NCBI RefSeq assembly: GCF_000969985.1
Contig: NZ_CP009526.1
Span: 3,348,001-3,412,000, forward strand
Source of the DNA: Methanosarcina barkeri str. Wiesmoor
Lineage (GTDB): Archaea; Halobacteriota; Methanosarcinia; Methanosarcinales; Methanosarcinaceae
Direction of reading: 5' to 3'
Length of the DNA: 64,000 nucleotides
Shown here one piece after another: positions 1 to 64,000 of this stretch. Positions within the stretch are counted from its first letter, which is position 1. Each line of letters opens with the position of its first letter. A program made the position numbers and the translations under genes. Below the pieces are notes generated by a model. That model did no database searches. It was not told the origin of the DNA and worked only from the letters and a program-made list of their open reading frames with translations.

Positions 1-637
1 ATATTTCTGTGTATTAACAATAGATCTTGATACTGATTTTTTGTATGGACTGACGAACTCATATAATGCTTCAATCTTTTAGTGCAGCGAAAAATTCGAA
101 TTTTCAATAAATATCAAAATTTTATTATCACAAATTCTCACAACATAATACAAATTTATGAGGAATTTAGAAAATAATCTATCTGATTAAAACAAGTAAT
201 AATGAATTACCAAGAAGTATAATTATATTTGAAAAACATGTACATGCGAAATAGTAAATAAATGGAAAAACAGAAAAAACAATTAAATTTGTGTTTTCCT
301 GCGAAATTTACATAAATGTTTCATTCCTCCTCCCCTAAACAAAAACTTTTATATATAATCAATTTTTTCAGAAATAAGGACTAGGGAAAAAGAGTTTCAG
401 AAATCTGTTTGAAAAACTATATGTAAATATTCCATAGGAAAGCTCAAAATTACAAAGACAGCTGTATCTATTTGGAAACAAAAAACTTATTGAGCTGTGG
501 AGTTGCAGATAATCACAATCCACTTGAGACAATTAATTATATACGGGGTTTTGCCAAAGTTGATAAAATACTTTAAAAAATTGAAATAGATCAAAAATGT
601 TTGGTTTGTGCCCGGAAATTATTAATCAATTCCGAAA
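1..637. other. AT-rich intergenic region
   Basis: No open frame here has protein-like composition on either strand and I see no RNA gene. The stretch is very AT-rich. It lies beyond the end of the cbiMN operon, where cbiQ and cbiO would be expected in a complete cobalt ECF cluster, but nothing resembling them is present. Confidence 0.6.
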
Positions 638-773
638 AAACGAGTATGAAACTCTTCGAATTACAGGCACAAAAATATGAAAGTACTTGAAACGACTTTC
701 ATGCCAAACGAGTATGAAACTCTTCGAATTACAGGCACAAAAATATGAAAGTACTTGAAACGACTTTCATGCC
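638..773. repeat. Two tandem copies of a 68 bp unit, each with a hairpin
   Basis: The segment 638-705 is repeated without change at 706-773. Each copy contains an 8 bp inverted repeat, ATGAAAGT pairing with ACTTTCAT around a 10 nt loop. The copies are head to tail and identical, so this is a recent tandem duplication. It has no distinct spacers and is not a CRISPR array. A small structured RNA or a regulatory element is possible, but nothing seen settles which. Confidence 0.9.
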
Positions 774-870
774 AAAGAGTAAATCTCCCGAATTTGAGAA
801 AAATAGGAATTCTTTTGCTTGTGGTTTTCAAGAACTCAAACCATTAACTAAAAATTAAAAACTAGAAGAG

Positions 871-900
871 AAAAACTTTCCTTCCTTCAAGGAAGGAAAG
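871..900 (-). terminator. Intrinsic-type terminator of the cbiMN operon
   Basis: A perfect 10 bp stem (876-885 with 891-900, loop TTCAA) is followed, reading the minus strand, by five T residues (871-875). It lies 38 bp after the cbiN stop, so transcription of the pair probably ends here. Confidence 0.75.
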
Positions 901-937
901 GAAACATGGCAAAGAAAAAAATGTACAGAGAATGTTT

Positions 938-1273
938 TTACAGCGATTGCTTTTCAGTTTTACTTCCGGTTTTGAACCCGAGTTTTTTTTCATAGTTGTT
1001 TTTGGCCCTGTAATATCCAAGGAAATATCCAATGATCGATGCACCGATAGCTGCCTGTAACGCAAATAGAAGGCTTTCAATTTCACCACTTGGAGGTTCC
1101 CATATAGGTTCTGCAATAGGTTTGTAAGTCCCACCGGTAATTTCCTCAATAACACCTTCAGGTTTGTCGTCAGCTCCGCCATATTCGGCATCTGTGGTCG
1201 AAGAGACGTAAATGAACTGAGCTACAAAAATCAGGAGAATTGCAAGTACTATAAGTTCTAATTTTCTACTCAT
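938..1273 (-). CDS. cbiN: CbiN, cobalt ECF transporter small membrane subunit
   Basis: This 111-residue protein has an N-terminal membrane segment (about residues 5-24), an extracytoplasmic loop rich in Glu, Gly and Pro (30-64), a second membrane segment (about 66-88) and a Lys-rich cytoplasmic tail. That is the usual CbiN plan; the family runs about 90-110 residues. CbiN works with CbiM in cobalt uptake, its loop helping to load Co2+ into CbiM. The start overlaps the cbiM stop by 4 bp (ATGA type), so the two are translationally coupled. No cbiQ or cbiO follows; a terminator is next. CbiMN pairs are known to keep some cobalt uptake without the ATPase module. Confidence 0.92.
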
Positions 1274-1977
1274 GCAGGGAGCCCCCTAAGTTTTCTTACA
1301 AGTGGTTCTCCAATAACTTTCATTTCAACTAATAAATCACTTTTAGCTTGTATGATATACTTGAAAAGCAGTGCACTGACAGCGCCTTCTACAATCGCCA
1401 ACGGTACCTGAGTAATTGCGAAAATTGCAACAAATTTGCTGAATGAACTGAAGAAACCTCCAAAGGTAAGTATGTCTCCTGCAGGAAATGCCAGAGCAAG
1501 TTCTGTAGAAGTCACAATGTAAGTAGCCCAATCTCCAAGGGTTGCAGCCAAAAAGACGATTAAATAAAAATTAAGTTTAGCTTTCATCCCAGTCTTATAG
1601 ATCAGGTATGCCACTATCGGACCCACGATGCCCATGGAGAAGACATTTGCTCCAAGGGTGGTCAGGCCACCATGTGCAAGGAAAAGAGCCTGATAGATAA
1701 GTACAATTGTCGAGAGAACGGCAGTAATAGCAGGCCCAAATATGATTGCACCTATACCAGTCCCTGTTGGATGCGAACAGCTTCCGGTAACTGAAGGCAT
1801 TTTGAGTGATGAAAGGACGAAAATAAATGCACCTGCAACGGCAAGTACAGGTAAAATTCCGCGCTCCTCTTTCACTAACTTATTCAGTTTGTAAACACCA
1901 TATGCTACAACTGGTATTGATACTACAAACCATACTATACACCAAATAGCTGGTAAATATCCTTCCATTATATGCAT
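1270..1977 (-). CDS. cbiM: CbiM, cobalt ECF transporter substrate-binding membrane subunit
   Basis: This 235-residue polytopic membrane protein begins MHIMEGYLP, the diagnostic CbiM N terminus in which His2 takes part in Co2+ binding. The internal stretch [11 protein letters not shown] (about residues 66-76) is also typical of CbiM/NikM proteins. Six to seven hydrophobic segments are visible. It imports Co2+ (a nickel-specific NikM role is less likely given the CobN-family and corrinoid-binding genes next door). The start is supported by GGTGATT just upstream on the minus strand and by a TATA box about 35 bp before it. It is first in a two-gene operon and diverges from the CobN-family gene across an 868 bp gap. 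Confidence 0.92.
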
Positions 1978-2845
1978 CGAATCACCATAATAATAAGGAA
2001 ATAAAGTAAAGTTTATATAAAGTAAATATTATTAAGAGTAAAACAAGTTAAATTGCGTTAATTTGTACATAAAGGTTACGGTGAATAAAAAATAATGGCG
2101 TGGGAGCTTAAAAAATTAATTTAAAGGTAAGAATATTTTCAAGGTATTATAAATATAAAGCAAAACAAGCTAACTTGAATATAGATTATAGATAGATTCG
2201 AAAAGTATTTCTGCTTCTTTAGATTTATGCAATCTAGATCTGCCGAACACAAGACTAACGCACATGAAGTACAAAATCAAGTACTCCAAAGTTTGAACAC
2301 ATTTTATTTGATCTAAAACATTTTATTTAATCCAAATTTTGTTAGTGGAACTTACAGAGATTCCGGAATAAGAACCTTTTAATTTGGATTTGAAAACAAG
2401 TTCCAAGGCAAATACGTGCTTTATTTGTTCATTTTTTCGGTTTGAAGTACAATTTTTATAACTCAAATTTATTACTGATTTTTTTCTTTAATTTTAAGCA
2501 TAATTCTAACTATTTTTGTTTAAATGTGTTAGATCTACACCTATTTTACCTAAATAGGTAATAATTGTGAGCCAAAAAACGTTTTTTATATATTTTTCTA
2601 CCAATGCTCCGAATGTTGAAGTTTATGATATAGAATCGGATGTTCATTATTGTTAAAAGTTTCTGGAGTTGAATTAAATGTCAGAATCTAAACACTCTAT
2701 ATTTTAAAATTCGAAGGCTGTTTCTGTGCAAGTTCCGATATTAGAATAATTTCAAATTAAATCTGCACTGTAAGCCCATCATTATGGTTATTTTCCCCTT
2801 CGGAGCTGCACCAGGGTTTATAATACATTTTCTGGAGATGTCACA
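1978..2845. other. Divergent intergenic region between cbiM and the CobN-family gene
   Basis: The 868 bp are AT-rich with no credible gene. The cbiM promoter lies at the left end. On the right, TTTATAAT at about 2818 may be a TATA element for the CobN-family gene. I looked for a B12-box-like riboswitch and did not find one. The length suggests a long leader or extra regulatory sites. Confidence 0.5.
2011..2022 (-). promoter_or_regulatory. TATA box for cbiMN
   Basis: The minus strand reads CTTTATATAAAC, a good archaeal TATA box, 34-45 bp before the cbiM ATG. This fits a transcription start about 25 bp downstream and a short leader carrying the GGTGATT site. No cobalamin-riboswitch-like box was seen. 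Confidence 0.55.
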
Positions 2846-5800
2846 TTGAATAGAGGCGTAATGTCATTAATTTTAGTTCTATTGTTATTAACAAATGTTG
2901 TATCGGCAGATGAACAGGAAATAAACATTACTGACAGTATCAATGGCAGTATCGATAACAGTACCGATTACGGTACCAATGGCGGTACCAATGGCGGTAT
3001 AGATACCAATGGCGGTATAGATAACAGTACCGATTACAATACCAATGGCGGTATAGATAACAGTACCGATTACAATACCAATGGCAGTATCGATGGCAGT
3101 ATCGATAACAGTACCGATTACAATACCAATGGCAGTATCGATGGCAGTATCGATAACAGTACCGATTACGGTACCAATGGCAGTACCAATGACAGTACCA
3201 ACGATACATTAGGATTAACAACTACAGGAGTTTTGGATGATGAGAACAAATCTGTTAAAGAATCTTCTGATTCTCCGGCTGTGAACACAAAACCAGAAAT
3301 AGCTTACGTATTATCGAGACCTTACGATGTCACTTTTATGGAAAAGGTGGCACAGTATCCAGAAATAAGTTCACAAATGAATATAAGTGTCTACCTTGGG
3401 ACCTCATATTCAGATCTAAGTTTTGACCTTAGTGATAAGGACATGATTGTTCTATCAAATTTGGATTCCTATGTAATTGAAAATATAATACCTACAGTAA
3501 ACAATGCCAAAACAAATGGCGCATATGTTATTTCATTTGGTGATACTTTAGAAGCATACGGGCTTCTCAACGTAAACACATCCTCTCCAGAGTATTCAGA
3601 TATTGCTCAGTATCTGCAGTACGTATCAGAAATAAATTTCTATCGTTTCAATACTTTTATTGGAGCTACGTTCTTCGGGTTGAATTATTCGATCGAGGCT
3701 CCTGTAGAAAGGCCAATATATGGTATCTATAACCCCTCTGCACCTCAGATATACGAAAACCTCACCGATTATCTGGCATGGTACAATTCAACCGGTATAT
3801 ACAAGCCCGAAAACCCTACGATTGCTGTAATAATTGACAGTTATAAGTATGTGGAAAGAGACATGCCTCTTCTTGACCCGCTAGTTAAGGAAATAGAAGA
3901 AAGAGGATGCAATGCGATTGTTTCAACTTATGCTTACAAAGACAATAAGTCAATGAGTTACCTGATGCTGGATAATAAGTCTATTGCAGATACTGCAATT
4001 GTAATCTCCCGTGGCTCACGCCTGAACTATTCTGATAATGAGCAGGGAATTACTGACCTACAGACGCTTAACATCACAGTACTGAACGGAATTCGCCTGT
4101 TCTCGGGAGTAAGTGTGGAAGAATGGGAGAACAGCACTATTGGAGTGCCAGCTGACCAGCAATACCAGGTAGCATATGCGGAACTTGACGGGATAATCGA
4201 GCCCATAGTCATTAGTGGTAAAGCCATAGACGAAGCAACCGGAATCGAATACAACATGCCAATAGACTACCAGGTGGACTGGCTTGTTGACAGGGCAATA
4301 GCCTGGGCCAAATTACATGAAAAAGATAACTCCGAAAAGAAGATCGTAATTCCTTACTATAACCCTGAAGGCGGTAAAGCTGATGTGGGGGCAGATATCG
4401 ACTACTACCTTGATGCACAGGCAAGCCTGGCAAAACTGCTTGAAGCCATGAAAGAACGTGGATATGATGTTGGTACTGCTCCTCTTCCAAATGCTACCGA
4501 AATCGCGAAACTGATGGTGGAAAGAGGGCATAATATCGGCAATTGGGCTCCCGGAGAACTTGAGAAACGTGTTGAAAACGGCAGTATGATACTCATACCC
4601 GAATCACAGTACATGGAATGGTTCAAAGAACTCCCACAGGACAAACAAAATGAAATGACATCTATGTGGGGAGAGGCTCCAGGTGACATTATGGTCTATG
4701 AGAATTCCACAGGCAAATATCTGGCCATACCTGTGCTTCAATTTGGCAACATCATTCTTGCACCCGACCCTCAACACGGCTGGTCTTCAAGCGAGAAAGC
4801 ATTGTATAACAATGCATCGTATCCACCCACCCATCAGTGCTTTGCTTTCTATAAGTATATGTCCCGGGAATACAAGGCAGATGCACTGTTTACTATATTC
4901 TCAAGCGTGGAACTAATGCCTGGAAAAGAATGCGGCCTTTCTGCAAATGACTGGGGAGCACTTTTGCTTGAAGACATGCCTCATGTCCATGTCCTCCCAA
5001 TGGATGCTGAAGGTGTATTTGATAGAAGGAGAGCAAACATGCTCGTCATTGATTTCATGACACCTACTATAGTGCCTTCAGGCCTTTATGGTAACCTTTC
5101 CAACCTGCAACAGGAAATAACATTATTTAAACAGACCTCTGACAGTGCAGTGAAAGAGAATTACAGGCAGGATATAATTAACCAGACAAAAAACATCAGC
5201 CTCGATAATGACCTGAATGTTGACATTGACTCAATTGCAGGTGATACAAACCTTACGGATGCTTTCATTGACAAACTTGCAGACTACCTTTCTGAACTGA
5301 AGACCTCTTACATGCCGTATGGTTCTCACGTACTTGGCGAAGTTCCTGAGGGAGAAAGCCTTGTTATGCTCATAAAAAGTATGCTAGGGGATGAGTATAT
5401 AGAACATGTCGAATCACTTGGAGGAAGCGAGGAACTTTCAATATCGCTCTTGAATGAGACTATATTGAATGGAACATCTCCATATGATGCACAAATAATG
5501 GTGCTTGGTCGGAACTCTACAGAACTTGGAAACGACCTTGACCTGTCATTAGAATATCTTGAAAGGATAAAGCAATGTGACTGTGAGATTACAAAGATAC
5601 TTGATGCACTTGATGGCACATATATCACTCCAGGGCCTTCTGGAGACCCTATCAGGAATCCGGATGCTTTGCCAACTGGCAGGAATCTCTATACATTCGA
5701 TGACAGGCTCATCCCGACAAAAGCAGCATGGAATGTAGGGTCACAGCTCGCGGAAGAGACGTTAAAGCTAAAACTTGAAGAGGACGGCCAGTATCCTGAA

Positions 5801-7375
5801 AAGATAGCTTTTCTGCTGTGGTCTGTGGAAACTACAAGAAACCAGGGTGTTATGGAATCCGAGATATTCCAGCTTCTGGGAGTCGAACCTGTGTATAATG
5901 AAAAGGACAGGGTTACAGGCTTAAAGCTCATAGATTCTAAGGAACTTGGAAGGCCAAGGATTGATGTGATGGTAACCACTTCGGGGCTCTACCGGGATGT
6001 ATATCCGAGCAAGATCGAACTTATAGACCAGGCTATCAAGATGGCAGCTGCAGCAGATAACGATACGTATCCCAACTATGTAAGAGAACATTCCAATGCA
6101 ACATACCAGAGCCTTATTGCAAGAGGATATAATGAGTCACTTGCATACAACCTGTCAGTTTCAAAGATATTCTGTCCACCTCCCGGAGGGTACACACCAG
6201 GCATTCAGGAGGTTATCCCCAGTGATACATGGGAAGATGCAGACGAGATCGCAGGTCTCTATATTGACAGAATGGGATATGTCTACAGCCAGGAGATATG
6301 GGGAGAACATTACTCCGATGTATTCGAACTGAACCTTGAAGATGTTGATACTGCAGTTTTTAGCAGGACATCAAATCTTTATGGTGTGCTTGATCACTCG
6401 ATGGTAGCAGCCTATTTTGGTGGTTTGAGCATGGCAATTGAAAGTGTTAGTGGTACTACACCTGACATGTATATTAACGACCTTAGCAGTTCCGCAGAAA
6501 TTGAAACCCTTAATGAATTCCTTAGTAAGGATCTGCGTTCACGTTACCTGAATCCAAACTGGATAGAAGGAATGATGGGGAACGGTTTTGACGGTACGAG
6601 ATATATGGACTCAGTATTTGAGGTCATGCGCGTATGGGACGTAACAGACCCGGACCTTGTTACTGATGATACATGGAATGAGATGTATGACACATATTTC
6701 AAGGATAAACATAATACCGGTGTTACTGAGTTCCTTAAATCTACAAACCCATATGCTTACCAATCAATGGCTGCTACAGCATTAGATTCGATTCGCACAA
6801 GTTACTGGGATGCCTCCGACGAGGTTACACAAAGCCTTGTTAAAGAATATGTGGAATCTGTGGCCGAAAATGGTGTCACCTGCTGCCACCATACCTGTGG
6901 AAATGCCCTGCTTGATGAATATGTCCAGGGTGTGATGTCAGTTCCTGGCGTAGTTGATGAGAAGACTGCAAATGAATATAAGAAACTGATGCAAGAAGCA
7001 ACGGAACCTTCGCAGCAATCAGGTGAGAGTAGTAGCGGCAGTAGCAGCCATCATGATCACGATACTGGAAAAGCTACTGTAATTTCAGGAACCAGTAAAA
7101 CCAGCAACCAGACCTCAAGCGCTGGTGAATCTACTAATAATCAAACTGTTAAGGGCTCAGATGCAGGATATGGTACGGATACTTCCAAACCTGCTCCTGA
7201 AATTCAGAAATCCGCAGATTCCGATTATGTGGAGGGCTATGAAATGCAGAAGGAGTCAGCTGAAGAAAAAGAAAGTGGAGGTCTGTCTTTCTCTGGTGCA
7301 GATATTTTCGGAATCATCATTGTGGTAGCTGCAGTGGGTGGAATTTATTTCGGATTCCGTAAAAAGAAGATGTAA
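2846..7375 (+). CDS. Exported, membrane-anchored CobN-family (class I metal chelatase large subunit) protein
   Basis: 1509 residues. Order: signal peptide (1-21); Asn/Gly/Thr/Asp-rich repeat region (about 32-115); CobN/BchH-like body (about 150-1330); Ser/Thr-rich linker; C-terminal membrane helix (about 1480-1503) ending in RKKKM. Family signatures include PTGRNLYTFD near 943, an ETxRNQGVxESE segment near 1000, a GRPRIDVMV segment and a NPNWIEGMM segment near 1237. CobN and relatives act on tetrapyrroles: CobN inserts Co2+ into hydrogenobyrinic acid diamide, and the relative HmuS is linked to haem de-metallation. Those proteins are normally cytoplasmic, whereas this one should face outside. 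Many N-x-S/T sequons, a CCHHTC cluster (1346-1351) and HHDHD (1402-1406) are extra metal-ligand candidates. The TTG start is chosen because GGAG lies 8 nt upstream. Substrate and direction of reaction are unknown. Confidence 0.85.
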   Translation: MNRGVMSLILVLLLLTNVVSADEQEINITDSINGSIDNSTDYGTNGGTNGGIDTNGGIDNSTDYNTNGGIDNSTDYNTNGSIDGSIDNSTDYNTNGSIDGSIDNSTDYGTNGSTNDSTNDTLGLTTTGVLDDENKSVKESSDSPAVNTKPEIAYVLSRPYDVTFMEKVAQYPEISSQMNISVYLGTSYSDLSFDLSDKDMIVLSNLDSYVIENIIPTVNNAKTNGAYVISFGDTLEAYGLLNVNTSSPEYSDIAQYLQYVSEINFYRFNTFIGATFFGLNYSIEAPVERPIYGIYNPSAPQIYENLTDYLAWYNSTGIYKPENPTIAVIIDSYKYVERDMPLLDPLVKEIEERGCNAIVSTYAYKDNKSMSYLMLDNKSIADTAIVISRGSRLNYSDNEQGITDLQTLNITVLNGIRLFSGVSVEEWENSTIGVPADQQYQVAYAELDGIIEPIVISGKAIDEATGIEYNMPIDYQVDWLVDRAIAWAKLHEKDNSEKKIVIPYYNPEGGKADVGADIDYYLDAQASLAKLLEAMKERGYDVGTAPLPNATEIAKLMVERGHNIGNWAPGELEKRVENGSMILIPESQYMEWFKELPQDKQNEMTSMWGEAPGDIMVYENSTGKYLAIPVLQFGNIILAPDPQHGWSSSEKALYNNASYPPTHQCFAFYKYMSREYKADALFTIFSSVELMPGKECGLSANDWGALLLEDMPHVHVLPMDAEGVFDRRRANMLVIDFMTPTIVPSGLYGNLSNLQQEITLFKQTSDSAVKENYRQDIINQTKNISLDNDLNVDIDSIAGDTNLTDAFIDKLADYLSELKTSYMPYGSHVLGEVPEGESLVMLIKSMLGDEYIEHVESLGGSEELSISLLNETILNGTSPYDAQIMVLGRNSTELGNDLDLSLEYLERIKQCDCEITKILDALDGTYITPGPSGDPIRNPDALPTGRNLYTFDDRLIPTKAAWNVGSQLAEETLKLKLEEDGQYPEKIAFLLWSVETTRNQGVMESEIFQLLGVEPVYNEKDRVTGLKLIDSKELGRPRIDVMVTTSGLYRDVYPSKIELIDQAIKMAAAADNDTYPNYVREHSNATYQSLIARGYNESLAYNLSVSKIFCPPPGGYTPGIQEVIPSDTWEDADEIAGLYIDRMGYVYSQEIWGEHYSDVFELNLEDVDTAVFSRTSNLYGVLDHSMVAAYFGGLSMAIESVSGTTPDMYINDLSSSAEIETLNEFLSKDLRSRYLNPNWIEGMMGNGFDGTRYMDSVFEVMRVWDVTDPDLVTDDTWNEMYDTYFKDKHNTGVTEFLKSTNPYAYQSMAATALDSIRTSYWDASDEVTQSLVKEYVESVAENGVTCCHHTCGNALLDEYVQGVMSVPGVVDEKTANEYKKLMQEATEPSQQSGESSSGSSSHHDHDTGKATVISGTSKTSNQTSSAGESTNNQTVKGSDAGYGTDTSKPAPEIQKSADSDYVEGYEMQKESAEEKESGGLSFSGADIFGIIIVVAAVGGIYFGFRKKKM
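2938..3204 (+). repeat. Coding tandem repeats in the CobN-family gene
   Basis: Short in-frame repeats (12 bp subunits such as AATGGCAGTATC, combined into units up to 48 bp) encode NGSID, NGGID and NSTDY motifs. They form a low-complexity spacer with many potential N-glycosylation sites just after the signal peptide. Such repeats are prone to slippage, so length probably varies between strains. Confidence 0.85.
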
Positions 7376-7840
7376 ATTAGACTCGAAAAGGGGCTTATCT
7401 CCTTTTCGAATTTTATCTGAAAAAAAGACTTCATTTTTGACCGATCAGCTGATTGTATCTAGTTTTTTGTTTATTTCCATTCCTTTGCTTCTCCATTCAT
7501 TTCTTAAATCTTTTTCATGCAGGGTTTATGGTGAGCCAGTGCAACCTTGTCAATAGAAGGAACTTACAGGAAAAGATAACGTTTGTTACCCAAATAATCA
7601 GATCTAAATAATAGTGTTTAAATTCCTTTTTAAATCCGCTAGTGGCCTCATTAAATATCATTTTTTAGGATTAGCTGGGTACAGACTGTGATGAATTGCC
7701 CGGCAAATAGACTTTTACTTCTTGATCTCCAGAGTTTGTTCAAACTTTAGAAAGTGCCGAGTAGAAAGCCTCTCCCTACGTCCTTCTAGAAATCACGAGC
7801 GGAAACTAACCTGAATCCATCTATAGGAAGATGATATCTA
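7376..7840 (+). other. Intergenic region with terminator before the NosD-like gene
   Basis: The 465 bp hold a hairpin terminator at the left end and no gene that I can support. The NosD-like gene therefore probably has its own promoter in the right half, although I cannot place a clear TATA box. Confidence 0.5.
7383..7414 (+). terminator. Terminator after the CobN-family gene
   Basis: A perfect 9 bp stem, TCGAAAAGG (7383-7391) with CCTTTTCGA (7401-7409), has a 9 nt loop and is followed by ATTTTAT. It begins 8 bp after the stop codon. Confidence 0.7.
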
Positions 7841-9757
7841 TTGAAAAGAAAGACAATACTCGTATTAACTGCCGTTTTTGTACTGTTAATCCTGATATCA
7901 AGCTCTGCGTCCGCAGCTACGCTCTGCGTGAAGGAAGAAGGAGGTGCGGGAAAATACGGAAGCCTTCAGGAAGCCATAAATGCCGCTGCTGAAGGGGATG
8001 TTATCCTCGTCAAGGGAGGGAGTTACAGTGAAAATGTACTTGTAAATAAATCTCTTGACATAATCGCCAGGAATCAATGCCCTGATAAAACCGTCATCAC
8101 TGCTTTGGATCCTGAGCGCCCTGTATTCCATGTGACTTCTAATTCCGTAAATATCAGTGGATTTACTTTGAAAGGAGCAGATTCAGCATATGGGATTTAT
8201 CTTGACGGGGTTTCGGAAAGCAACATCAGCAACAACTATTTTACAGGAAACTGGAGAAGTATCATGCTAAAAGGTTCACATGAGAACTCTCTGGAAAATA
8301 ACTGCTTATCTAGCAGTGACAATGGAATCTGGTTTGAAAGTTCGGAACAAAACTTAATAAAAAACAACAAGGCAGATTCTAACCGTCATTACGGTTTCTA
8401 TTTGAATGCATCCGAAAACAATACTCTTCAAAATAATTGTGCATTTAAGGACGCAATTGGCATTTACATGGAAAACTCTTCCGGCTGCCGTATTATTGAC
8501 TCTGAAACCTCAAACAACTTTTACGGGATCTACCTTACCGGTTCTGGAGAAAGCCTGCTCGAAAACAACACCGCAAACTCAAATGAGATGTATGGCATAT
8601 ACTTGGGAAATTCGAATGGAAGCACTCTGGAAGGAAATATTGCAAACTCAAATATGTGGGGGATTTATCTCGACTCAAGCTTCAACGTACTTAAAAACAA
8701 CTCAATGTCTTGCAACGACAGGAATTTCGGAGCCTATACCTATCACTACACTGGAGAGATGAATAACACAATCGATACCAGCAACACCGCGGATGGAAAA
8801 TCGATATACTATCTTTTAGGAGTTTCGAACAAAACTCTTGACTCTGATTCGAATGCAGGAATTGTCTACTGTATTAACTGTGAAAACATAACTCTCAAAG
8901 ACCTGGTTCTTAAAAACAACAGTTTTGGAGTTTACCTGTACAATACTCAAAACTCACTGCTTGAAGGAAACAATATTTCAAACAATGAACACGGAGTTTA
9001 CCTCGGAAACTGTTCGGTAGTAACTCTCAGGGGCAATGACGCTAATTCGAATGAAGGTGATGCCTTCATCTTAAGCAACTGCAGGAACTGCCTTGTAAAA
9101 GAAAACAATGCTTCGAACAATATGGCAGGTATCTGGCTCTGTGATATTAGCAGAGACAATATCCTCAAAGAAAACACAGTTACTTCGAGTAGCTGGTGCT
9201 GCATAGACCTTGGGGATGTAAGCTGCAACAATACTCTTGAAGGAAATGCTCTTTCCGGGGCCTATGAAGGAATCTATCTGTACGGGGCCAGTGAGAAAAA
9301 TACTTTGAGTAATAATACTATCACAGCCAGCTCATATGGATTATTTACAGAAGGCTGCGGCAACAATACAATTTCAGGAAACAGTATTTCGGGAAATGAC
9401 ATTGGCGTATCTCTTAACCTTAACTGGACCGATGGGACAAATTCGGATTACAACATCATCTACAACAACTATTTGAATAACAGCAAAAACGCCGAAGATT
9501 ACGGAACAAATGCCTGGAACATCTCAAAAACCGAAGGTGAAAATATCGTCGGAGGACCTTACCTGGGAGGGAACTTCTGGGCTTCTCCTGAAGGAGATGG
9601 TTTTTCAGAAACAGCTTCGGATGAAGACGGAGATCTGATTGCAGACCTTCCTTACAATGTAACGGAAACGAACTATGACTATCTCCCCCTTGTATTCGAG
9701 AAGCCTATAGGAAAAAACGAAAATGAGGATGGAAAAAAGTGCGAGAAAAGCAGGTAA
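7841..9757 (+). CDS. Exported right-handed beta-helix (NosD-like) protein
   Basis: 638 residues with a signal peptide (1-25), then a PbH1/NosD-type solenoid in which short N-rich turns of the kind NSLLEGNNISNN recur about every 22-24 residues from about 60 to 560. The last part (YLGGNFWASPEGDGFSET, then a DEDGDLIADLPY stretch) is the usual C-terminal cap of archaeal NosD-like proteins. The family is named for NosD, a periplasmic protein used in nitrous-oxide-reductase copper maturation, but most archaeal members are uncharacterised surface proteins. A TTG start is used, since AGGAAG lies just upstream and an ATG ten bases earlier is out of frame. It sits between the CobN-family gene and the exported corrinoid-binding gene and is 54 bp from the latter, so the last two are probably co-transcribed. 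Confidence 0.82.
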   Translation: MKRKTILVLTAVFVLLILISSSASAATLCVKEEGGAGKYGSLQEAINAAAEGDVILVKGGSYSENVLVNKSLDIIARNQCPDKTVITALDPERPVFHVTSNSVNISGFTLKGADSAYGIYLDGVSESNISNNYFTGNWRSIMLKGSHENSLENNCLSSSDNGIWFESSEQNLIKNNKADSNRHYGFYLNASENNTLQNNCAFKDAIGIYMENSSGCRIIDSETSNNFYGIYLTGSGESLLENNTANSNEMYGIYLGNSNGSTLEGNIANSNMWGIYLDSSFNVLKNNSMSCNDRNFGAYTYHYTGEMNNTIDTSNTADGKSIYYLLGVSNKTLDSDSNAGIVYCINCENITLKDLVLKNNSFGVYLYNTQNSLLEGNNISNNEHGVYLGNCSVVTLRGNDANSNEGDAFILSNCRNCLVKENNASNNMAGIWLCDISRDNILKENTVTSSSWCCIDLGDVSCNNTLEGNALSGAYEGIYLYGASEKNTLSNNTITASSYGLFTEGCGNNTISGNSISGNDIGVSLNLNWTDGTNSDYNIIYNNYLNNSKNAEDYGTNAWNISKTEGENIVGGPYLGGNFWASPEGDGFSETASDEDGDLIADLPYNVTETNYDYLPLVFEKPIGKNENEDGKKCEKSR

Positions 9758-9811
9758 GTCTGGATAAAGAAAGAGGAGAAAAAAGCCTGTATAAAGAGAG
9801 GAGATAAAAAT

Positions 9812-10366
9812 ATGTACGGGAAAAATTTCAATTTATTGGTTCTGTTAATCCTGGGAATAGTTGTTGCTCAATTCGTCTTTCCGGTTTCGGCCGAAGCTTC
9901 TTGCAAACAGGGAAATGAGAGTTCTGGAACTGTCATAATTGGCACTGTTGAAGGGGATTCACACACTTTTGGGAAGGACAGTGTTGCGACTGCGCTCGAA
10001 GACGAAGGTTTTGAAGTAATTGATCTTGGAAATGGCGTATCGGCTGAAAGTTTTGCTGCAAATGCGACAGAAAAGAAAGCCGATTTTGTGTTCAGTTTCG
10101 CCTCTATGAGTACTACAATGATCCACCAGATTCAGATAGAGGAGCAGCTCAAAGCTGCAGGGATCCGGGATAAGGTCATAACGGGTGTGGGTGGGTCGCT
10201 GGTGACTCAGACCTGGGCTGACCAGATAGGAGCTGATATTTATACTGCAGGACCGGAAGACGCGGTTTCCAAAGCAAAATCGGCTCTACTGAAAAGTAAC
10301 AAAAATGTTCCAAAAATCCGAAATTCAGCCAATAAAAGTGCCACTTGCAAAAGCCTTAACGTATAA
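9812..10366 (+). CDS. Exported small protein with MtxC-like corrinoid (B12)-binding domain
   Basis: 184 residues: hydrophobic signal sequence (about 7-28, cleavage near SAEA) followed by one B12-binding Rossmann-like domain (about 38-160). The signature GTVEGDSHTFGK contains D49, H51 and G54 of DxHxxG, where the His is the lower axial cobalt ligand in methyltransferase corrinoid proteins. Downstream FASMSTTM and GGSLVTQTWADQIGAD match the Ser/Thr and VTQ segments of MtaC, MtbC and MttC. Those relatives are cytoplasmic and carry an N-terminal helical cap; here the cap is missing and a signal peptide takes its place. Two cysteines (C31, C179) flank the domain and could form a disulfide. AGGAG upstream supports the ATG. 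A role as extracellular corrinoid carrier is inference. Confidence 0.85.
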   Translation: MYGKNFNLLVLLILGIVVAQFVFPVSAEASCKQGNESSGTVIIGTVEGDSHTFGKDSVATALEDEGFEVIDLGNGVSAESFAANATEKKADFVFSFASMSTTMIHQIQIEEQLKAAGIRDKVITGVGGSLVTQTWADQIGADIYTAGPEDAVSKAKSALLKSNKNVPKIRNSANKSATCKSLNV

Positions 10367-10405
10367 ATTTGTGACTACCAAATCTGTGAAGAGGATCAGA
10401 TTTTG

Positions 10406-10430
10406 AGAGGGAGGAGTTTTCCTTCCCTCC
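10406..10430 (+). terminator. Possible terminator after the corrinoid-binding gene
   Basis: GAGGGAGG pairs with CCTTCCCTC (one bulged T) around AGTTTT, 40 bp after the stop. The following bases are AT-rich but not a clean T run, so the call is moderate. Confidence 0.45.
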
Positions 10431-11000
10431 AATATTTAGTTGTGTCCATGAGGTGTTGCAAATCGTAATCTTAAGACTCTTTTTTACATGTTTTCAATTT
10501 TATCCGTAAATTCCAATTATATCAGTAAATTGTACCGTTAATGACACTTTTCTCGAGGTTGGAGTTGCAGAGAATTAAGCAACTGTTTTTTACAACTATT
10601 ATATAGGCTATTTTTGTTACAGTACTACGGCCTGGAGTATTTTCTAATGTTAAGCTAACAGTATATACTATTGTATTCTAAAATGATTTCGCAGACTCAA
10701 AACCATTTGGAAGTCCAATAAATAATACAACCAGCAGGCAACGCAAAAAGTTAAACGTTGAGTAAATTCCAATTCCATTTTTGTATTGTGGAACGATTAC
10801 GTAAAATGAAACAAATTTGAAGTTGGAGTAAAATAGTGGGTCACCTGTATACGATATGTATTTAAAATACAAAAATTAAAAAAGAGAAATAATTTAAGGA
10901 TGAAACACCGCAAGATCTATCCAGAAATAGATTCCCAATTGAAGCAAAACTCAGAATCGAAATGAGATTGTTTAGGTTATGAAAAAGATTGTTTAGGTTA

Positions 11001-11132
11001 GAGCCTATCCCAAAACCTATTTTATTCTAAATCATCATGAGTTTTTAGGATTATTTTAGCGATTAGGTATTCAATTGATTGTTCCAAATACAAGATTCAA
11101 AAAAATCAAATTCTAAGTTTCGGGATAGGCTC
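11001..11132. mobile_element. MITE-like element, copy 1
   Basis: 132 bp bounded by inverted ends, GAGCCTATCCCAAAAC on the left and the complement of GAGCCTATCCCGAAAC on the right, with GTTA on both sides as a possible target duplication. It has no coding capacity. The interior is diverged but collinear with copies at 27.6-29.4 kb. Confidence 0.75.
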
Positions 11133-12637
11133 GTTATGAAAAATATAGACAAAAGCAAAAAGTGTCAAATTGAAATTTTTTCAGGATAAAAAAACAGAAA
11201 ACTGCCGTGCTAAATTGGCAATAGACAGTGAAAATTTTCATATTTCTTTTGTATTCTCAGTAAAACTGAATTGAAAATGAGAACTATTTTACGCTTTCAT
11301 TATATTTATGATTTTTGTTAATTTTAGTATTATTTAATAATTTTATATATTGAATTTATATGATTTAATAACAATAGTTGACAAGATAATAGTACATTTC
11401 TGTATGCGATCTGAAAAATAATACTGCAAATGGTCGCCGCATTCTAACTTACTAATTGTATCTGTTTTAAAAATAAATCATTTCATCCTTTTTAACATTA
11501 TATTTAATTTTATGATTAGACTTTCTATATAATATTCCAAGATATCGGTACCGGGAACAGTATATTTATTATCAGCATGGTGCTTAAGTTAATGAAAAAC
11601 TATCAACCATCATCGAATATAAATTATTTAAACTCAAAACTTATTATAAAAACTTATGGAACATATCTTAAAAAATATTAATGTTTTATATAATTAATTT
11701 ATTCAAAACCACATAATACCTATAAAATAACTTTATATAATTGGTATAAAATCATTATTATGTCGAAAGGAAATGGAGTCCAAAAGTAAGATAGATAAAT
11801 AGATTCTGAAGCCAAGCTGAAAAGACATCTGCCGATCAGTATGGCAACTCAGTATATTGAGAGTGACATTCGACAGCCAACCACCTGAGTATCAATGAAA
11901 GGTGATTGCATTATTGGACAGAAAGAGCCTGGAAAATGACGATAAAAACTGATTTTCCAGGCCCTTGCCTAATACCGCTTGACAGTTTCCACCAGAAACC
12001 GTCGAGGTCGACCTGGAGAAAGATAGAAAAGATCCATATCCGGGCTATTTTGTATTATCTCGGGCTTTATATATATACTTACTGGGAAGTATCGACCGAA
12101 GGCTCTCAAGAACCTGTCGAATACTAACCGGAAAAAATAGAGAATCCACATAATGGAAAGGCGCTGACAACTGTAAAAAGCCGCACAATCCGAAATCGGT
12201 AAAAGCAACATGCAAATCCAGTTAGAGAAGCAGGCCGGTATGAAATACAATTGGTCTTTCTGTAATTTGATTGAAGTTATTTTCAAACATATTTGTATAG
12301 TTTTCGTATTTTTTGTTCCACACTTTAATCAGGTTAGTTTCACACTTTAATCAGGTTAGCTAGAGCAAGCTACCTTAGTTCATGAAAAGTAAAACGTTAG
12401 TTAAACTGGATATTGCTCATGAAATACCTACCAGTTAGCGAAAGATCACAAACTACTCCCATATTGAGAAATAGACGGTATTTTTGTGGATTTTTATGAA
12501 GTCTATTAGAACTGCAAAATTTGTGCCATCATTGATGATATATCAAAAAAGTTAGTTAAATATTATATAAAGTGATTTCATAAAAATTTGAAAGTTGGAT
12601 GATTTGGATCATTAGGGATTATCTGGAGTGTGAAAAT

Positions 12638-13888
12638 ATGGCCAAAGAGAATAAAATTCCGAAGCGGAATTATTTACGGATAAAACAAATGAATATACAC
12701 TATCTAACAGATATATATTTTGGAGAAAAAAATGCTGGGACGACACACACACTGGAAATTTATAATAATTTATCAAAAAAAAATGAAGTCCATTTGATAT
12801 GTCAAAAACCACAGACTGAAATTGAAATCAAAAATAAATGTTATATTCCACTTTTTGGTACCAAGCGTGTAAAGCGCACTATTCTGTTGAATTTTCTATT
12901 CTGGATGATATACCCCCTATACATATTAATCAAAAAAAAACCAGACATATTTTATCAGCGATTTGATGGAACATTATTCTTATCCCCCTCATTGATATTC
13001 TCTAAATTATTTAATATCCCTCTGGTTATGGAAGTTAATGGGAATATGCTTGACGAGATATCAATGAGACACGAGCCACAGGTTTATGTGAAACTCATAA
13101 AACTATGTGAAAAAAGTTATTACTCAAAAGCAAGCAGGATAATTACAGTCACTGAAGGAATAAAACAAGAAATAATCAAAAAGTACCGCATTCCTGAAGA
13201 AAAAATAGAGGTAATAGGAAACGGAGTAAATACAGATATATTCAGGCCATTGAATAAGAGATCAAATTTGAAAACGAAATACGGGCTTGATAAAAACAAT
13301 GTTGTTGCTTTTGCTGGCATTCTAGTAGAATGGCAGGGACTTAAATATCTCATAGAAGCCGCACCTGCAATTTTGAAAGAAGAAACAGAAACAATATTTT
13401 TAATAATCGGGGATGGGCCTTTAAAAAACGATCTGATTCAAAAAGTTAAAGATCTAAATATAGATAAAAAATTCATATTCACAGGTTTCGTATCCTATGA
13501 TGAAGTGCCACTATATATAAATGCAAGTGATGTTTGCGTGGTACCTAAGATACCCCTAAAGTCTGGCTATTCTCCTTTAAAATTATATGAATATATGGCG
13601 TGCGGAAAAGCTGTCATAGCAAGTGATGTGAGAGGATTTGAAATACTGAATCAAGTAAAAGCAGGAGTTTTGGTTGAGCCGCAAAACTCTCAGAAACTAT
13701 CTGAGGCTATTTTACAAGTGCTAAAGGACGGAGCTTTAAAAAATGAAATGGGAAAACGTGGGCGTAACGAAGTGTTGATGCACTACAGTTGGGGAAATGT
13801 GGCTCAGAAAACAGAAGAATTATTTATAAACACATTAAATGAAAATTATATAAATTCTAAACGTTTGAGGGCAAGTTCCAGACTTTAA
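12638..13888 (+). CDS. Glycosyltransferase family 4
   Basis: 416 residues from the ATG at 12638, chosen because GGAG lies 9 nt upstream; an upstream in-frame ATG at 12599 has no site. The C-terminal GT-B half shows family-4 landmarks: an IGNGVNTDIF motif, AGILVEWQG, then a PLKLYEYMACGKAVIASD segment containing the nucleotide-sugar-binding E-x7-type region. It should transfer a sugar from a nucleotide donor on the cytoplasmic face, for a surface glycan or N-glycan. It begins a plus-strand series with the epimerase and flippase. The last codons are formed from a degenerate copy of the 21 bp repeat that continues past the stop, suggesting the C terminus has been altered by repeat expansion. Confidence 0.88.
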   Translation: MAKENKIPKRNYLRIKQMNIHYLTDIYFGEKNAGTTHTLEIYNNLSKKNEVHLICQKPQTEIEIKNKCYIPLFGTKRVKRTILLNFLFWMIYPLYILIKKKPDIFYQRFDGTLFLSPSLIFSKLFNIPLVMEVNGNMLDEISMRHEPQVYVKLIKLCEKSYYSKASRIITVTEGIKQEIIKKYRIPEEKIEVIGNGVNTDIFRPLNKRSNLKTKYGLDKNNVVAFAGILVEWQGLKYLIEAAPAILKEETETIFLIIGDGPLKNDLIQKVKDLNIDKKFIFTGFVSYDEVPLYINASDVCVVPKIPLKSGYSPLKLYEYMACGKAVIASDVRGFEILNQVKAGVLVEPQNSQKLSEAILQVLKDGALKNEMGKRGRNEVLMHYSWGNVAQKTEELFINTLNENYINSKRLRASSRL

Positions 13889-13977
13889 AGAGTGAACTCT
13901 AAACATTTGAGAGTAAGTTCTAAATATTTGAGAGTAAGTTCTAAATATTTGAGAGTAAGTTCTAAATATTTGAGGAT
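13855..13977 (+). repeat. 21 bp tandem repeats across the GT4 stop codon
   Basis: About five to six copies of a 21 bp unit, consensus TTCTAAATATTTGAGAGTAAG. The three closest to wecB are nearly identical and the earlier ones degenerate into the 3' end of the glycosyltransferase gene. The last copy supplies the TTGAGGAT that acts as the wecB ribosome binding site. The unit length is a multiple of three. Confidence 0.88.
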
Positions 13978-13980
13978 AAA

Positions 13981-15042
13981 ATGAAAATAGTATCTATTGT
14001 CGGAGCTCGTCCTCAATTCATCAAGTGTGCACCTCTTTCTCGACTTATACGAGAAAAACACGAAGAAATACTCATACATACAGGTCAGCATTACGACACA
14101 GGAATGTCCGATATTTTCTTTGATGAACTAAAGATCCCTAAACCGAACTACAATCTTGGTGTAGGGTCCAACAGTCATGGAGTTCAAACTGGAAAAATGT
14201 TGATTGAAATTGAAAAAATTCTTCTAAGAGAAAGTCCCGACCTTGTCCTTGTATACGGGGACACGAACTCTACACTTGCAGGAGATCTTGCTGCTTCCAA
14301 ATTACATATCAAAACTGCGCATATAGAAGCTGGTCTTCGGTCTTTTGATCGGTCCATGCCTGAAGAAATTAACAGAGTACTTACAGACCATACCTCAGAC
14401 CTGCTTTTTTGCCCAACAGAAACTGCAGTCTTAAACCTAAAAAAAGAAGGAATCACAACAGGAGTCTATAATGTAGGAGATGTAATGCTTGATTCTTTGA
14501 AATATAACATAAGGATTGCAGAACAAAAAGCTACAATTCTGGGGAAGCTGAACCTTAACTCAAAAGAATATATTGTTGCAACTGTTCATCGGGCTTCGAA
14601 CACTGACAGCTTTGAAAACCTTTCCTCCATAACAAACGCTTTCTGTCACACAGGTGTTTCCATTGTATTTACAGTTCACCCTAGAACTGAAAAGTATCTG
14701 AAACAGTACGGTCTCTGGAATAAATTGTGTGAAAAAGTTAAAGTCATTCCTCCCCTTGGATACCTGGAAATGCTAAAGCTCATGGTTCATGCAAAGAAGA
14801 TCCTTACAGACTCAGGAGGCGTGCAGAAAGAAGCTTACATGCTTGGAGTACCCTGCATAACTATGAGGGAAAATACCGAATGGGTGGAAACTATAGAGGA
14901 TGGAGGGAATGTACTTGTTGGAACGGACTATGAGAAAATCATGGATGCAATTTTAAATTTTAAAGGTGTTCCCGTAAAAGGGAACTTTTTCGGAAATGGG
15001 AATGCATGTGCGGAAATTTGTAAAACATTAAACAAATTGTAA
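13981..15042 (+). CDS. wecB: UDP-N-acetylglucosamine 2-epimerase (non-hydrolysing)
   Basis: 353 residues, normal for the family. Motifs in order: GARPQFIK at the N terminus, HTGQHYD near 40, YGDTNSTLAG near 92, HIEAGLRSFDR near 115 (UDP binding and catalysis), TVHRASNTD near 202, and TDSGGVQKEA near 278. It interconverts UDP-GlcNAc and UDP-ManNAc, the first step to ManNAc-type sugars for surface polysaccharide or N-glycan. No UDP-ManNAc dehydrogenase gene is in the window, so the end sugar is not defined. GAGGAT 6 nt before the ATG supports the start. It lies 92 bp after the GT4 gene and 66 bp before the flippase, so one operon is likely. Confidence 0.93.
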   Translation: MKIVSIVGARPQFIKCAPLSRLIREKHEEILIHTGQHYDTGMSDIFFDELKIPKPNYNLGVGSNSHGVQTGKMLIEIEKILLRESPDLVLVYGDTNSTLAGDLAASKLHIKTAHIEAGLRSFDRSMPEEINRVLTDHTSDLLFCPTETAVLNLKKEGITTGVYNVGDVMLDSLKYNIRIAEQKATILGKLNLNSKEYIVATVHRASNTDSFENLSSITNAFCHTGVSIVFTVHPRTEKYLKQYGLWNKLCEKVKVIPPLGYLEMLKLMVHAKKILTDSGGVQKEAYMLGVPCITMRENTEWVETIEDGGNVLVGTDYEKIMDAILNFKGVPVKGNFFGNGNACAEICKTLNKL

Positions 15043-15108
15043 TAAAGTTCCCACTGAAATATTTTATATGACTTTCTCCTTCTTTAATTCGTAAAACGGT
15101 GTGATCTG

Positions 15109-16557
15109 TTGTCAGAACTCCAAAAATTTACATCTGATGTTGGTGTTACATTTATAGCTTCTGCTATAGGTATGCTTTTAGGATTTCCTATAACCGTACT
15201 CTTGGGACGATATTTAGGAGCCGATGATCTGGGTCTTTATCGAATGGTGAACACCATCTTTGGAAGTCTTATGCTGTTTGTCACTATTGGAGTTCCTGCA
15301 GCTATTATAAAATATGTGGCTGAATTTCGTGACAACGAAGAAAAAATAGCACAAATTGTGTCTGCAGGTTTAATCACATCTGTTTTATTGGGATTATTTT
15401 CTTTCATATTTATTTATCTGAGTACAAATTTATTCGCGAAATTATTTAACATGCCTGAACTTTCAGGCCTATTGAAAATTCTTGCTTTTGCGTTTCCATT
15501 TTCTATTATTAATAGTACACTTCTTGGTCTTCTCAATGGCTTGAGAGAAATGACTAAAAACGCATGGGCCACCATAGTTCAGAGTACATTTTTACTAATT
15601 TTTACTTTTCTCCTAGTTTTTAAGTACGGCGTCAATGGCGCAGTTACTGGGATCGTACTCTCATCTGCTCTGACAACACTGCTTTTGATATCTGTTCAAA
15701 AGATTTCCAAGATAACATTTTCCAATTTGTATGGAGCAGTTGTTCAGATTATTGATTTTGGTTCAAAAACAGTGCTTGCAAATGCAATAAATCTTATTAA
15801 TTACCAGGCAGATATCCTGATGATTGGGTACTTTATGACCAAAACAGATGTTGGAGTTTATAGCGTTGCAGTTATGTTTGCAAAGCTTATCTGGATTTTT
15901 CCCGATTCACTTCAGAAAATTACTTTCCCTCTTATCTCTGAATACCATGCAAAAAAAATGAGCGATTCAATAACAACTGTAGTTGACAGATGTATGAAAT
16001 ATAGTTGTCTTTTTTTGACTTTTTTCACTACTTTTTTTATTTTTTTCGGAGAAAAGGTTGTAGCTCTCATCTTTGGAGCTGAATTTGAACTCTCATACAT
16101 TCCATTAATCATTTTGCTCATTGGAACTCTTTTTTATGGAATAACTAAATCTGTAGGGTCTATTTTTGCAAGCATTGGAAAAGTTAATCTTGTCTACAAA
16201 ATTCCTTTGGTTTCAGCAACATTTAACATTATTATTAATATAGTCTTGATCCCAACTTATGGTATCAATGGAGGAGCCCTTGCAACAAGTTTTTCTCTGA
16301 TTATCAGTATGATTCTAATGCTTCATTTTATGAAGTCCCTTTTAGAGATTAAGTTTGACTTCTGGTGGTATTTTAAAATCTTTGGTATTACAATGTTTTT
16401 AATTCTTGTCTACCTAATAATAGTAAACAAGTATAACATATTACTTGGATTAGTTTTAATGGCTTTACAATATGTTATATTTTTCAGATTTTTTATCCCA
16501 GTTGAGGATAAACAAATATTATATAAAGTAATTTCTACCAATGGGAGAAATTATTAA
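15109..16557 (+). CDS. Polysaccharide flippase, Wzx/RfbX-type (MOP superfamily)
   Basis: 482 residues with about twelve to fourteen hydrophobic segments over the whole length and no large soluble domain, as in the polysaccharide-transport branch of the MOP exporter superfamily. The opening stretch, with GFPITVLLGRYLGADDLGLY at about 25-44, is typical of archaeal family members. It should flip lipid-linked glycan from the inner to the outer side of the membrane. The TTG start is preceded by GGTGTGAT. It follows wecB by 66 bp. Confidence 0.88.
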   Translation: MSELQKFTSDVGVTFIASAIGMLLGFPITVLLGRYLGADDLGLYRMVNTIFGSLMLFVTIGVPAAIIKYVAEFRDNEEKIAQIVSAGLITSVLLGLFSFIFIYLSTNLFAKLFNMPELSGLLKILAFAFPFSIINSTLLGLLNGLREMTKNAWATIVQSTFLLIFTFLLVFKYGVNGAVTGIVLSSALTTLLLISVQKISKITFSNLYGAVVQIIDFGSKTVLANAINLINYQADILMIGYFMTKTDVGVYSVAVMFAKLIWIFPDSLQKITFPLISEYHAKKMSDSITTVVDRCMKYSCLFLTFFTTFFIFFGEKVVALIFGAEFELSYIPLIILLIGTLFYGITKSVGSIFASIGKVNLVYKIPLVSATFNIIINIVLIPTYGINGGALATSFSLIISMILMLHFMKSLLEIKFDFWWYFKIFGITMFLILVYLIIVNKYNILLGLVLMALQYVIFFRFFIPVEDKQILYKVISTNGRNY

Positions 16558-16833
16558 ATATTACTGTTTGGTAAGATCTTGAATCAGTTTTGCAAAATCT
16601 TTCTTCCAAATATTTGTTGAAAATTCTGAGACAATGATGATCCAGAGAACTTTTTGTAACAAGCATGAAATCTGAAGCAAGAGTAAATATTTGTAATATT
16701 TTTAAGGTGTTTGGTTTTCTCATAAATTGAAAATATATCGAAATATAATTAAGATTTTACTGTTTGCACGATTTAGAGAGGAAAGACTAAAGACCAGAAA
16801 ATAATGAAAAGTTTCTGAATTCAAGTTCAACTC

Positions 16834-18123
16834 TCAATTCCGCAAATTTGCAATCTCTTGAGCAAAAAAATTGTGATTAACTTCAGCATTATAATTTAAC
16901 CTCCAATTTTCTTTGCTTTTTCTCTTTTTATCAGCAATTTGATTTGGATTATCAATAAATTTCAATATTGCATCTGCGATATCCATAGGGGTCGGATCAC
17001 TATCAAGCAACAATCCAACTTCATCCGATACTATTTCGTGGGTCCCGCCAACATCGGTAGCTATCACTGGTATACCGCAGCTCTGGGCCTCCATTATTGA
17101 TACCGGTATGCCTTCTGACGCACTGACATTAATAAAAACATCTACATTGTGTTGCCGATAATATTCGATCACTCCTTTATCTGGTAAAAATCCTGTAAAA
17201 TTATATTTTACATTTTCAGGTAAAACTTCTGATGCTAGTTTTTTAATGCTCTGTTCAAGTGGACCATAGCCGATATGTGTCCATTCAATTCTCTTGCTTG
17301 GTCGAAGAATACAAAACTCTTTTAATCCATTTATTAGCAGGTGCAATCTTTTAACTGGCACAATATAGGAACATGATACTATTCTGAAAATTCCATCTAC
17401 AGATGGAGAAGTAATAAAATGTGAATCTGTTACCCCTAACCTTATAGTTTGATATTTTTCTAAATAAGTTGGATATTTTTTTTCTAGATACTCCTTCCCA
17501 CTATTTGATATCAAGAATACTTTTGATATTAATGAAAATGTTTCATTCCTTAAGGTAATATGTGCTGAGCTATACTGATCTTCATACAAATCGCCCCTGT
17601 GTGCTCTTGAAATCACAACAATGTCTGGATACTCTTCTTTTAATAAACCGAGACCTAAGGTCGAAGCACTGAGCCAGTAAGTATAAAATATAGTATTTTG
17701 TGGAGCAAAATCATGCTTTTTTATACAGTTTGAAGCCCATTTTTTTATGATAAAGGCATCAGATATAAATTCTCCCAACAATTTAAAGGATTTAATATTT
17801 GTGATGATTGCTGGTTTTTTAATAATTTCAGTATAAAATAACTTTGATCTCAAACATAAAAATATCTTCATTAATACACTCCTAATCTTCCCAATTTTGG
17901 AATATATGATCAGAGAATCATCTAGTACACATACTTTAGGGAGATTCCGAGCTATCTTTTCAGTGGCATCGGGGAGATATTGAGGCACGAGAATTATTTT
18001 ATTAAAATATGAACATAGACATGAGATTTCAGGATCTAAAAATGATTCTCTAATTGCCCCATAGGGATATGAAAACGTGATTAAAACAAGAATTGTCTCT
18101 TTTTTTGCTGTATCTTTTCTCAT
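16834..18123 (-). CDS. Glycosyltransferase family 4
   Basis: 429 residues of GT-B fold. The C-terminal half carries VSASEGIPVSIMEAQSCGIP and VIATDVGGTHEIV (about 335-370), the acidic-residue donor-binding region typical of GT4 enzymes. The start overlaps the stop of the upstream methyltransferase by 4 bp (ATGA), so the two are coupled. The pair runs toward the flippase gene. The acceptor is unknown; the context argues for surface glycan assembly. The gene is AT-rich and its neighbours are glycan genes, a common composition for exchangeable surface loci. Confidence 0.88.
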   Translation of the reverse strand: MRKDTAKKETILVLITFSYPYGAIRESFLDPEISCLCSYFNKIILVPQYLPDATEKIARNLPKVCVLDDSLIIYSKIGKIRSVLMKIFLCLRSKLFYTEIIKKPAIITNIKSFKLLGEFISDAFIIKKWASNCIKKHDFAPQNTIFYTYWLSASTLGLGLLKEEYPDIVVISRAHRGDLYEDQYSSAHITLRNETFSLISKVFLISNSGKEYLEKKYPTYLEKYQTIRLGVTDSHFITSPSVDGIFRIVSCSYIVPVKRLHLLINGLKEFCILRPSKRIEWTHIGYGPLEQSIKKLASEVLPENVKYNFTGFLPDKGVIEYYRQHNVDVFINVSASEGIPVSIMEAQSCGIPVIATDVGGTHEIVSDEVGLLLDSDPTPMDIADAILKFIDNPNQIADKKRKSKENWRLNYNAEVNHNFFAQEIANLRN

Positions 18124-18860
18124 ACTACCGCAACCATTAATAGCGTCTCCCTAGTTGGCGGATAGCGTTTGCAAATAAAATCAAAAAGTATACTTTTTGG
18201 ATTAAGAGCATAAAAAACACCATTATCTCGTGGAAAGGGCACGCAAAAAAAGAATTTTTCGACTTCCATACCTGCTAATGTAACTATTTTTCCTAAAGTA
18301 TATGGAGTGAACCAATATCTATGATCTGTATTGATATATTCTTTATTTAAAAAAGTATATTTCATATTCTGATACGAAAGAGCATTTGGAACTGTAATGA
18401 CCAGTCTATCCACGATCCCATGGTATTTTTTTTGAACATCACTTAGAAAAAGGCATGGGTTGTCAATATGTTCTAATATTTCGCCCAATATCATATAATC
18501 CCAATGTTCTTCTTTTATAGCATTAAGCTCCTCCTCAATAATATCTCCGCATAAAACATCTTCATATCCTAAATTATTTTTAAGGTATTTAATGCCATCT
18601 TTATTGATATCAACTCCAATACACCGTTTTGAATTACTGCACAATCTACTGTGAAGCCAAGTATTATTTTCGATCTTGTTTTGAATCAATGGAATATGAT
18701 CACAACATCCAAGATGGATAATTTTTTTGTCTTTTGACAATTGTTCTAATATGGAAATCCTATCTAAAATATAATTCTCTTTTTTAGAAATATCTAGGAC
18801 TAATCCACTTGAAAAATTAGCTCCAATTAGATAGTTTTGTACAGATTTATCGAATTCCAT
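18120..18860 (-). CDS. Class I SAM-dependent methyltransferase (glycan-associated)
   Basis: 246 residues. A Rossmann methyltransferase core is visible: motif I IIHLGCCDH (about 43-51), an acidic end of strand 2 in CIGVDINKDG, CGDI after strand 3, and DYMILGEILEHIDNP resembling the post-motif of Methyltransf_11/23 proteins. Motif I is less glycine-rich than usual. It probably methylates a sugar or lipid-linked glycan, judged only from its coupling to a GT4 gene. GGAGT upstream supports the ATG. Confidence 0.78.
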   Translation of the reverse strand: MEFDKSVQNYLIGANFSSGLVLDISKKENYILDRISILEQLSKDKKIIHLGCCDHIPLIQNKIENNTWLHSRLCSNSKRCIGVDINKDGIKYLKNNLGYEDVLCGDIIEEELNAIKEEHWDYMILGEILEHIDNPCLFLSDVQKKYHGIVDRLVITVPNALSYQNMKYTFLNKEYINTDHRYWFTPYTLGKIVTLAGMEVEKFFFCVPFPRDNGVFYALNPKSILFDFICKRYPPTRETLLMVAVV

Positions 18861-20159
18861 TCATTCTACTCCATTATTTTCGAAAAGAACAATACTGAAC
18901 CAAAAAGTCAGTCTCGGTTATTAGAAAGTTTCCAGTTCATCAAAAACTGTAACTTATGAACGTCTAGTATTATCAGAAAGATCATAACAGGGATGGAACC
19001 TATTTATCTCAGAAGAACTTTTAGCTTGCTCATGAATATCACATTTGAGTAATAAGTCATTAGAATTTATTAAAACTTTTCAATATTTTAAACATAACCG
19101 CTACAGAAGAAGAAATTTGTGCACTTAATTAACTGTTTAAGTGGTTTTGATTATTAATAATGTATACTTATTGTCAGATTTTGGCTGACAGCTCTTCCTT
19201 ATACGACAGATTATTACCATGGCAACCTCAAGTGCGTGAATTTCTTTTACTCCTAAAATTTTGGTTCTTCTCTATTCATCACACAACACAGTTAGATGGT
19301 CAGGCCCATTAGTCCTGGTTCACGTTTCCAGCTTTGACGTCCGAACCAAGTTACTTTCATTCGCCTCGTACATCGATCTGGCTTCAAGAATGCCCCATAA
19401 TTTTGGTTCTCAACATTGAAGGTGCATATACCTACGAGATCCCAAGTCAAAGTAAGCCAATTAATTGATTAATTTTCGGATCAAATTATGATTTGCTATT
19501 GGCTCTATGTAAAACCCTTAGTAACTCAAAACAGTCATCATTTCCCCCCATAAACATCATCAAATCTGAGAATATCACCTTCATCCATGAGCTCTATTGA
19601 CTGCACCTCAATCATCTCCAGTTGGCCTTTTACGGATTCGATAGTATGTGCCTTTACCCGGCTTGTATAAATGTGCTTTTCCCAGGCCTCAGGAAAAAAG
19701 ACAGATAAATGTACGTATGAATACATCATATTTAATACTATATGTAATGATAATTTTATTTAGTGATATTTTATTTAAAATTAATATTATTATTTATAAA
19801 AAAATGCATAGTTACTATTTTTGCCGTAAGCAGCTACTTATGAATTAATAAGCTAGAGTAGCCTTAATTTTTCATCTCTTCCCATATAATGTAAAGGAAT
19901 ATATTTTATTGTATCACCTTCATTGATACTTCTTTTCAGTTCAGGACGAGGAAATAGTAGAAAAGAAAATGATTCCGAAACCGAGGTCGTTCAGCTCTTT
20001 TCAAAGTTGACTTCTAACTCTGGTCAACGAGGCTAAAGAGTTGTTTTGCCAGATTTTATCAATGATCACTTAATCCTTTAGCCTCGATTTTTTCTCTTTT
20101 TTCAATTAAGGTTTATTCGTTTTCAGAATATATTCCCTGTCTTGTGTTTGTTGTCATAT
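18861..20159. other. Gene-poor region with probable gene remnants
   Basis: 1.3 kb. Between about 19290 and 19410 the minus strand has a short GC-richer open frame including RRMKVTWFGRQSWKREPG with no start. An isolated 63-codon minus-strand frame at 19538-19729 has no ribosome binding site. Both look like relics of one inserted element, but I cannot name the family. The rest is AT-rich. A minus-strand terminator for the upstream glycan pair is not relevant here and none is seen for the PKD gene's start side. Confidence 0.4.
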
Positions 20160-23100
20160 TTATGCAGTCACTTTTATATATTCTGTTTTTGTTACCGTGT
20201 TACTGCCTTTAGCATTCTTTACTGTCAAGTTAACCGTATATGTTCCTGCCTTGGAATACTTATGAATCGGGTTCTGGTGGAATGAATCTGATCCGTCTCC
20301 AAAGTCCCATATCCATTTAGCAGGTGTTCCTGTGCTTGTGTCAGTAAATTTAACCTTTAATGGTGCTTTTCCCGATGTAACACTACTGGTGAAGTTTGCA
20401 ACCGGTTTTGTAATCACTATTATATATTCTGTTTTTGTTACCGTGTTCTTGCCTTTAGCATTCTTTACTGTTAAATTAACAGTATATATTCCTGCTTTTG
20501 AATACTTATGAATCGGATTCTGGTGGAATGACTTTGATCCGTCTCCAAAGTCCCATCTCCATTTAGCAGGGATTCCTGTGCTTGTGTCAGTAAAAGCAAC
20601 ATTCAATGGTGTTTTTCCAGAGGTTGGAGTTGCAGAAAAGTTTGCAACCGGTTTTGTTATTACTTTTATATATTCTGTTTTTGTTACCGTGTTCTTGCCT
20701 TTAGCATTCTTTACTGTCAAGTTAACCGTATATTCCCCTGCTTTTGAATACTTATGAGTCGGATTCTGAGCGAATGAACTTGATCCGTCTCCAAAGTTCC
20801 AGAACCAGGAAGTTGGAGAGCCAGTACTTGTATCAGTAAATTTAACCTTTAATGGTGTTTTTCCTGAAGTAGGAGACGCAGAAAATGCAGCTACAGGCTT
20901 TGCTGAAGAGGGACTGGAGACCTTAATGTACCCAGTTTTTACCTCAGAATCGCTTCCATCCTCGTTGGAAACCGTAAGGTTAACAGTGTAAGTACCGGCT
21001 GCAGCATAAGTGTAGATAGGGTTCTGCTCAGTGCTGTCTACATTGCCATCATTATCAAAGTCCCAAGAATAGGAAGAAACAGTGCCAGTTGAAGCGTCTG
21101 TAAACTGAACTTCAAGAGGTGCTGTACCGGTTGTTACATTTGTGGTAAAGTTAGCTACTGGTGCAGCTTCTTGTTCTTTCTGGTATTCAACGACAAGGAT
21201 CTGCTGGAGCGCATCCATGCCTCCGTTTGTTGTGCCCTGGATTCCGGCCTCGTTTCCGGTTTCATTAATGTAATTTTTTACATTAAAGACCAGAGGGCTT
21301 GCTGAATTTGAACTTCCCTGCCATGCCAGGGTTGTCACAGTGTTTCCATTGAAGAGCAGGTTACCTTCATCGGGTCCGGCACTTCCTGCGAAACTGTACA
21401 GCGTAGCGTTCCTAACCTTACTTACATCAACGGACATACCCGTGAAAGGAGCATATGCTGTAGCTTCTTCGGAAGTGGTTCCATACCCGGAGGCAGATAC
21501 ACCAAGTTCGTCGCATTCTTCATTGATGAAGATCTGCTTCCTGGTTTCATTAGGGTTACGGTAGATCACAACAAGAGTGCTGGGGTATAGAGCATTGCTA
21601 TTGCCAGCATTAGGCGCCATGACAAGACTGTTTCCTGCAGAGTTAAACTGGCTGGTCACATCAAAGGCATAAAGGCCATATTTATACTCAGCATACCCAC
21701 CAAAATTGCTCTTGTCAGTGTATGGTGTTCCACCTGTAAGCTGCTTTCCGTTAAACGAAGCATTCCAGCTAGGTACTCCCCCAGAAGTGGTATCCCAGTT
21801 GTAGGCGAGATAGAGCCAGACCTTTTCTACGGTGGAGCCACTAGGGAGTGGAAGATCACTTGCAGTCCAGGTTTCGGTCCTGCCAGTCCAGCCAATAGCT
21901 TTGTAAAAAGTATCGGGTTGTGTGGAGTACAGAAGGTTACCCTGGAGATCATAGGTCTCTTTTGTGGTAATATCACTTCCACCTTTCCAGTAGCGTTTTC
22001 CTTTATACCCATTATATTTGACAGATTTAGCCAAACTGCTTTTGTTGTTGTTAGTCTCATTAGTTTCGGAGATCAGATTGTCAGGGTCAACAACTGCAGT
22101 ATAGGTTACAGTGCTACCTTCCAGATTGCGTACGGTTGGGTCGATTATGGTCGCAGTTTCCGTTCCTCCACTGGACATGGATGCAATTGTTGTAGTGTTT
22201 ACTGGAACTGAACTGGATACGTCGCTGGCATAAAGAGCTACCGAAATATTATTTAGGGTAACAGGGCCAGTATTCTTGACGTTAGTGACTATGGTATTTG
22301 CTTCCCTGGCAAAGACCGCAGAGCCTGGTACAGTGTTTATGATTCCGGAGATCGTGAGATCGTTAGTTTCCGCCGAACTTACAGTGATATAATCCGTCTT
22401 TACTGTGCTGTTGCTACCGGCTTCATTTGTGACCGTGAGGGTGACATTATAGTTCCCGACAGAATCATAGGTATACGAAGGGTTCTGCTCTGTAGCCTTT
22501 GCACCGTCCCCAAAGTCCCACGTCCAGGATGTAGGTTCACCTGTTGACTGATCCATGAACGCAACTGTTAGAGGTTTCATTCCACTTGTCTTGTCCGCCG
22601 TGAAGTTGGCTATTGGTGCCAACCCCTGTGAGTCAGTATATTCTGCCGTCAGTATGGAAAGTGCATTTTTATAGAATCCAGCATTTCTGTCATAGGTCAG
22701 AGTGTTTGTATCGGTAGATTTAAAATCGTCCGTAATATCCCAAGAATCAGATCCACAATAAGTACCCTGGGGTGTACCTGAAGTGAGTGATTTTCCGTTG
22801 AAAGCGTATGACCCGTCTGCACTTGCCATGTGTATATCTGTAAGCTTTGCAGATTTTAGTGTAGAACCCGCTGATAAAGCTGCCTTAAAATCTGTGCTTC
22901 CGATGTAGTTTTCACCCAGGTTATCCTCACTATAATAAGTATCCGCATCGTGTCCACGGTTTACCTGATACCAGATCTTTTTTCCGCTACCGTCATTGTA
23001 AGCTACAATAAGAGTTATCAGTTTTATTCTACCATCAAACTTCTCGTCAGTAGGCTCCGTATGTACGGTAGCTTTGTTTTCCCCAGACTTTACAAGGCTT

Positions 23101-23522
23101 GTGACATCATAATACATCATGTAGTCACTGGTTACCCTGTCAACATGGTCGTTTACCTGGACATATGCTTTTCCGTCATTACCCCCATTAATAATGTATT
23201 TATAAGGAACTTTAAGGGTTTCATTTCCGAGAGTCTGGTCGTTAAAGCTTACATTTGCAAAACCTTTATAATTATTTTGCATGTGCCCACAGTATACGGT
23301 TGTGAGCAACGTCGCCCATTCAACTTCAGCATCATCAGGCAGTGTAAAGGTCTTGTCTATAGTTTTATCGGTGTGTATTGCCTGATCTGCTGTTCCGTAG
23401 TAGCTATCACAATAAACACCTCCACTTACTGTTCCGTTGTGGACAGAAGTCAGAGGGATTCCGCCTACGTAATTGTCAGCCAGGCAGACCCCGCTGGTCA
23501 GAATCAGAGTTAACAATATCAA
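20160..23522 (-). CDS. Exported surface protein with DUF3344, CARDB and five PKD domains
   Basis: 1120 residues from the first usable TTG. Order: signal sequence; DUF3344 region (about 15-295); PKD 1 (about 303-385); CARDB-like domain (about 388-495); second DUF3344-like region (about 500-780); PKD 2-5 (about 790-1120), each with the WDFGDG or WNFGDG core. PKD 3-5 are near-identical, a sign of recent internal duplication. No C-terminal anchor is visible, so it may be held by partner proteins or the S-layer. The start is odd: AGGAGG at about 23547-23552 is 25 nt from the TTG, and the frame between contains only ACG (23538-23540) at proper spacing. Translation from that ACG gives a better signal peptide (TNRKLILILLT). 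Confidence 0.85.
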   Translation of the reverse strand: MILLTLILTSGVCLADNYVGGIPLTSVHNGTVSGGVYCDSYYGTADQAIHTDKTIDKTFTLPDDAEVEWATLLTTVYCGHMQNNYKGFANVSFNDQTLGNETLKVPYKYIINGGNDGKAYVQVNDHVDRVTSDYMMYYDVTSLVKSGENKATVHTEPTDEKFDGRIKLITLIVAYNDGSGKKIWYQVNRGHDADTYYSEDNLGENYIGSTDFKAALSAGSTLKSAKLTDIHMASADGSYAFNGKSLTSGTPQGTYCGSDSWDITDDFKSTDTNTLTYDRNAGFYKNALSILTAEYTDSQGLAPIANFTADKTSGMKPLTVAFMDQSTGEPTSWTWDFGDGAKATEQNPSYTYDSVGNYNVTLTVTNEAGSNSTVKTDYITVSSAETNDLTISGIINTVPGSAVFAREANTIVTNVKNTGPVTLNNISVALYASDVSSSVPVNTTTIASMSSGGTETATIIDPTVRNLEGSTVTYTAVVDPDNLISETNETNNNKSSLAKSVKYNGYKGKRYWKGGSDITTKETYDLQGNLLYSTQPDTFYKAIGWTGRTETWTASDLPLPSGSTVEKVWLYLAYNWDTTSGGVPSWNASFNGKQLTGGTPYTDKSNFGGYAEYKYGLYAFDVTSQFNSAGNSLVMAPNAGNSNALYPSTLVVIYRNPNETRKQIFINEECDELGVSASGYGTTSEEATAYAPFTGMSVDVSKVRNATLYSFAGSAGPDEGNLLFNGNTVTTLAWQGSSNSASPLVFNVKNYINETGNEAGIQGTTNGGMDALQQILVVEYQKEQEAAPVANFTTNVTTGTAPLEVQFTDASTGTVSSYSWDFDNDGNVDSTEQNPIYTYAAAGTYTVNLTVSNEDGSDSEVKTGYIKVSSPSSAKPVAAFSASPTSGKTPLKVKFTDTSTGSPTSWFWNFGDGSSSFAQNPTHKYSKAGEYTVNLTVKNAKGKNTVTKTEYIKVITKPVANFSATPTSGKTPLNVAFTDTSTGIPAKWRWDFGDGSKSFHQNPIHKYSKAGIYTVNLTVKNAKGKNTVTKTEYIIVITKPVANFTSSVTSGKAPLKVKFTDTSTGTPAKWIWDFGDGSDSFHQNPIHKYSKAGTYTVNLTVKNAKGSNTVTKTEYIKVTA

Positions 23523-24484
23523 AATTAGTTTTCTATTCGTTAATCTTCCTCCTGTACGTCAATTAGAGAAAGAATTCCAGAGATCTGTACATAAGCAGTT
23601 CTTATCAGACAATTAACAGGAACCTAAGTATTACCAGTAAAAGTAAAGTCAAATAATTATGATTCTGTTTTAGGAAATGTGACCAAATGTGTTTTCAGAC
23701 TAAATATATCTAACCAATTCCCGTTTCTGAGTGACTTTCTTTGACAGTTATCTTTTAAGTTCTTTCTCATAAGTTTTTTCAAATTACAACTAATTTTTAA
23801 TACAAATAATTATTTTATTAACAAGTTTTCAAGTATATTAATTTTTTTAAATGCTTTTATGATTATTTATGTTAATAATTTTATGATTACATAGCATATT
23901 TTTATAGGTTTTATACATTGAGTAAAAAAGTTGCTCAAAAATACCTTTTTTAAGTACATTAGCTGGAGACGCTTATGAAAATAGTAAAACATAGTGCAAA
24001 ATTATGCATAAATTGTTTTATGGTGACGTTTTGTGATTTTAATTTCTTTTATACCTGTCATTTTTGAGATCTCTGGTTTAAGTATATTTTTGTTTAAATA
24101 AATTTTTTGATTAAGTAGATGTTTTTATTTTTGTATTGGTTGATAATTAGCATATTAATTCAACTATTTTCCCTATAATATATGAAATATTTATTAATAT
24201 TTTTTAAATTATTAATATTATTTAATAATCATGTAAGAATAGACATTTACACAAAAAATGATTACCATTTTGATAGGAGAAAAAAATTGAGAATCCAAAA
24301 TACTTGAAAAATTCTCTTAATCGGTTGACAGTCCTGCAAAAAAGAATAAGTAGAAAAATTAAGGGTTCAAAAAATAGAGAGAAGGCAAGGCTGCAACTCT
24401 CAAAACTCCATGAGAAAAATACATGAGAAAAATACATGAGAAAAATACATGAGAAAAATACATGAGAAAAATACATGAGAAACA
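23523..24484. other. AT-rich intergenic region
   Basis: Almost 1 kb with very high AT content and no supportable gene. The left edge carries the AGGAGG that belongs to the PKD-protein gene; the right edge carries the 13 bp tandem repeats listed separately. Confidence 0.5.
24410..24484 (+). repeat. 13 bp tandem repeats before a transposase remnant
   Basis: Five full copies and one partial copy of ATGAGAAAAATAC run directly into the GTG of the IS1634-type remnant. The array replaces what should be the upstream transposase sequence, so it marks the truncation point. Confidence 0.88.
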
Positions 24485-24712
24485 GTGAATAAAGGAAATG
24501 TTCTTGATCTCGAGCACTTTTCCGATACTTATAACCAGATTGAAAGTAGACTTAAAAAAGGTTCTCTTATTGTTTTTGATAAAGGAGCTAATACCAAAGA
24601 GAATCTCAACCTGAGAAGGGATGCTGAGATGGACTATCTCACTTCCATGAAACTGAATTTGAGTGACGATGAAATAATTGAGAACTTTGATCTGGAAAGA
24701 ACAGACAAATAA
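24485..24712 (+). pseudogene. IS1634-family transposase fragment
   Basis: 75 codons. The peptide contains GSLIVFDKGANTKENL and DYLTSMKLNLSDDE, which resemble the central catalytic region of IS1634-type (DDE, IS4-like) transposases common in Methanosarcina. Full-length enzymes are about 450-550 residues, so both ends are missing. The 5' side is cut by 13 bp repeats and no terminal inverted repeat is seen nearby. The fragment retains one catalytic-type Asp (in FDKGAN). It should not be functional. Confidence 0.7.
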
Positions 24713-24893
24713 AAATAAAAACTTTATTCAGACCTGTTTTGCTGAACATTTGTTCCTAAAAGTATATGCCCGTTTGAAGAGAAACAATACTTAACTTTAC
24801 CAAATGTATTTTTGAAGCCGATTCAAGTTTGATAGAACAGGATTTCGATAAAACGGGATTCAAACTGAGTTTTAGTATTGGGGGTATGAGGAA

Positions 24894-25304
24894 ATGTTAC
24901 TCATGGATATAATAACCTGGGAGCCTAAAGACTCCCTGAAAGTTGCGGAATTCTATGCGAATTATGAATACCCGAAAGGCATAAAAGTAATTGATGAATG
25001 GACTGACCTTACTGGCTACCGCGCGTTTATAATTTATGAAACTGAAGACGAAAAAACATATGCGAATTCCGTGTTTCCGTTCATAGGGCTGTGCAAATTC
25101 GAAACATTTCCGGTTATGAAATTGGACAAATTTATGCAGCTTGCCCAAAAACTTGCCGAGAAAACAGGAGGAAAATGGCCAGGTGCTGAGCAGGAAGAAG
25201 GAGGAAAAGCCTCAGAAAAACTTCTTCAGCAAATAGATAACCTTGAAAAGAGAATTGAACGCCTTGAACACCATTCTTTTGTTCAGCAGGAAGATATAAC
25301 GTAA
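24894..25304 (+). CDS. DUF3303-family protein with C-terminal coiled coil
   Basis: 136 residues. The first ~90 (MDIITWEPKDS, then GIKVIDEWTDLTGYRAF) match the small DUF3303 ferredoxin-like domain found widely in methanogens. The last ~40 residues are a short coiled coil (KLLQQIDNLEKRIERLEHH). The function is unknown; the fold resembles dimeric alpha-beta barrel proteins. The ATG at 24894 is used; GGGGGT 8 nt upstream supports it, with an ATG at 24903 possible. Confidence 0.8.
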   Translation: MLLMDIITWEPKDSLKVAEFYANYEYPKGIKVIDEWTDLTGYRAFIIYETEDEKTYANSVFPFIGLCKFETFPVMKLDKFMQLAQKLAEKTGGKWPGAEQEEGGKASEKLLQQIDNLEKRIERLEHHSFVQQEDIT

Positions 25305-25488
25305 AAATTTAAGTTTAATGTGAAAATTTAAGTTTAAAGCGAAAACTAGATTCGATATGAAACTTAATTCCAGCGTGAAAACCTAGATCCAACGCGAAAC
25401 TTAGTTCCAAGTAAAGACCTGATTCCAACGTAAGAACTGCGATCTGAAACCGGTTTTAGTCCGGCCGAGAATTTTTACCTCAAATTTA

Positions 25489-26025
25489 TTATTTTTCAAA
25501 CGCGCTTTCAAATTTTTCCTCGTCCATGCGATAGATCTGCCACCCATCTGCAGAGCTTCCTCCAAGACGTTCGTAGAATTTCCTTGCAGGGTTCCAGTCA
25601 AGAACTGCCCATTCCATTCTTCCACAGTTTCTTTCTTTTGCAAGCTTTACACAATGGAGAAACATTGCTTTCCCGATTCCTTTTCCCCGGAACTCAGGTT
25701 TTACAAAAATATCCTCGATATAGAGTCCAGGCTTTCCCACAAAAGTAGAAAAATTGTGGAAAAAGACAGTAAACCCGGCAGGAACCCCGTCCAGTTCGGC
25801 AAAGAAAACCTCAGCATAGGGCTTTTTTCCAAACATGGCCTCTGCTAGAGTTTCTTCTGTCGCTGCGACCAGGTGGGAAAGGTTTTCAAACTTTGCAATG
25901 CCTTTGACGAACTCAAGAATCAAGGGGACATCTTCTATTTCTGCGGCGCGGATTTTTAAACAGGTTTTTATTTCATTCTCTGTAGGCTTTATAGAACTTT
26001 CTTCAAGTTTTTCCGGCTCTGACAT
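25489..26025 (-). CDS. GNAT-family N-acetyltransferase (diamine/thialysine acetyltransferase-like)
   Basis: 178 residues. The GNAT acetyl-CoA site is clear: EDIFVKPEFRGKGIGKAMF (RGKGIG at 113-118). FFHNFSTFVGKPGLYIED and MEWAVLDWNPARKFYERLG follow the spermidine/thialysine N-acetyltransferase subgroup closely, so a polyamine or amino-acid amine is the likely substrate. The first ~20 residues are a non-conserved extension. It acts in the cytoplasm. It is monocistronic, and degenerate short repeats lie beyond its stop (25305-25430). Confidence 0.88.
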   Translation of the reverse strand: MSEPEKLEESSIKPTENEIKTCLKIRAAEIEDVPLILEFVKGIAKFENLSHLVAATEETLAEAMFGKKPYAEVFFAELDGVPAGFTVFFHNFSTFVGKPGLYIEDIFVKPEFRGKGIGKAMFLHCVKLAKERNCGRMEWAVLDWNPARKFYERLGGSSADGWQIYRMDEEKFESAFEK

Positions 26026-26205
26026 TTTTCTATTCCTTTATTAGATTGATAAATACAAATAATTTTATAGGTTTAATGAAACTGAAGTTATGAAACTGAA
26101 GTTATTTGAATCCACTCTTAGTGTATGTAATTTTTGCTAGCCTGAGATTTCCAATAAAAATAAGTATGAAGCAATAAGTATGAAGCAAGAAAAGTCTTGT
26201 TTAAA

Positions 26206-27120
26206 ATGCTTGGTAAAAAAGATTTCAAACCGGTCACGCTTGCAGATCGAGCTTTTTTCGAGCGCCATTACGCACTCTACCCGCAAACCCATAGCGATAA
26301 CACCTTCACGAGTATGATCTGCTGGAACCATTTCATGCATTATCGGTATGCATACGTGAAAGGAAACGTAATTCTAGCGTGCACCGCCGCAGGAGTGACA
26401 CGGTTACACCCACCTGTAGGCCCCCGTGATCCTGAACTCATGAAGGAGGTAATACGGCTGGCGCTGGACATGGGCAACAATAATAAGCCCTTAATGCTCA
26501 TCGATCCTGAGACTGCAAAATGTATGAAGGAAATCGATCCTGACCTTATACTGGTTCCGGACCTTAACCATTTTGAATATGTGTACCGTGCTTTCGACCT
26601 TGCTGAACTTCCTGGAAAGAAATACCTCAAAATCCGCAGCCAGCTTAACAAATTCCGGAAAAATTACCGGCACACTGTCGAGCCAATAACTTCAGAAAAC
26701 CGAGAAGAAATAATGGAATTCCTGGTAAAGTGGTGTGAGAGCAAAAGGTGCAAGAACAATTTCACCCTTGCCCATGAAATAGAAGCATTTTCCTATGCGG
26801 TCGAACACTTAACCGAACTGCCCCTGCGAGGCCTTTTGATAAGGGTTGACTCACAGGTAGGTGCCATCTCCCTTTTTGAGCGTCTCAATGCTAATACAGC
26901 GCTAATCCATTTTGAGAAAGGGCTGACTGACTATGAAGGAATATACAAGGCGATCAATGCCGAAACCGCAGCAGTTCTTGCCAGCGAGGTGGAGTATATC
27001 AACCGGGAAAGCGACCTCGGTGCCAGTGGACTTCGAAAGGCGAAGCTTAGGTATCATCCGCACCACATGGTTGAAGTGTATTCGCTCAAACGCAGAACCC
27101 ACTTTCCAGTTATCACATGA
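26206..27120 (+). CDS. DUF2156 protein (phosphatidylglycerol lysyltransferase C-terminal-like)
   Basis: 304 residues from the ATG at 26206; a TTG three codons earlier is equally possible and neither has a strong ribosome binding site. Two GNAT-like lobes are visible, with YLKIRSQLNKFRKNY in the middle and LRKAKLRYHPHHMVEVY at the C terminus, as in the soluble DUF2156/LPG-synthase C domain. Bacterial MprF proteins use this domain to transfer aminoacyl groups from tRNA to lipid. Here the membrane flippase part is absent, so a cytoplasmic aminoacyl- or acyl-transferase of unknown substrate is the most that can be said. The direct repeat AATAAGTATGAAGC precedes the gene. Confidence 0.82.
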   Translation: MLGKKDFKPVTLADRAFFERHYALYPQTHSDNTFTSMICWNHFMHYRYAYVKGNVILACTAAGVTRLHPPVGPRDPELMKEVIRLALDMGNNNKPLMLIDPETAKCMKEIDPDLILVPDLNHFEYVYRAFDLAELPGKKYLKIRSQLNKFRKNYRHTVEPITSENREEIMEFLVKWCESKRCKNNFTLAHEIEAFSYAVEHLTELPLRGLLIRVDSQVGAISLFERLNANTALIHFEKGLTDYEGIYKAINAETAAVLASEVEYINRESDLGASGLRKAKLRYHPHHMVEVYSLKRRTHFPVIT

Positions 27121-27237
27121 TAGTTTACATCCAAAGGTAATAGATACTTATAGGAATTGCTTATCAACCTAAAAAACTCAGATGATGTTATTACTACTGA
27201 TAAAAAGAATCTGATAAAATGAACCTTGAGGTAATGC

Positions 27238-27402
27238 ATGAAGATACTTATTAATGCTGATCAAGAGTAAATAAAAATATTAATCCACTAATTGCTAAAG
27301 TCAAAGAATATTTAAGGATTTCATTACCATCAAGAGCTGGTAGTCCGTTTAGTGAAGAATTTAAATCTATTAAACAAACTATCTCAAAACTCAAGCCATT
27401 TA
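27238..27402 (+). pseudogene. Short broken gene after DUF2156
   Basis: ATG at 27238 is preceded by a good GAGGTAA, but the frame stops after ten codons. An adjacent frame continues with LIAKVKEYLRISLPSRAGSP and further protein-like sequence until it runs into 20 bp repeats at 27391. A frameshift followed by truncation explains this. The family is not recognised. Confidence 0.4.
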
Positions 27403-27470
27403 TACAATTCTCAAGCCATTTATACAATTCTCAAACCATTTATACAATTCTCAAGCCATTTATACAATTG
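27391..27470 (+). repeat. Four 20 bp tandem repeats
   Basis: Four head-to-tail copies of TCAAGCCATTTATACAATTC; one has a single change and the last ends differently. The unit is not a multiple of three and there are no spacers, so it is neither coding nor CRISPR. Confidence 0.92.
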
Positions 27471-27601
27471 GATTATGGACAATATTTACCTTATAATACA
27501 TAGAAGATATTCTTCAAACATCAGATACAGATATCTTTGTAGTCAAATATAATATCTCAATTGTATAATCAAGTTTACTTTTGAGACAGCCTGTTTTCAT
27601 A

Positions 27602-27731
27602 GAGCCTGTTCCAAAAGTCACTTTACTCTTAATCGTTGGGAATTCTCAGAATTGTTTTCATGATCATGAACTTGATTGATTATTCAAAATACAAGGCCTA
27701 AGAAGCAGATTTCAAGTTTTGGAATGAATTC
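27602..27731. mobile_element. MITE-like element, copy 2
   Basis: 130 bp beginning GAGCCTGTTCCAAAA and ending in the complement of GAATTCATTCCAAAAC, flanked by ATA on both sides. It is closely similar to copies 3 and 4. Confidence 0.8.
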
Positions 27732-27777
27732 ATAATTTTTTGAAATTTGGAAGAGTCTAGTAAAAAATTTGTATAAA

Positions 27778-27907
27778 GAGCCTATCCCAAGAGCCACTTT
27801 ACTCTTAATCATTGGGAATTCTCAGAATTATTTTCATGATCATGAGCTTGATTGATTATTCAAAATACGAGGTCTAAGAAGCAAATTTCAAGTTTTGGGA
27901 TGACCTC
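27778..27907. mobile_element. MITE-like element, copy 3
   Basis: 130 bp beginning GAGCCTATCCCAAGAG, ending in the complement of GAGGTCATCCCAAAAC, flanked by AAA on both sides. Same orientation as copy 2, 46 bp away. Confidence 0.85.
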
Positions 27908-27958
27908 AAAATAAATCGTTTTTAAAAATATTAGGGTTGTAAATAAATATAAAAAAAA

Positions 27959-28690
27959 TTAATTGAAGGTATCTTTCAACACCTCCTCATTTTTATTCTC
28001 TGCAAGCATCTTCAAAGTGTCAAGCTGTTCCTGTTCAGAATCGATGTAATAAACCTCATATCCGAGCCTGCCAAGCTGCCGAATATACTCTGTTGGGAAC
28101 GCGGGCTCTATCGTTACAGCATGGGTAATTACATATCGATCGCCGACGACGGTTCGTAGCAGGCTTCGCCCGTATCTATCATCCAATTCTGCAATCTTAG
28201 GTTTTAGAGCAGCAATATCATCTATCATCTTTCCTATGGCCTGAAAGTCAAATGCTGGGCCCCAACACGTGAGTGCAAAACACTGTGCTATGCGATCGGC
28301 TCCGACTTTCCTTGCCAGGCCAACTGATGTATATTTGCGAATGATATCACCTTCCGGCACGTTAGGCACAAAGAACATCTCATTCTGGTTCGGCCAAAAG
28401 AAATCAGAAATATTCCTCGAGAACAGTTCATTAATCACTTCGCCAAACAGCCAAAGAGGTGTGATAGACCATGCAACCCGCCGCATATTATCTGTAACTG
28501 TCACGGGCTTGTTTTTGATTAACTTTAGCTCGGGATATTCTCCCAATATTTGTTGCTCAATATCATCGACCATATTATCCGTAACTGTCACGAACTTGTC
28601 TTTGATTAGCTCTAGCTTGAGATATCCTTCCAATATTCTTTGCTCAATATCTTTGACTATATTTATATAATCAAACCAATTTTTTGGCAA
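27959..28690 (-). CDS. Orphan protein of unknown function between MITE pairs
   Basis: 243 residues; I do not recognise the family. The N terminus has two consecutive 29-residue copies (about 12-40 and 41-69), each ending KxVTVTDNM, from an 87 bp DNA duplication. The rest looks globular, with an alpha/beta C terminus (YIRQLGRLGYEVYYIDSEQ). No signal peptide or membrane segment is seen. The only start is TTG, with no clear ribosome binding site, and the upstream DNA is AT-rich. Two MITE-like copies lie on each side, suggesting that the block entered or moves with those elements. Confidence 0.6.
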   Translation of the reverse strand: MPKNWFDYINIVKDIEQRILEGYLKLELIKDKFVTVTDNMVDDIEQQILGEYPELKLIKNKPVTVTDNMRRVAWSITPLWLFGEVINELFSRNISDFFWPNQNEMFFVPNVPEGDIIRKYTSVGLARKVGADRIAQCFALTCWGPAFDFQAIGKMIDDIAALKPKIAELDDRYGRSLLRTVVGDRYVITHAVTIEPAFPTEYIRQLGRLGYEVYYIDSEQEQLDTLKMLAENKNEEVLKDTFN

Positions 28691-29166
28691 TAATAATTAT
28701 ATTTATTCTTATATTAAAAAAGAAAAATATAGTTGAAGACTATAGTTGAAGATTAATCTGTAATATCGATATTATGGCCCAAGAACATGGTAGATAAGAT
28801 TTTGACAAAATTGACGAAAATACGTTAAATGCAAAAAACGATCTACAATTGCTTATTTGATCAAAAAATTACATTCAGTGTCTTTAAAATTGAACCAGAA
28901 ATGCCGTTGAATACAAAATTTGATAATAAGAACTTAATTAATATTACAATACGAAAGTAACGTTTAATAGATACTATCTTTTTAATTTGCATAAACATAT
29001 GAGTATTAAAATACATAAATATTAATAATGTGTTGAAACTGTAAATGAGATTTTTTGCGTTATTACGTGATAAAATATCCTCCTAAATAACATTCACAAT
29101 ATAAAAATTCATTAAATTGATTATAAATTGCTTTAAGAAAACTTTTTTACAAAAAAATCTTTATAT

Positions 29167-29296
29167 GAGCCTATCCCAAAAGCCACTTTACTTTTAATCG
29201 TTGGTAATTCTCAGAATTGTTTTCATAATCATAAGCTTGATTGATTATTCAAAATACAAGGCCCAAGAAGCAAATTTTAAGTTTTGGGATGAACTC
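29167..29296. mobile_element. MITE-like element, copy 4
   Basis: 130 bp beginning GAGCCTATCCCAAAAG and ending in the complement of GAGTTCATCCCAAAAC, flanked by TAT on both sides. Interior closely similar to copies 2 and 3. Confidence 0.88.
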
Positions 29297-29301
29297 TATT
29301 T

Positions 29302-29432
29302 GAGCTCATCCCAAAACCAGCTTTATAATCAAAACTGATAAGAATTTCAGAACTATTTTCCGTGATCAGAAACTCATTGATGATTCTTAATTCCATATTC
29401 GTAGAAGTAGTTTTGAGTTATGGGATAGGCTC
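29302..29432. mobile_element. MITE-like element, copy 5
   Basis: 131 bp beginning GAGCTCATCCCAAAAC and ending in the complement of GAGCCTATCCCATAAC, flanked by TTT on both sides. Interior diverged from copies 2-4 but collinear. It is 5 bp from copy 4. Confidence 0.85.
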
Positions 29433-29584
29433 TTTAAATATTATTGAAAAATAAGGAATTTTGTGAAATATGGCAAAACTTCGACTCATTTCAAAATATT
29501 ATATTCTAACATCTAAGTCCTAACATAAAATCCTTAAAAAGATTAAAAAATAGAAATAAAGTAAGGAAAGAATTGAAAAAAATC

Positions 29585-30871
29585 TTATTCTTCCGAATTC
29601 TTTTTCTCAAAAGCTTCCTTTACGATTTTCAAAGCGCAGAGCTCCCCACACATAGAGCAGGTATCGCTTTCAGTTTTTCGGGCATCTCGAATTTTGCGGG
29701 CCCTGTTGCCATCGATTGCCAGTTCGAACTGTTTTTCCCAGTCAAGGTCCCTGCGGGCATAGGCCATGGCAAGATCCTTTTCCCAGGCGCGTTCTCTCGG
29801 ACCTTCTTTTATAAGGTCAATAGTGTGAGCTGCAACCTTTGTTACGAGCAGACCTTCTTTTATATCTTCAAGGGTTGGAAGGGCGAGGTGTTCCGAAGGA
29901 GTTACCATGCAGAGAAAATCCGTGCCATGCATCCCCGCAACTGCTCCTCCTATCGCACCTGTAATGTGATCGAAGCCCGGTGCGATATCGGTTACAAGCG
30001 GCCCCAGGAGATAGAGAGGAGCGCCATTACAGAGCTCTTTCATGCCTCTAACGCTGAGTTCGATTTCGTTCAAAGGCACATGACCTGGACCTTCCACAAA
30101 GGTCTGGACATTGGCAGCCCTTGCCCGCTTTACGAGCTCACCGAGTGTGATAAATTCCATAAACTTCGGGCGGTCGGAGGCATCGGCAATACAGCCGGGA
30201 CGCATGCCGTCCCCAAGGCTCAGGGTCATATCATATTCTTTTGCGATTTCAAGTAGATAATCAAATTCAGCATAGAAGGGATTGTCTTCTCCATTATGCA
30301 GCATCCATGCAAGGGTAAAAGAGCCTCCACGACTCACGACATTCATTATCCTGTCGCTCTGACGCAGCCGTTCAAGTGAGTTTAAGTTAACCCCGGCGTG
30401 CACAGTCACAAAGTCAACTCCCTGTTCGGCATGTTTCCGGACGGCGTTGAACATATCATCCGAAGTCATTTCCACAACAACTTTCCTGGAAGCTGCAGCC
30501 TGGTAGATTGGGACCGTTCCGACTGGAATATTAACGGATTTCAGGATTCGGGTGCGAATTTCGTCCAGATTTCCACCTGTAGAAAGGTCCATTACAGCAT
30601 GAGCGCCGAAAGCTTCTGCTGCCTTTGCTTTTTTGATTTCGGCATCAATGTCTACATAGTCCCTCGATGTTCCGACATTGGCATTGATCTTTGTGCTCAT
30701 ATACTTGCCAATACCTATAGGAAGGGTCTCTCGCCTGTTATTTACAGGGATAGCAATTAGCCCTTTTGCCACGCAGGAGCAGACAGTCTCAGGGTCTATT
30801 CCTTCAGTTTTTGCCACAGTTTCTATAGAAGGGGTGACGATTCCCTTCTTTGCATCTTCCATCAGTGTCAT
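29585..30871 (-). CDS. thiC: Phosphomethylpyrimidine synthase ThiC
   Basis: 428 residues. ThiC is a radical-SAM-type enzyme that turns aminoimidazole ribotide into hydroxymethylpyrimidine phosphate for thiamine synthesis. Landmarks include [59 protein letters not shown] and [19 protein letters not shown]. The C-terminal cluster-binding cysteines are C405, C408 and C412 (CSMCGELC). Spacing is CX2CX3C, one residue shorter than the bacterial CX2CX4C; short archaeal-type ThiC proteins commonly show this. GGAGTAAC precedes the ATG. It is monocistronic here, with no TPP-riboswitch-like leader seen in the upstream 150 bp. Confidence 0.95.
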
Positions 30872-31432
30872 TGTTACTCCAGACTGCAGGTTAATGAGAC
30901 AATTATAATTTTATATTAATTAATAAATCTCGATAAAAATATGTCAAGTAACAGCAATATCATTGACTGTAACTAACCGACATTTTAAGCATATTATAAG
31001 ATTGACCAGAATAATAAGGATAAAGATAAATCCAGTACTTATATCTTGCAGACTAGAACAGACAACTCATATATATCTTTTCACGTCTGGTAAGTCATAT
31101 AATATGTATAAGCAGACAAATATATAAATAATGTATGTGTATTATTTAGAGCATGCGCAGAAAGAAAACCACAGAAACTGTTTTTAAAGTAAAGGCTTTT
31201 ACAGCTTACCGGGATAATTGAATTTAACCAGTAAAATAATTGAATTTAACCAGTAAGATTAAGCCAATGCACATAAAAGAAACAAGAAAAAGAGGGAAAT
31301 CTTTCAGGTGCATTTCCTAATTCACTTCATTATGTGTTTCAATTAACTTCATTATGCGTTTCCTTACACATTTCTTATTAATACTATTTTAGCTCCCAAT
31401 AAAATCTCAAGAACGGAATCAGGGTATTTTAT
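30872..31432. other. Divergent thiC-topA intergenic region
   Basis: 560 bp. It contains two 22 bp copies of a unit including ATTGAATTTAACCAGTAA (about 31213-31256) and no gene. The promoters for thiC (minus) and topA (plus) must lie here; AT-rich TATA-like strings are too many to choose between. Confidence 0.5.
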
Positions 31433-34000
31433 ATGACAATTGTCGCATTTGCAGAAAAGAATAAGGCAGCATCCCAGATTGCCAGCATCCTGGGCGAGGG
31501 GGAAGTTGAGAGGATAACAGTTGAAGGGCTGCCTGTATACGAATTCAAGTGGAAAGGTGAAGAGTGGCTGGTAATGGGACTTTCCGGGCATATTATGAAT
31601 TATGACTTCCCAGAGCAGTATAACAAATGGAAAGAAGTCAATCCGGGTGTACTTCTTGAAATCGACCCGCAAAAACTTGTAACGCGAACTGATTACGCTG
31701 CTGCGGTAAAAAATCTGGCAAAAAGAGCAAACAAGATAGTCCTTGCCTGCGACTATGACAGGGAAGGAGAAAACATAGGATTTGAAGCCAAGACACTTGC
31801 AGAGAAAGTAACAAATGTGCCGATTGAAAGGGCACGTTTTTCGTCTCTCTCTCCAAAGGAGGTTAAAAAAGCTTTTGAAAGCCTGATAAACCCGGACTAT
31901 AACATGGCAATGGCTGCAGAAGCCAGACAGATTCTGGACCTTAAAATGGGAGCAGCTTTTACCCGCTTTGTCACGCTTTCAGTCAGGGAGAGGGCAAGAA
32001 CAAAGGACATACTTTCTATCGGTCCCTGCCAGACACCTACCTGCGGGTTTGTATACGAAAGGGAAAAGGCAATCCGGGCTTTTCAGGCAAAGGACTTCTG
32101 GAAGATAACGGCTATTTTCTCGGCAGAAAGTGGAAAAGAAGGAGGAAAAGAAGGAAGAAAAGAAGGAAGAAAAGAAGGAAAAAAAGAAAGAGGAGATTTT
32201 GAAGGTACTCACAGGGCAGGAAATATTCACGATAAAGAAAAAGCCGCTGAGATCTTCAAACGACTGAAAGGAACAAAGGAAGGGTTAGTTGCGAAAAAAA
32301 CAGTAAAAGAAACGAAAACCAGTCCTCCTAATCCCTTAAATACTACGGAATTCCTCAAAAGGGCCTCCAAGTTTCTCGGAATAAGCCCGGAACTTGCCCT
32401 TGAGGTTGCAGAACAGCTTTACCTTGCAGGGTTTACCAGCTACCCCAGGACCGAGACAAACAAATACGCTGAAGACTTTGATTTCAAGTCCCTCGTCTTT
32501 GACTTTGCACGCCAGAAAGAGTACAAGCCTTTTGCAGAGTCTATCCTTATAGCTCCAATTGTCCCGAAAAACGGGGAGAAAGATGCACACGACCACCCCC
32601 CTATCCACCCAATCAGAGCGGCTTCAAGAGGAGAAGTTAGCTCTGCAGTAAATATCCCTCAGGCACCTGAAGTCTATAACCTTATAGCAAGGCATTTCCT
32701 GGCAAACCTTATGCCTGCAGCCGTCTTCGAGAAAACGCATCTCCATCTGCTCGTAAATGAAGAGCCTTTTGACTCGTCCGGAACCGTGCTTAAGGATTCG
32801 GGCTGGCTCGAAGCCTATCCCTTTGAAAATAAGAAGGATAAACTTCTCCCGTTTGTGGAAGAAGGCCAGAAAGTGGGCGTAAAAAAGCTCAGCAACACAA
32901 AATCCAAAACCAGCCCGCCAAAGAAACTGACCGAAGCCGAACTTTTGACCCTTATGGACAAAAATGGAATCGGGACAAAGGCAACGGCTCCCACCCATAT
33001 CGAAACAAATAAGAAGCGAGGATATCTTGAGACAAAGGGAAAAACAATCTCTATTCTCGATACAGGCTTTACCCTTATGGATGGGCTCTCTCTGACCGTT
33101 CCGATTCTAGTAAAACCTGAAATAAGGGCAAAGATTGAAGCCCTTATTCAGGAAGTAGAAGATGGAAAAAAAGAGTTCGAAGCTGCTCTTTACGAAGGCA
33201 CAACCCTAATCAAGGAGATGTACGCCCAGCTTGAAGCAAATAAAAAGGAGCTGACTTCAAGCATAGCAGGCACGATTAAGGATGAAGCTGCCCTCGAAGA
33301 CAAGAAAAACTACATTGGAACCTGTAAAGCTTGTGGGCATGTGTTAAGAATTGTACAGACTGATTCAGGCCGCTTTGTAGGCTGCACAGGCTATCCTGAC
33401 TGCAGAAACTCGTATCCTCTGCCAAAAGCCGGAGCTTTGACCGTACTCAGGAGCAAGGAATGTAAAAAAGGAGGAGTAGCTGTCCTGAAAGTCGGAAACA
33501 AATATAACTGGGCTGTAGGCATAGGCCCCTGTTTTACCTGCGACCTTGAAAAAGAATGTTATCCCCCAGAAACGGTCGGCCCCTGTCCGGAATGTGACGG
33601 AAGCATGTTCCTGATAAACTTTAAAGACACCCGATTTCTGGGCTGCACGAAACGCTGCGGATACACTCATTCAGTCCCGAAAACCGGAAAACTGACTATT
33701 CTTGACAAGACCTGTGAAACCTGCGGCTGGAAGCTGTTCAGGTTAAAAGACGGCGACCGCCCTGAAGAAGAGTTCTGTATAAACCGGCGCTGCACGGAAG
33801 GCAGAAAGTACTGGAAAAAGCCAGGCAAAGGAGCCGAAACAAGGATCAAGGAAAAGGCTTCTGTAAGCCGCCCTGCAGCAAGTTCAGTAGCAAAACAGGC
33901 AGCAAGTTCAGCAACAAGTTCAGCAGCAAGCCCAGAAGTAACCCAAGCAAAAAGAAAAACTTCAAAAGTATCGGCTGCGGGCCTGAAAAAGAGTAAGTAA
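31433..34000 (+). CDS. topA: DNA topoisomerase I (type IA) with C-terminal zinc fingers
   Basis: 855 residues. The Toprim domain starts at the N terminus (MTIVAFAEKNKAASQIA), with the DxD-type acidic region in CDYDREGENIG near 105. The active-site Tyr is Y337 in FTSYPRTETNKY. After the gate domains come several four-Cys zinc ribbons: CKACGHVL near 625, CPECDGSM near 720 and CETCGWKL near 763. It relaxes negatively supercoiled DNA. Two oddities: a charged insertion at about 233-255 encoded by 12 bp repeats, between the Toprim and catalytic regions, and an Ala/Ser/Lys-rich tail. The reading frame is intact. The start at 31433 has only a weak upstream site. Confidence 0.95.
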   Translation: MTIVAFAEKNKAASQIASILGEGEVERITVEGLPVYEFKWKGEEWLVMGLSGHIMNYDFPEQYNKWKEVNPGVLLEIDPQKLVTRTDYAAAVKNLAKRANKIVLACDYDREGENIGFEAKTLAEKVTNVPIERARFSSLSPKEVKKAFESLINPDYNMAMAAEARQILDLKMGAAFTRFVTLSVRERARTKDILSIGPCQTPTCGFVYEREKAIRAFQAKDFWKITAIFSAESGKEGGKEGRKEGRKEGKKERGDFEGTHRAGNIHDKEKAAEIFKRLKGTKEGLVAKKTVKETKTSPPNPLNTTEFLKRASKFLGISPELALEVAEQLYLAGFTSYPRTETNKYAEDFDFKSLVFDFARQKEYKPFAESILIAPIVPKNGEKDAHDHPPIHPIRAASRGEVSSAVNIPQAPEVYNLIARHFLANLMPAAVFEKTHLHLLVNEEPFDSSGTVLKDSGWLEAYPFENKKDKLLPFVEEGQKVGVKKLSNTKSKTSPPKKLTEAELLTLMDKNGIGTKATAPTHIETNKKRGYLETKGKTISILDTGFTLMDGLSLTVPILVKPEIRAKIEALIQEVEDGKKEFEAALYEGTTLIKEMYAQLEANKKELTSSIAGTIKDEAALEDKKNYIGTCKACGHVLRIVQTDSGRFVGCTGYPDCRNSYPLPKAGALTVLRSKECKKGGVAVLKVGNKYNWAVGIGPCFTCDLEKECYPPETVGPCPECDGSMFLINFKDTRFLGCTKRCGYTHSVPKTGKLTILDKTCETCGWKLFRLKDGDRPEEEFCINRRCTEGRKYWKKPGKGAETRIKEKASVSRPAASSVAKQAASSATSSAASPEVTQAKRKTSKVSAAGLKKSK
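32130..32194 (+). repeat. 12 bp purine repeats inside topA
   Basis: Repeated GGAAGAAAAGAA units encode KEGRKEG-type sequence. They expand the protein by about 20 residues without shifting frame. The site probably corresponds to a surface loop and is slippage-prone. Confidence 0.85.
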
Positions 34001-34165
34001 AAAACCTGAAATCAAAAGAACCCTTAGAAATACAATTAGAACAGCGAAGAAGAACAATTAGAACAGTAAGAGTAAGAAAAATCGTATACTAAAAGAAACT
34101 AAGAAAAGAGATAAGAAAATCCTTTCGGATTTTCCCCTGCTTCTTGATATTGAACCAGAACGAAA

Positions 34166-35406
<1,241 letters not shown>

Positions 35407-36915
35407 TTAAAGGAAACGGATGCCTTTTGGCATTTCACCTACTCTGTTTCTGAACTCCTCAGGCCAATTTGCAGGGTCAAGCCCTTTCTGCGCAAGGAAG
35501 ACCGCAGCCCATCTTTCAAGCCCGACTCCGGAACAGCCGGACCAGAGTTCGTCTCCGGACTGAAGCTTTACATTGAAGCCTTTGGGATACTTATCTCCAT
35601 TGATGCTCACATTCTGGAACTCAAGCCATTCTCCATCCGGCCCACGGTAAGGCAGGCAGGCCTCGTAATCGGTTGTCCCGACAGTGTTTTCTTCGGCAAG
35701 CCCGAGCAGCCCTTCCTGTGCCATAAACCAGGGGGTAACTCTTGCTTTTCTCCACTCGATGTCCAGGATGTCGTTGAAGATATGCATATAGCGATCATGC
35801 AGTTCTTCTGCGCACTTTAATACCTCTTCCTTTGTGCCTATCCAGACGATTTCGATCCTGTGGAACTCGTCGACCCTTTCGATTCCGTGAATTCCACCAC
35901 TCTCATACCTGTGGGAAGTTCCGGACCTGTCAAAAACCTTTACAGGAATTTCTTCATTTGGAAGGGTTTCCCCTGCAACATACATCCAAAAAGGCGGGCA
36001 CTGGGCATAGCACATGCCTCCGATTGGCTCTGCGATTTTTTCTTTGATCAGTTTTGTGGGCACTTCATGGGTAACCTTGTAGTAATCGGCAACCTCTTCC
36101 CAGTAATCGGGATCCCTTGTCTGCGGAGGACATACATAATATATTTCGGGGTAGACACCCTTTGCATGCCCGGACTTCATCCAGACTTCCCAGGTGACAA
36201 GTTTCGGGAAAATCATTTCCCTGTATCCGAGAGGTTCTAGAAGTTCTTCAAGGACGATTTTTTCGAAAGTCCGGAAGATCCTTGCGGACTGGGGCCCGTG
36301 GATCCACTGCCCGCGGCTTGACCCACGTTTGAGCCAGCCTTCTTTCATCATGGCCTGGGTCGGGTCTTCCTTAAAGGGGTGCTCCATTGGCTCTCTCTGC
36401 CAGAGCAGGTTCCAGTGCTCAGCCTTTGCTCCATACTGGGCAGCCTCGATCTTTTCTTCAAGAAGAGTGAGAATCCTGTCCGGAACCCGGTTCTTCATCT
36501 CAGCTTCTCCGACCTCAAGTTCGAGCTGAATCCCGCCTTCAATGTTTTCCATACTTTTTATATAAGGCACTTTGAGCATCCTGAGCTCGTGGTCAGCCGG
36601 CACTTTAATGATGAAAGACTCAACCTCGATTCCGCGAATACCGATCTTGTATTTCTTGCCGAGTGCCTCAGCAAGCTGTTTTCTAAGCCGGAAAATTGCA
36701 TCGTGCACCCTGACATACCTGCCGGACTGGAGCGTAAGCTCGATCCTGTCCTCCCCGAGCTTCCATTCCGTAACCTTTGCTCCCTGCCCTTCAGGCGCCC
36801 CTCGGGTGAGAAGGGTACTGTTTGCTTCTTCAAAAAGCGCAGCTATAGCATCCTTTGCAGGAGTGGGGTCTGCACTTGTTTTAAAGTAAGCTTTGAGATT
36901 GAACTGTAATTTCAA
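35407..36915 (-). CDS. serS: Seryl-tRNA synthetase, methanogen-type (class II, zinc-dependent)
   Basis: 502 residues. This is the rare methanogenic SerRS form, with an N-terminal tRNA-binding domain unrelated to the coiled coil of common SerRS, and a class II core with the three active-site zinc ligands (two Cys and a Glu) of the Methanosarcina enzyme; Cys in [10 protein letters not shown] and [12 protein letters not shown] and Glu in the RVDEFHRIE region fit. Motif 3 is [14 protein letters not shown] near the C terminus. It charges tRNA-Ser in the cytoplasm. The TTG start is supported by GAGG 8 nt upstream. It is a strong marker that the window is methanogen DNA. Confidence 0.96.
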
Positions 36916-37546
36916 AGTTTGAGCCTCTTTTATTTGGTATGGAATAAGGTAATTGTGAATTGAGATAACGATGTAAACAGAGTCTAAAATTCTGTTTATG
37001 ATATAAATGCCTATTCTATAGCGAAAATTCGTAACTCAATAGTAGAATACTGAGTATTCTGATGCTTTTTATCTATAAACTGGATGGGAACACTGAGTTT
37101 TTGTACATTAGAATTATAGTTTGATAGAATTACATATAATTCAGATATAGAATTAGATATAGGTATCTATAACCTGATCACCCAAGCTGTCTAATAAAAA
37201 TCCTACCAGCCATTTAAGTATTTAATGTTTAAAAAATATCTGTTTCATATAAGTTAATTTAATTCATAGAAATTATATCATCATAGAGAAATATTAATAA
37301 TTATATATAATTTCTTATTAAGCTATCATTGTCAGCTATTTATATCAACTATTGATGTCAGCCATTGATGTCAGAGCTATTGGTTACACACTATTTTAAA
37401 AGATCTGTTTCAACAACTATGCAACTAAAACTTAAATCTAGCTCCGGAGGAGAAGCAGAAAGAAATAGAACCCCGGCCAGGTTCACGGTCACGCAGTGAC
37501 CGGCCTTTCCGAAAAAAGAGAAAAGAAAACGAGAATTAAAAAATCG
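36916..37546. other. Intergenic region between serS and the MBL hydrolase
   Basis: 630 bp, AT-rich, with no gene. It must hold the serS promoter on its left. At the right is a small perfect hairpin, described separately. Confidence 0.5.
37486..37502. terminator. Possible hairpin terminator after the MBL hydrolase
   Basis: CGGTCAC (37486-37492) pairs with GTGACCG (37496-37502) around GCA. It lies 45 bp past the MBL stop on the minus strand. No T run follows, so this may instead be a small palindromic repeat. Confidence 0.3.
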
Positions 37547-38389
37547 TTAAAAATATTCAATCTGCAGGCCAACTCCAACTTCTTTAAGCCTGCAAACCTT
37601 TGAAAGTTCGATTTTTGAGTTTAAGTCCGTACAGTGGCAGGCATGCACGCAGCCGGGGTCAAGTTTTTTAAGGTATTCAAGGGTCCCACGCATCCGTTCT
37701 TCTGAGGGTTCCAGAAGATGAAAGCCACCTACTATGTCAAGGACTCTGCTGTCTCCACAGACTTCCTTTGCATATTCGGTAATATTGCAGATCCCGGAGT
37801 GGGAACAGCCCGTGATAATTACGAGCCCTGCTTCTGCCCTGTATACGAGTGCCGTGTCATCCGGAAGGAGGTCGGGAATTTTGTTTCCTTCACTGTCCTG
37901 CACATATCCGACAGCTGCCTCTGCCTCAAAAGTGAAGTTCCTGGGGATTTCCCCAAGGAAAACGAGCTTCTCGCTCAGCCAGAGGGGAGTACTTGAGAGC
38001 TGTAGCTTGAAGTGTTCTGAAAGCTTTTTGGGAGTGAACAGACTTCCTATTTCCCCGATCTCTTCAGTTTTTTTGCTTTCGAAGGCCAGGGGATGAGCAA
38101 CGAGAACCGGAGGTCTGCTGGGAAGCTTTTCTATCCCTGCTTCCGTGAATAAACGGATCAGAGGTTCGAGTCCCCAGGTGTGGTCCAGGTGCCCATGGGA
38201 AAGAACCAGGTAGTCAAGGTCCAGAAGTGAAAGTCCCATTTTCCGGGCATTTTTAAGGAAGATATCTGAATACCCGGTATCAAAAAGAACTCGTATGCCT
38301 GACTCCTCCAGCAGAAAAGACAAACCGGGCTCGGCAAAGAAATACCTGTCAATAAGGGTGTTATTATCAACAAGGACAGTGAGTTTCAT
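37547..38389 (-). CDS. Metallo-beta-lactamase-fold hydrolase (MJ0301-like)
   Basis: 280 residues. The metal-binding motif is SHGHLDH (H65, H67, D69, H70). Later ligands are in GCSHSG, GGFHLL and HACHCTD. The layout matches the archaeal MBL group annotated as 7,8-dihydropterin-6-methyl-4-(beta-D-ribofuranosyl)-aminobenzene-5'-phosphate synthase, linked to methanopterin metabolism; direct proof of that reaction is limited. It is a cytoplasmic single-gene unit. Confidence 0.85.
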   Translation of the reverse strand: MKLTVLVDNNTLIDRYFFAEPGLSFLLEESGIRVLFDTGYSDIFLKNARKMGLSLLDLDYLVLSHGHLDHTWGLEPLIRLFTEAGIEKLPSRPPVLVAHPLAFESKKTEEIGEIGSLFTPKKLSEHFKLQLSSTPLWLSEKLVFLGEIPRNFTFEAEAAVGYVQDSEGNKIPDLLPDDTALVYRAEAGLVIITGCSHSGICNITEYAKEVCGDSRVLDIVGGFHLLEPSEERMRGTLEYLKKLDPGCVHACHCTDLNSKIELSKVCRLKEVGVGLQIEYF

Positions 38390-38867
38390 AGAGTGTTTAT
38401 TTTACCTGCTGGGTATAATAGTATTCTTATCAAATACGCGAAAAAATATATAGAGTTGAGTTTACTACTGCACATGGTCTTGTAAGGAAATAAAAGTTGG
38501 AACTAAGTTAGGACTAAGTTGGGACTAAGCTGGGACTAAGTTGGAACCAGGTCTGGAAAGAACGCTACGTTCAACCGAGTGCCTAGCACACCTATGCTTT
38601 TGTAGACAAGTGGATAAAAACCAAGGCCAGGAAGCAAAAGCCTTAATAGTTAGCTATGGGGGGTTAAAGTCCCCATAAGCAAATTTTAGATGAAATAAGC
38701 ATTTATACACCGTTTTTAGCTTTTAAAGCATATTTTAGTCTCTGGAAACACCTCAATAAGTTTTATTGTTTTGCATAAGTTAGGAGAAAATCTGAAGTCC
38801 AGATAATAATAAAAAGTTTCATCGTGTAAGTCCTAATTATGCTTTAATCTTGCTAAAAAGTGGTAAA
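38390..38867. other. Intergenic region with 11 bp repeats and a hairpin
   Basis: Contains four 11 bp tandem copies (38499-38542, consensus GGGACTAAGTT) and then a stretch (about 38550-38680) ending in a stem-loop: TATGGGG (38655-38661) with CCCCATA (38671-38677). The plus strand just before it could encode AFVDKWIKTKARKQKP before a stop. Together these resemble a decayed right end of an IS200/IS605-type element, but the match is too short to be firm. Confidence 0.35.
38499..38542. repeat. Four 11 bp tandem repeats
   Basis: Copies read GGAACTAAGTT, AGGACTAAGTT, GGGACTAAGCT and GGGACTAAGTT. They are non-coding and lie between the MBL gene and the decarboxylase-like gene. Confidence 0.85.
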
Positions 38868-39203
38868 ATGATAGACCCTACAAAAATTCAAGGAACTGTA
38901 TATCCTTTTGTGTCATTGGGTCATGGAGAAAATAGATTGGATGCCTTTGATGATGCAGAAGTGGAAGTCGGAATAGAAGCAATAAATGTAGTTAGATGTA
39001 CCTCTTTTGTACCTGTAGGGCCAGATGGAAGGTGGAGAGTTAATAATACTGAAGAAGTTCCTAAAATAAAGAATGGAGAATCACTTCCAATGGCTTTTCA
39101 AAATGTGTATTCAAAGAAAAAGTATGTAAGTGCAATAATAGCTATTGACTTGAAGAAAATGAGAAATACGTACCCCAGTAATGAAGTCTGGATTTTGAAG
39201 TAA
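38868..39203 (+). CDS. Short protein resembling pyruvoyl-dependent arginine decarboxylase
   Basis: 111 residues from the ATG at 38868. HGENRLDAFDDAEVEVGIEA and NVVRCTSFVPVG align by eye with the PvlArgDC stretch GEtpLnAFDgA...GI...NlirISSImP, in which the second Ser becomes the pyruvoyl group. Here the pair is Thr45-Ser46, keeping the Ser. PvlArgDC proteins are about 160 residues; this one ends early, lacking the C-terminal part with the catalytic Glu. It may be a decayed copy or a repurposed homologue. It converges on the HNH nuclease gene, 72 bp away. An alternative TTG start six codons upstream is possible. Confidence 0.55.
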   Translation: MIDPTKIQGTVYPFVSLGHGENRLDAFDDAEVEVGIEAINVVRCTSFVPVGPDGRWRVNNTEEVPKIKNGESLPMAFQNVYSKKKYVSAIIAIDLKKMRNTYPSNEVWILK

Positions 39204-39275
39204 GGCTTCACCCTTATTTGGTAAGATACCTGATTGACCTGGATCTGTGTACGAAAGATCAGTTTTGGAATCAGT

Positions 39276-40082
39276 TCACCTAATAATGTGTTCTTGACCA
39301 TCAATTATTATTTTCCATCCGGGATCTAAAAATTCCGATTTCACATCAGCATAGTGTAACTTTCTGTGACACAATGGACAAACAACTAATAAATTCCAGC
39401 TTTGAAGTGTTTCCGGTGCTTTTTGATTTAATTCAATCATATGGTGAACTTCTGCATATTTCTCACCGTTCTTCTTCAAAAATCCCGGATATCCACATAT
39501 CATACATTTGTAGCCATATTTTTCTTTAATCGCATTAGACAATAAGGAAGGTCTTTGAATCAATCCAGTAATAGTTTCTTTAAATTCTGGAGTATTTCTG
39601 TATTTAATATCTAATTTTTGTATTAGTTCATCGTAATCCAGAGTTTTTCCTTCCCTAAATTCTTCAGATATAGCAGTTTTACTAGATACATAAGTACTTA
39701 CAGCCTCAGATATCCAATTCAATATCCTATCTTCATCTTCAGGCTCTATTACAGCAAAAGTTTGAACTGCATCATAGTTTTTAGAAGTAACTTTTACTTC
39801 ATTTATATCAAAAGGCTCAACGGGCCTTATGTTTTCCCCGTTAATTATATACCGCCAGTGCTTTCCCCATATTTTATCGCTTAAATTGTTTATGTCTTCC
39901 TCGCAGGATACAAAATTCATTATCCATCTAATTGGTTTTTGTCCAGATGGAAGCGTACTTTTAGTTTGAGCAATCAATATTATATCGCCCGGCTTTACGT
40001 CATGTGGTTTTCCATCTGTAGCATGTTTTGCGTTATTGAGAACGCCTTCCATTGTCTTAGCTGAATTTTTGAAAAGTAGCAT
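39276..40082 (-). CDS. HNH nuclease with N-terminal PUA/EVE-like domain (putative modification-dependent restriction enzyme)
   Basis: 268 residues. The C-terminal HNH/McrA-like domain has zinc ligands C193-C196 (CMIC) and C235-C238 (CPLC), with catalytic-type H213/H214 (EVHHMIEL), N230 and H239. The N-terminal ~100 residues (KPGDIILIAQT, then WGKHWRYIINGENIRPV) look like a PUA-superfamily EVE-like fold, which reads modified bases. HNH plus EVE-like architecture is known in type IV restriction systems against modified DNA, so that is the likely role. No methyltransferase partner is near. The start has no ribosome binding site; an A/T-rich box about 30 bp upstream suggests a leaderless message. 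Confidence 0.75.
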   Translation of the reverse strand: MLLFKNSAKTMEGVLNNAKHATDGKPHDVKPGDIILIAQTKSTLPSGQKPIRWIMNFVSCEEDINNLSDKIWGKHWRYIINGENIRPVEPFDINEVKVTSKNYDAVQTFAVIEPEDEDRILNWISEAVSTYVSSKTAISEEFREGKTLDYDELIQKLDIKYRNTPEFKETITGLIQRPSLLSNAIKEKYGYKCMICGYPGFLKKNGEKYAEVHHMIELNQKAPETLQSWNLLVVCPLCHRKLHYADVKSEFLDPGWKIIIDGQEHIIR

Positions 40083-40590
40083 ATACTACAGAAGAACTTA
40101 TTTAATTAATAAATTTTTTTATTTTTTCTAAAGCTTTCAAGAAAAAAGCCATATTAAATATATATTTTAAAATAATATATAACAAAAGCGAATAGTTTGA
40201 CAAAAAATTTGTTTTTTGATGATTGCATGAGATCACGTAAATTCCAGAATCCCCCTCCTTAAGCTTTTAACAAGTATCTTAGGAATTCCAGGTCGCTATC
40301 AAAAATTTTGCATTCAGGGGTCCGGTTTGAGGATTTCACGATCTAGAGATTCTGTCGCGGATCGGTTTGGCGAAGGATCAAAAACTAAAAAACGGTAGGT
40401 GGGGAAGAGGGGAGCAGTTGGCGTGGGAAATATATTTTTATAGAAATAGATCTGAAGATCTCTTTGAAATCAGCTTTTCCATATAATTCTCTTTCTGAAA
40501 ACAGACCTGCAAAGAGTAAACGAGAAAGTTAACACAGCTATAAATAAAATCATTGGAATATGATTTATATCTGAAAGACGAGGCCAGTCA
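40083..40590. other. Intergenic region with repeat copy A
   Basis: Between the HNH gene and hicB. Its centre is copy A of a dispersed intergenic repeat, listed separately. No gene is seen. The right end holds the hicBA promoter. Confidence 0.5.
40317..40447. repeat. Dispersed intergenic repeat, copy A
   Basis: Shares GGGGTCCGGTTTGAGGATTTC, AACGGTAGGTGGGGAAGAGG and a TTTTTA-GAAATA end with copy B at 42.2 kb, but has about 45 extra bases in the middle. A shorter related piece (GGTTGAGAAAGAGGGAGCAC) lies at 41524-41543. Confidence 0.75.
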
Positions 40591-40809
40591 ATGAGAGAAT
40601 TTACTGTAGTTATTGAACAGGACGAAGATGGAGTCTATGTAGCTTCTGTGCCTGAACTTCCAGGATGTCATACACAGGCAGAGAATCTTGACGAATTAAA
40701 CAGAAGAATAAAAGAAGCAATTGAGCTGTACCTTGAGGTTGAAGCCGAAAAGGGAGAAAAGGAACATCTTGATTTTGTCGGGATACAGAAGGTCAAAGTT
40801 GAGGTTTGA
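40591..40809 (+). CDS. hicB: HicB-family antitoxin
   Basis: 72 residues. It has the HicB partial RNase-H-like fold: YVASVPELPGCHTQAENLDE followed by RIKEAIELYLE. It neutralises HicA and probably represses its own operon, although no separate DNA-binding domain is visible. GAGG lies upstream of the ATG. The stop touches the hicA start (TGAATG), so the pair is coupled. HicB precedes HicA, the reverse of the E. coli order but common in archaea. Confidence 0.9.
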   Translation: MREFTVVIEQDEDGVYVASVPELPGCHTQAENLDELNRRIKEAIELYLEVEAEKGEKEHLDFVGIQKVKVEV

Positions 40810-41052
40810 ATGGATAAAATAGTGCCTCTCCCCAGCAAAAAAGTCATAAAAGCACTTGAAAGTATGGGTTTTGAGCAGATAAGACAAAAAGGTAGTCACT
40901 TGTTTTTACGGCATCCAGATGGAAGAACAACTATAATCCCTGTACATCCCACAAATAAGATCGGAAAAGGAATGATCAATAAGATAATAAAAGATGTAAA
41001 AATTACGCGGGATGAATGGATTGAACTTATTAAAAGCCTGATTGTTTTTTAA
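40810..41052 (+). CDS. hicA: HicA-family toxin (mRNA interferase)
   Basis: 80 residues with the dsRBD-like HicA fold: KVIKALESMGFEQIRQKGSH then LFLRHPDGRTTIIPVH. The catalytic His is H30 in GSHLFLRH. HicA cleaves mRNA and is held in check by HicB. The sequence looks intact. The gene starts directly after the hicB stop. Confidence 0.9.
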   Translation: MDKIVPLPSKKVIKALESMGFEQIRQKGSHLFLRHPDGRTTIIPVHPTNKIGKGMINKIIKDVKITRDEWIELIKSLIVF

Positions 41053-41105
41053 AGATAGAATAACGTTAAACTGTAAAAAGAGCTAGATCTTTTCCAGCTC
41101 AGGGA

Positions 41106-41180
41106 CTTAACCACCTGAAACCCCTGGCTGCTGAGTGCCCTGATAACTTCACGAGCTGACGGGGTGGGAAGTTTTGGCAT
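41106..41180 (-). pseudogene. Truncated hicA remnant
   Basis: The minus strand from ATG 41180 encodes MPKLPTPSAREVIRALSSQG and a few more HicA-like residues, then loses similarity before the catalytic GSH-His. It overlaps the 3' end of the neighbouring hicB-like gene. About two thirds of the toxin gene are gone. Confidence 0.65.
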
Positions 41181-41394
41181 GGGAAGAGACCTCCACCGTT
41201 GTGGTAAAAACCTGACCAGCTGCGGGGATCTGAGCGTCTTCGTCTTCGAGATAGAGTTCGATTGCTTCTTTTAAGTTCTCAATGGCTTCTTCAATCGTTT
41301 CTCCCTGGCTTGCAATATCAAGTTCGGGACACCATGAAACATACCATTTTCCTTCTTTTTGGATGACAGCTGAAAATCTGTACGTTTCTACCAT
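41149..41394 (-). CDS. HicB-family antitoxin, orphaned
   Basis: 81 residues; YVSWCPELDIASQGETIEEA and NLKEAIELYLED are HicB hallmarks. The last ~12 residues (SHAKTSHPVSS) are read out of frame over the start of a broken hicA, so the C terminus is probably not original. With its toxin gene truncated, it survives as a solitary antitoxin and might cross-neutralise the intact HicA 97 bp away on the opposite strand. Confidence 0.82.
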   Translation of the reverse strand: MVETYRFSAVIQKEGKWYVSWCPELDIASQGETIEEAIENLKEAIELYLEDEDAQIPAAGQVFTTTVEVSSHAKTSHPVSS

Positions 41395-41706
41395 AATTAA
41401 CAGATTTCCGCATTGCTATAAAATGTTTATCTTGCTGATGCCGGCCCGAAAATTCTGATGTAGATCAGTCTTTTGCCATGAGATGTTTTAGAGGGAACTT
41501 ACAGGAAACTTGAACTTGCCGGGGGTTGAGAAAGAGGGAGCACAAAGGGAGTACAAAGCTTAAAAAATATATTCCTTAAGAGATTTAATTTTGAAGAACT
41601 TACCAGTAGTAGCCTTGCATGGAAAAACAAGAACAAAAGAATTATGAAATGTATTGAAGGTATCTTAATTTTCGGCCTTTTCCTGGAAAGGCAGCCAGTG
41701 ACATCT
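41395..41706. other. Intergenic region
   Basis: 312 bp. It contains the promoter side of the orphan hicB and a partial piece of the dispersed repeat (41524-41543). No gene is seen. Confidence 0.5.
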
Positions 41707-42006
41707 TTATATCTTTTCTTTTTCTTTCTTCAGCGCATCTATTTTTGCCTGTATCTCATCCTTCTGCTGCTTGTACCTGACTTTGATTTCTTTAACCTCT
41801 TTGTAGATAAGCAGGCTTTCTTCACTGATTCCTTTCATTGACTCGATATGTATTACAAGTTCATCTACCCCTTCGTTCAATCGCGGTTCTACTTCCCGCC
41901 ATTCTGCATACTTAGCCTCCAATTCTCCCTTACTTTTGTCGTCAAGATCAAAAATCTCATCCCAGAGGTCCATAATCTGGCTCTCTATCTCTTCTTTTGT
42001 AGGCAT
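41707..42006 (-). CDS. Small coiled-coil protein of unknown function
   Basis: 99 residues from the ATG at 42006, chosen because GGGGAG lies 6 nt upstream; an ATG two codons earlier is too close. The protein is charged and helical, with heptad-like Leu/Ile spacing near both ends (EEIESQIMDLWDEIF and QQKDEIQAKIDALKKEKE). It is cytoplasmic, with no known domain. It lies between the hicB genes and repeat copy B. Confidence 0.65.
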   Translation of the reverse strand: MPTKEEIESQIMDLWDEIFDLDDKSKGELEAKYAEWREVEPRLNEGVDELVIHIESMKGISEESLLIYKEVKEIKVRYKQQKDEIQAKIDALKKEKEKI

Positions 42007-42414
42007 TATCATCTCCCCAGTTCGGTAAATCTGATTATAATAGCACTACTGTTAATTTTTCAGTAACCTGTTTCTGGCAGCCGTCAAGCCGGCTTTTTCA
42101 ACCAGTGCAATGAAATCAGTAGTATTTTTATTTGCATAAATGATAAATTTGTCGTGAGGAAAAAATCTCAGTTATTCCCTGTTCTATTAAGAATTATCTA
42201 TTTTGGGTTCCGGTTTGAGAATTTCATGATTTTGGAAAAAACCGTAGGTGAGGGAGAGGGGGAGCAGTAAGGTGCGGAAAATAGATTTTTACCGAAATAT
42301 TCAGACCGTTTTGACTTTTATTCGATTATGAGCCAGCATGAATCATTTTCGCCAATTTTCTCGCCAGTTCCTTAATAATAAAATTTATTAACTGTTGCCT
42401 CACTGTTATATATT
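42007..42414. other. Intergenic region with repeat copy B
   Basis: Divergent region between two hypothetical genes. Its middle is copy B of the dispersed repeat, listed separately. TATATATT right before the next gene may be promoter sequence. Confidence 0.5.
42204..42299. repeat. Dispersed intergenic repeat, copy B
   Basis: Matches copy A in order and orientation: GGGTTCCGGTTTGAGAATTTC, then AACCGTAGGTGAGGGAGAGG, GGAGCAGT, and TTTTTACCGAAATA. It lacks the central ~45 bp of copy A. Confidence 0.75.
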
Positions 42415-43248
42415 ATGTATAATGTTTGGCTTGCGCTCCTTGATGAACCCGAGTTTCTCAAAGAACTCTCCATGCAAGGTCACTCCACAGAAAGAAATTT
42501 TTCCGAGTACAAAACAAAGCACAGTTTAAAAGTATCAAGTTTCACTCCGAATTACCTTTCAATTGATTTCTACTCCAGACAGTCCAGGGAGTTAAGGGAT
42601 AAAAACTGCTTTATAATCAAAACAGGAAAAGGCAATTTTGTCATTTTTGATGAAAACAGGTTTGAAAAACCCTATTTAGATCTGGACTTATCCAGAGCTG
42701 AAGAACTGGACTATGAAAACCCAAATAATTTTGAACATCTGGACGATGCCTTTAAGGAAAATTTGATTGAAAATTTTTCTATAGAGCATTTATGGTTCTT
42801 AGGGATTTTCAATCAGATAATAGGCAGGATCAGTTTGGAAAACAAATGTTATATCGGCCCCAGAGGAGTTAAAAGATCCATTTTTGATGTATACTTCAAG
42901 GATAAAAAGACACAGGAAATAGTTAAAATTTTTAAATATAAAGGGTTAGAAGATCTGTACTACTCAATATTTACAGAAAGTTGTATTTATTTTTTTGAAG
43001 GGAAAAACTTTCCCGACGGGAAAGGTGGTCTGGATTTAGGCTGGCACAAAATCATTTATCCGGCAAGCAGATTCAAGAAATATTCAAGTAAGAGATTAAT
43101 TCCAGGATATTTTTTGAAATTGGGTACAGTGGTTTATTTTGTCGTATTCCCTGATTTTCAGTATTGTAAAAGAGGGATCATCCTTAATGATAAAAAACAA
43201 TTCACTCCGGAACATATTTTTAAAATTGATTTGAAGATTGAGATTTGA
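42415..43248 (+). CDS. Protein of unknown function upstream of a hicB relic
   Basis: 277 residues; I do not recognise the family. It looks soluble and alpha/beta, rich in aromatic and charged residues, with no signal peptide. NCFIIKTGKGNFVIFDENRF near 60 recalls the beta-strand core of some restriction-endonuclease-like proteins, but no PD-ExK motif can be assigned. There is no ribosome binding site and a TATA-like string abuts the ATG, so the true start may be internal (Met20) or the message leaderless. Its last bases run into a broken hicB, so the insertion point lies within former hicB sequence. Confidence 0.65.
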   Translation: MYNVWLALLDEPEFLKELSMQGHSTERNFSEYKTKHSLKVSSFTPNYLSIDFYSRQSRELRDKNCFIIKTGKGNFVIFDENRFEKPYLDLDLSRAEELDYENPNNFEHLDDAFKENLIENFSIEHLWFLGIFNQIIGRISLENKCYIGPRGVKRSIFDVYFKDKKTQEIVKIFKYKGLEDLYYSIFTESCIYFFEGKNFPDGKGGLDLGWHKIIYPASRFKKYSSKRLIPGYFLKLGTVVYFVVFPDFQYCKRGIILNDKKQFTPEHIFKIDLKIEI

Positions 43249-43390
43249 ACAGAGCGAAGGCGGCAGTTACGTAGCTTCTGTACCTGGACTTTCGGGATGT
43301 CACATGCAAGCAGAGAATTGAAGAATTAAACAGAAGAATAAAAGAATCAACTTAACTCTATATAGAAGTCAAGCCTGAAAAATAAGAAAT
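43243..43390 (+). pseudogene. hicB pseudogene
   Basis: The DNA matches intact hicB (40608 onward) almost throughout: GAACAG, a GTAGCTTCTGT segment, GCAGAGAATT and AATTAAACAGAAGAATAAAAGA. The first 23 codons read through YVASVPGLSGCH, then a 5-base deletion shifts frame and stops follow. The hicB start is replaced by the 3' end of the preceding gene, and no hicA follows. Confidence 0.85.
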
Positions 43391-43399
43391 TGAACCCGG

Positions 43400-44059
43400 T
43401 CATTCTCTTCCTTCTTTCCCTTCGTTCCCTTCTCTCCCCACATCTACCAGCCTTTCATTTGCAGTCAGAATCTCAACTCCAAGCTCACTAAAATCCTTAT
43501 CGTGAGTTACGAAAACCATATTTTTTGCTCGGCAGATCTGGGCAAAGATAAGGTCGTTAAAATCGTATTTTCCCTGCGCGAACATGTCCATGACTTCAGG
43601 AAGGTCTATAACTTCCATTTCGGGATCGCAGGCGAGGGTGCTTTTGAGAATCTTTCTTACATTGTAAGCTATATCCTGGGCGATTGGCCGGAAGGGTAGA
43701 GAGTTTCGAAATTCCTTGAACCTCGTAAATTCGGTCTGCTGCTTGAACTCGATTCTGGCAAAGGTGTTTATGAATTCTGAAATTATCATGCAGTTTATAT
43801 AAATCGTGCCTTCCGAGTTTCTTATTTCTTTCAAAGCCTTTGAATAGGCATCCGACCGCTGGTCAGGCCAGCCGATTGGACCGTAGATATACAGCCAGAT
43901 GTTGGTGTCAAAGAAATAGCTTTTGCCTTCGGGAAAATCATATTTCTCTATGGGATGCACCTTTACAGGGACAGGTTTTGCGGGTCTTAGCCCTCCGGCG
44001 CGAAGCCTTGGGCGACGCCTCACCGGAAAAACAGTTGCGTGGTGAACGCTCTTACGCAT
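43400..44059 (-). CDS. PIN-domain ribonuclease (VapC-like)
   Basis: 219 residues from ATG 44059, which has GGAGG 5 nt upstream and overlaps the stop of the DUF4325 gene by 8 bp. The PIN core has the acidic set: D51 in FFDTNIW, E in IISEFINTF near 92, D in YDFNDLIFAQ near 165 and D in THDKDF near 180. PIN toxins cleave RNA. The first ~30 residues (RRRPRLRAGGLRPAKPV) are Arg/Pro-rich, encoded by an unusually GC-rich palindromic segment, and look inserted. The C terminus is an EG-rich tail (REGNEGKEGRE). The partner is DUF4325, not a typical VapB. Confidence 0.82.
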   Translation of the reverse strand: MRKSVHHATVFPVRRRPRLRAGGLRPAKPVPVKVHPIEKYDFPEGKSYFFDTNIWLYIYGPIGWPDQRSDAYSKALKEIRNSEGTIYINCMIISEFINTFARIEFKQQTEFTRFKEFRNSLPFRPIAQDIAYNVRKILKSTLACDPEMEVIDLPEVMDMFAQGKYDFNDLIFAQICRAKNMVFVTHDKDFSELGVEILTANERLVDVGREGNEGKEGRE

Positions 44060-44423
44060 CTTCTCCTCCAAGCACGTCTTTCAACGCCTTTCTGCAGGTA
44101 TACGCACGCTCAAAATAAGTTTTCGCCCGCTCGATTACTCTCTTAAGGATAATCTCGTCTTCCTCGGAGATATCCATGAATAAAAGGTTGCTCTCAATCT
44201 GTTCTGCAGGAAAACAGCCGTAAAGTTGCCCTATTGCCGAATTCAAAAAGGCAGGAGTAAGCTCATTCGCTTCTGCAAAAGAGAGTTCAATTTTCTTATT
44301 TTCACAGAGCGCAGCCGTAATAATATCATAAACTTTCTGCCCGTCACAAGCGGCAACGCAGCAGTTTTCCCCGACAATTTCAAAAACATTGATCTTTACT
44401 CTTTCTTCCGTAAGTATCCCCAT
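44052..44423 (-). CDS. STAS-like DUF4325 protein, partner of the PIN gene
   Basis: 123 residues. KKIELSFAEANELTPAFLNS and the following AIGQLYG fit the DUF4325 STAS-like pattern (strand, then helix after a Ser/Thr site), with an acidic C-terminal helix. STAS domains often mediate regulated protein contact. Coupling to a PIN nuclease by an 8 bp overlap, with this gene first, is the layout of an antitoxin-toxin pair. The antitoxin role is inferred. Confidence 0.75.
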   Translation of the reverse strand: MGILTEERVKINVFEIVGENCCVAACDGQKVYDIITAALCENKKIELSFAEANELTPAFLNSAIGQLYGCFPAEQIESNLLFMDISEEDEIILKRVIERAKTYFERAYTCRKALKDVLGGEDA

Positions 44424-44541
44424 ATGCTTATACTCACAATGGTTTAAAAAGATCAGGGTAGTTCAAAAATCACGGTCTGACCCATATTTCACTCTTTAGA
44501 CACAGCTTGCTCATTTATAAATGTTAAGTTAAAGTCGGCTT

Positions 44542-44997
44542 TTAGCTGGCCTTTTTAAAGAAGAGCCAACCTTTTTCACCTTTTCCGTACTTTGTCCGGA
44601 TCAAAACATAAATCCCTTTCAATTCTTTTCCTTCAAGTGACACTACAATTTCCCTTTCCTCACGTTTCAAAAGCTCAAAAGTTCCCCGATCCCAGATCTC
44701 AACCTTGCCGGCTCCGTACTCTCCAGCCGGAATTTCCCCCTCAAAATCGGCATATGCCAGCGGATGGTCTTCAGTCTCGATAGCAAGCCGTCTGGTACCT
44801 GCATCCTTCGGTGGCTCCTTTGGCACAGCCCAGCTTTTCAAAACTCCATCCATTTCCAGGCGGAAATCATAGTGAAGCTTACGCGCATCATGGCGCTGAA
44901 CCACAAAAATCGGTTTGTCAGAGCTTTTTTTAACACCAGTAGTCGACGGTTCAGGCGTCTTTTGAAAGTGTCTTTTCTTCTCATATTCTTCAAGCAT
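44542..44997 (-). CDS. Stand-alone 3'-phosphoesterase of the LigD PE family
   Basis: 151 residues, equal to the N-terminal phosphoesterase domain of bacterial LigD. Active-site residues known in Pseudomonas LigD (H42, H48, D50, R52, H84, Y88) are matched at constant offset by H36, H42, D44, R46, H78 and Y82. It trims 3'-phosphate or 3'-ribonucleotide ends before ligation. No ligase or Ku gene is in the window. Such solo PE proteins are known in archaea. The ribosome binding site is weak. Confidence 0.9.
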   Translation of the reverse strand: MLEEYEKKRHFQKTPEPSTTGVKKSSDKPIFVVQRHDARKLHYDFRLEMDGVLKSWAVPKEPPKDAGTRRLAIETEDHPLAYADFEGEIPAGEYGAGKVEIWDRGTFELLKREEREIVVSLEGKELKGIYVLIRTKYGKGEKGWLFFKKAS

Positions 44998-45038
44998 GGA
45001 AGATCAATAGAAAATATGGTTGCAAACAGATTTCAAGC

Positions 45039-45314
45039 TTATTTTCTACTTCTAGCCAGAGCATAATCCGAATAAATTTTCAAAAATTCTCTGTCAGTTT
45101 GCAAGAGCACGGTTTCAAACATTGCTACATGAATTTTTTCTTCTCTGGCAATGTCAAGCAAGACTTTATGAATTTCTTCGCTTTTTGCCAGATTTGCCAT
45201 TTGCTCATAAATGTTGATAGCATCCAGCTCTGCAATCATGGCAACTCTAAGGATCTCTTTATCAAGGTCTTCAGGTCTGGTTTTTTCAAAGTCTGCAAGT
45301 ACTTCCGAAAACAT
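45039..45314 (-). CDS. Short ferritin-like (rubrerythrin-type) di-iron protein
   Basis: 91 residues. Two helices carry metal-ligand patterns: AELDAINIYEQMA and REEKIHVAMFE (ExxH). A full four-helix ferritin has two such pairs; this half-size form must dimerise, as encapsulated-ferritin-type proteins do. A role in iron handling or oxidative stress is likely. GGGGTGC precedes the ATG. It is 42 bp upstream of the PE gene on the same strand, so they may be co-transcribed. Confidence 0.8.
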   Translation of the reverse strand: MFSEVLADFEKTRPEDLDKEILRVAMIAELDAINIYEQMANLAKSEEIHKVLLDIAREEKIHVAMFETVLLQTDREFLKIYSDYALARSRK

Positions 45315-45742
45315 ATTTGCACCCCTTTTAAAGTGTCTCTACAAAGTATGGGCAGACAAGAGTAATGTTTCTTTCTATTGGAAATTACGGCCTCAATAAA
45401 ATAGTTTGTAAAAATAAAATAAATAAAATTAAAACTAGACAAGTGAAATTAAATGTATGAACATATATAACAATTTAATAATTTATATATATTAATATAT
45501 TATAATTGGGAAAAATTTGAGAGTAGTTCCTTAGTTTGTAATTGATATTTAGTTTTTAGAAGGAAAAATCGTGTATGGAATATAATAAAGAATTATACAT
45601 AGTTCGAAAAAAACTTATAGACAAATCTCATAAATAGTTCTGGAAATCAATTATAAAATAATGATAAAGACATACATCCCGGCAAGCTCCGAAAAAGCAT
45701 ATACAAGCTCGCTAGGAGACGATTTCACCGAGGCCAAAGATC
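45315..45742. other. AT-rich divergent intergenic region
   Basis: 428 bp with dense TATATA strings near 45490; promoters for the ferritin-like gene and the protease gene lie here. No gene is seen. Confidence 0.5.
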
Positions 45743-47977
45743 TTGAAAAGAATAAAATTTTCCCTGATTAAAAAAATAAAATCTTTTCTGCTTGTGTTTA
45801 TGGTTTTGATTTTGTGCCTGCCAGGCAGCCTGGGTTTTGCCGCCGGAAATGCCGAAGATCCTGAAACGCTGCAAAACTGCACATCTTCTGATAAGTCCAT
45901 GGTTGAACCCATGATTAAAACAGCCCCAATGAACCCCGACTTTCTGGAAGACCAGCAGACTGACTCAATTGAAGCTTTTTCTTTTGTGAGCAGTTACGGA
46001 CAGCTTTCAAGTACAGGGTATAAGCCCTCACCAGTAGACCTGTCAGGACTTGGAAGCTCTGAAGGAAGACTTTTACTCGGAGCTTCAGGCTCAGACCTCC
46101 CGGCTGTTTATGATCTGCGCAAGGAGGGAAAAGTAACAGCAGTAAAGAACCAGGGAAAGGATGGAAGCTGCTGGGCTTTTTCAAGTATTGCTTCTCTTGA
46201 ATCTTACCTCCTGGGAAAAGAAGGAAGAAGTTATGACTTTTCCGAAAACAACATGAAAAACCTTGTCTCAAAGAACTATTCGCATGGATTTGATCTTACT
46301 GCTGATGACGGTGGCAACGCATTCATATCAACAGCATACCTTTCTCGCTGGAGTGGGCCTGTAAATGAATATGAGGATCCTTATGATGACTCATCTTCTT
46401 ATTCACCCACAGGGCTTTCTGTACAGAAACATATTCAAGAGGCACTTTTTCTGCCCGAGAAGGTAGAACCCCTGGATAACGAGGTTCTCAAGAATGCAAT
46501 TCTGGAGTATGGGGCTGTGTACACCACAATATACTGGAATCCTGGTTATTATCAGCAAAAAAACTATGCTTATCGATACCCAGGAAGCTTTTCCGTCAAT
46601 CATGCTGTAGCCATTGTGGGCTGGGATGATTCTTTTGACAGGAATTCCTTTCCCCAGGTTCCTTCAGGAGATGGAGCTTTTATAGTGAAAAATAGCTGGA
46701 GCGACACCTGGGGAGAGGACGGGTACTTTTATATTTCCTACTACGACACAAAACTCGGATACAATGAAAACGCCGTGTTCACAGCTGAAAGTCAGGATAA
46801 TTATGACCACATCTATCAGTATGACCCTCTTGGATGGATAGTATCAAAAGAATATGAAGGAAGCCTTGTTGCCTGGGGTGGCAATGTTTTCTCCTCGGAA
46901 AGGAACGAAAACCTCAGGGCCATCGGGTTCTATACTACGGACCTTAATACAGCTTACGAGATATACATATATAAAAATCCTGTTTCCGGGCCTGTGAATT
47001 CTGGACAGGGATACCTTGTACAGGAAAGCGGCCGATACTCTTTCCCAGGATACCATACACATGTGCTGAATTCGGCAGTGCCAGTACATGCCGGAGAGAA
47101 ATTCTCAATAGTTATAAGATTTGCCAATCCTTCGGCTTCAGGTCCTCTGGCAGCCGAACAACCTGTAGCCTATTACAGCAGCAAAGCCCAGGCCAATGCC
47201 GGAGAAAGCTATGTGAGCCCTAACGGAGTCAAGTGGGAAGACATATCAAGCAATTCGGAAGCAAACCTCTGCATTAAAGCTTTCACAACCAGTGCGCCCC
47301 CTGAGGCTGATTTTTCTTCAAACATTACAACAGGAATGTCTCCTCTTACGGTCCAGTTCACAGACCTTTCCAGTAATGCCCTTTACTGGAAGTGGGATCT
47401 AAACGGAGACGGGAAAATCGACTCAACAGCCCAGAACCCGATATATACCTATGGGTCTTATGGGAATTATGCTGTTTCTCTGACTATCAGTAACAGTAAA
47501 GGGTCTGACACCGAAACTAAAACCGGTTATATAAAAGTGGTTCCCCTTTCAATTAACTCAGCCAGCCCCATAGAGAATGTAACAAGCTACAAAGGAGAGA
47601 AACAGGAGTTCAGTATCAGTACAAATTATGCCTGTGATATAAGCTGGTATCTTAATGGAGAAAGTAAAGATTCCGAATCCAGCGTTAAGGATAGCTCATA
47701 CACGGAGGTCATCCGCTCTCCAGGTTTTTATAATGTCACAGCAATTGCCAGAGCAGGAGACAAAAACATTAAATGGAGCTGGAACTGGACAGTCCGCACA
47801 TGGAATCCCTGGGATAGCCTGGATTCCCAGGAAGGAGAAAATATAAGCACCGGAGAGTTACAGGAAGCTATCCATATCTATCGCAGTGGCATACTGATCC
47901 CTGAAACCGGAGCAGAACTCACGGACGAGAGGCTCATAGAACTGATACAGCTATGGCGGGAAGGTTCAGGGATGTGA
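45743..47977 (+). CDS. Exported papain-type (C1) cysteine protease with lectin-like and PKD domains
   Basis: 744 residues. Order: signal peptide (about 12-33); propeptide-like linker; C1A protease (about 118-355) with Gln in NQGKDGSCWAF, nucleophile C143, H287 in NHAVAIVGWD and N317 in KNSWSDTWGEDGYFYIS; a lectin-like domain typical of such peptidases (about 360-515); a PKD domain (about 520-612, KWDLNGDGK); an Ig-like region; and a C-terminal alpha-helical repeat (ISTGELQEAIHIYRSGILIP) resembling calcium-binding or docking modules. It should degrade or remodel proteins outside the cell. All catalytic residues are present. The TTG start has GAGG 9 nt upstream. No membrane anchor is seen. Confidence 0.92.
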   Translation: MKRIKFSLIKKIKSFLLVFMVLILCLPGSLGFAAGNAEDPETLQNCTSSDKSMVEPMIKTAPMNPDFLEDQQTDSIEAFSFVSSYGQLSSTGYKPSPVDLSGLGSSEGRLLLGASGSDLPAVYDLRKEGKVTAVKNQGKDGSCWAFSSIASLESYLLGKEGRSYDFSENNMKNLVSKNYSHGFDLTADDGGNAFISTAYLSRWSGPVNEYEDPYDDSSSYSPTGLSVQKHIQEALFLPEKVEPLDNEVLKNAILEYGAVYTTIYWNPGYYQQKNYAYRYPGSFSVNHAVAIVGWDDSFDRNSFPQVPSGDGAFIVKNSWSDTWGEDGYFYISYYDTKLGYNENAVFTAESQDNYDHIYQYDPLGWIVSKEYEGSLVAWGGNVFSSERNENLRAIGFYTTDLNTAYEIYIYKNPVSGPVNSGQGYLVQESGRYSFPGYHTHVLNSAVPVHAGEKFSIVIRFANPSASGPLAAEQPVAYYSSKAQANAGESYVSPNGVKWEDISSNSEANLCIKAFTTSAPPEADFSSNITTGMSPLTVQFTDLSSNALYWKWDLNGDGKIDSTAQNPIYTYGSYGNYAVSLTISNSKGSDTETKTGYIKVVPLSINSASPIENVTSYKGEKQEFSISTNYACDISWYLNGESKDSESSVKDSSYTEVIRSPGFYNVTAIARAGDKNIKWSWNWTVRTWNPWDSLDSQEGENISTGELQEAIHIYRSGILIPETGAELTDERLIELIQLWREGSGM

Positions 47978-47988
47978 CAGCTACGACA

Positions 47989-48215
47989 TTAAAACATAAG
48001 AAAAAGATAAAAAAATAAAAAAATAAAATGGGAAAGAGAGAAGGAAAAAGAGTAAAGAAAAGAAAAAGAGTAAAGAAAAGAGAATGAATGAAAAAGAGAA
48101 AAGAAAGGAAAAAGAGTAAAGAAAAGAAAGGAAAGAGAAAAAGAAAGGAAAAAGAAAATAAAGGAAAAAAGTAAAGGAAAGATAAAATAAAGGAAAAAAA
48201 GTAAAGGAAAGAAAA
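47989..48215 (+). repeat. Long homopurine low-complexity tract
   Basis: Over about 225 bp the plus strand is almost only A and G (units such as GGAAAAAGAGTAAAGAAAAG). It lies between the convergent protease and pcc1 genes and may form triplex DNA or act as a terminator for both (T/C-rich on the minus strand). Confidence 0.85.
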
Positions 48216-48227
48216 CTTGTAAGTAAA

Positions 48228-48482
48228 TTAGCTTTCCTGAACTTTATCGTCTTTTTTCATAGCCTCTTCTATTCCTTCTCCAATTTTAACATTCATAAGA
48301 AAATCATCAACCGTTGCAAGAAGAGAACCTATCTTCTCAGAATGAAACCGGACGGCAACTTTATCCTCACGGACTTCACTTTCCATGCTTCTAAGATTAT
48401 CCGGAGAAAGAGCCTGCAGAATTCTCGCAGCGGATTTTCTTGATTCAGGATCCGGAAATTCAATTGTACCTGTAATTTTCAT
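48228..48482 (-). CDS. pcc1: KEOPS complex subunit Pcc1
   Basis: 84 residues from the internal ATG at 48482, preceded by GGGA; an ATG four codons upstream is the alternative. ITGTIEFPDPESRKSAARIL, then VAVRFHSEKIGSLLATVDDF, is the typical Pcc1 fold pattern. Pcc1 dimerises and holds Kae1 in the KEOPS complex that makes t6A in tRNA. It lies 71 bp after recJ on the same strand, a pairing conserved in archaea. Confidence 0.9.
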   Translation of the reverse strand: MKITGTIEFPDPESRKSAARILQALSPDNLRSMESEVREDKVAVRFHSEKIGSLLATVDDFLMNVKIGEGIEEAMKKDDKVQES

Positions 48483-48565
48483 AAGTATTCCCATCGTGTT
48501 TCCAACTTATTATATTTATCTTTGGCATGAAAGTTCTTTCAAGTAATTTCATTTGTTTGTGCCTG

Positions 48566-49924
48566 TTATTCAGAGAACTTGATATTCGTTTTTTGATTTT
48601 TCGTTCCGGTCTTCTGGAGCTGGTCACCTATGATTCGGTCTGCAATACTCAGGAACTCCTCAGCACTCCCAAGAGGAATTGCAGCTCCAGAAGCTACATT
48701 ATGTCCGCCTCCTCTTCCACCTACTGCACTTGCAGCTTCCCTCATTGCAAAAGCAAGGTCAAGGCCCTTTGAGACGAGTTCACGGGTGCCTCTTGCAGAG
48801 ACTTTCAGGATTCCTTCGGATTCATTTATGCAAATAAAAGGAAGCTCGGGATGAAGGTAGCGGACAACCGTGCTTGCAAGGTTCCCGGTAGAAATGGCAT
48901 CAGCAGTAGCAACATACCAGAGATTTTCTCCTTTGCGAATTTTTTCTACATTTTCCCTGACATTCAGTGTAAGCTTCTTCTCATGCTCGCTTTTAAGAGA
49001 AAGGGCTTCATTGACAATCTCCTGATCTTTTAGGCAAAGAGAAATAGCCAGCCCGTAGATTTTCTGCTTTCCGCATGTATTAAGAATAGAAATAAAATCG
49101 TAAACGTTTCTTACAAGCTCTCGGTTCAAAAGCAAAACTTCTCCGATAACAGCCTCAATGGCTTCCGGACTTGCCTGCCTGACAAGTTTCAGGGCAACAG
49201 CATTGGCAAGCCTTGAGACTTCCGCCTCTGATAGGTTTTCAATCTTTCCTGAAAGTCCGAGCTGATTCAAAAATTCTGTAACTTTTTCAGGGTAACCGGT
49301 TATATCCATAAAAGGTTCAGTACTGTATGCAAGAACGTCTACAAGGTCTCCATCTCCTACTTTGAGCCCCTTCCGAATAGACACGACCCCTGCTTTTAAG
49401 GCTTCTTCCAGGATGAAGGCATTGGCCGTGTGAAAGAGTTGCTTGTCACCAATTGCACCTGCAAGGGCCAGCCCTGCAAGGTCAACGTTACCGGCTGCCA
49501 GTTCTCTGGCTACCAGGTAGCAGGTGCCAGAAGCCGATATGTCAGTTGCCCCCTCGATCCCAACCAGATGGGCATTTACAACGGCTTTTGCCGGAGATTG
49601 CCCTACAGGCTGGTGATGGTCAAGCACTATAACATCAGCTGCCACCTTATCAATAAGTTCAGGCTGCCCGCTGCCCATATCGCAAAAAATGACAAGTTCA
49701 TTCCTGGAGATGCTCTTGTTCACGTTTTCAATTACAGCTTCATCCAGCTTTCCAGCTATTGAAAGCTGGAAACAAATGCCTGCTCGCAGCAGGGCCTGCG
49801 CCATTATCCCGGCTGAGGTCAGACCGTCAGCATCATTATGTGAGACTACGCGCACAAATCTGTATTTCCGGATTTTTTCGGCTGCATTTTTTGCAAGATC
49901 TATCAGTTTCTCAAGCTCGCTCAA
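48566..49924 (-). CDS. RecJ-like DHH-family nuclease
   Basis: 452 residues. DHH motifs: SHNDADG (D31, D33), CDMGSG (D82), LDHHQP (D102-H104). The C-terminal DHHA1 domain ends GGRGGGHNVASGAAIP. This is the archaeal RecJ/GAN family of single-strand nucleases, some of which bind the replicative GINS complex. The TTG start has GAGTGAT upstream. The gene is followed by pcc1, as in other archaea. Confidence 0.9.
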   Translation of the reverse strand: MSELEKLIDLAKNAAEKIRKYRFVRVVSHNDADGLTSAGIMAQALLRAGICFQLSIAGKLDEAVIENVNKSISRNELVIFCDMGSGQPELIDKVAADVIVLDHHQPVGQSPAKAVVNAHLVGIEGATDISASGTCYLVARELAAGNVDLAGLALAGAIGDKQLFHTANAFILEEALKAGVVSIRKGLKVGDGDLVDVLAYSTEPFMDITGYPEKVTEFLNQLGLSGKIENLSEAEVSRLANAVALKLVRQASPEAIEAVIGEVLLLNRELVRNVYDFISILNTCGKQKIYGLAISLCLKDQEIVNEALSLKSEHEKKLTLNVRENVEKIRKGENLWYVATADAISTGNLASTVVRYLHPELPFICINESEGILKVSARGTRELVSKGLDLAFAMREAASAVGGRGGGHNVASGAAIPLGSAEEFLSIADRIIGDQLQKTGTKNQKTNIKFSE

Positions 49925-50304
49925 AATCCATCACTCAAAAAGTTCAGTAATAAAATCAAAACTATCAGTTTGAAAATCAAATAACACACTCAAATAACAC
50001 ACGTCGCAAGAGTATAAAAGATATCAGTCTATACTGGCTTGATAATATAAAACTTTGTACATTCAATACTTAATGGTTTTTACACGACAGATAAAAATGA
50101 CAGATAAAAGGTTTTGAATTTACTTAACTTTTTAAAAACGGAAAACAGAAAATACATTTCCTTTTAAGAAATTATTAATATTATTTCTTATTAAACCTCA
50201 AAAACAGGTTATTCAATTCGCGTTTTCGATCAACTGTAAATTCTGGAACGTTCGCTTCTATTTTGTATGATAGACCATGTAGATAGTTCTTCAAGGTTAT
50301 TCAA
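49925..50304. other. Intergenic region
   Basis: 380 bp without a visible gene. The recJ promoter is on the left. No rps15 gene is seen here, although it often precedes recJ in archaea. Confidence 0.5.
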
Positions 50305-50766
50305 TCACAAAGATGAAGTTTTAAATTTATATACAAACTTCATACCACACGAGAACAATGCCAAACCGATTCCAACATAAAAGAATCCGATGTCAAAAGC
50401 TGGTAAAAGACTAAATTTCCGAATAGTAATTCCACCTAATATCATTACCACCATAATCAGATATGACTTTTTATCAAAAAATTCCATAACAAACATTTTC
50501 TTTCTATTATCTGTACTTATTCGAGTCGTGTGCTTCTCAACTAATTTAGAGAAAATGAGAAAGTAAAATACTGAAAATACTAAAGCAGCTAAAAAAACAC
50601 TAAAAATATATCTTCCTTGATTTATAAAATATGGTAATCCAGTCTCTATTACCATTGTTCCAGCAAACATCCAAACGATACCTGCAATCAAAATTAAATA
50701 TTTATTAGGAATCGATGATTTCTGTTTGAAGTTGTTGTTCATATTGGCTATTAAACCTGCATTCAT
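50305..50766 (-). CDS. Four-helix membrane protein of unknown function
   Basis: 153 residues with four hydrophobic segments (about 23-43, 50-72, 98-113 and 120-143) and a basic loop between the second pair. No family is recognised. The start may be Met9 (50742), since neither ATG has a clear ribosome binding site. No partner gene is apparent. Confidence 0.65.
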   Translation of the reverse strand: MNAGLIANMNNNFKQKSSIPNKYLILIAGIVWMFAGTMVIETGLPYFINQGRYIFSVFLAALVFSVFYFLIFSKLVEKHTTRISTDNRKKMFVMEFFDKKSYLIMVVMILGGITIRKFSLLPAFDIGFFYVGIGLALFSCGMKFVYKFKTSSL

Positions 50767-51173
50767 GACATAAAAACTTATAGTATTATGGGCCCTGTAG
50801 AAACTTACGTTTTAATTGAAACTGCAAATAAATACATATGCACGTGGATAATCCTCTATATTTATCTGTGCCCATCTTGTGGTTTGTAATCAAAGAGTGG
50901 GATTTCAACAGAATACGTCAACTACTGCATCGATTCCAAAGTATATCAGAAATGAATATGTCAAAAATAAATTTTTTGAAAACCACTGAAAGCATGGAAG
51001 ACACGGAAATATAGTAGTAAAGGCATGGTTCTTCCATGCTTTCCGTGTTTTCCGTGGTTGTAATATCCAGATCGAATACTCTGCAACTGGCTGTGTTTTC
51101 CGTGTTATAGAATTCCATATGACTTTAGAATGATATTTACTTTATAAGCTGTACTTATTTTCTTACTATGTGT
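50767..51173. other. Intergenic region with an inverted repeat
   Basis: 407 bp without a gene. The inverted repeat at 50988-51043 and a nearby third copy of its core (TGTTTTCCGTGTT near 51093) are the only structure. Confidence 0.5.
50988..51043. repeat. Inverted repeat with CACGGAA-type sequence
   Basis: GAAAGCATGGAAG (50988-51000) is exactly complementary to CTTCCATGCTTTC (51031-51043), with a 30 nt loop. Surrounding sequence is built from ACCACGGAAAACACGGAA-like motifs that recur on both sides. It could be the remnant of a repeat family. Confidence 0.8.
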
Positions 51174-52364
51174 TTATTTGAGAATCGATGTACTAGAATT
51201 GGCAGCCTTTTTCAGAACTTCTGTCGCAAACGGTGATTTTTCGTCGGCGCAGCTCATTAGTTCTGCAGCGTAATCACAATATTTACCGTAGAAACTAAGC
51301 TCATCTTTCATCCCAGACAAGTCTAGATTTTCCATATTCTGGACTTCTTTTAGTGCTTCGGCGAGACTTTGAACAGCTTCAAAGAGCTGTTTTTTGCCTT
51401 CGGAGTCTTCAATTGCAGCTTTAGCTTTTTCCAGATATTTGTTCACTTCTCCTTTTGCTTCCTGTTTTTTGAAAATTATTGTATAGAATGAACGATAAAA
51501 AGGGAGACAAAATTGAGCAGGATTATCATAAGATGCTTCCTTTGTTGCAGTTTCGAAAAATTCTATTGCCTTTTCTAATTCTTTTTTGTAATCATCCTCT
51601 GTTTCTGCCTGGGAAGCCATGAATATCGAAACTCTTCCAAGAGAATGATTTGAGGAGGATCTCACAGAACTGTTTTGATCATTGGTCAGTTTAAGTAAAT
51701 CATTCCATGCCTGTTGCTTATCTGAAAAGTGGGAAAACGCAGAACCAAGAGCATAGGCGGCACTGGACCTAACTTCGTGGTCTTCATCATTGGTCAGACT
51801 AAGTAAATTATTCAATGACCGTTGTTTATCTGGCACTTGAGAAAACGCAGATTCAAGAGCTAAGGTAGCATTTATCCTCACAAAAATGTTTTCATCATTG
51901 ATCAGTCTATGTAGGTCATTCCATGCCTGTTGTTTATCGGGTACTTGAGAAAACGCAGAACCAAGAGCTTCGGCAGCACTAGATCTTACTAGCCAGTCTT
52001 CATCGTTAGTTAGTCTAAGTAAATCATTCCATGCCTGTTGCCTATCTGGTACTTGAGTAAATGCAGAATCAAGAGCTCTGGAAGCACTGGACCTAACATC
52101 ATGATCTTTATCATTGATCAGTCTAAGTAAATCATTCCATGCCTGTTGCTTATCTGGTATCTCAGGAAATACAAAATCAAGAGCTCTGGAAGCACTAGAC
52201 CTAATATCATGATCCTTATCATTGGTCAGTCTATGTAAGTCATTCCATGCCTGTTGCTTATCTGGCATGAAAAAGAAGAAATTCTTTAATTCCTCTAACG
52301 CATGTATACGCTCTTGTGGATCATTGCTTAGACATTGAGTATGAATTTTCTCCTGGTCGACCAA
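51174..52364 (-). CDS. HEAT-repeat protein
   Basis: 396 residues. From about 34 to 250 there are six near-identical 36-residue HEAT units (PDKQQAWNDLLRLTND then VRSSAxxALxSAF). The C-terminal ~150 residues are helical and unlike the repeats. HEAT arrays are scaffolds for protein contact. The near identity of units at the DNA level (108 bp) shows recent expansion. The TTG start is preceded by GGTGTTT. No partner such as a STAND ATPase is adjacent. Confidence 0.85.
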   Translation of the reverse strand: MVDQEKIHTQCLSNDPQERIHALEELKNFFFFMPDKQQAWNDLHRLTNDKDHDIRSSASRALDFVFPEIPDKQQAWNDLLRLINDKDHDVRSSASRALDSAFTQVPDRQQAWNDLLRLTNDEDWLVRSSAAEALGSAFSQVPDKQQAWNDLHRLINDENIFVRINATLALESAFSQVPDKQRSLNNLLSLTNDEDHEVRSSAAYALGSAFSHFSDKQQAWNDLLKLTNDQNSSVRSSSNHSLGRVSIFMASQAETEDDYKKELEKAIEFFETATKEASYDNPAQFCLPFYRSFYTIIFKKQEAKGEVNKYLEKAKAAIEDSEGKKQLFEAVQSLAEALKEVQNMENLDLSGMKDELSFYGKYCDYAAELMSCADEKSPFATEVLKKAANSSTSILK

Positions 52365-52678
52365 CTGCCAAACACCATAAATATAATAAAAATTAACGTT
52401 TAAAAATTTTCCTATTTAGTTTTCAATAATAATCTAATTTAGGAACTCCACGCATTTTAATAGGATTCTATATGGAAATCCGTTAAAGTAGTTACAGTTC
52501 AATCATTACAAAAGAATAGAAGCTAAAAAGATAGCTTTAAGAAAAGGAATGAGAACATACACCCTGCCTTAAAAATATAGGTGATATAAAACACATTTCT
52601 CCGAAAATCTCTCAGGTATCAACTTAATTAGTTAGAAAACATAATGTAATAAGCAGAAGAGCATCCTGTAAACTTTGA
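52365..52678. other. Intergenic region upstream of tRNA-Gly
   Basis: 314 bp, AT-rich, with no gene. The tRNA promoter lies in the right part. Confidence 0.5.
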
Positions 52679-52750
52679 ACATCAGTAGTGTAGCGGTCAT
52701 CACCGGGCGTTGCCAACGCTCGAACCCGGGTTCGAATCCCGGCTGATGTA
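52679..52750 (+). tRNA. tRNA-Gly (anticodon GCC)
   Basis: A full cloverleaf can be drawn: acceptor ACATCAG with CTGATGT (7 bp), D arm with GG in the loop, anticodon stem GGGCG with CGCTC (one G-T pair) around TTGCCAA, a 4 nt variable loop, T stem CCGGG with CCCGG around TTCGAAT, then A73. No intron. The acceptor opens with A1-U72 rather than the usual G1-C72. The CCA end is not encoded. Confidence 0.9.
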
Positions 52751-53068
52751 TTGCCCGGGTCCCGTCTCGGGAGGACGGTGCCCTTTTCGCTCACTTCGTT
52801 CGCTCAAGAGGACTGAATTATGGCAAAGAGAAACTGATTTTCAACTCAGTTAGAGTCTTAGTTACCCAAATTCCTTTTTGTGTCACTCAGCAGGCGTGAC
52901 CACAACACCTTTTTGATCAAAAACAAGGCAATGCTTGAATTTGATAATCTTACCCCCAAACCTAATCCGGCGTGATCAAACGGGCGCAACGGTTGTTTTA
53001 AAAAAGAAAGATAGGCAGCTTTGAATGCTGCTTTAAATTGAAATCTATTTTGAGATTCAGTACTGTCT
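52751..53068. other. Intergenic region with GC-rich palindromes after tRNA-Gly
   Basis: Two palindromic pieces follow the tRNA: a hairpin of CCCGTC with GGACGG inside GGG...CCC (about 52756-52782) and TTCGCTCACTTCGTTCGCTCA (two copies of TTCGCTCA separated by CTTCG) near 52787. The rest has no gene. The first hairpin may end or process the tRNA transcript. Confidence 0.5.
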
Positions 53069-54190
53069 TTACTTTCGTCTCAGGATACCGTAAACAACAC
53101 CAAGAATTCCCGCAGCTACTACAGACTCAAATCCCGGGATAGATCCCCAGCCAGAAGGTTTGTTTTCGTTAGTTGCAGGGTTCGTTTCAACTTTTTCTGT
53201 GGATGGAGTGGTGGTGTCTACTGGTTTTGAAGGTTTCAGTTCTACACTCTCAGCGGGTACTACAATTGAGAAGGATCCGAAACCCGGAGTTTTGGACTCA
53301 AAGAAGACATAGGTGCTGTCTTCACCAACTTTTGCGGTTTCAAGTTTGCTCCAGGCTTTGTTATTATAGTTCCATAGAGCTACAGAAGTTTCGTCAGCTC
53401 CGCATGTCTCGAGCCAGGACTTTTCAACTCTAAAGCCGACAACTGCGTTTGCAATGTTATTGGAATTTGCAATTCCTCCAGAACCTACCCAGATGTTCAC
53501 GTTCTTATAAATCGTGCCTTCTGGCAGGCCCGAAACCAGTTTGGACTGTCCTTTCAGCATTTCGACAATAGTAGTGATCTTTCCCATACTCTTTTTGGCA
53601 TCAAACTCCACATACCTTATGCAGGTTGCACCCTGTGAAAACTCGAACCTTACGCGCTCCCCAGATTTGACCGATTTCTTGGACAGTTCTTTGGACTCAA
53701 CATTACTCTGAGGCTCAGCAGAACCGCCGCCTCCGCCGCCTCCACCACTTGAACCACTTGAACCGCCACTTGAACCACCTGAGCTGCCACCACTGACAGT
53801 GATGGAACAGTCGGCGGGAAGGACAGAAAACTCAGCTTTGTTGATATCTCTCAAAATTCCCACAATTTTGTATGTACCGGTTGTTGCTGGAGCTTTCAGA
53901 GTGTAACTGAAACTCTTTTCAGTCATAAGCAGGAAGGAAACTTCGCTGCCATTCACAGTTACAGCTCTTTTCGGCAGGGTAGAACTAACAAATGTGAAGC
54001 CAGAAGGAAGCTTTTCAAGCACCTGTCCGGCAGCACCGTAGTCAGATACATTGACTGTTACCTTGAATTCCTCACCGGAATTAACCGAAGAAGGAAAAGT
54101 CCTTTCCGCACTGCCTGCAGAAGCCGGGAAGGTAAATAAAGTCAGGGCCAGGAACAGTACAACAACAAATTTTAACTCATGCCGTTTCAT
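53069..54190 (-). CDS. Exported PGF-pre-PGF-type surface protein with C-terminal PGF sorting signal
   Basis: 373 residues from ATG 54190, which overlaps the stop of the upstream gene (ATGA). A signal peptide is followed by a small beta domain, a Ser/Gly linker (about 134-155) and a PGF-pre-PGF-type domain (about 165-310), and then a Thr/Pro/Lys linker. The C-terminal end is IPGFESVVAAGILGVVYGIL followed by RRK, a PGF-CTERM signal recognised by archaeosortase A, which cuts the tail and adds a lipid. It should be anchored in the cell envelope. It is the last gene of a four-gene exported-protein operon. Confidence 0.85.
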   Translation of the reverse strand: MKRHELKFVVVLFLALTLFTFPASAGSAERTFPSSVNSGEEFKVTVNVSDYGAAGQVLEKLPSGFTFVSSTLPKRAVTVNGSEVSFLLMTEKSFSYTLKAPATTGTYKIVGILRDINKAEFSVLPADCSITVSGGSSGGSSGGSSGSSGGGGGGGGSAEPQSNVESKELSKKSVKSGERVRFEFSQGATCIRYVEFDAKKSMGKITTIVEMLKGQSKLVSGLPEGTIYKNVNIWVGSGGIANSNNIANAVVGFRVEKSWLETCGADETSVALWNYNNKAWSKLETAKVGEDSTYVFFESKTPGFGSFSIVVPAESVELKPSKPVDTTTPSTEKVETNPATNENKPSGWGSIPGFESVVAAGILGVVYGILRRK

Positions 54191-55014
54191 ATCCGATCCC
54201 ACCCATCAGCAAAATACACACCCAGAACTGCATATTTGACCCCGCTGGATACATCGTTATTGTTTACAAGAGCCTCAATTTCCTCAGGAGAGAAGACCAC
54301 GTCAGAACCTCCAAACGTTGTTGCGAGTTGACTTTCTTTCAGTACAGTGATGGAAATGCTGTCTGTATCTACAACACTGTTTCCTGAGGGGTTCGAAGCC
54401 GTGAATTTGAGTTTGAACTCACCTGCTACGGTACTGGCTATATTACAGGTATACTTATCTCCACCTTCTGACTTTAATGAAACCACGTTCTGCCCTATAG
54501 GAGCAAGGTCGAGAGTCACTGATTTGATTCCAGAGTCGTCTACAACCTTTGCCGTGACAGTAGAGAAATCTTCTCCGTCATTCAGGATGTATATTGGAGA
54601 TGCAGATAAAGTTTGTATTTCTGGAGGTATAAAGTCTCCATAGAACGTAAGGTCAAGTTTAACTGGATCAGCTCCGTGCTTATAAGTTACGGAAACAGGC
54701 TCGGATTCAATACCCCCCAGCTTGAAGGTTATCGCTTTTCCATTATCTTGCTCGGTTCCATCAACTGCCAGCTTGTACTTTCCAACCTCTTTAAGAGTGT
54801 ACGAATCAACAAGCTTTGAATCTATATATGCAGAGATTACGAGTCCGGGACCCGCTTGTGCAGCATCTCCTTTCAGACTTCCTCCAAACGCGTTGGGGAG
54901 AGAAGGAATAGTAGAAGAAGAACTGGCAGATGCGGCCGGAACAAGGAACATGCCCAGTACCAGAATAACCAGGCATAATAAAACTCTTAAATGTTTGTCC
55001 TTGATCGTCATCAT
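54187..55014 (-). CDS. Exported Ig-like surface protein
   Basis: 275 residues: signal peptide (about 8-30), a carboxypeptidase-regulatory-like region (SAYIDSKLVDSYTL), then an Ig-like domain (about 128-230) and a C-terminal extension without membrane helix. The sequence between about 37 and 125 resembles the same region of the next upstream protein, so they are paralogous at the N-terminal domain. AGGTGAC precedes an ATGATG start. It is translationally coupled to the PGF protein gene. Confidence 0.78.
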   Translation of the reverse strand: MMTIKDKHLRVLLCLVILVLGMFLVPAASASSSSTIPSLPNAFGGSLKGDAAQAGPGLVISAYIDSKLVDSYTLKEVGKYKLAVDGTEQDNGKAITFKLGGIESEPVSVTYKHGADPVKLDLTFYGDFIPPEIQTLSASPIYILNDGEDFSTVTAKVVDDSGIKSVTLDLAPIGQNVVSLKSEGGDKYTCNIASTVAGEFKLKFTASNPSGNSVVDTDSISITVLKESQLATTFGGSDVVFSPEEIEALVNNNDVSSGVKYAVLGVYFADGWDRI

Positions 55015-55066
55015 GTCACCTTGAAATTTTACCGTTAATCATTTAGACTTTTTTTGAAAAAAGCCT

Positions 55067-55831
55067 TCAGCGATTCCTTCTAGATCCCCTCCCGAAATCG
55101 GATCCAAAAACAAGCAGAAGTATGCCTGCAACCGCATAGACAATAAGGAAACCTGGAGCACTTTCTGATTTAAGAGAACTTTTAGAAGATTCTGCTGCCT
55201 CTTTAACCTCGGAATTTTCGCCTGAACTTCCCGAAGCCGCCATGTTCCGCTCAAGGACTGAACTTTCAACGGTATCAGCTTTGGGATCCTCTGCGGGAAC
55301 TCTCTGTTCTTTATTATCTGTCAAAGGTTCTGAACCTGTTTTTAAATTTGAATTGCTATTTGAATTGCTATTTGAATTGCTATTTGAATTGCTATTTGAA
55401 TTGCTATTTGAATTACTACCCGAATTACTACCCGAATTACTTACAATAGTCTCGGGATATACCGCCTTACCATCAGGTAGTTCGAGGGTAACTATAACTC
55501 CAGATTCCCAGGCAACACTGCTCGCAGCTTCATTTCCATTCACTTTAAAAGTAATCGTTTTTCCTTCATCTTCAGCAGTACCAGGGATAAAGAGGGAGTA
55601 ATTTCCTGAGGAAGTATTTGCAAGATACTCCTTTTCATTAAGATAAGCTGCAACAATAGTCCCATCGGGAGCAGGCATACCGTCAATGAGAGCAACTCCT
55701 ATTACTGTCATCGGAAGCATCGGGGGGGATAGAGGAACATCCGCTGCTGCCATACACCCCTGGGAGAAAGCCAGGAAAAACAACAGTAGCACGGATGTTC
55801 CTAAAAGGACATTTTTTAATTTTTTATTCAT
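55067..55831 (-). CDS. Exported surface protein with PGF-like C-terminal signal
   Basis: 254 residues from ATG 55831, chosen because GGAGGTC lies 6 nt upstream; the frame is open further upstream without a site. Signal peptide; a domain with GTIVAAYLNEKEYLAN and GTAEDEGKTITFKVNG; an (SN)n spacer of about 30 residues encoded by 12 bp repeats; an acidic linker; then SAPGFLIVYAVAGILLL, a PGF-type anchor, and an Arg-rich end. The domain resembles that of the gene downstream. It belongs to the same operon. Confidence 0.82.
   Translation of the reverse strand: MNKKLKNVLLGTSVLLLFFLAFSQGCMAAADVPLSPPMLPMTVIGVALIDGMPAPDGTIVAAYLNEKEYLANTSSGNYSLFIPGTAEDEGKTITFKVNGNEAASSVAWESGVIVTLELPDGKAVYPETIVSNSGSNSGSNSNSNSNSNSNSNSNSNSNSNSNLKTGSEPLTDNKEQRVPAEDPKADTVESSVLERNMAASGSSGENSEVKEAAESSKSSLKSESAPGFLIVYAVAGILLLVFGSDFGRGSRRNR
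55350..55440 (-). repeat. 12 bp repeats encoding a Ser-Asn spacer
   Basis: About seven tandem copies of AATTGCTATTTG (plus strand) or a variant AATTACTACCCG. In the coding frame they give alternating Ser and Asn. The length is likely variable. Confidence 0.88.
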
Positions 55832-55915
55832 TGTAGACCTCCAGTTATATGTGAACAACAAAAAGAAAAAGAGCTATTCAGCCTGAACAGGCTGAACAGT
55901 CAGTTGTTTCCGAAA

Positions 55916-58900
55916 TTAAACCCACGTAGACTCATTAAACGGATCAAAACCTTCAGGCCACGTATTCTGATCGAACAGGTTGAAGTCATCAGGCCACGTA
56001 TATGAATCCCATGGATTAAAGTCGTCCTCGCTAGTGCTCTGGTCTTCTATGTTAGGTTTATATGCATTTTCGATGGATGCGTAGGTGCCTTCACCTTTCA
56101 TGAAGATCCAGTAGCCCTGTCCAGGAACCATTTGTCCGTCAGTATCAAGTGCTCCAACTGGCCTGGAATCGGTGATGTCACCAACGTACTTAAGAACTCC
56201 AGTTTCGTTTTCAACGAATGCACCAGGGATTATGCCGCCCCAACCTTCAGTACCCTGATAAGTAATGAGGTTGGAGAACCTGTAGTTTTCAGCATTATCA
56301 GTATTGAATTCGTTGAGCGAAGCAAGAGATGTTGACCAGGGTGCATAGTATGAAGAAGTGTGCCCTATCATGTGCCATCCAGGAGTTAGAGTCAAAGAAG
56401 CAGGTACACTAGGCTTAGTACTGTCAGATGACATTCCCCTGAACTGGACATTGGTCACGAAAGGCTCTTCAGTGTAGACCCAGTAGCCCTTGCACGGTTC
56501 AATGGTCTCAGGGAACTGCCAGCATGAACCATCCCAGTAGAGGACTGTGCTGTCATTGCCAAAGACATCTTCAGTACAGGCTTTCGAAGAAACAAGCTCC
56601 TTCGGCACGGATTTCAGGTTCCAGCCGTCATCAAGCGCGATAGTCATATCTTCATATGTCCTTACAGGCCCACACATTGAGAATTTAGAGTTGTAGTTGC
56701 TTGCATTGTCCCGAGCGATTACAGCAACCCAGTAGTCCTTGCCGTAAACAAGGTCTTTTCCGTCGATTGCTTCAATGCATAGATCCGTAACGCTTGAGTT
56801 CTCTAATTTCTGGTTTGGAGTCTCTGACCCATCTGTGTGAGTCTCTAACCCGGTTGTGTTTACCTTTTGCATATCCTCAATACAGCTTGGCTTAGATGTG
56901 CTGATATAAACCTCGTATGGCATATCGGCAAGATCTTCATCAGTGCTTGCATTCCAGCTAACCATCAGCCCGGGATAATCATTCACATACTGCCAGAAAG
57001 TTTGACCCAGTGCGTCTTCAACATTCAGGTTTGCCACGCAAGCCGGGGCGATACTGTCAACTGAGAAAGACTTCACATCAGGCTGGTAAGTCCTGCCACT
57101 GGTACAATCGGTGATAACTACTGTCCATTTTTTGTTCACTCCGTCTTTTACTGCAGCTGTTATTGAATAACTGCCATCACCAACAACAAAGTCGCCACAG
57201 TCGCAATCTTCGTCGGTGCAGCACGTTAAATCCTCATCCTGATAGCAGCTTTCATCTACTTCTTCACCGTCAACGAGAAGCTTGTAGGTGAAAGGCAGCC
57301 CCACCCCATATCCATTGCTTCCTTCAACAGTGAAGGTAAATGTTGGATTTGAGGAAACGTATCCTCCATCTGGAGAAACGAGAGAGACACTAAGCCCATC
57401 AAGGCTCACATAGAAATCCCGAACTTTACTTGTAGCGCTGTTTCCAGCTCCGTCTTCAACATAAACCGACCAGTTATGAGCGCCATCAGGAAGTTCAAGT
57501 TCCTTAACTATGGATTCTCCAGCATTTGTACTCCCGGAAAACTCATCCAAAGAATATCCAGAAAAGTTCTCAGCAAGTTGTCCATCTATATACAGCTGGT
57601 ATGACAGATCAAGATCACTATATTGAGCAGCTAGAGCATCCTCACAGGTGAAGTTGAACTGGGTAGCGCCTATTAACTCTTTGTAGCAATCCTGAGGGGA
57701 AGTAAGTATTACACTGGGACATTTAGTGTCTACATACAGATCGCGAGACCCAGTTGTATGTGTGTTTCCGTAACTGTCTCTGGTACTAATTTCCCAGGTG
57801 TGATAACCGTCAGCGAGTTCAAACTCAAGTTTTTTATATGCACCAGGAGTTATAACCCCACTACTCTTTTGGGCGCCATCGAGAGAGAAAGTGTAGGTAA
57901 GTTGACTTCCATAATCATCATACATATCGTATGCAGTGAAGTTAAAGGCAACACACTTTTTGGCAGCAAATTCGGTGTCAGGGCTAATTATCGTTATGTA
58001 CGGATTAACATTAAAATCTCCAGGGAAAGATTCTTCTCCCAGCAGATTGCCTAAATCATCAAAGCCAGATATGCCTATGTCCAGAGGACCACTTACATCA
58101 TCTGGAACCTCAAAGTCATAAGCAAAGGTGTCATCATCTATTGGATCCATCGGCTCATTAGTCACAAAATCAGCGCCTACTAAGTTTACATTACTAACTC
58201 CGGGTAAACCGTTGCCAATCGAGATATTGGCGTGATCGATAGGCTGGCTGAAATTTGCGATAATGTTTACAATGTCCCCCGGTCTAAAAGGACTGGTTTT
58301 GTTATATCCGATACTGATGTTCAAATAGTCATCAACACCAAACACAAATGCGTTAGGGTTTGCCAGAGGCTCACCATTTAGCAGCAGACCTCCCTCTCCA
58401 TCATATGCGTTTATATCTACACCTAAATTACCACTTATTATATTCAATGGAATAGTATAGTTATAAACAAAGGAATTATCTTCAGCATCTAGTGGACTCA
58501 TTGACTCATTAACTAATGATGAACCAGTATTGTTAGTGATCGAGATATTGGCGTGATCAACAGTTGTATTGAAATCAGCGGTGATAGTCACAGCCTCGAA
58601 CGGTATAACATTGGTTTTGCTATAGGTGATATTGACACTTGAATCGGTTTCAGGATCAAGTTCAAACGCATCAGGATCTGAAAAGAATTCGCCTTCACCC
58701 AGCATATTACTTCCATTGGCGTCAAGTGGAGATATATTTACACCCAGTGGACCATCAGTTAGTATAGCCTCTGGAATCTCATAGTCAAATCCAAAGGAAT
58801 CATTATCTATTTTTGTCATCAGCGTCTCATTCCCTAAATCTGACCCAGAAACGTTAGTAAACAATATACTGGCGTTATCAACAGATTTATTGAAATCGGC

Positions 58901-59068
58901 AGTGATATTTACAACATCTCCAGGCCTAAAAGGACCAGTTTCGCTGTAGGTGACATTAGCACTCATATTTCCTGTATCAAGATGTATTGGTTCTGCAAAT
59001 GCGTATCCTATCCCTAATAAAAGGAATATAACGAACATCGCACTGAATTGTATTGATCTTTGTTTCAT
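55916..59068 (-). CDS. Very large exported surface protein with Ig-like repeats
   Basis: 1050 residues: signal peptide (1-25); three similar ~100-residue N-terminal repeats (VNITADFNKSVDNASI type, about 30-345); three Ig-like/Big-type domains (about 350-650) of the form LADGYHTWEISTRDS; an acidic Cys cluster (CCTDEDCDCGD) near 610; a fibronectin-like part with DDGWNLKSVPKEL; and a tryptophan-rich C terminus (repeated TWPDDFN / TWPEGFD). No membrane anchor is visible, so the PGF-tailed proteins of the same operon may hold it. Many N-glycosylation sequons. AGGTGT precedes the ATG. It is the first gene of the operon. Confidence 0.83.
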   Translation of the reverse strand: MKQRSIQFSAMFVIFLLLGIGYAFAEPIHLDTGNMSANVTYSETGPFRPGDVVNITADFNKSVDNASILFTNVSGSDLGNETLMTKIDNDSFGFDYEIPEAILTDGPLGVNISPLDANGSNMLGEGEFFSDPDAFELDPETDSSVNITYSKTNVIPFEAVTITADFNTTVDHANISITNNTGSSLVNESMSPLDAEDNSFVYNYTIPLNIISGNLGVDINAYDGEGGLLLNGEPLANPNAFVFGVDDYLNISIGYNKTSPFRPGDIVNIIANFSQPIDHANISIGNGLPGVSNVNLVGADFVTNEPMDPIDDDTFAYDFEVPDDVSGPLDIGISGFDDLGNLLGEESFPGDFNVNPYITIISPDTEFAAKKCVAFNFTAYDMYDDYGSQLTYTFSLDGAQKSSGVITPGAYKKLEFELADGYHTWEISTRDSYGNTHTTGSRDLYVDTKCPSVILTSPQDCYKELIGATQFNFTCEDALAAQYSDLDLSYQLYIDGQLAENFSGYSLDEFSGSTNAGESIVKELELPDGAHNWSVYVEDGAGNSATSKVRDFYVSLDGLSVSLVSPDGGYVSSNPTFTFTVEGSNGYGVGLPFTYKLLVDGEEVDESCYQDEDLTCCTDEDCDCGDFVVGDGSYSITAAVKDGVNKKWTVVITDCTSGRTYQPDVKSFSVDSIAPACVANLNVEDALGQTFWQYVNDYPGLMVSWNASTDEDLADMPYEVYISTSKPSCIEDMQKVNTTGLETHTDGSETPNQKLENSSVTDLCIEAIDGKDLVYGKDYWVAVIARDNASNYNSKFSMCGPVRTYEDMTIALDDGWNLKSVPKELVSSKACTEDVFGNDSTVLYWDGSCWQFPETIEPCKGYWVYTEEPFVTNVQFRGMSSDSTKPSVPASLTLTPGWHMIGHTSSYYAPWSTSLASLNEFNTDNAENYRFSNLITYQGTEGWGGIIPGAFVENETGVLKYVGDITDSRPVGALDTDGQMVPGQGYWIFMKGEGTYASIENAYKPNIEDQSTSEDDFNPWDSYTWPDDFNLFDQNTWPEGFDPFNESTWV

Positions 59069-60071
59069 ATTTTACACCTAGATTCCGCAAATATCCAATT
59101 TTCTTCCAGTTTAAACATTGAATATATCTTTATTAATAATATCAGTAAGTTGAAAGATATAGCAGATCCCAGCTATTTAAATGGTTTCGACAAACAGTAC
59201 ATTAATATTGAGTTAGTTAATGACTCAGTTATTAAATAAAGAAATACTGTTTAGAAATTATCATTTACAATTTGCCCCTATTTCTCAACCCAACCCCCTC
59301 AACATAATTAAACTGACATTATCCTTAACTGTTCGGTTGACAAGAAACCCAACGCTTCTCCGAAATCGTTTTTGGTAGAAGTGGGGTAACATTTGATCCT
59401 GATGCGGCAAGTATTAACCTCTCTGCTCTTGCTGCTCAGGGAGGTGATAATCCTGTTTTTGTGTCAGTGCTGACTGGACAGCCCTGAGCATCAGACATGC
59501 ACCCGTCACCGAAAGGCGAAAATTTATTGTGAGCTAAATTTCCACCGACTGCAATCTTTTGATTTTAATGTGGCACATATCTTTGCATATTATCTTAGGA
59601 TGATAATATAGCTAAGATTACACGATAACTGATATAAATCTTTCTGACAGAATAGAATAATTAAATTTAATTAGTGTTAAAAAAGAATCTGACGTATATT
59701 AATAAAAATTGTTTAGATTGTAAAGAGAAAAGATTACGATTTTTTGGGTTGATGGACAAAATTTAGTAATGTTTGTCTTAAAAAGTGAATTATTGAAAAT
59801 ATGAAATATAGTATGTAGAAAATTTAGAGATTAAAAGGTTTTGTTTTGAAAAACATTTCAGAGGCTTTTCAAGGCTGGAAGCAAAGAAACTTCTGGGAAA
59901 AAGAAACCACGTTATCTTTATTGAAATCAAAGCTGACAAACTTAAAGTGTGGAAAGCGCATAATTTAAATAAAAACATTTTTTTATGCGAAAATAAAATG
60001 GGGGTTTTAAAATTCGATACACTTTCCAGAATTCTACCGAATTTCCAGTTCAGAGAGACTTTATTCAGGAT
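59069..60071. other. Intergenic region with a gene remnant
   Basis: About 1 kb, mostly AT-rich. The plus strand at 59341-59487 has a GC-richer open frame ending GGDNPVFVSVLTGQP and a stop, without a start. It looks like the 3' end of a lost gene; I cannot name the family. The rest holds no gene. Confidence 0.45.
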
Positions 60072-61145
60072 ATGCAGGATTTTATAGCGATTTCAAAGGA
60101 AGTCATACCTCTGGAAAAATCAGTTATCACGATAAAAAATGAAAACCGAGAAAGGCGTGCAGTCTTCGAAAAAATGATTCAAGAAATAGATCTGTTTGAG
60201 AAAGAAATGAGAGAATATATTGAGACCCGCGTAGCCGGAATAGATTCGCCTGATATTCTTGAGGTCAAAGAGAAAACTCTTGAAACCTCCTCAAGCGTGG
60301 CGCTGGCAAAGAAAAATGAAAAACTTGCCGAGATTGACAGTGAGAATAAACTGGACCTCATGGAAATGCAGCAGCTTAATACAAGGATACTCTCAGCTCT
60401 TGGCCCTTTTTTTGAAGACAGCATCTATGGAGCCCAAAATACACGCTATGCCTTTATAGAGGATAAAACGCTGAAAGGAAAGCAGGTTGGTTTTGTTGAC
60501 AACCTGCAGTATGAGTTTGAACTGCTTTTCACACAGGACACCTTGAAGGTAAAAGACCTGCAAACCCTTACCTTGCCGATATGGTCAAAAGGCGGAATTC
60601 TATCCAGAGAAGAAAAAGTAAAAAAAATCGATGTATCCGACTTTTATATAAAGAACATTGAGTATGAGAAAAATAGCCTGAAAACCGTGCTCGAAGACAG
60701 GGACGGGGAAAATAAGTTTACTATCTCCTCGGACGAGAAAACCTTCCTGATTATGCACAGGGACTACGAGATAACACGAGACCAAGAACTGGCTGCTGCC
60801 TTAAACAGGGAGTCGGTCGATTCGTTCACAACAAAGCTAAAGGGATTCTTCACCGAATTTGTGGGATCGAAAAGGCTCATTAATATCACACTTGACGGGA
60901 AAAACGTAATTGAAGAAAACAGAGTTTTTGACTGCCTGAAGTTGATTGCTTCCATATACGGAAGACTGGTAAAGGAATGCCTTGAAAAAGGGTATACTGA
61001 AAGGGAAATTACTATCAAAATTGAAGAGCCAGGGGAGACGAGGACAGAGAAATATCTTGAAAAGTCAGAAATATCGAGAGAGCTGTCAACTATTGGAAAG
61101 GAAGGAGAAGAACTTGCCACACTCCTAAGGGTTAAGGAGGCTTGA
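60072..61145 (+). CDS. Coiled-coil protein of unknown function next to the P-type ATPase
   Basis: 357 residues, highly charged, with predicted coiled coil over about 20-110 and a mixed alpha/beta remainder. No signal peptide or membrane helix. No family is recognised. The stop is 33 bp before the P-type ATPase start and both face the same way, so they should be co-transcribed; a cytoplasmic regulator or partner of the transporter is possible. AGGAT directly before the ATG is too close for a typical site, so the start is uncertain. Confidence 0.7.
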   Translation: MQDFIAISKEVIPLEKSVITIKNENRERRAVFEKMIQEIDLFEKEMREYIETRVAGIDSPDILEVKEKTLETSSSVALAKKNEKLAEIDSENKLDLMEMQQLNTRILSALGPFFEDSIYGAQNTRYAFIEDKTLKGKQVGFVDNLQYEFELLFTQDTLKVKDLQTLTLPIWSKGGILSREEKVKKIDVSDFYIKNIEYEKNSLKTVLEDRDGENKFTISSDEKTFLIMHRDYEITRDQELAAALNRESVDSFTTKLKGFFTEFVGSKRLINITLDGKNVIEENRVFDCLKLIASIYGRLVKECLEKGYTEREITIKIEEPGETRTEKYLEKSEISRELSTIGKEGEELATLLRVKEA

Positions 61146-61178
61146 AAAGAGATAGGCAGACGCTAGGGAGAGATCCTG

Positions 61179-63707
61179 TTGACGCACGGCCAGAGTAATG
61201 TTGAGTTCTGGAGCGTTCCTGTGCCAGAAATGCTCCAGAGGCTCCAAACAACTTACGAAGGCTTGAGTAGCTCTGAAAGTAGTGAGCGCCTTAAAAAATA
61301 TGGGGCCAATCTCCTTAAACCAAAAAAAAGTTCAAATACCCTTAAAATTTTACTTTCCCAATTTAAGAGTCCGATTATTCTTATTTTGCTTTTTGCAGCC
61401 GGATTGTCTTTTTTTCTTGGAGATGTTACAGATACTGTAATTATTATAACCATCATTCTGATCAGTAGTTTGCTTGGCTTCTGGCAAGAGAAAGGAGCTG
61501 CAGATGCTTTTGAAAAATTGCTCAGTGCAGTTGAGGTGAAGGCAACAGTAGTAAGAGATGGAGAAGAAAAGGAAGTTCCTATAGAACAAATAGTACCTGG
61601 GGACGTAATAATCTTCAGCGCAGGCGATATAGTTCCTGCAGATTGCCTGATTCTGGAATCAAAGGGACTTTTTGTCAATGAAGCTACTCTCACTGGAGAG
61701 ACTTATCCAGTGGAAAAATCAACAAAAACCCTGAACTCAGAAACCCCTCTTGCAAAGCGTACAAACTCCCTCTGGATGGGAACCAGTGTGGAAAGCGGAA
61801 GTGGAAAAGCACTTGCCGTAACTACAGGAAAAAATACAGAGTTTGGGAAAATATCTGAAGAGTTAAGAACAAGTGCTCCAGAAACGGAGTTTGAACGAGG
61901 TATTGCAAAGTTTGGCCATTTTTTGATGGAAGTTACCATGTTAATGGTCATTACAATCTTTGCAATCAATGTTTATCTTCAGCGTCCAATTCTGGATTCT
62001 TTTCTTTTTTCTCTTGCGCTTGCAGTCGGACTTACACCGCAACTTCTACCCGCAATTATAAGCGTGAACCTTTCTCACGGCGCAAGAGAAATGGCGGAAA
62101 ATAAAGTAATTGTCAAGAGGCTGGCCTCTATTGAAAATCTCGGCAGCATGAATCTACTATGTTCCGACAAAACCGGTACTCTGACTGAAGGAGAACTTAA
62201 GCTTCATTCTATTCGGGATGTGAAAGGAAGTCAGAGTGAAAAAATCCTTCTTTACGCCAGTCTCAATGCCTATTACCAGAAAGGTTTTAAAAACCCTATC
62301 GACCGAGCAATCCTGACACAGAATAGATTCGAGATGGGAGAATATAAGAGCCTGGACGAGGTCCCTTATGATTTCATACGCAAGCGATTAAGCGTTCTTG
62401 TCTCAAAAAACGAGAATAACCTGATGATTACTAAAGGCGCGCTCTCGAATATTCTTGAGATCTGCACTCTAGCAGAAGTAGAGCCTGGGAAAATTGTAGA
62501 AATTTCAGAGGTCAAGGAAAAAATCGAGCAACAATATAAGGATTTTAGTGAAAAAGAGTTTCGAACACTCGGTGTTGCATATAGAGAAATAAACAGGCAG
62601 ACTAAAATCGAAAAAGAACAGGAAAAAGGAATGACCTTTATCGGATTTCTCTTGTTTTTTGACCCACTGAAGCCAGAAATTGCAAAAACGATAGAAAACA
62701 TGGAGCAACTTGGCATTTCTCTGAAAATAATTACCGGGGATAACAGGCTTGTGGCTACCAGTATTGGTAAGGAAGTAGGATTTGACGCCTCAAGAATTCT
62801 AACCGGAAGCGAAATATATCAGATGACAAGCGAGGCCCTTATAGGAAAAGTAAATGACATTGATATCTTTGCTGAAGTAGAGCCAAACCAGAAAGAACGT
62901 ATCATCCTTGCACTCAAGAAGAGAGGGAACGTTGTTGGATATCTGGGAGACGGTATTAATGACGCATCTGCTCTTCATGCAGCCGATGTAGGAATTTCAG
63001 TTGACAGAGCCGCAGATGTCGCCAAAGAAGCTGCACAAATTGTGCTGATGGAAAAGAGTCTTGATTCACTCGTAGAAGGCGTCAAAGGCGGAAGAAAAAC
63101 CTTTGCCAACACCCTAAAGTATGTTTTCATGGCTACCAGCGCCAACTTTGGAAATATGTTCAGCATGGCAGGAGCGTCCCTTTTCCTGCCTTTTCTTCCC
63201 CTGCTGCCCACACAGATCCTGCTAACCAATTTATTGACTGATTTTCCGGAAATGACTATAGCCACGGATACTGTTGACAAGGAACTGGTTGAAGAACCAC
63301 ATCGCTGGGACATAAATTTCATCCGCAAGTTTATGATGGTATTTGGCTTTACCAGTTCGGTCTTCGATTACCTGACCTTCGGGACTCTGCTTCTCCTGCT
63401 ACCGGGTATGATAGAACAATTCAGAACAGGCTGGTTTATAGAATCCGTTATTTCGGCATCAATGATAGTGCTGGTAATCCGAAGCAGAAAGCCTTTCTTC
63501 GAGAGCAGGCCAGGAAAGTACCTGCTGATAGCCACTGTGCTGATCGTAGTCATGACTCTTGTTTTTCCGCTAACTCCTTTTGCAGCACTCTTTGGTTTCA
63601 AACCCCTGCCTTTACAGGTCATTTTAACCCTTGGAGCCATAATAGGGCTTTATATCATTGCGGCTGAGGCAATAAAGAGAATTTTTTATAAAAAAGTAAA
63701 ATTTTAA
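61179..63707 (+). CDS. P-type ATPase, MgtA/MgtB-like (magnesium transporter)
   Basis: 842 residues. Features in order: cation-ATPase N domain (1-65), two membrane helices, actuator domain with LTGETYPVEKS (about 170-180), helices including VGLTPQLLPAI near 285, phosphorylation motif D330KTGTLTEG, nucleotide domain, hinge GDGINDASALHAADVGIS near 590, and four to six C-terminal helices. GLTPQLLPAI and overall length fit MgtA/MgtB, Mg2+ importers of the P3B group. The TTG start has GGGAGAGAT upstream. It follows the coiled-coil gene by 33 bp. Confidence 0.93.
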   Translation: MTHGQSNVEFWSVPVPEMLQRLQTTYEGLSSSESSERLKKYGANLLKPKKSSNTLKILLSQFKSPIILILLFAAGLSFFLGDVTDTVIIITIILISSLLGFWQEKGAADAFEKLLSAVEVKATVVRDGEEKEVPIEQIVPGDVIIFSAGDIVPADCLILESKGLFVNEATLTGETYPVEKSTKTLNSETPLAKRTNSLWMGTSVESGSGKALAVTTGKNTEFGKISEELRTSAPETEFERGIAKFGHFLMEVTMLMVITIFAINVYLQRPILDSFLFSLALAVGLTPQLLPAIISVNLSHGAREMAENKVIVKRLASIENLGSMNLLCSDKTGTLTEGELKLHSIRDVKGSQSEKILLYASLNAYYQKGFKNPIDRAILTQNRFEMGEYKSLDEVPYDFIRKRLSVLVSKNENNLMITKGALSNILEICTLAEVEPGKIVEISEVKEKIEQQYKDFSEKEFRTLGVAYREINRQTKIEKEQEKGMTFIGFLLFFDPLKPEIAKTIENMEQLGISLKIITGDNRLVATSIGKEVGFDASRILTGSEIYQMTSEALIGKVNDIDIFAEVEPNQKERIILALKKRGNVVGYLGDGINDASALHAADVGISVDRAADVAKEAAQIVLMEKSLDSLVEGVKGGRKTFANTLKYVFMATSANFGNMFSMAGASLFLPFLPLLPTQILLTNLLTDFPEMTIATDTVDKELVEEPHRWDINFIRKFMMVFGFTSSVFDYLTFGTLLLLLPGMIEQFRTGWFIESVISASMIVLVIRSRKPFFESRPGKYLLIATVLIVVMTLVFPLTPFAALFGFKPLPLQVILTLGAIIGLYIIAAEAIKRIFYKKVKF

Positions 63708-63763
63708 GAGCTACCTGTACTGACAAGCCATACTGACAGGAGAAAACCCGGTTTACCTTGAAG

Positions 63764-63976
63764 TTACTTAGGCTTACCTTCATCATAACCTGTCCCATCC
63801 GGCAGAAAAGGAGTGAAGATAACTACCGCAAACAGCAACAAAAAAGTGCCGTACATTTTGATCGTCGTCTCAAACGTAGCATAGAAAATGAAAACCACAA
63901 GCATAACCCAGACAATGAAACTGAGCTGAAGAGCAATTTTTACTCTATATATATTTTCCGCACTTTCGCTCAACAA
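63764..63976 (-). CDS. Small membrane protein of unknown function
   Basis: 70 residues with two hydrophobic segments (about 15-34 and 40-57) and a short Gly/Asp/Lys tail. No family is recognised. The two TTG codons at 63976 and 63973 are both possible starts, with GGGGGAT upstream. It converges on the P-type ATPase gene. Confidence 0.65.
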   Translation of the reverse strand: MLSESAENIYRVKIALQLSFIVWVMLVVFIFYATFETTIKMYGTFLLLFAVVIFTPFLPDGTGYDEGKPK

Positions 63977-64000
63977 AAATCCCCCTTAAAGAATCCCCTT

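Follow-up and report, generated by a model that had tools for sequence, protein, structure and literature searches.

A predicted exported corrinoid-type B12-binding domain paired with a NosD-like beta-helix protein in Methanosarcina

So far as our literature search shows, the B12-binding Rossmann domain is known solely inside cells, carrying the cofactor in methyltransferases, mutases and light sensors, and the search turned up no description of a corrinoid domain that is exported. What might such a domain do in a methanogen when it stands behind an apparent export signal? The question is posed by a gene of Methanosarcina barkeri str. Wiesmoor at positions 9812-10366 (forward strand) of the window, i.e. 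the whole 64,000-nucleotide stretch of DNA analyzed here, itself part of a 4.9-Mb genome. Its 184-aa product begins with a hydrophobic export signal, continues into a B12-binding Rossmann domain and ends in a disordered tail. The reading we favor as most likely, with middling confidence, is that of an extracytoplasmic corrinoid- or cobalt-tetrapyrrole-binding protein with a beta-helix partner.

A capless B12-binding domain and its N-terminus

The ATG at 9812 is preceded by a GGAG ribosome-binding site. No further in-frame Met occurs before residue 99, already within the B12-binding domain, and hence there is no ATG start for a capless cytosolic form. Conservation across 11 genomes, together with purifying selection on the domain (dN/dS 0.07-0.19, about 0.1, over the species compared), excludes a chance frame; the signal evolves more loosely than the domain, and the tail more loosely than the signal.

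The domain spans residues 39-160 (9926-10291, forward strand). PF02310 (Pfam B12-binding) was the only Pfam profile matched, at residues 40-150 (E 2.5e-22; 79.4 bits against a curated cut-off of 32.1), and no BtuF-type periplasmic-binding-protein profile was recovered. The AlphaFold2 model has a pLDDT of about 96 over residues 40-160 with both flanks of the domain disordered, and its residues 36-160 superimpose on MttC in the MttB-MttC complex (7XCN, chain 7xcn_M) with Z 25.5 at 0.9 Å over 125 residues and 57% identity. An earlier note made from the DNA sequence had proposed a corrinoid-type Rossmann domain, which these matches bear out; the residues and motifs it named are also present (D49, H51 and G54 of DSHTFG, F96-A-S-M-S-T-T-M103, V131-T-Q133, C31 and C179). 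Its likening of the protein to MtaC and MttC alike holds for the corrinoid-protein fold, but the nearest relative is MttC, with 55-58% identity over the corrinoid domain, and not MtaC: the comparison it suggested with the latter (2I2X) gives a match at Z 21.0 with 30-31% identity.

The four-helix cap that precedes the domain in the methyltransferase proteins is missing, as the note had also held. The alignment to TIGR02370 (NCBIfam corrinoid protein) starts only at position 74 of the 197 in the model, such that the N-terminal, cap part is absent, and its score of 118.9 bits falls below the curated cut-off of 215.3 for this methyltransferase corrinoid family. Only 35 residues precede the domain, and these are modeled as one low-confidence helix (residues 4-22).

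Residues 1-27 (MYGKNFNLLVLLILGIVVAQFVFPVSA; 9812-9892, forward strand) are instead a predicted Sec-type signal peptide or N-terminal anchor, recognized from hydropathy and the model helix, with K4 in the n-region, a hydrophobic core at residues 8-24 and then ...PVSA/EASC. We infer export from hydropathy and conservation: in every exported relative listed, the peak 15-residue Kyte-Doolittle mean ahead of the domain falls in the range 2.37-3.34, whereas none of the 88 cytosolic relatives compared exceeds 1.81. The exported relatives have 35-67 residues before the domain, and nearly all of the 88 cytosolic ones at least 84, forming a charged cap; the few with fewer than 84 appear truncated, either by the end of a contig or by the start codon chosen. 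Thus, an export signal without a cap occurs in all exported relatives and the reverse in cytosolic ones, a pattern that we count in favor of the preferred reading. With this contrast conserved throughout the exported relatives, the N-terminal export signal suspected earlier is probably genuine. In one orthologue the linker that follows the signal is a run of N-x-S sequons (an N-x-S/T expansion), which would be compatible with an exported glycoprotein.

The two cysteines flanking the domain, C31 (9902-9904, forward strand) and C179 in the disordered tail (10346-10348, forward strand), had been thought to form a disulfide. S, G or W replaces C31 in three of 11 relatives, others have C179 displaced or lack it, and with such variation and disordered flanks a conserved C31-C179 disulfide is ruled out. 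Separately, four orthologues (L044, L046, L047 and L048) end in CGSCHR, CGNCHR or CGSCHG, giving a terminal CxxCH like the c-type heme attachment motif.

Ancestry and a possibly remodeled binding site

The exported family is present in 11 of 31 Methanosarcina genomes. A class-wide search of 200 genomes recovered no exported relative outside Methanosarcina, with an E-value gap from 1e-98 to 1e-48 separating exported from cytosolic matches, and a contig scan with two peptide patterns likewise found no relative outside the genus; a bacterial counterpart that arose independently is conceivable. In a tree of domain sequences the exported proteins form a single clade (support 100/100; stem of 1.34 changes per site) that sits among MttC and MtbC sequences, its exact placement being uncertain as the tree program warns of long-branch joining. 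This grouping points to common ancestry with the methyltransferase corrinoid proteins. Identity over the domain is lower to MtbC than to MttC, and an MttC origin appears to be supported more by identity than by branching order. On sequence grounds, then, the exported family is best described as kin of the methylamine corrinoid proteins that has been relocated. We propose a single origin in Methanosarcina from an MttC/MtbC-like protein, in the course of which the helical cap would have been lost, an export signal gained and the corrin-site loops retuned.

Comparison with solved proteins sharpens what has changed. MttC shares the fold and the D-x-H, T and GG residues with the exported protein, which differs in lacking the N-terminal helical cap, having the export signal, losing SxL, reading LGNGVS for LGRDVP and VGGSL for VGGAP, and having no methyltransferase gene adjoining; no cognate methyltransferase gene was found among the ORFs of window positions 1-16000 or beside the orthologous pairs described below. 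The Moorella thermoacetica corrinoid (factor-III) protein 1Y80 matches in fold (Z 25.1 across 125 residues) but is a cytosolic methyl-transfer protein with a cap in its full chain, at 37% identity. MtmC (3EZX; Z 22.9) belongs, like MtaC, to the same superfamily; it too shows only 30-31% identity, and both are capped and cytosolic.

The consensus for B12-binding is DXHXXG-41/42-SXL-26/28-GG (PMC4915002), and the window protein reads DSHTFG-41-FAS-28-GG, with the first and last elements at consensus spacing. These correspond to residues 49-54 (9956-9973, with H51 at 9962-9964), F96-A-S98-M-S-T-T102 in the place of SxL according to the alignment with MttC (10097-10117) and G127-G128 (10190-10195), all on the forward strand. 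D49 and H51 are invariant in exported and cytosolic relatives alike; T102, which aligns with the third T of SALMTTTM in MttC, G127 and G128 are invariant too, and the QIQIEEQLK...GIR scaffold is invariant under strong purifying selection. H51 is the expected lower cobalt ligand, and we envisage that a corrinoid, a fragment of one or another cobalt tetrapyrrole would be held base-off on it.

The remainder of the site has diverged. SxL is replaced by F-A-S in the window protein and by S-A-S in other exported members: L98 has become S in all 11 and S96 has become F in five of the 11, against S-A-L in every MttC and MtbC compared. G54 is V in two orthologues. With SxL lost and G54V tolerated, the protein may bind cobalamin weakly or not at all. 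Thirteen positions are fixed differently between the exported proteins and MttC, 11 of which (46, 50, 52, 57, 61, 75, 98, 100, 125, 129 and 130) lie near corrin-facing elements in a grouping made by eye and post hoc. The corrin-face loop changes comprise I50S, I57S, M61A, D75G, L98S, M125G, A129S and P130L, with I57S, M61A, L98S and M125G being large-to-small replacements. These changes are consistent with a pocket remodeled to take a different corrinoid, to hold one less tightly or to accept some other ligand, and the protein may not share the ligand preference of MttC. The 'corrinoid carrier' of the earlier note is hence plausible in terms of sequence, though complicated by the SxL loss and the jointly altered loops.

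These concerted loop changes, along with the SxL loss, the tolerance of G54V in two species and the long stem branch, also furnish the case for the main rival explanation, namely that the exported domain has ceased to bind corrinoid and that its D49-H51-T102 site binds Co2+/Ni2+, heme or another tetrapyrrole, or else that the protein serves the beta-helix protein as a structural subunit. We regard this as unlikely, if far from negligible, given that strong purifying selection has kept D49, H51, T102, both glycines and the scaffold invariant and that the fold is the same as that of MttC.

The beta-helix partner

The gene 54 bp upstream (7841-9757, forward strand) encodes a secreted NosD-like right-handed beta-helix protein of 638 aa (PF05048, E 6.8e-72). 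A close orthologue of it occurs in exactly the same 11 of the 31 genomes as the corrinoid-domain gene, and the two are adjacent at every locus examined; this pairing is the strongest functional link available. It also bears on the view that the corrinoid-domain gene is a cytosolic MttC copy, misannotated or in decay, with its cap lost and its hydrophobic N-terminus accidental. Although the SxL loss, the variable tail and the truncation of the orthologue in G080 at residue 159 might be taken that way, a fixed partner gene, a signal conserved in all members and the low domain dN/dS already contradict it, leaving it scarcely credible.

Under the preferred reading, of an extracytoplasmic binding protein, the exposed upper face of the ligand would be covered or read by the NosD-like beta-helix in place of the cap. 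Twelve cysteines of the beta-helix protein (200, 216, 344, 347, 391, 414, 417, 434, 453, 454, 462 and 506) are invariant or nearly so; many of them lie close to one and the same turn on consecutive rungs, and they include two CxxC motifs. Together they may form a ladder of metal sites or of disulfides. At E 1e-150, the 24 genera of the order covered by the search gave no NosD-like relative outside Methanosarcina, and a fold search with its model returned generic beta-helix matches alone, NosDFY (7O0Y) among them.

A terminator-like hairpin lies between the upstream cobN-like gene and nosD (7383-7409, forward strand), a pattern match of a kind that shuffled sequences yield about as often. As it separates cobN, it suggests that nosD and the corrinoid-domain gene form their own transcript, and we count it against the preferred reading. 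Rfam at the gathering threshold gave no riboswitch or other RNA in window positions 1-13000.

CobN-like neighbors, cobalt import and possible roles

Upstream of the hairpin the window encodes an exported, C-terminally anchored CobN-like protein of 1509 aa (2846-7375, forward strand; PF02514, E 1.6e-298), and divergent from it are the cobalt ECF importer components cbiM (1270-1977, reverse strand; PF01891, TIGR00123) and cbiN (938-1273, reverse strand; PF02553). Past cbiN and outside the window follow a CDF cation-efflux gene, cbiQ and cbiO (the L009 genes). Exported CobN-like genes occur within a few kb of the pair in seven of the 11 genomes: they are full-length in the window, in G048 (on both sides of the pair) and in G080, split in ERenArc_MAG2, and reduced to N-terminal remnants in G076, G084 and G090. 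These seven loci fall into two contexts, a CbiMNQO/CDF operon, as in the window group where the corrinoid gene is near the cobalt importer, and a DUF2162-MotA/TolQ-CobN island, as in G048 and G080. The three remnants are still evolving at a dN/dS of 0.2-0.3. Secreted proteins of 191-218 aa equivalent to the CobN-like N-terminus are placed between cbiM and nosD at L040 (9157-9810), L041 (11729-12304), L042 (14789-15364) and L049 (3423-4079), with a dN/dS of 0.2-0.3; such short proteins might be remnants or a stand-alone head domain.

The best solved relative of the window CobN-like protein is the heme de-chelatase HmuS, which uses His-538 of an HFG(T/A)HG motif reported to be strictly conserved across the chelatase superfamily (PMC12583661). 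A surface relay can be imagined in which the exported domain donates corrinoid to a CobN/HmuS-like protein, cobalt is removed and CbiMNQO imports it. The kinship to HmuS, the cbiMNQO genes next door and the HFGTHG retained in the CobN neighbors in G048 and G080 speak for it. We nonetheless judge this full cobalt-salvage scheme improbable, and more so than the main rival above: the window protein has FTIFSS in place of HFG(T/A)HG, as do its orthologues L107-L109 (G082, G062 and G086), the pair is away from any CobN in four genomes, and removing cobalt from corrinoids is chemically hard, with no precedent found. A frameshift behind the lost motif is ruled out by the presence of FTIFSS in three orthologues. 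The H-x-G-x-H-G pattern is kept in the other CobNs of this genome and in those of G048 and G080; without it the window protein belongs to a distinct subgroup, also marked by GVL(D/E)HxMVAAYFGG and with the exported corrinoid protein in all four of its genomes, for which the name de-chelatase is not warranted. A simple de-chelatase story thus does not appear to fit the window CobN, and the HmuS authors themselves call the functions of archaeal CobNs unclear (PMC12583661).

Four orthologous loci have no CobN nearby and a DUF2111-PAS-GAF gene instead, which we count against the preferred reading. This upstream gene (DUF2111-PAS-PAS-GAF) might point to signaling or adhesion rather than nutrition, the exported protein sensing or trapping corrinoid at the surface, and some beta-helix proteins are indeed adhesins or sugar binders. 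However, no membrane part by which the PAS-GAF protein might reach an outside ligand is evident, and the gene is missing at the remaining loci; we give this explanation only a slight chance.

We return to the preferred reading, of an extracytoplasmic corrinoid- or cobalt-tetrapyrrole-binding protein. The product would be secreted or N-terminally anchored, and it would most likely serve to catch corrinoid or cobalt tetrapyrrole from outside as these reach the cell surface, the ligand then passing to uptake or salvage or to tetrapyrrole handling by surface CobN-type proteins, with CbiMNQO importing cobalt. The locus as a whole suggests that the Methanosarcina species carrying it may handle cobalt cofactors outside the cell. 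More tentatively, and short of an even chance, we envisage an extracellular module in which the corrinoid domain of methylamine methanogenesis, now exported, docks on a cysteine-laddered beta-helix and, with surface CobN-family proteins, captures or dismantles environmental corrinoids or cobalt tetrapyrroles. If true, this would be the first extracytoplasmic use of a methyltransferase-type B12 domain known to us. The cobalt need of methanogens is high, and a conserved exported version would mean a new route of corrinoid or cobalt acquisition for them, as well as a way to approach the numerous CobN-like proteins on archaeal cell surfaces.

BtuF, BtuG and other extracytoplasmic corrinoid carriers resemble the proposed role in holding corrinoid outside the membrane; their folds are unrelated to the B12-binding Rossmann domain. 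Surface B12-capture lipoproteins provide further background (eLife 2018, PMC6143338). The Hmu system (HmuS de-chelatase, HmuU/V; EMBO J 2025, PMC12583661) is alike in its extracytoplasmic CobN-family protein and in the MotA/TolQ/ExbB-type gene of related loci, but has neither a corrinoid-domain nor a beta-helix protein, and its motif is the one absent from the window CobN. At L043 (4852-6164) and L126 (3870-5185), DUF2162 transporter and MotA/TolQ/ExbB-like genes lie upstream of surface CobN genes and, by analogy, may recall the energizing genes of the bacterial Hmu operon. Within the window, a 12/36/48-base tandem repeat at 2932-3199 yields the sequon (N-x-S/T)-rich N-terminus of the CobN-like protein, and two tandem 68-base copies, 98% alike, lie at 638-781 just past the 3' end of cbiN.
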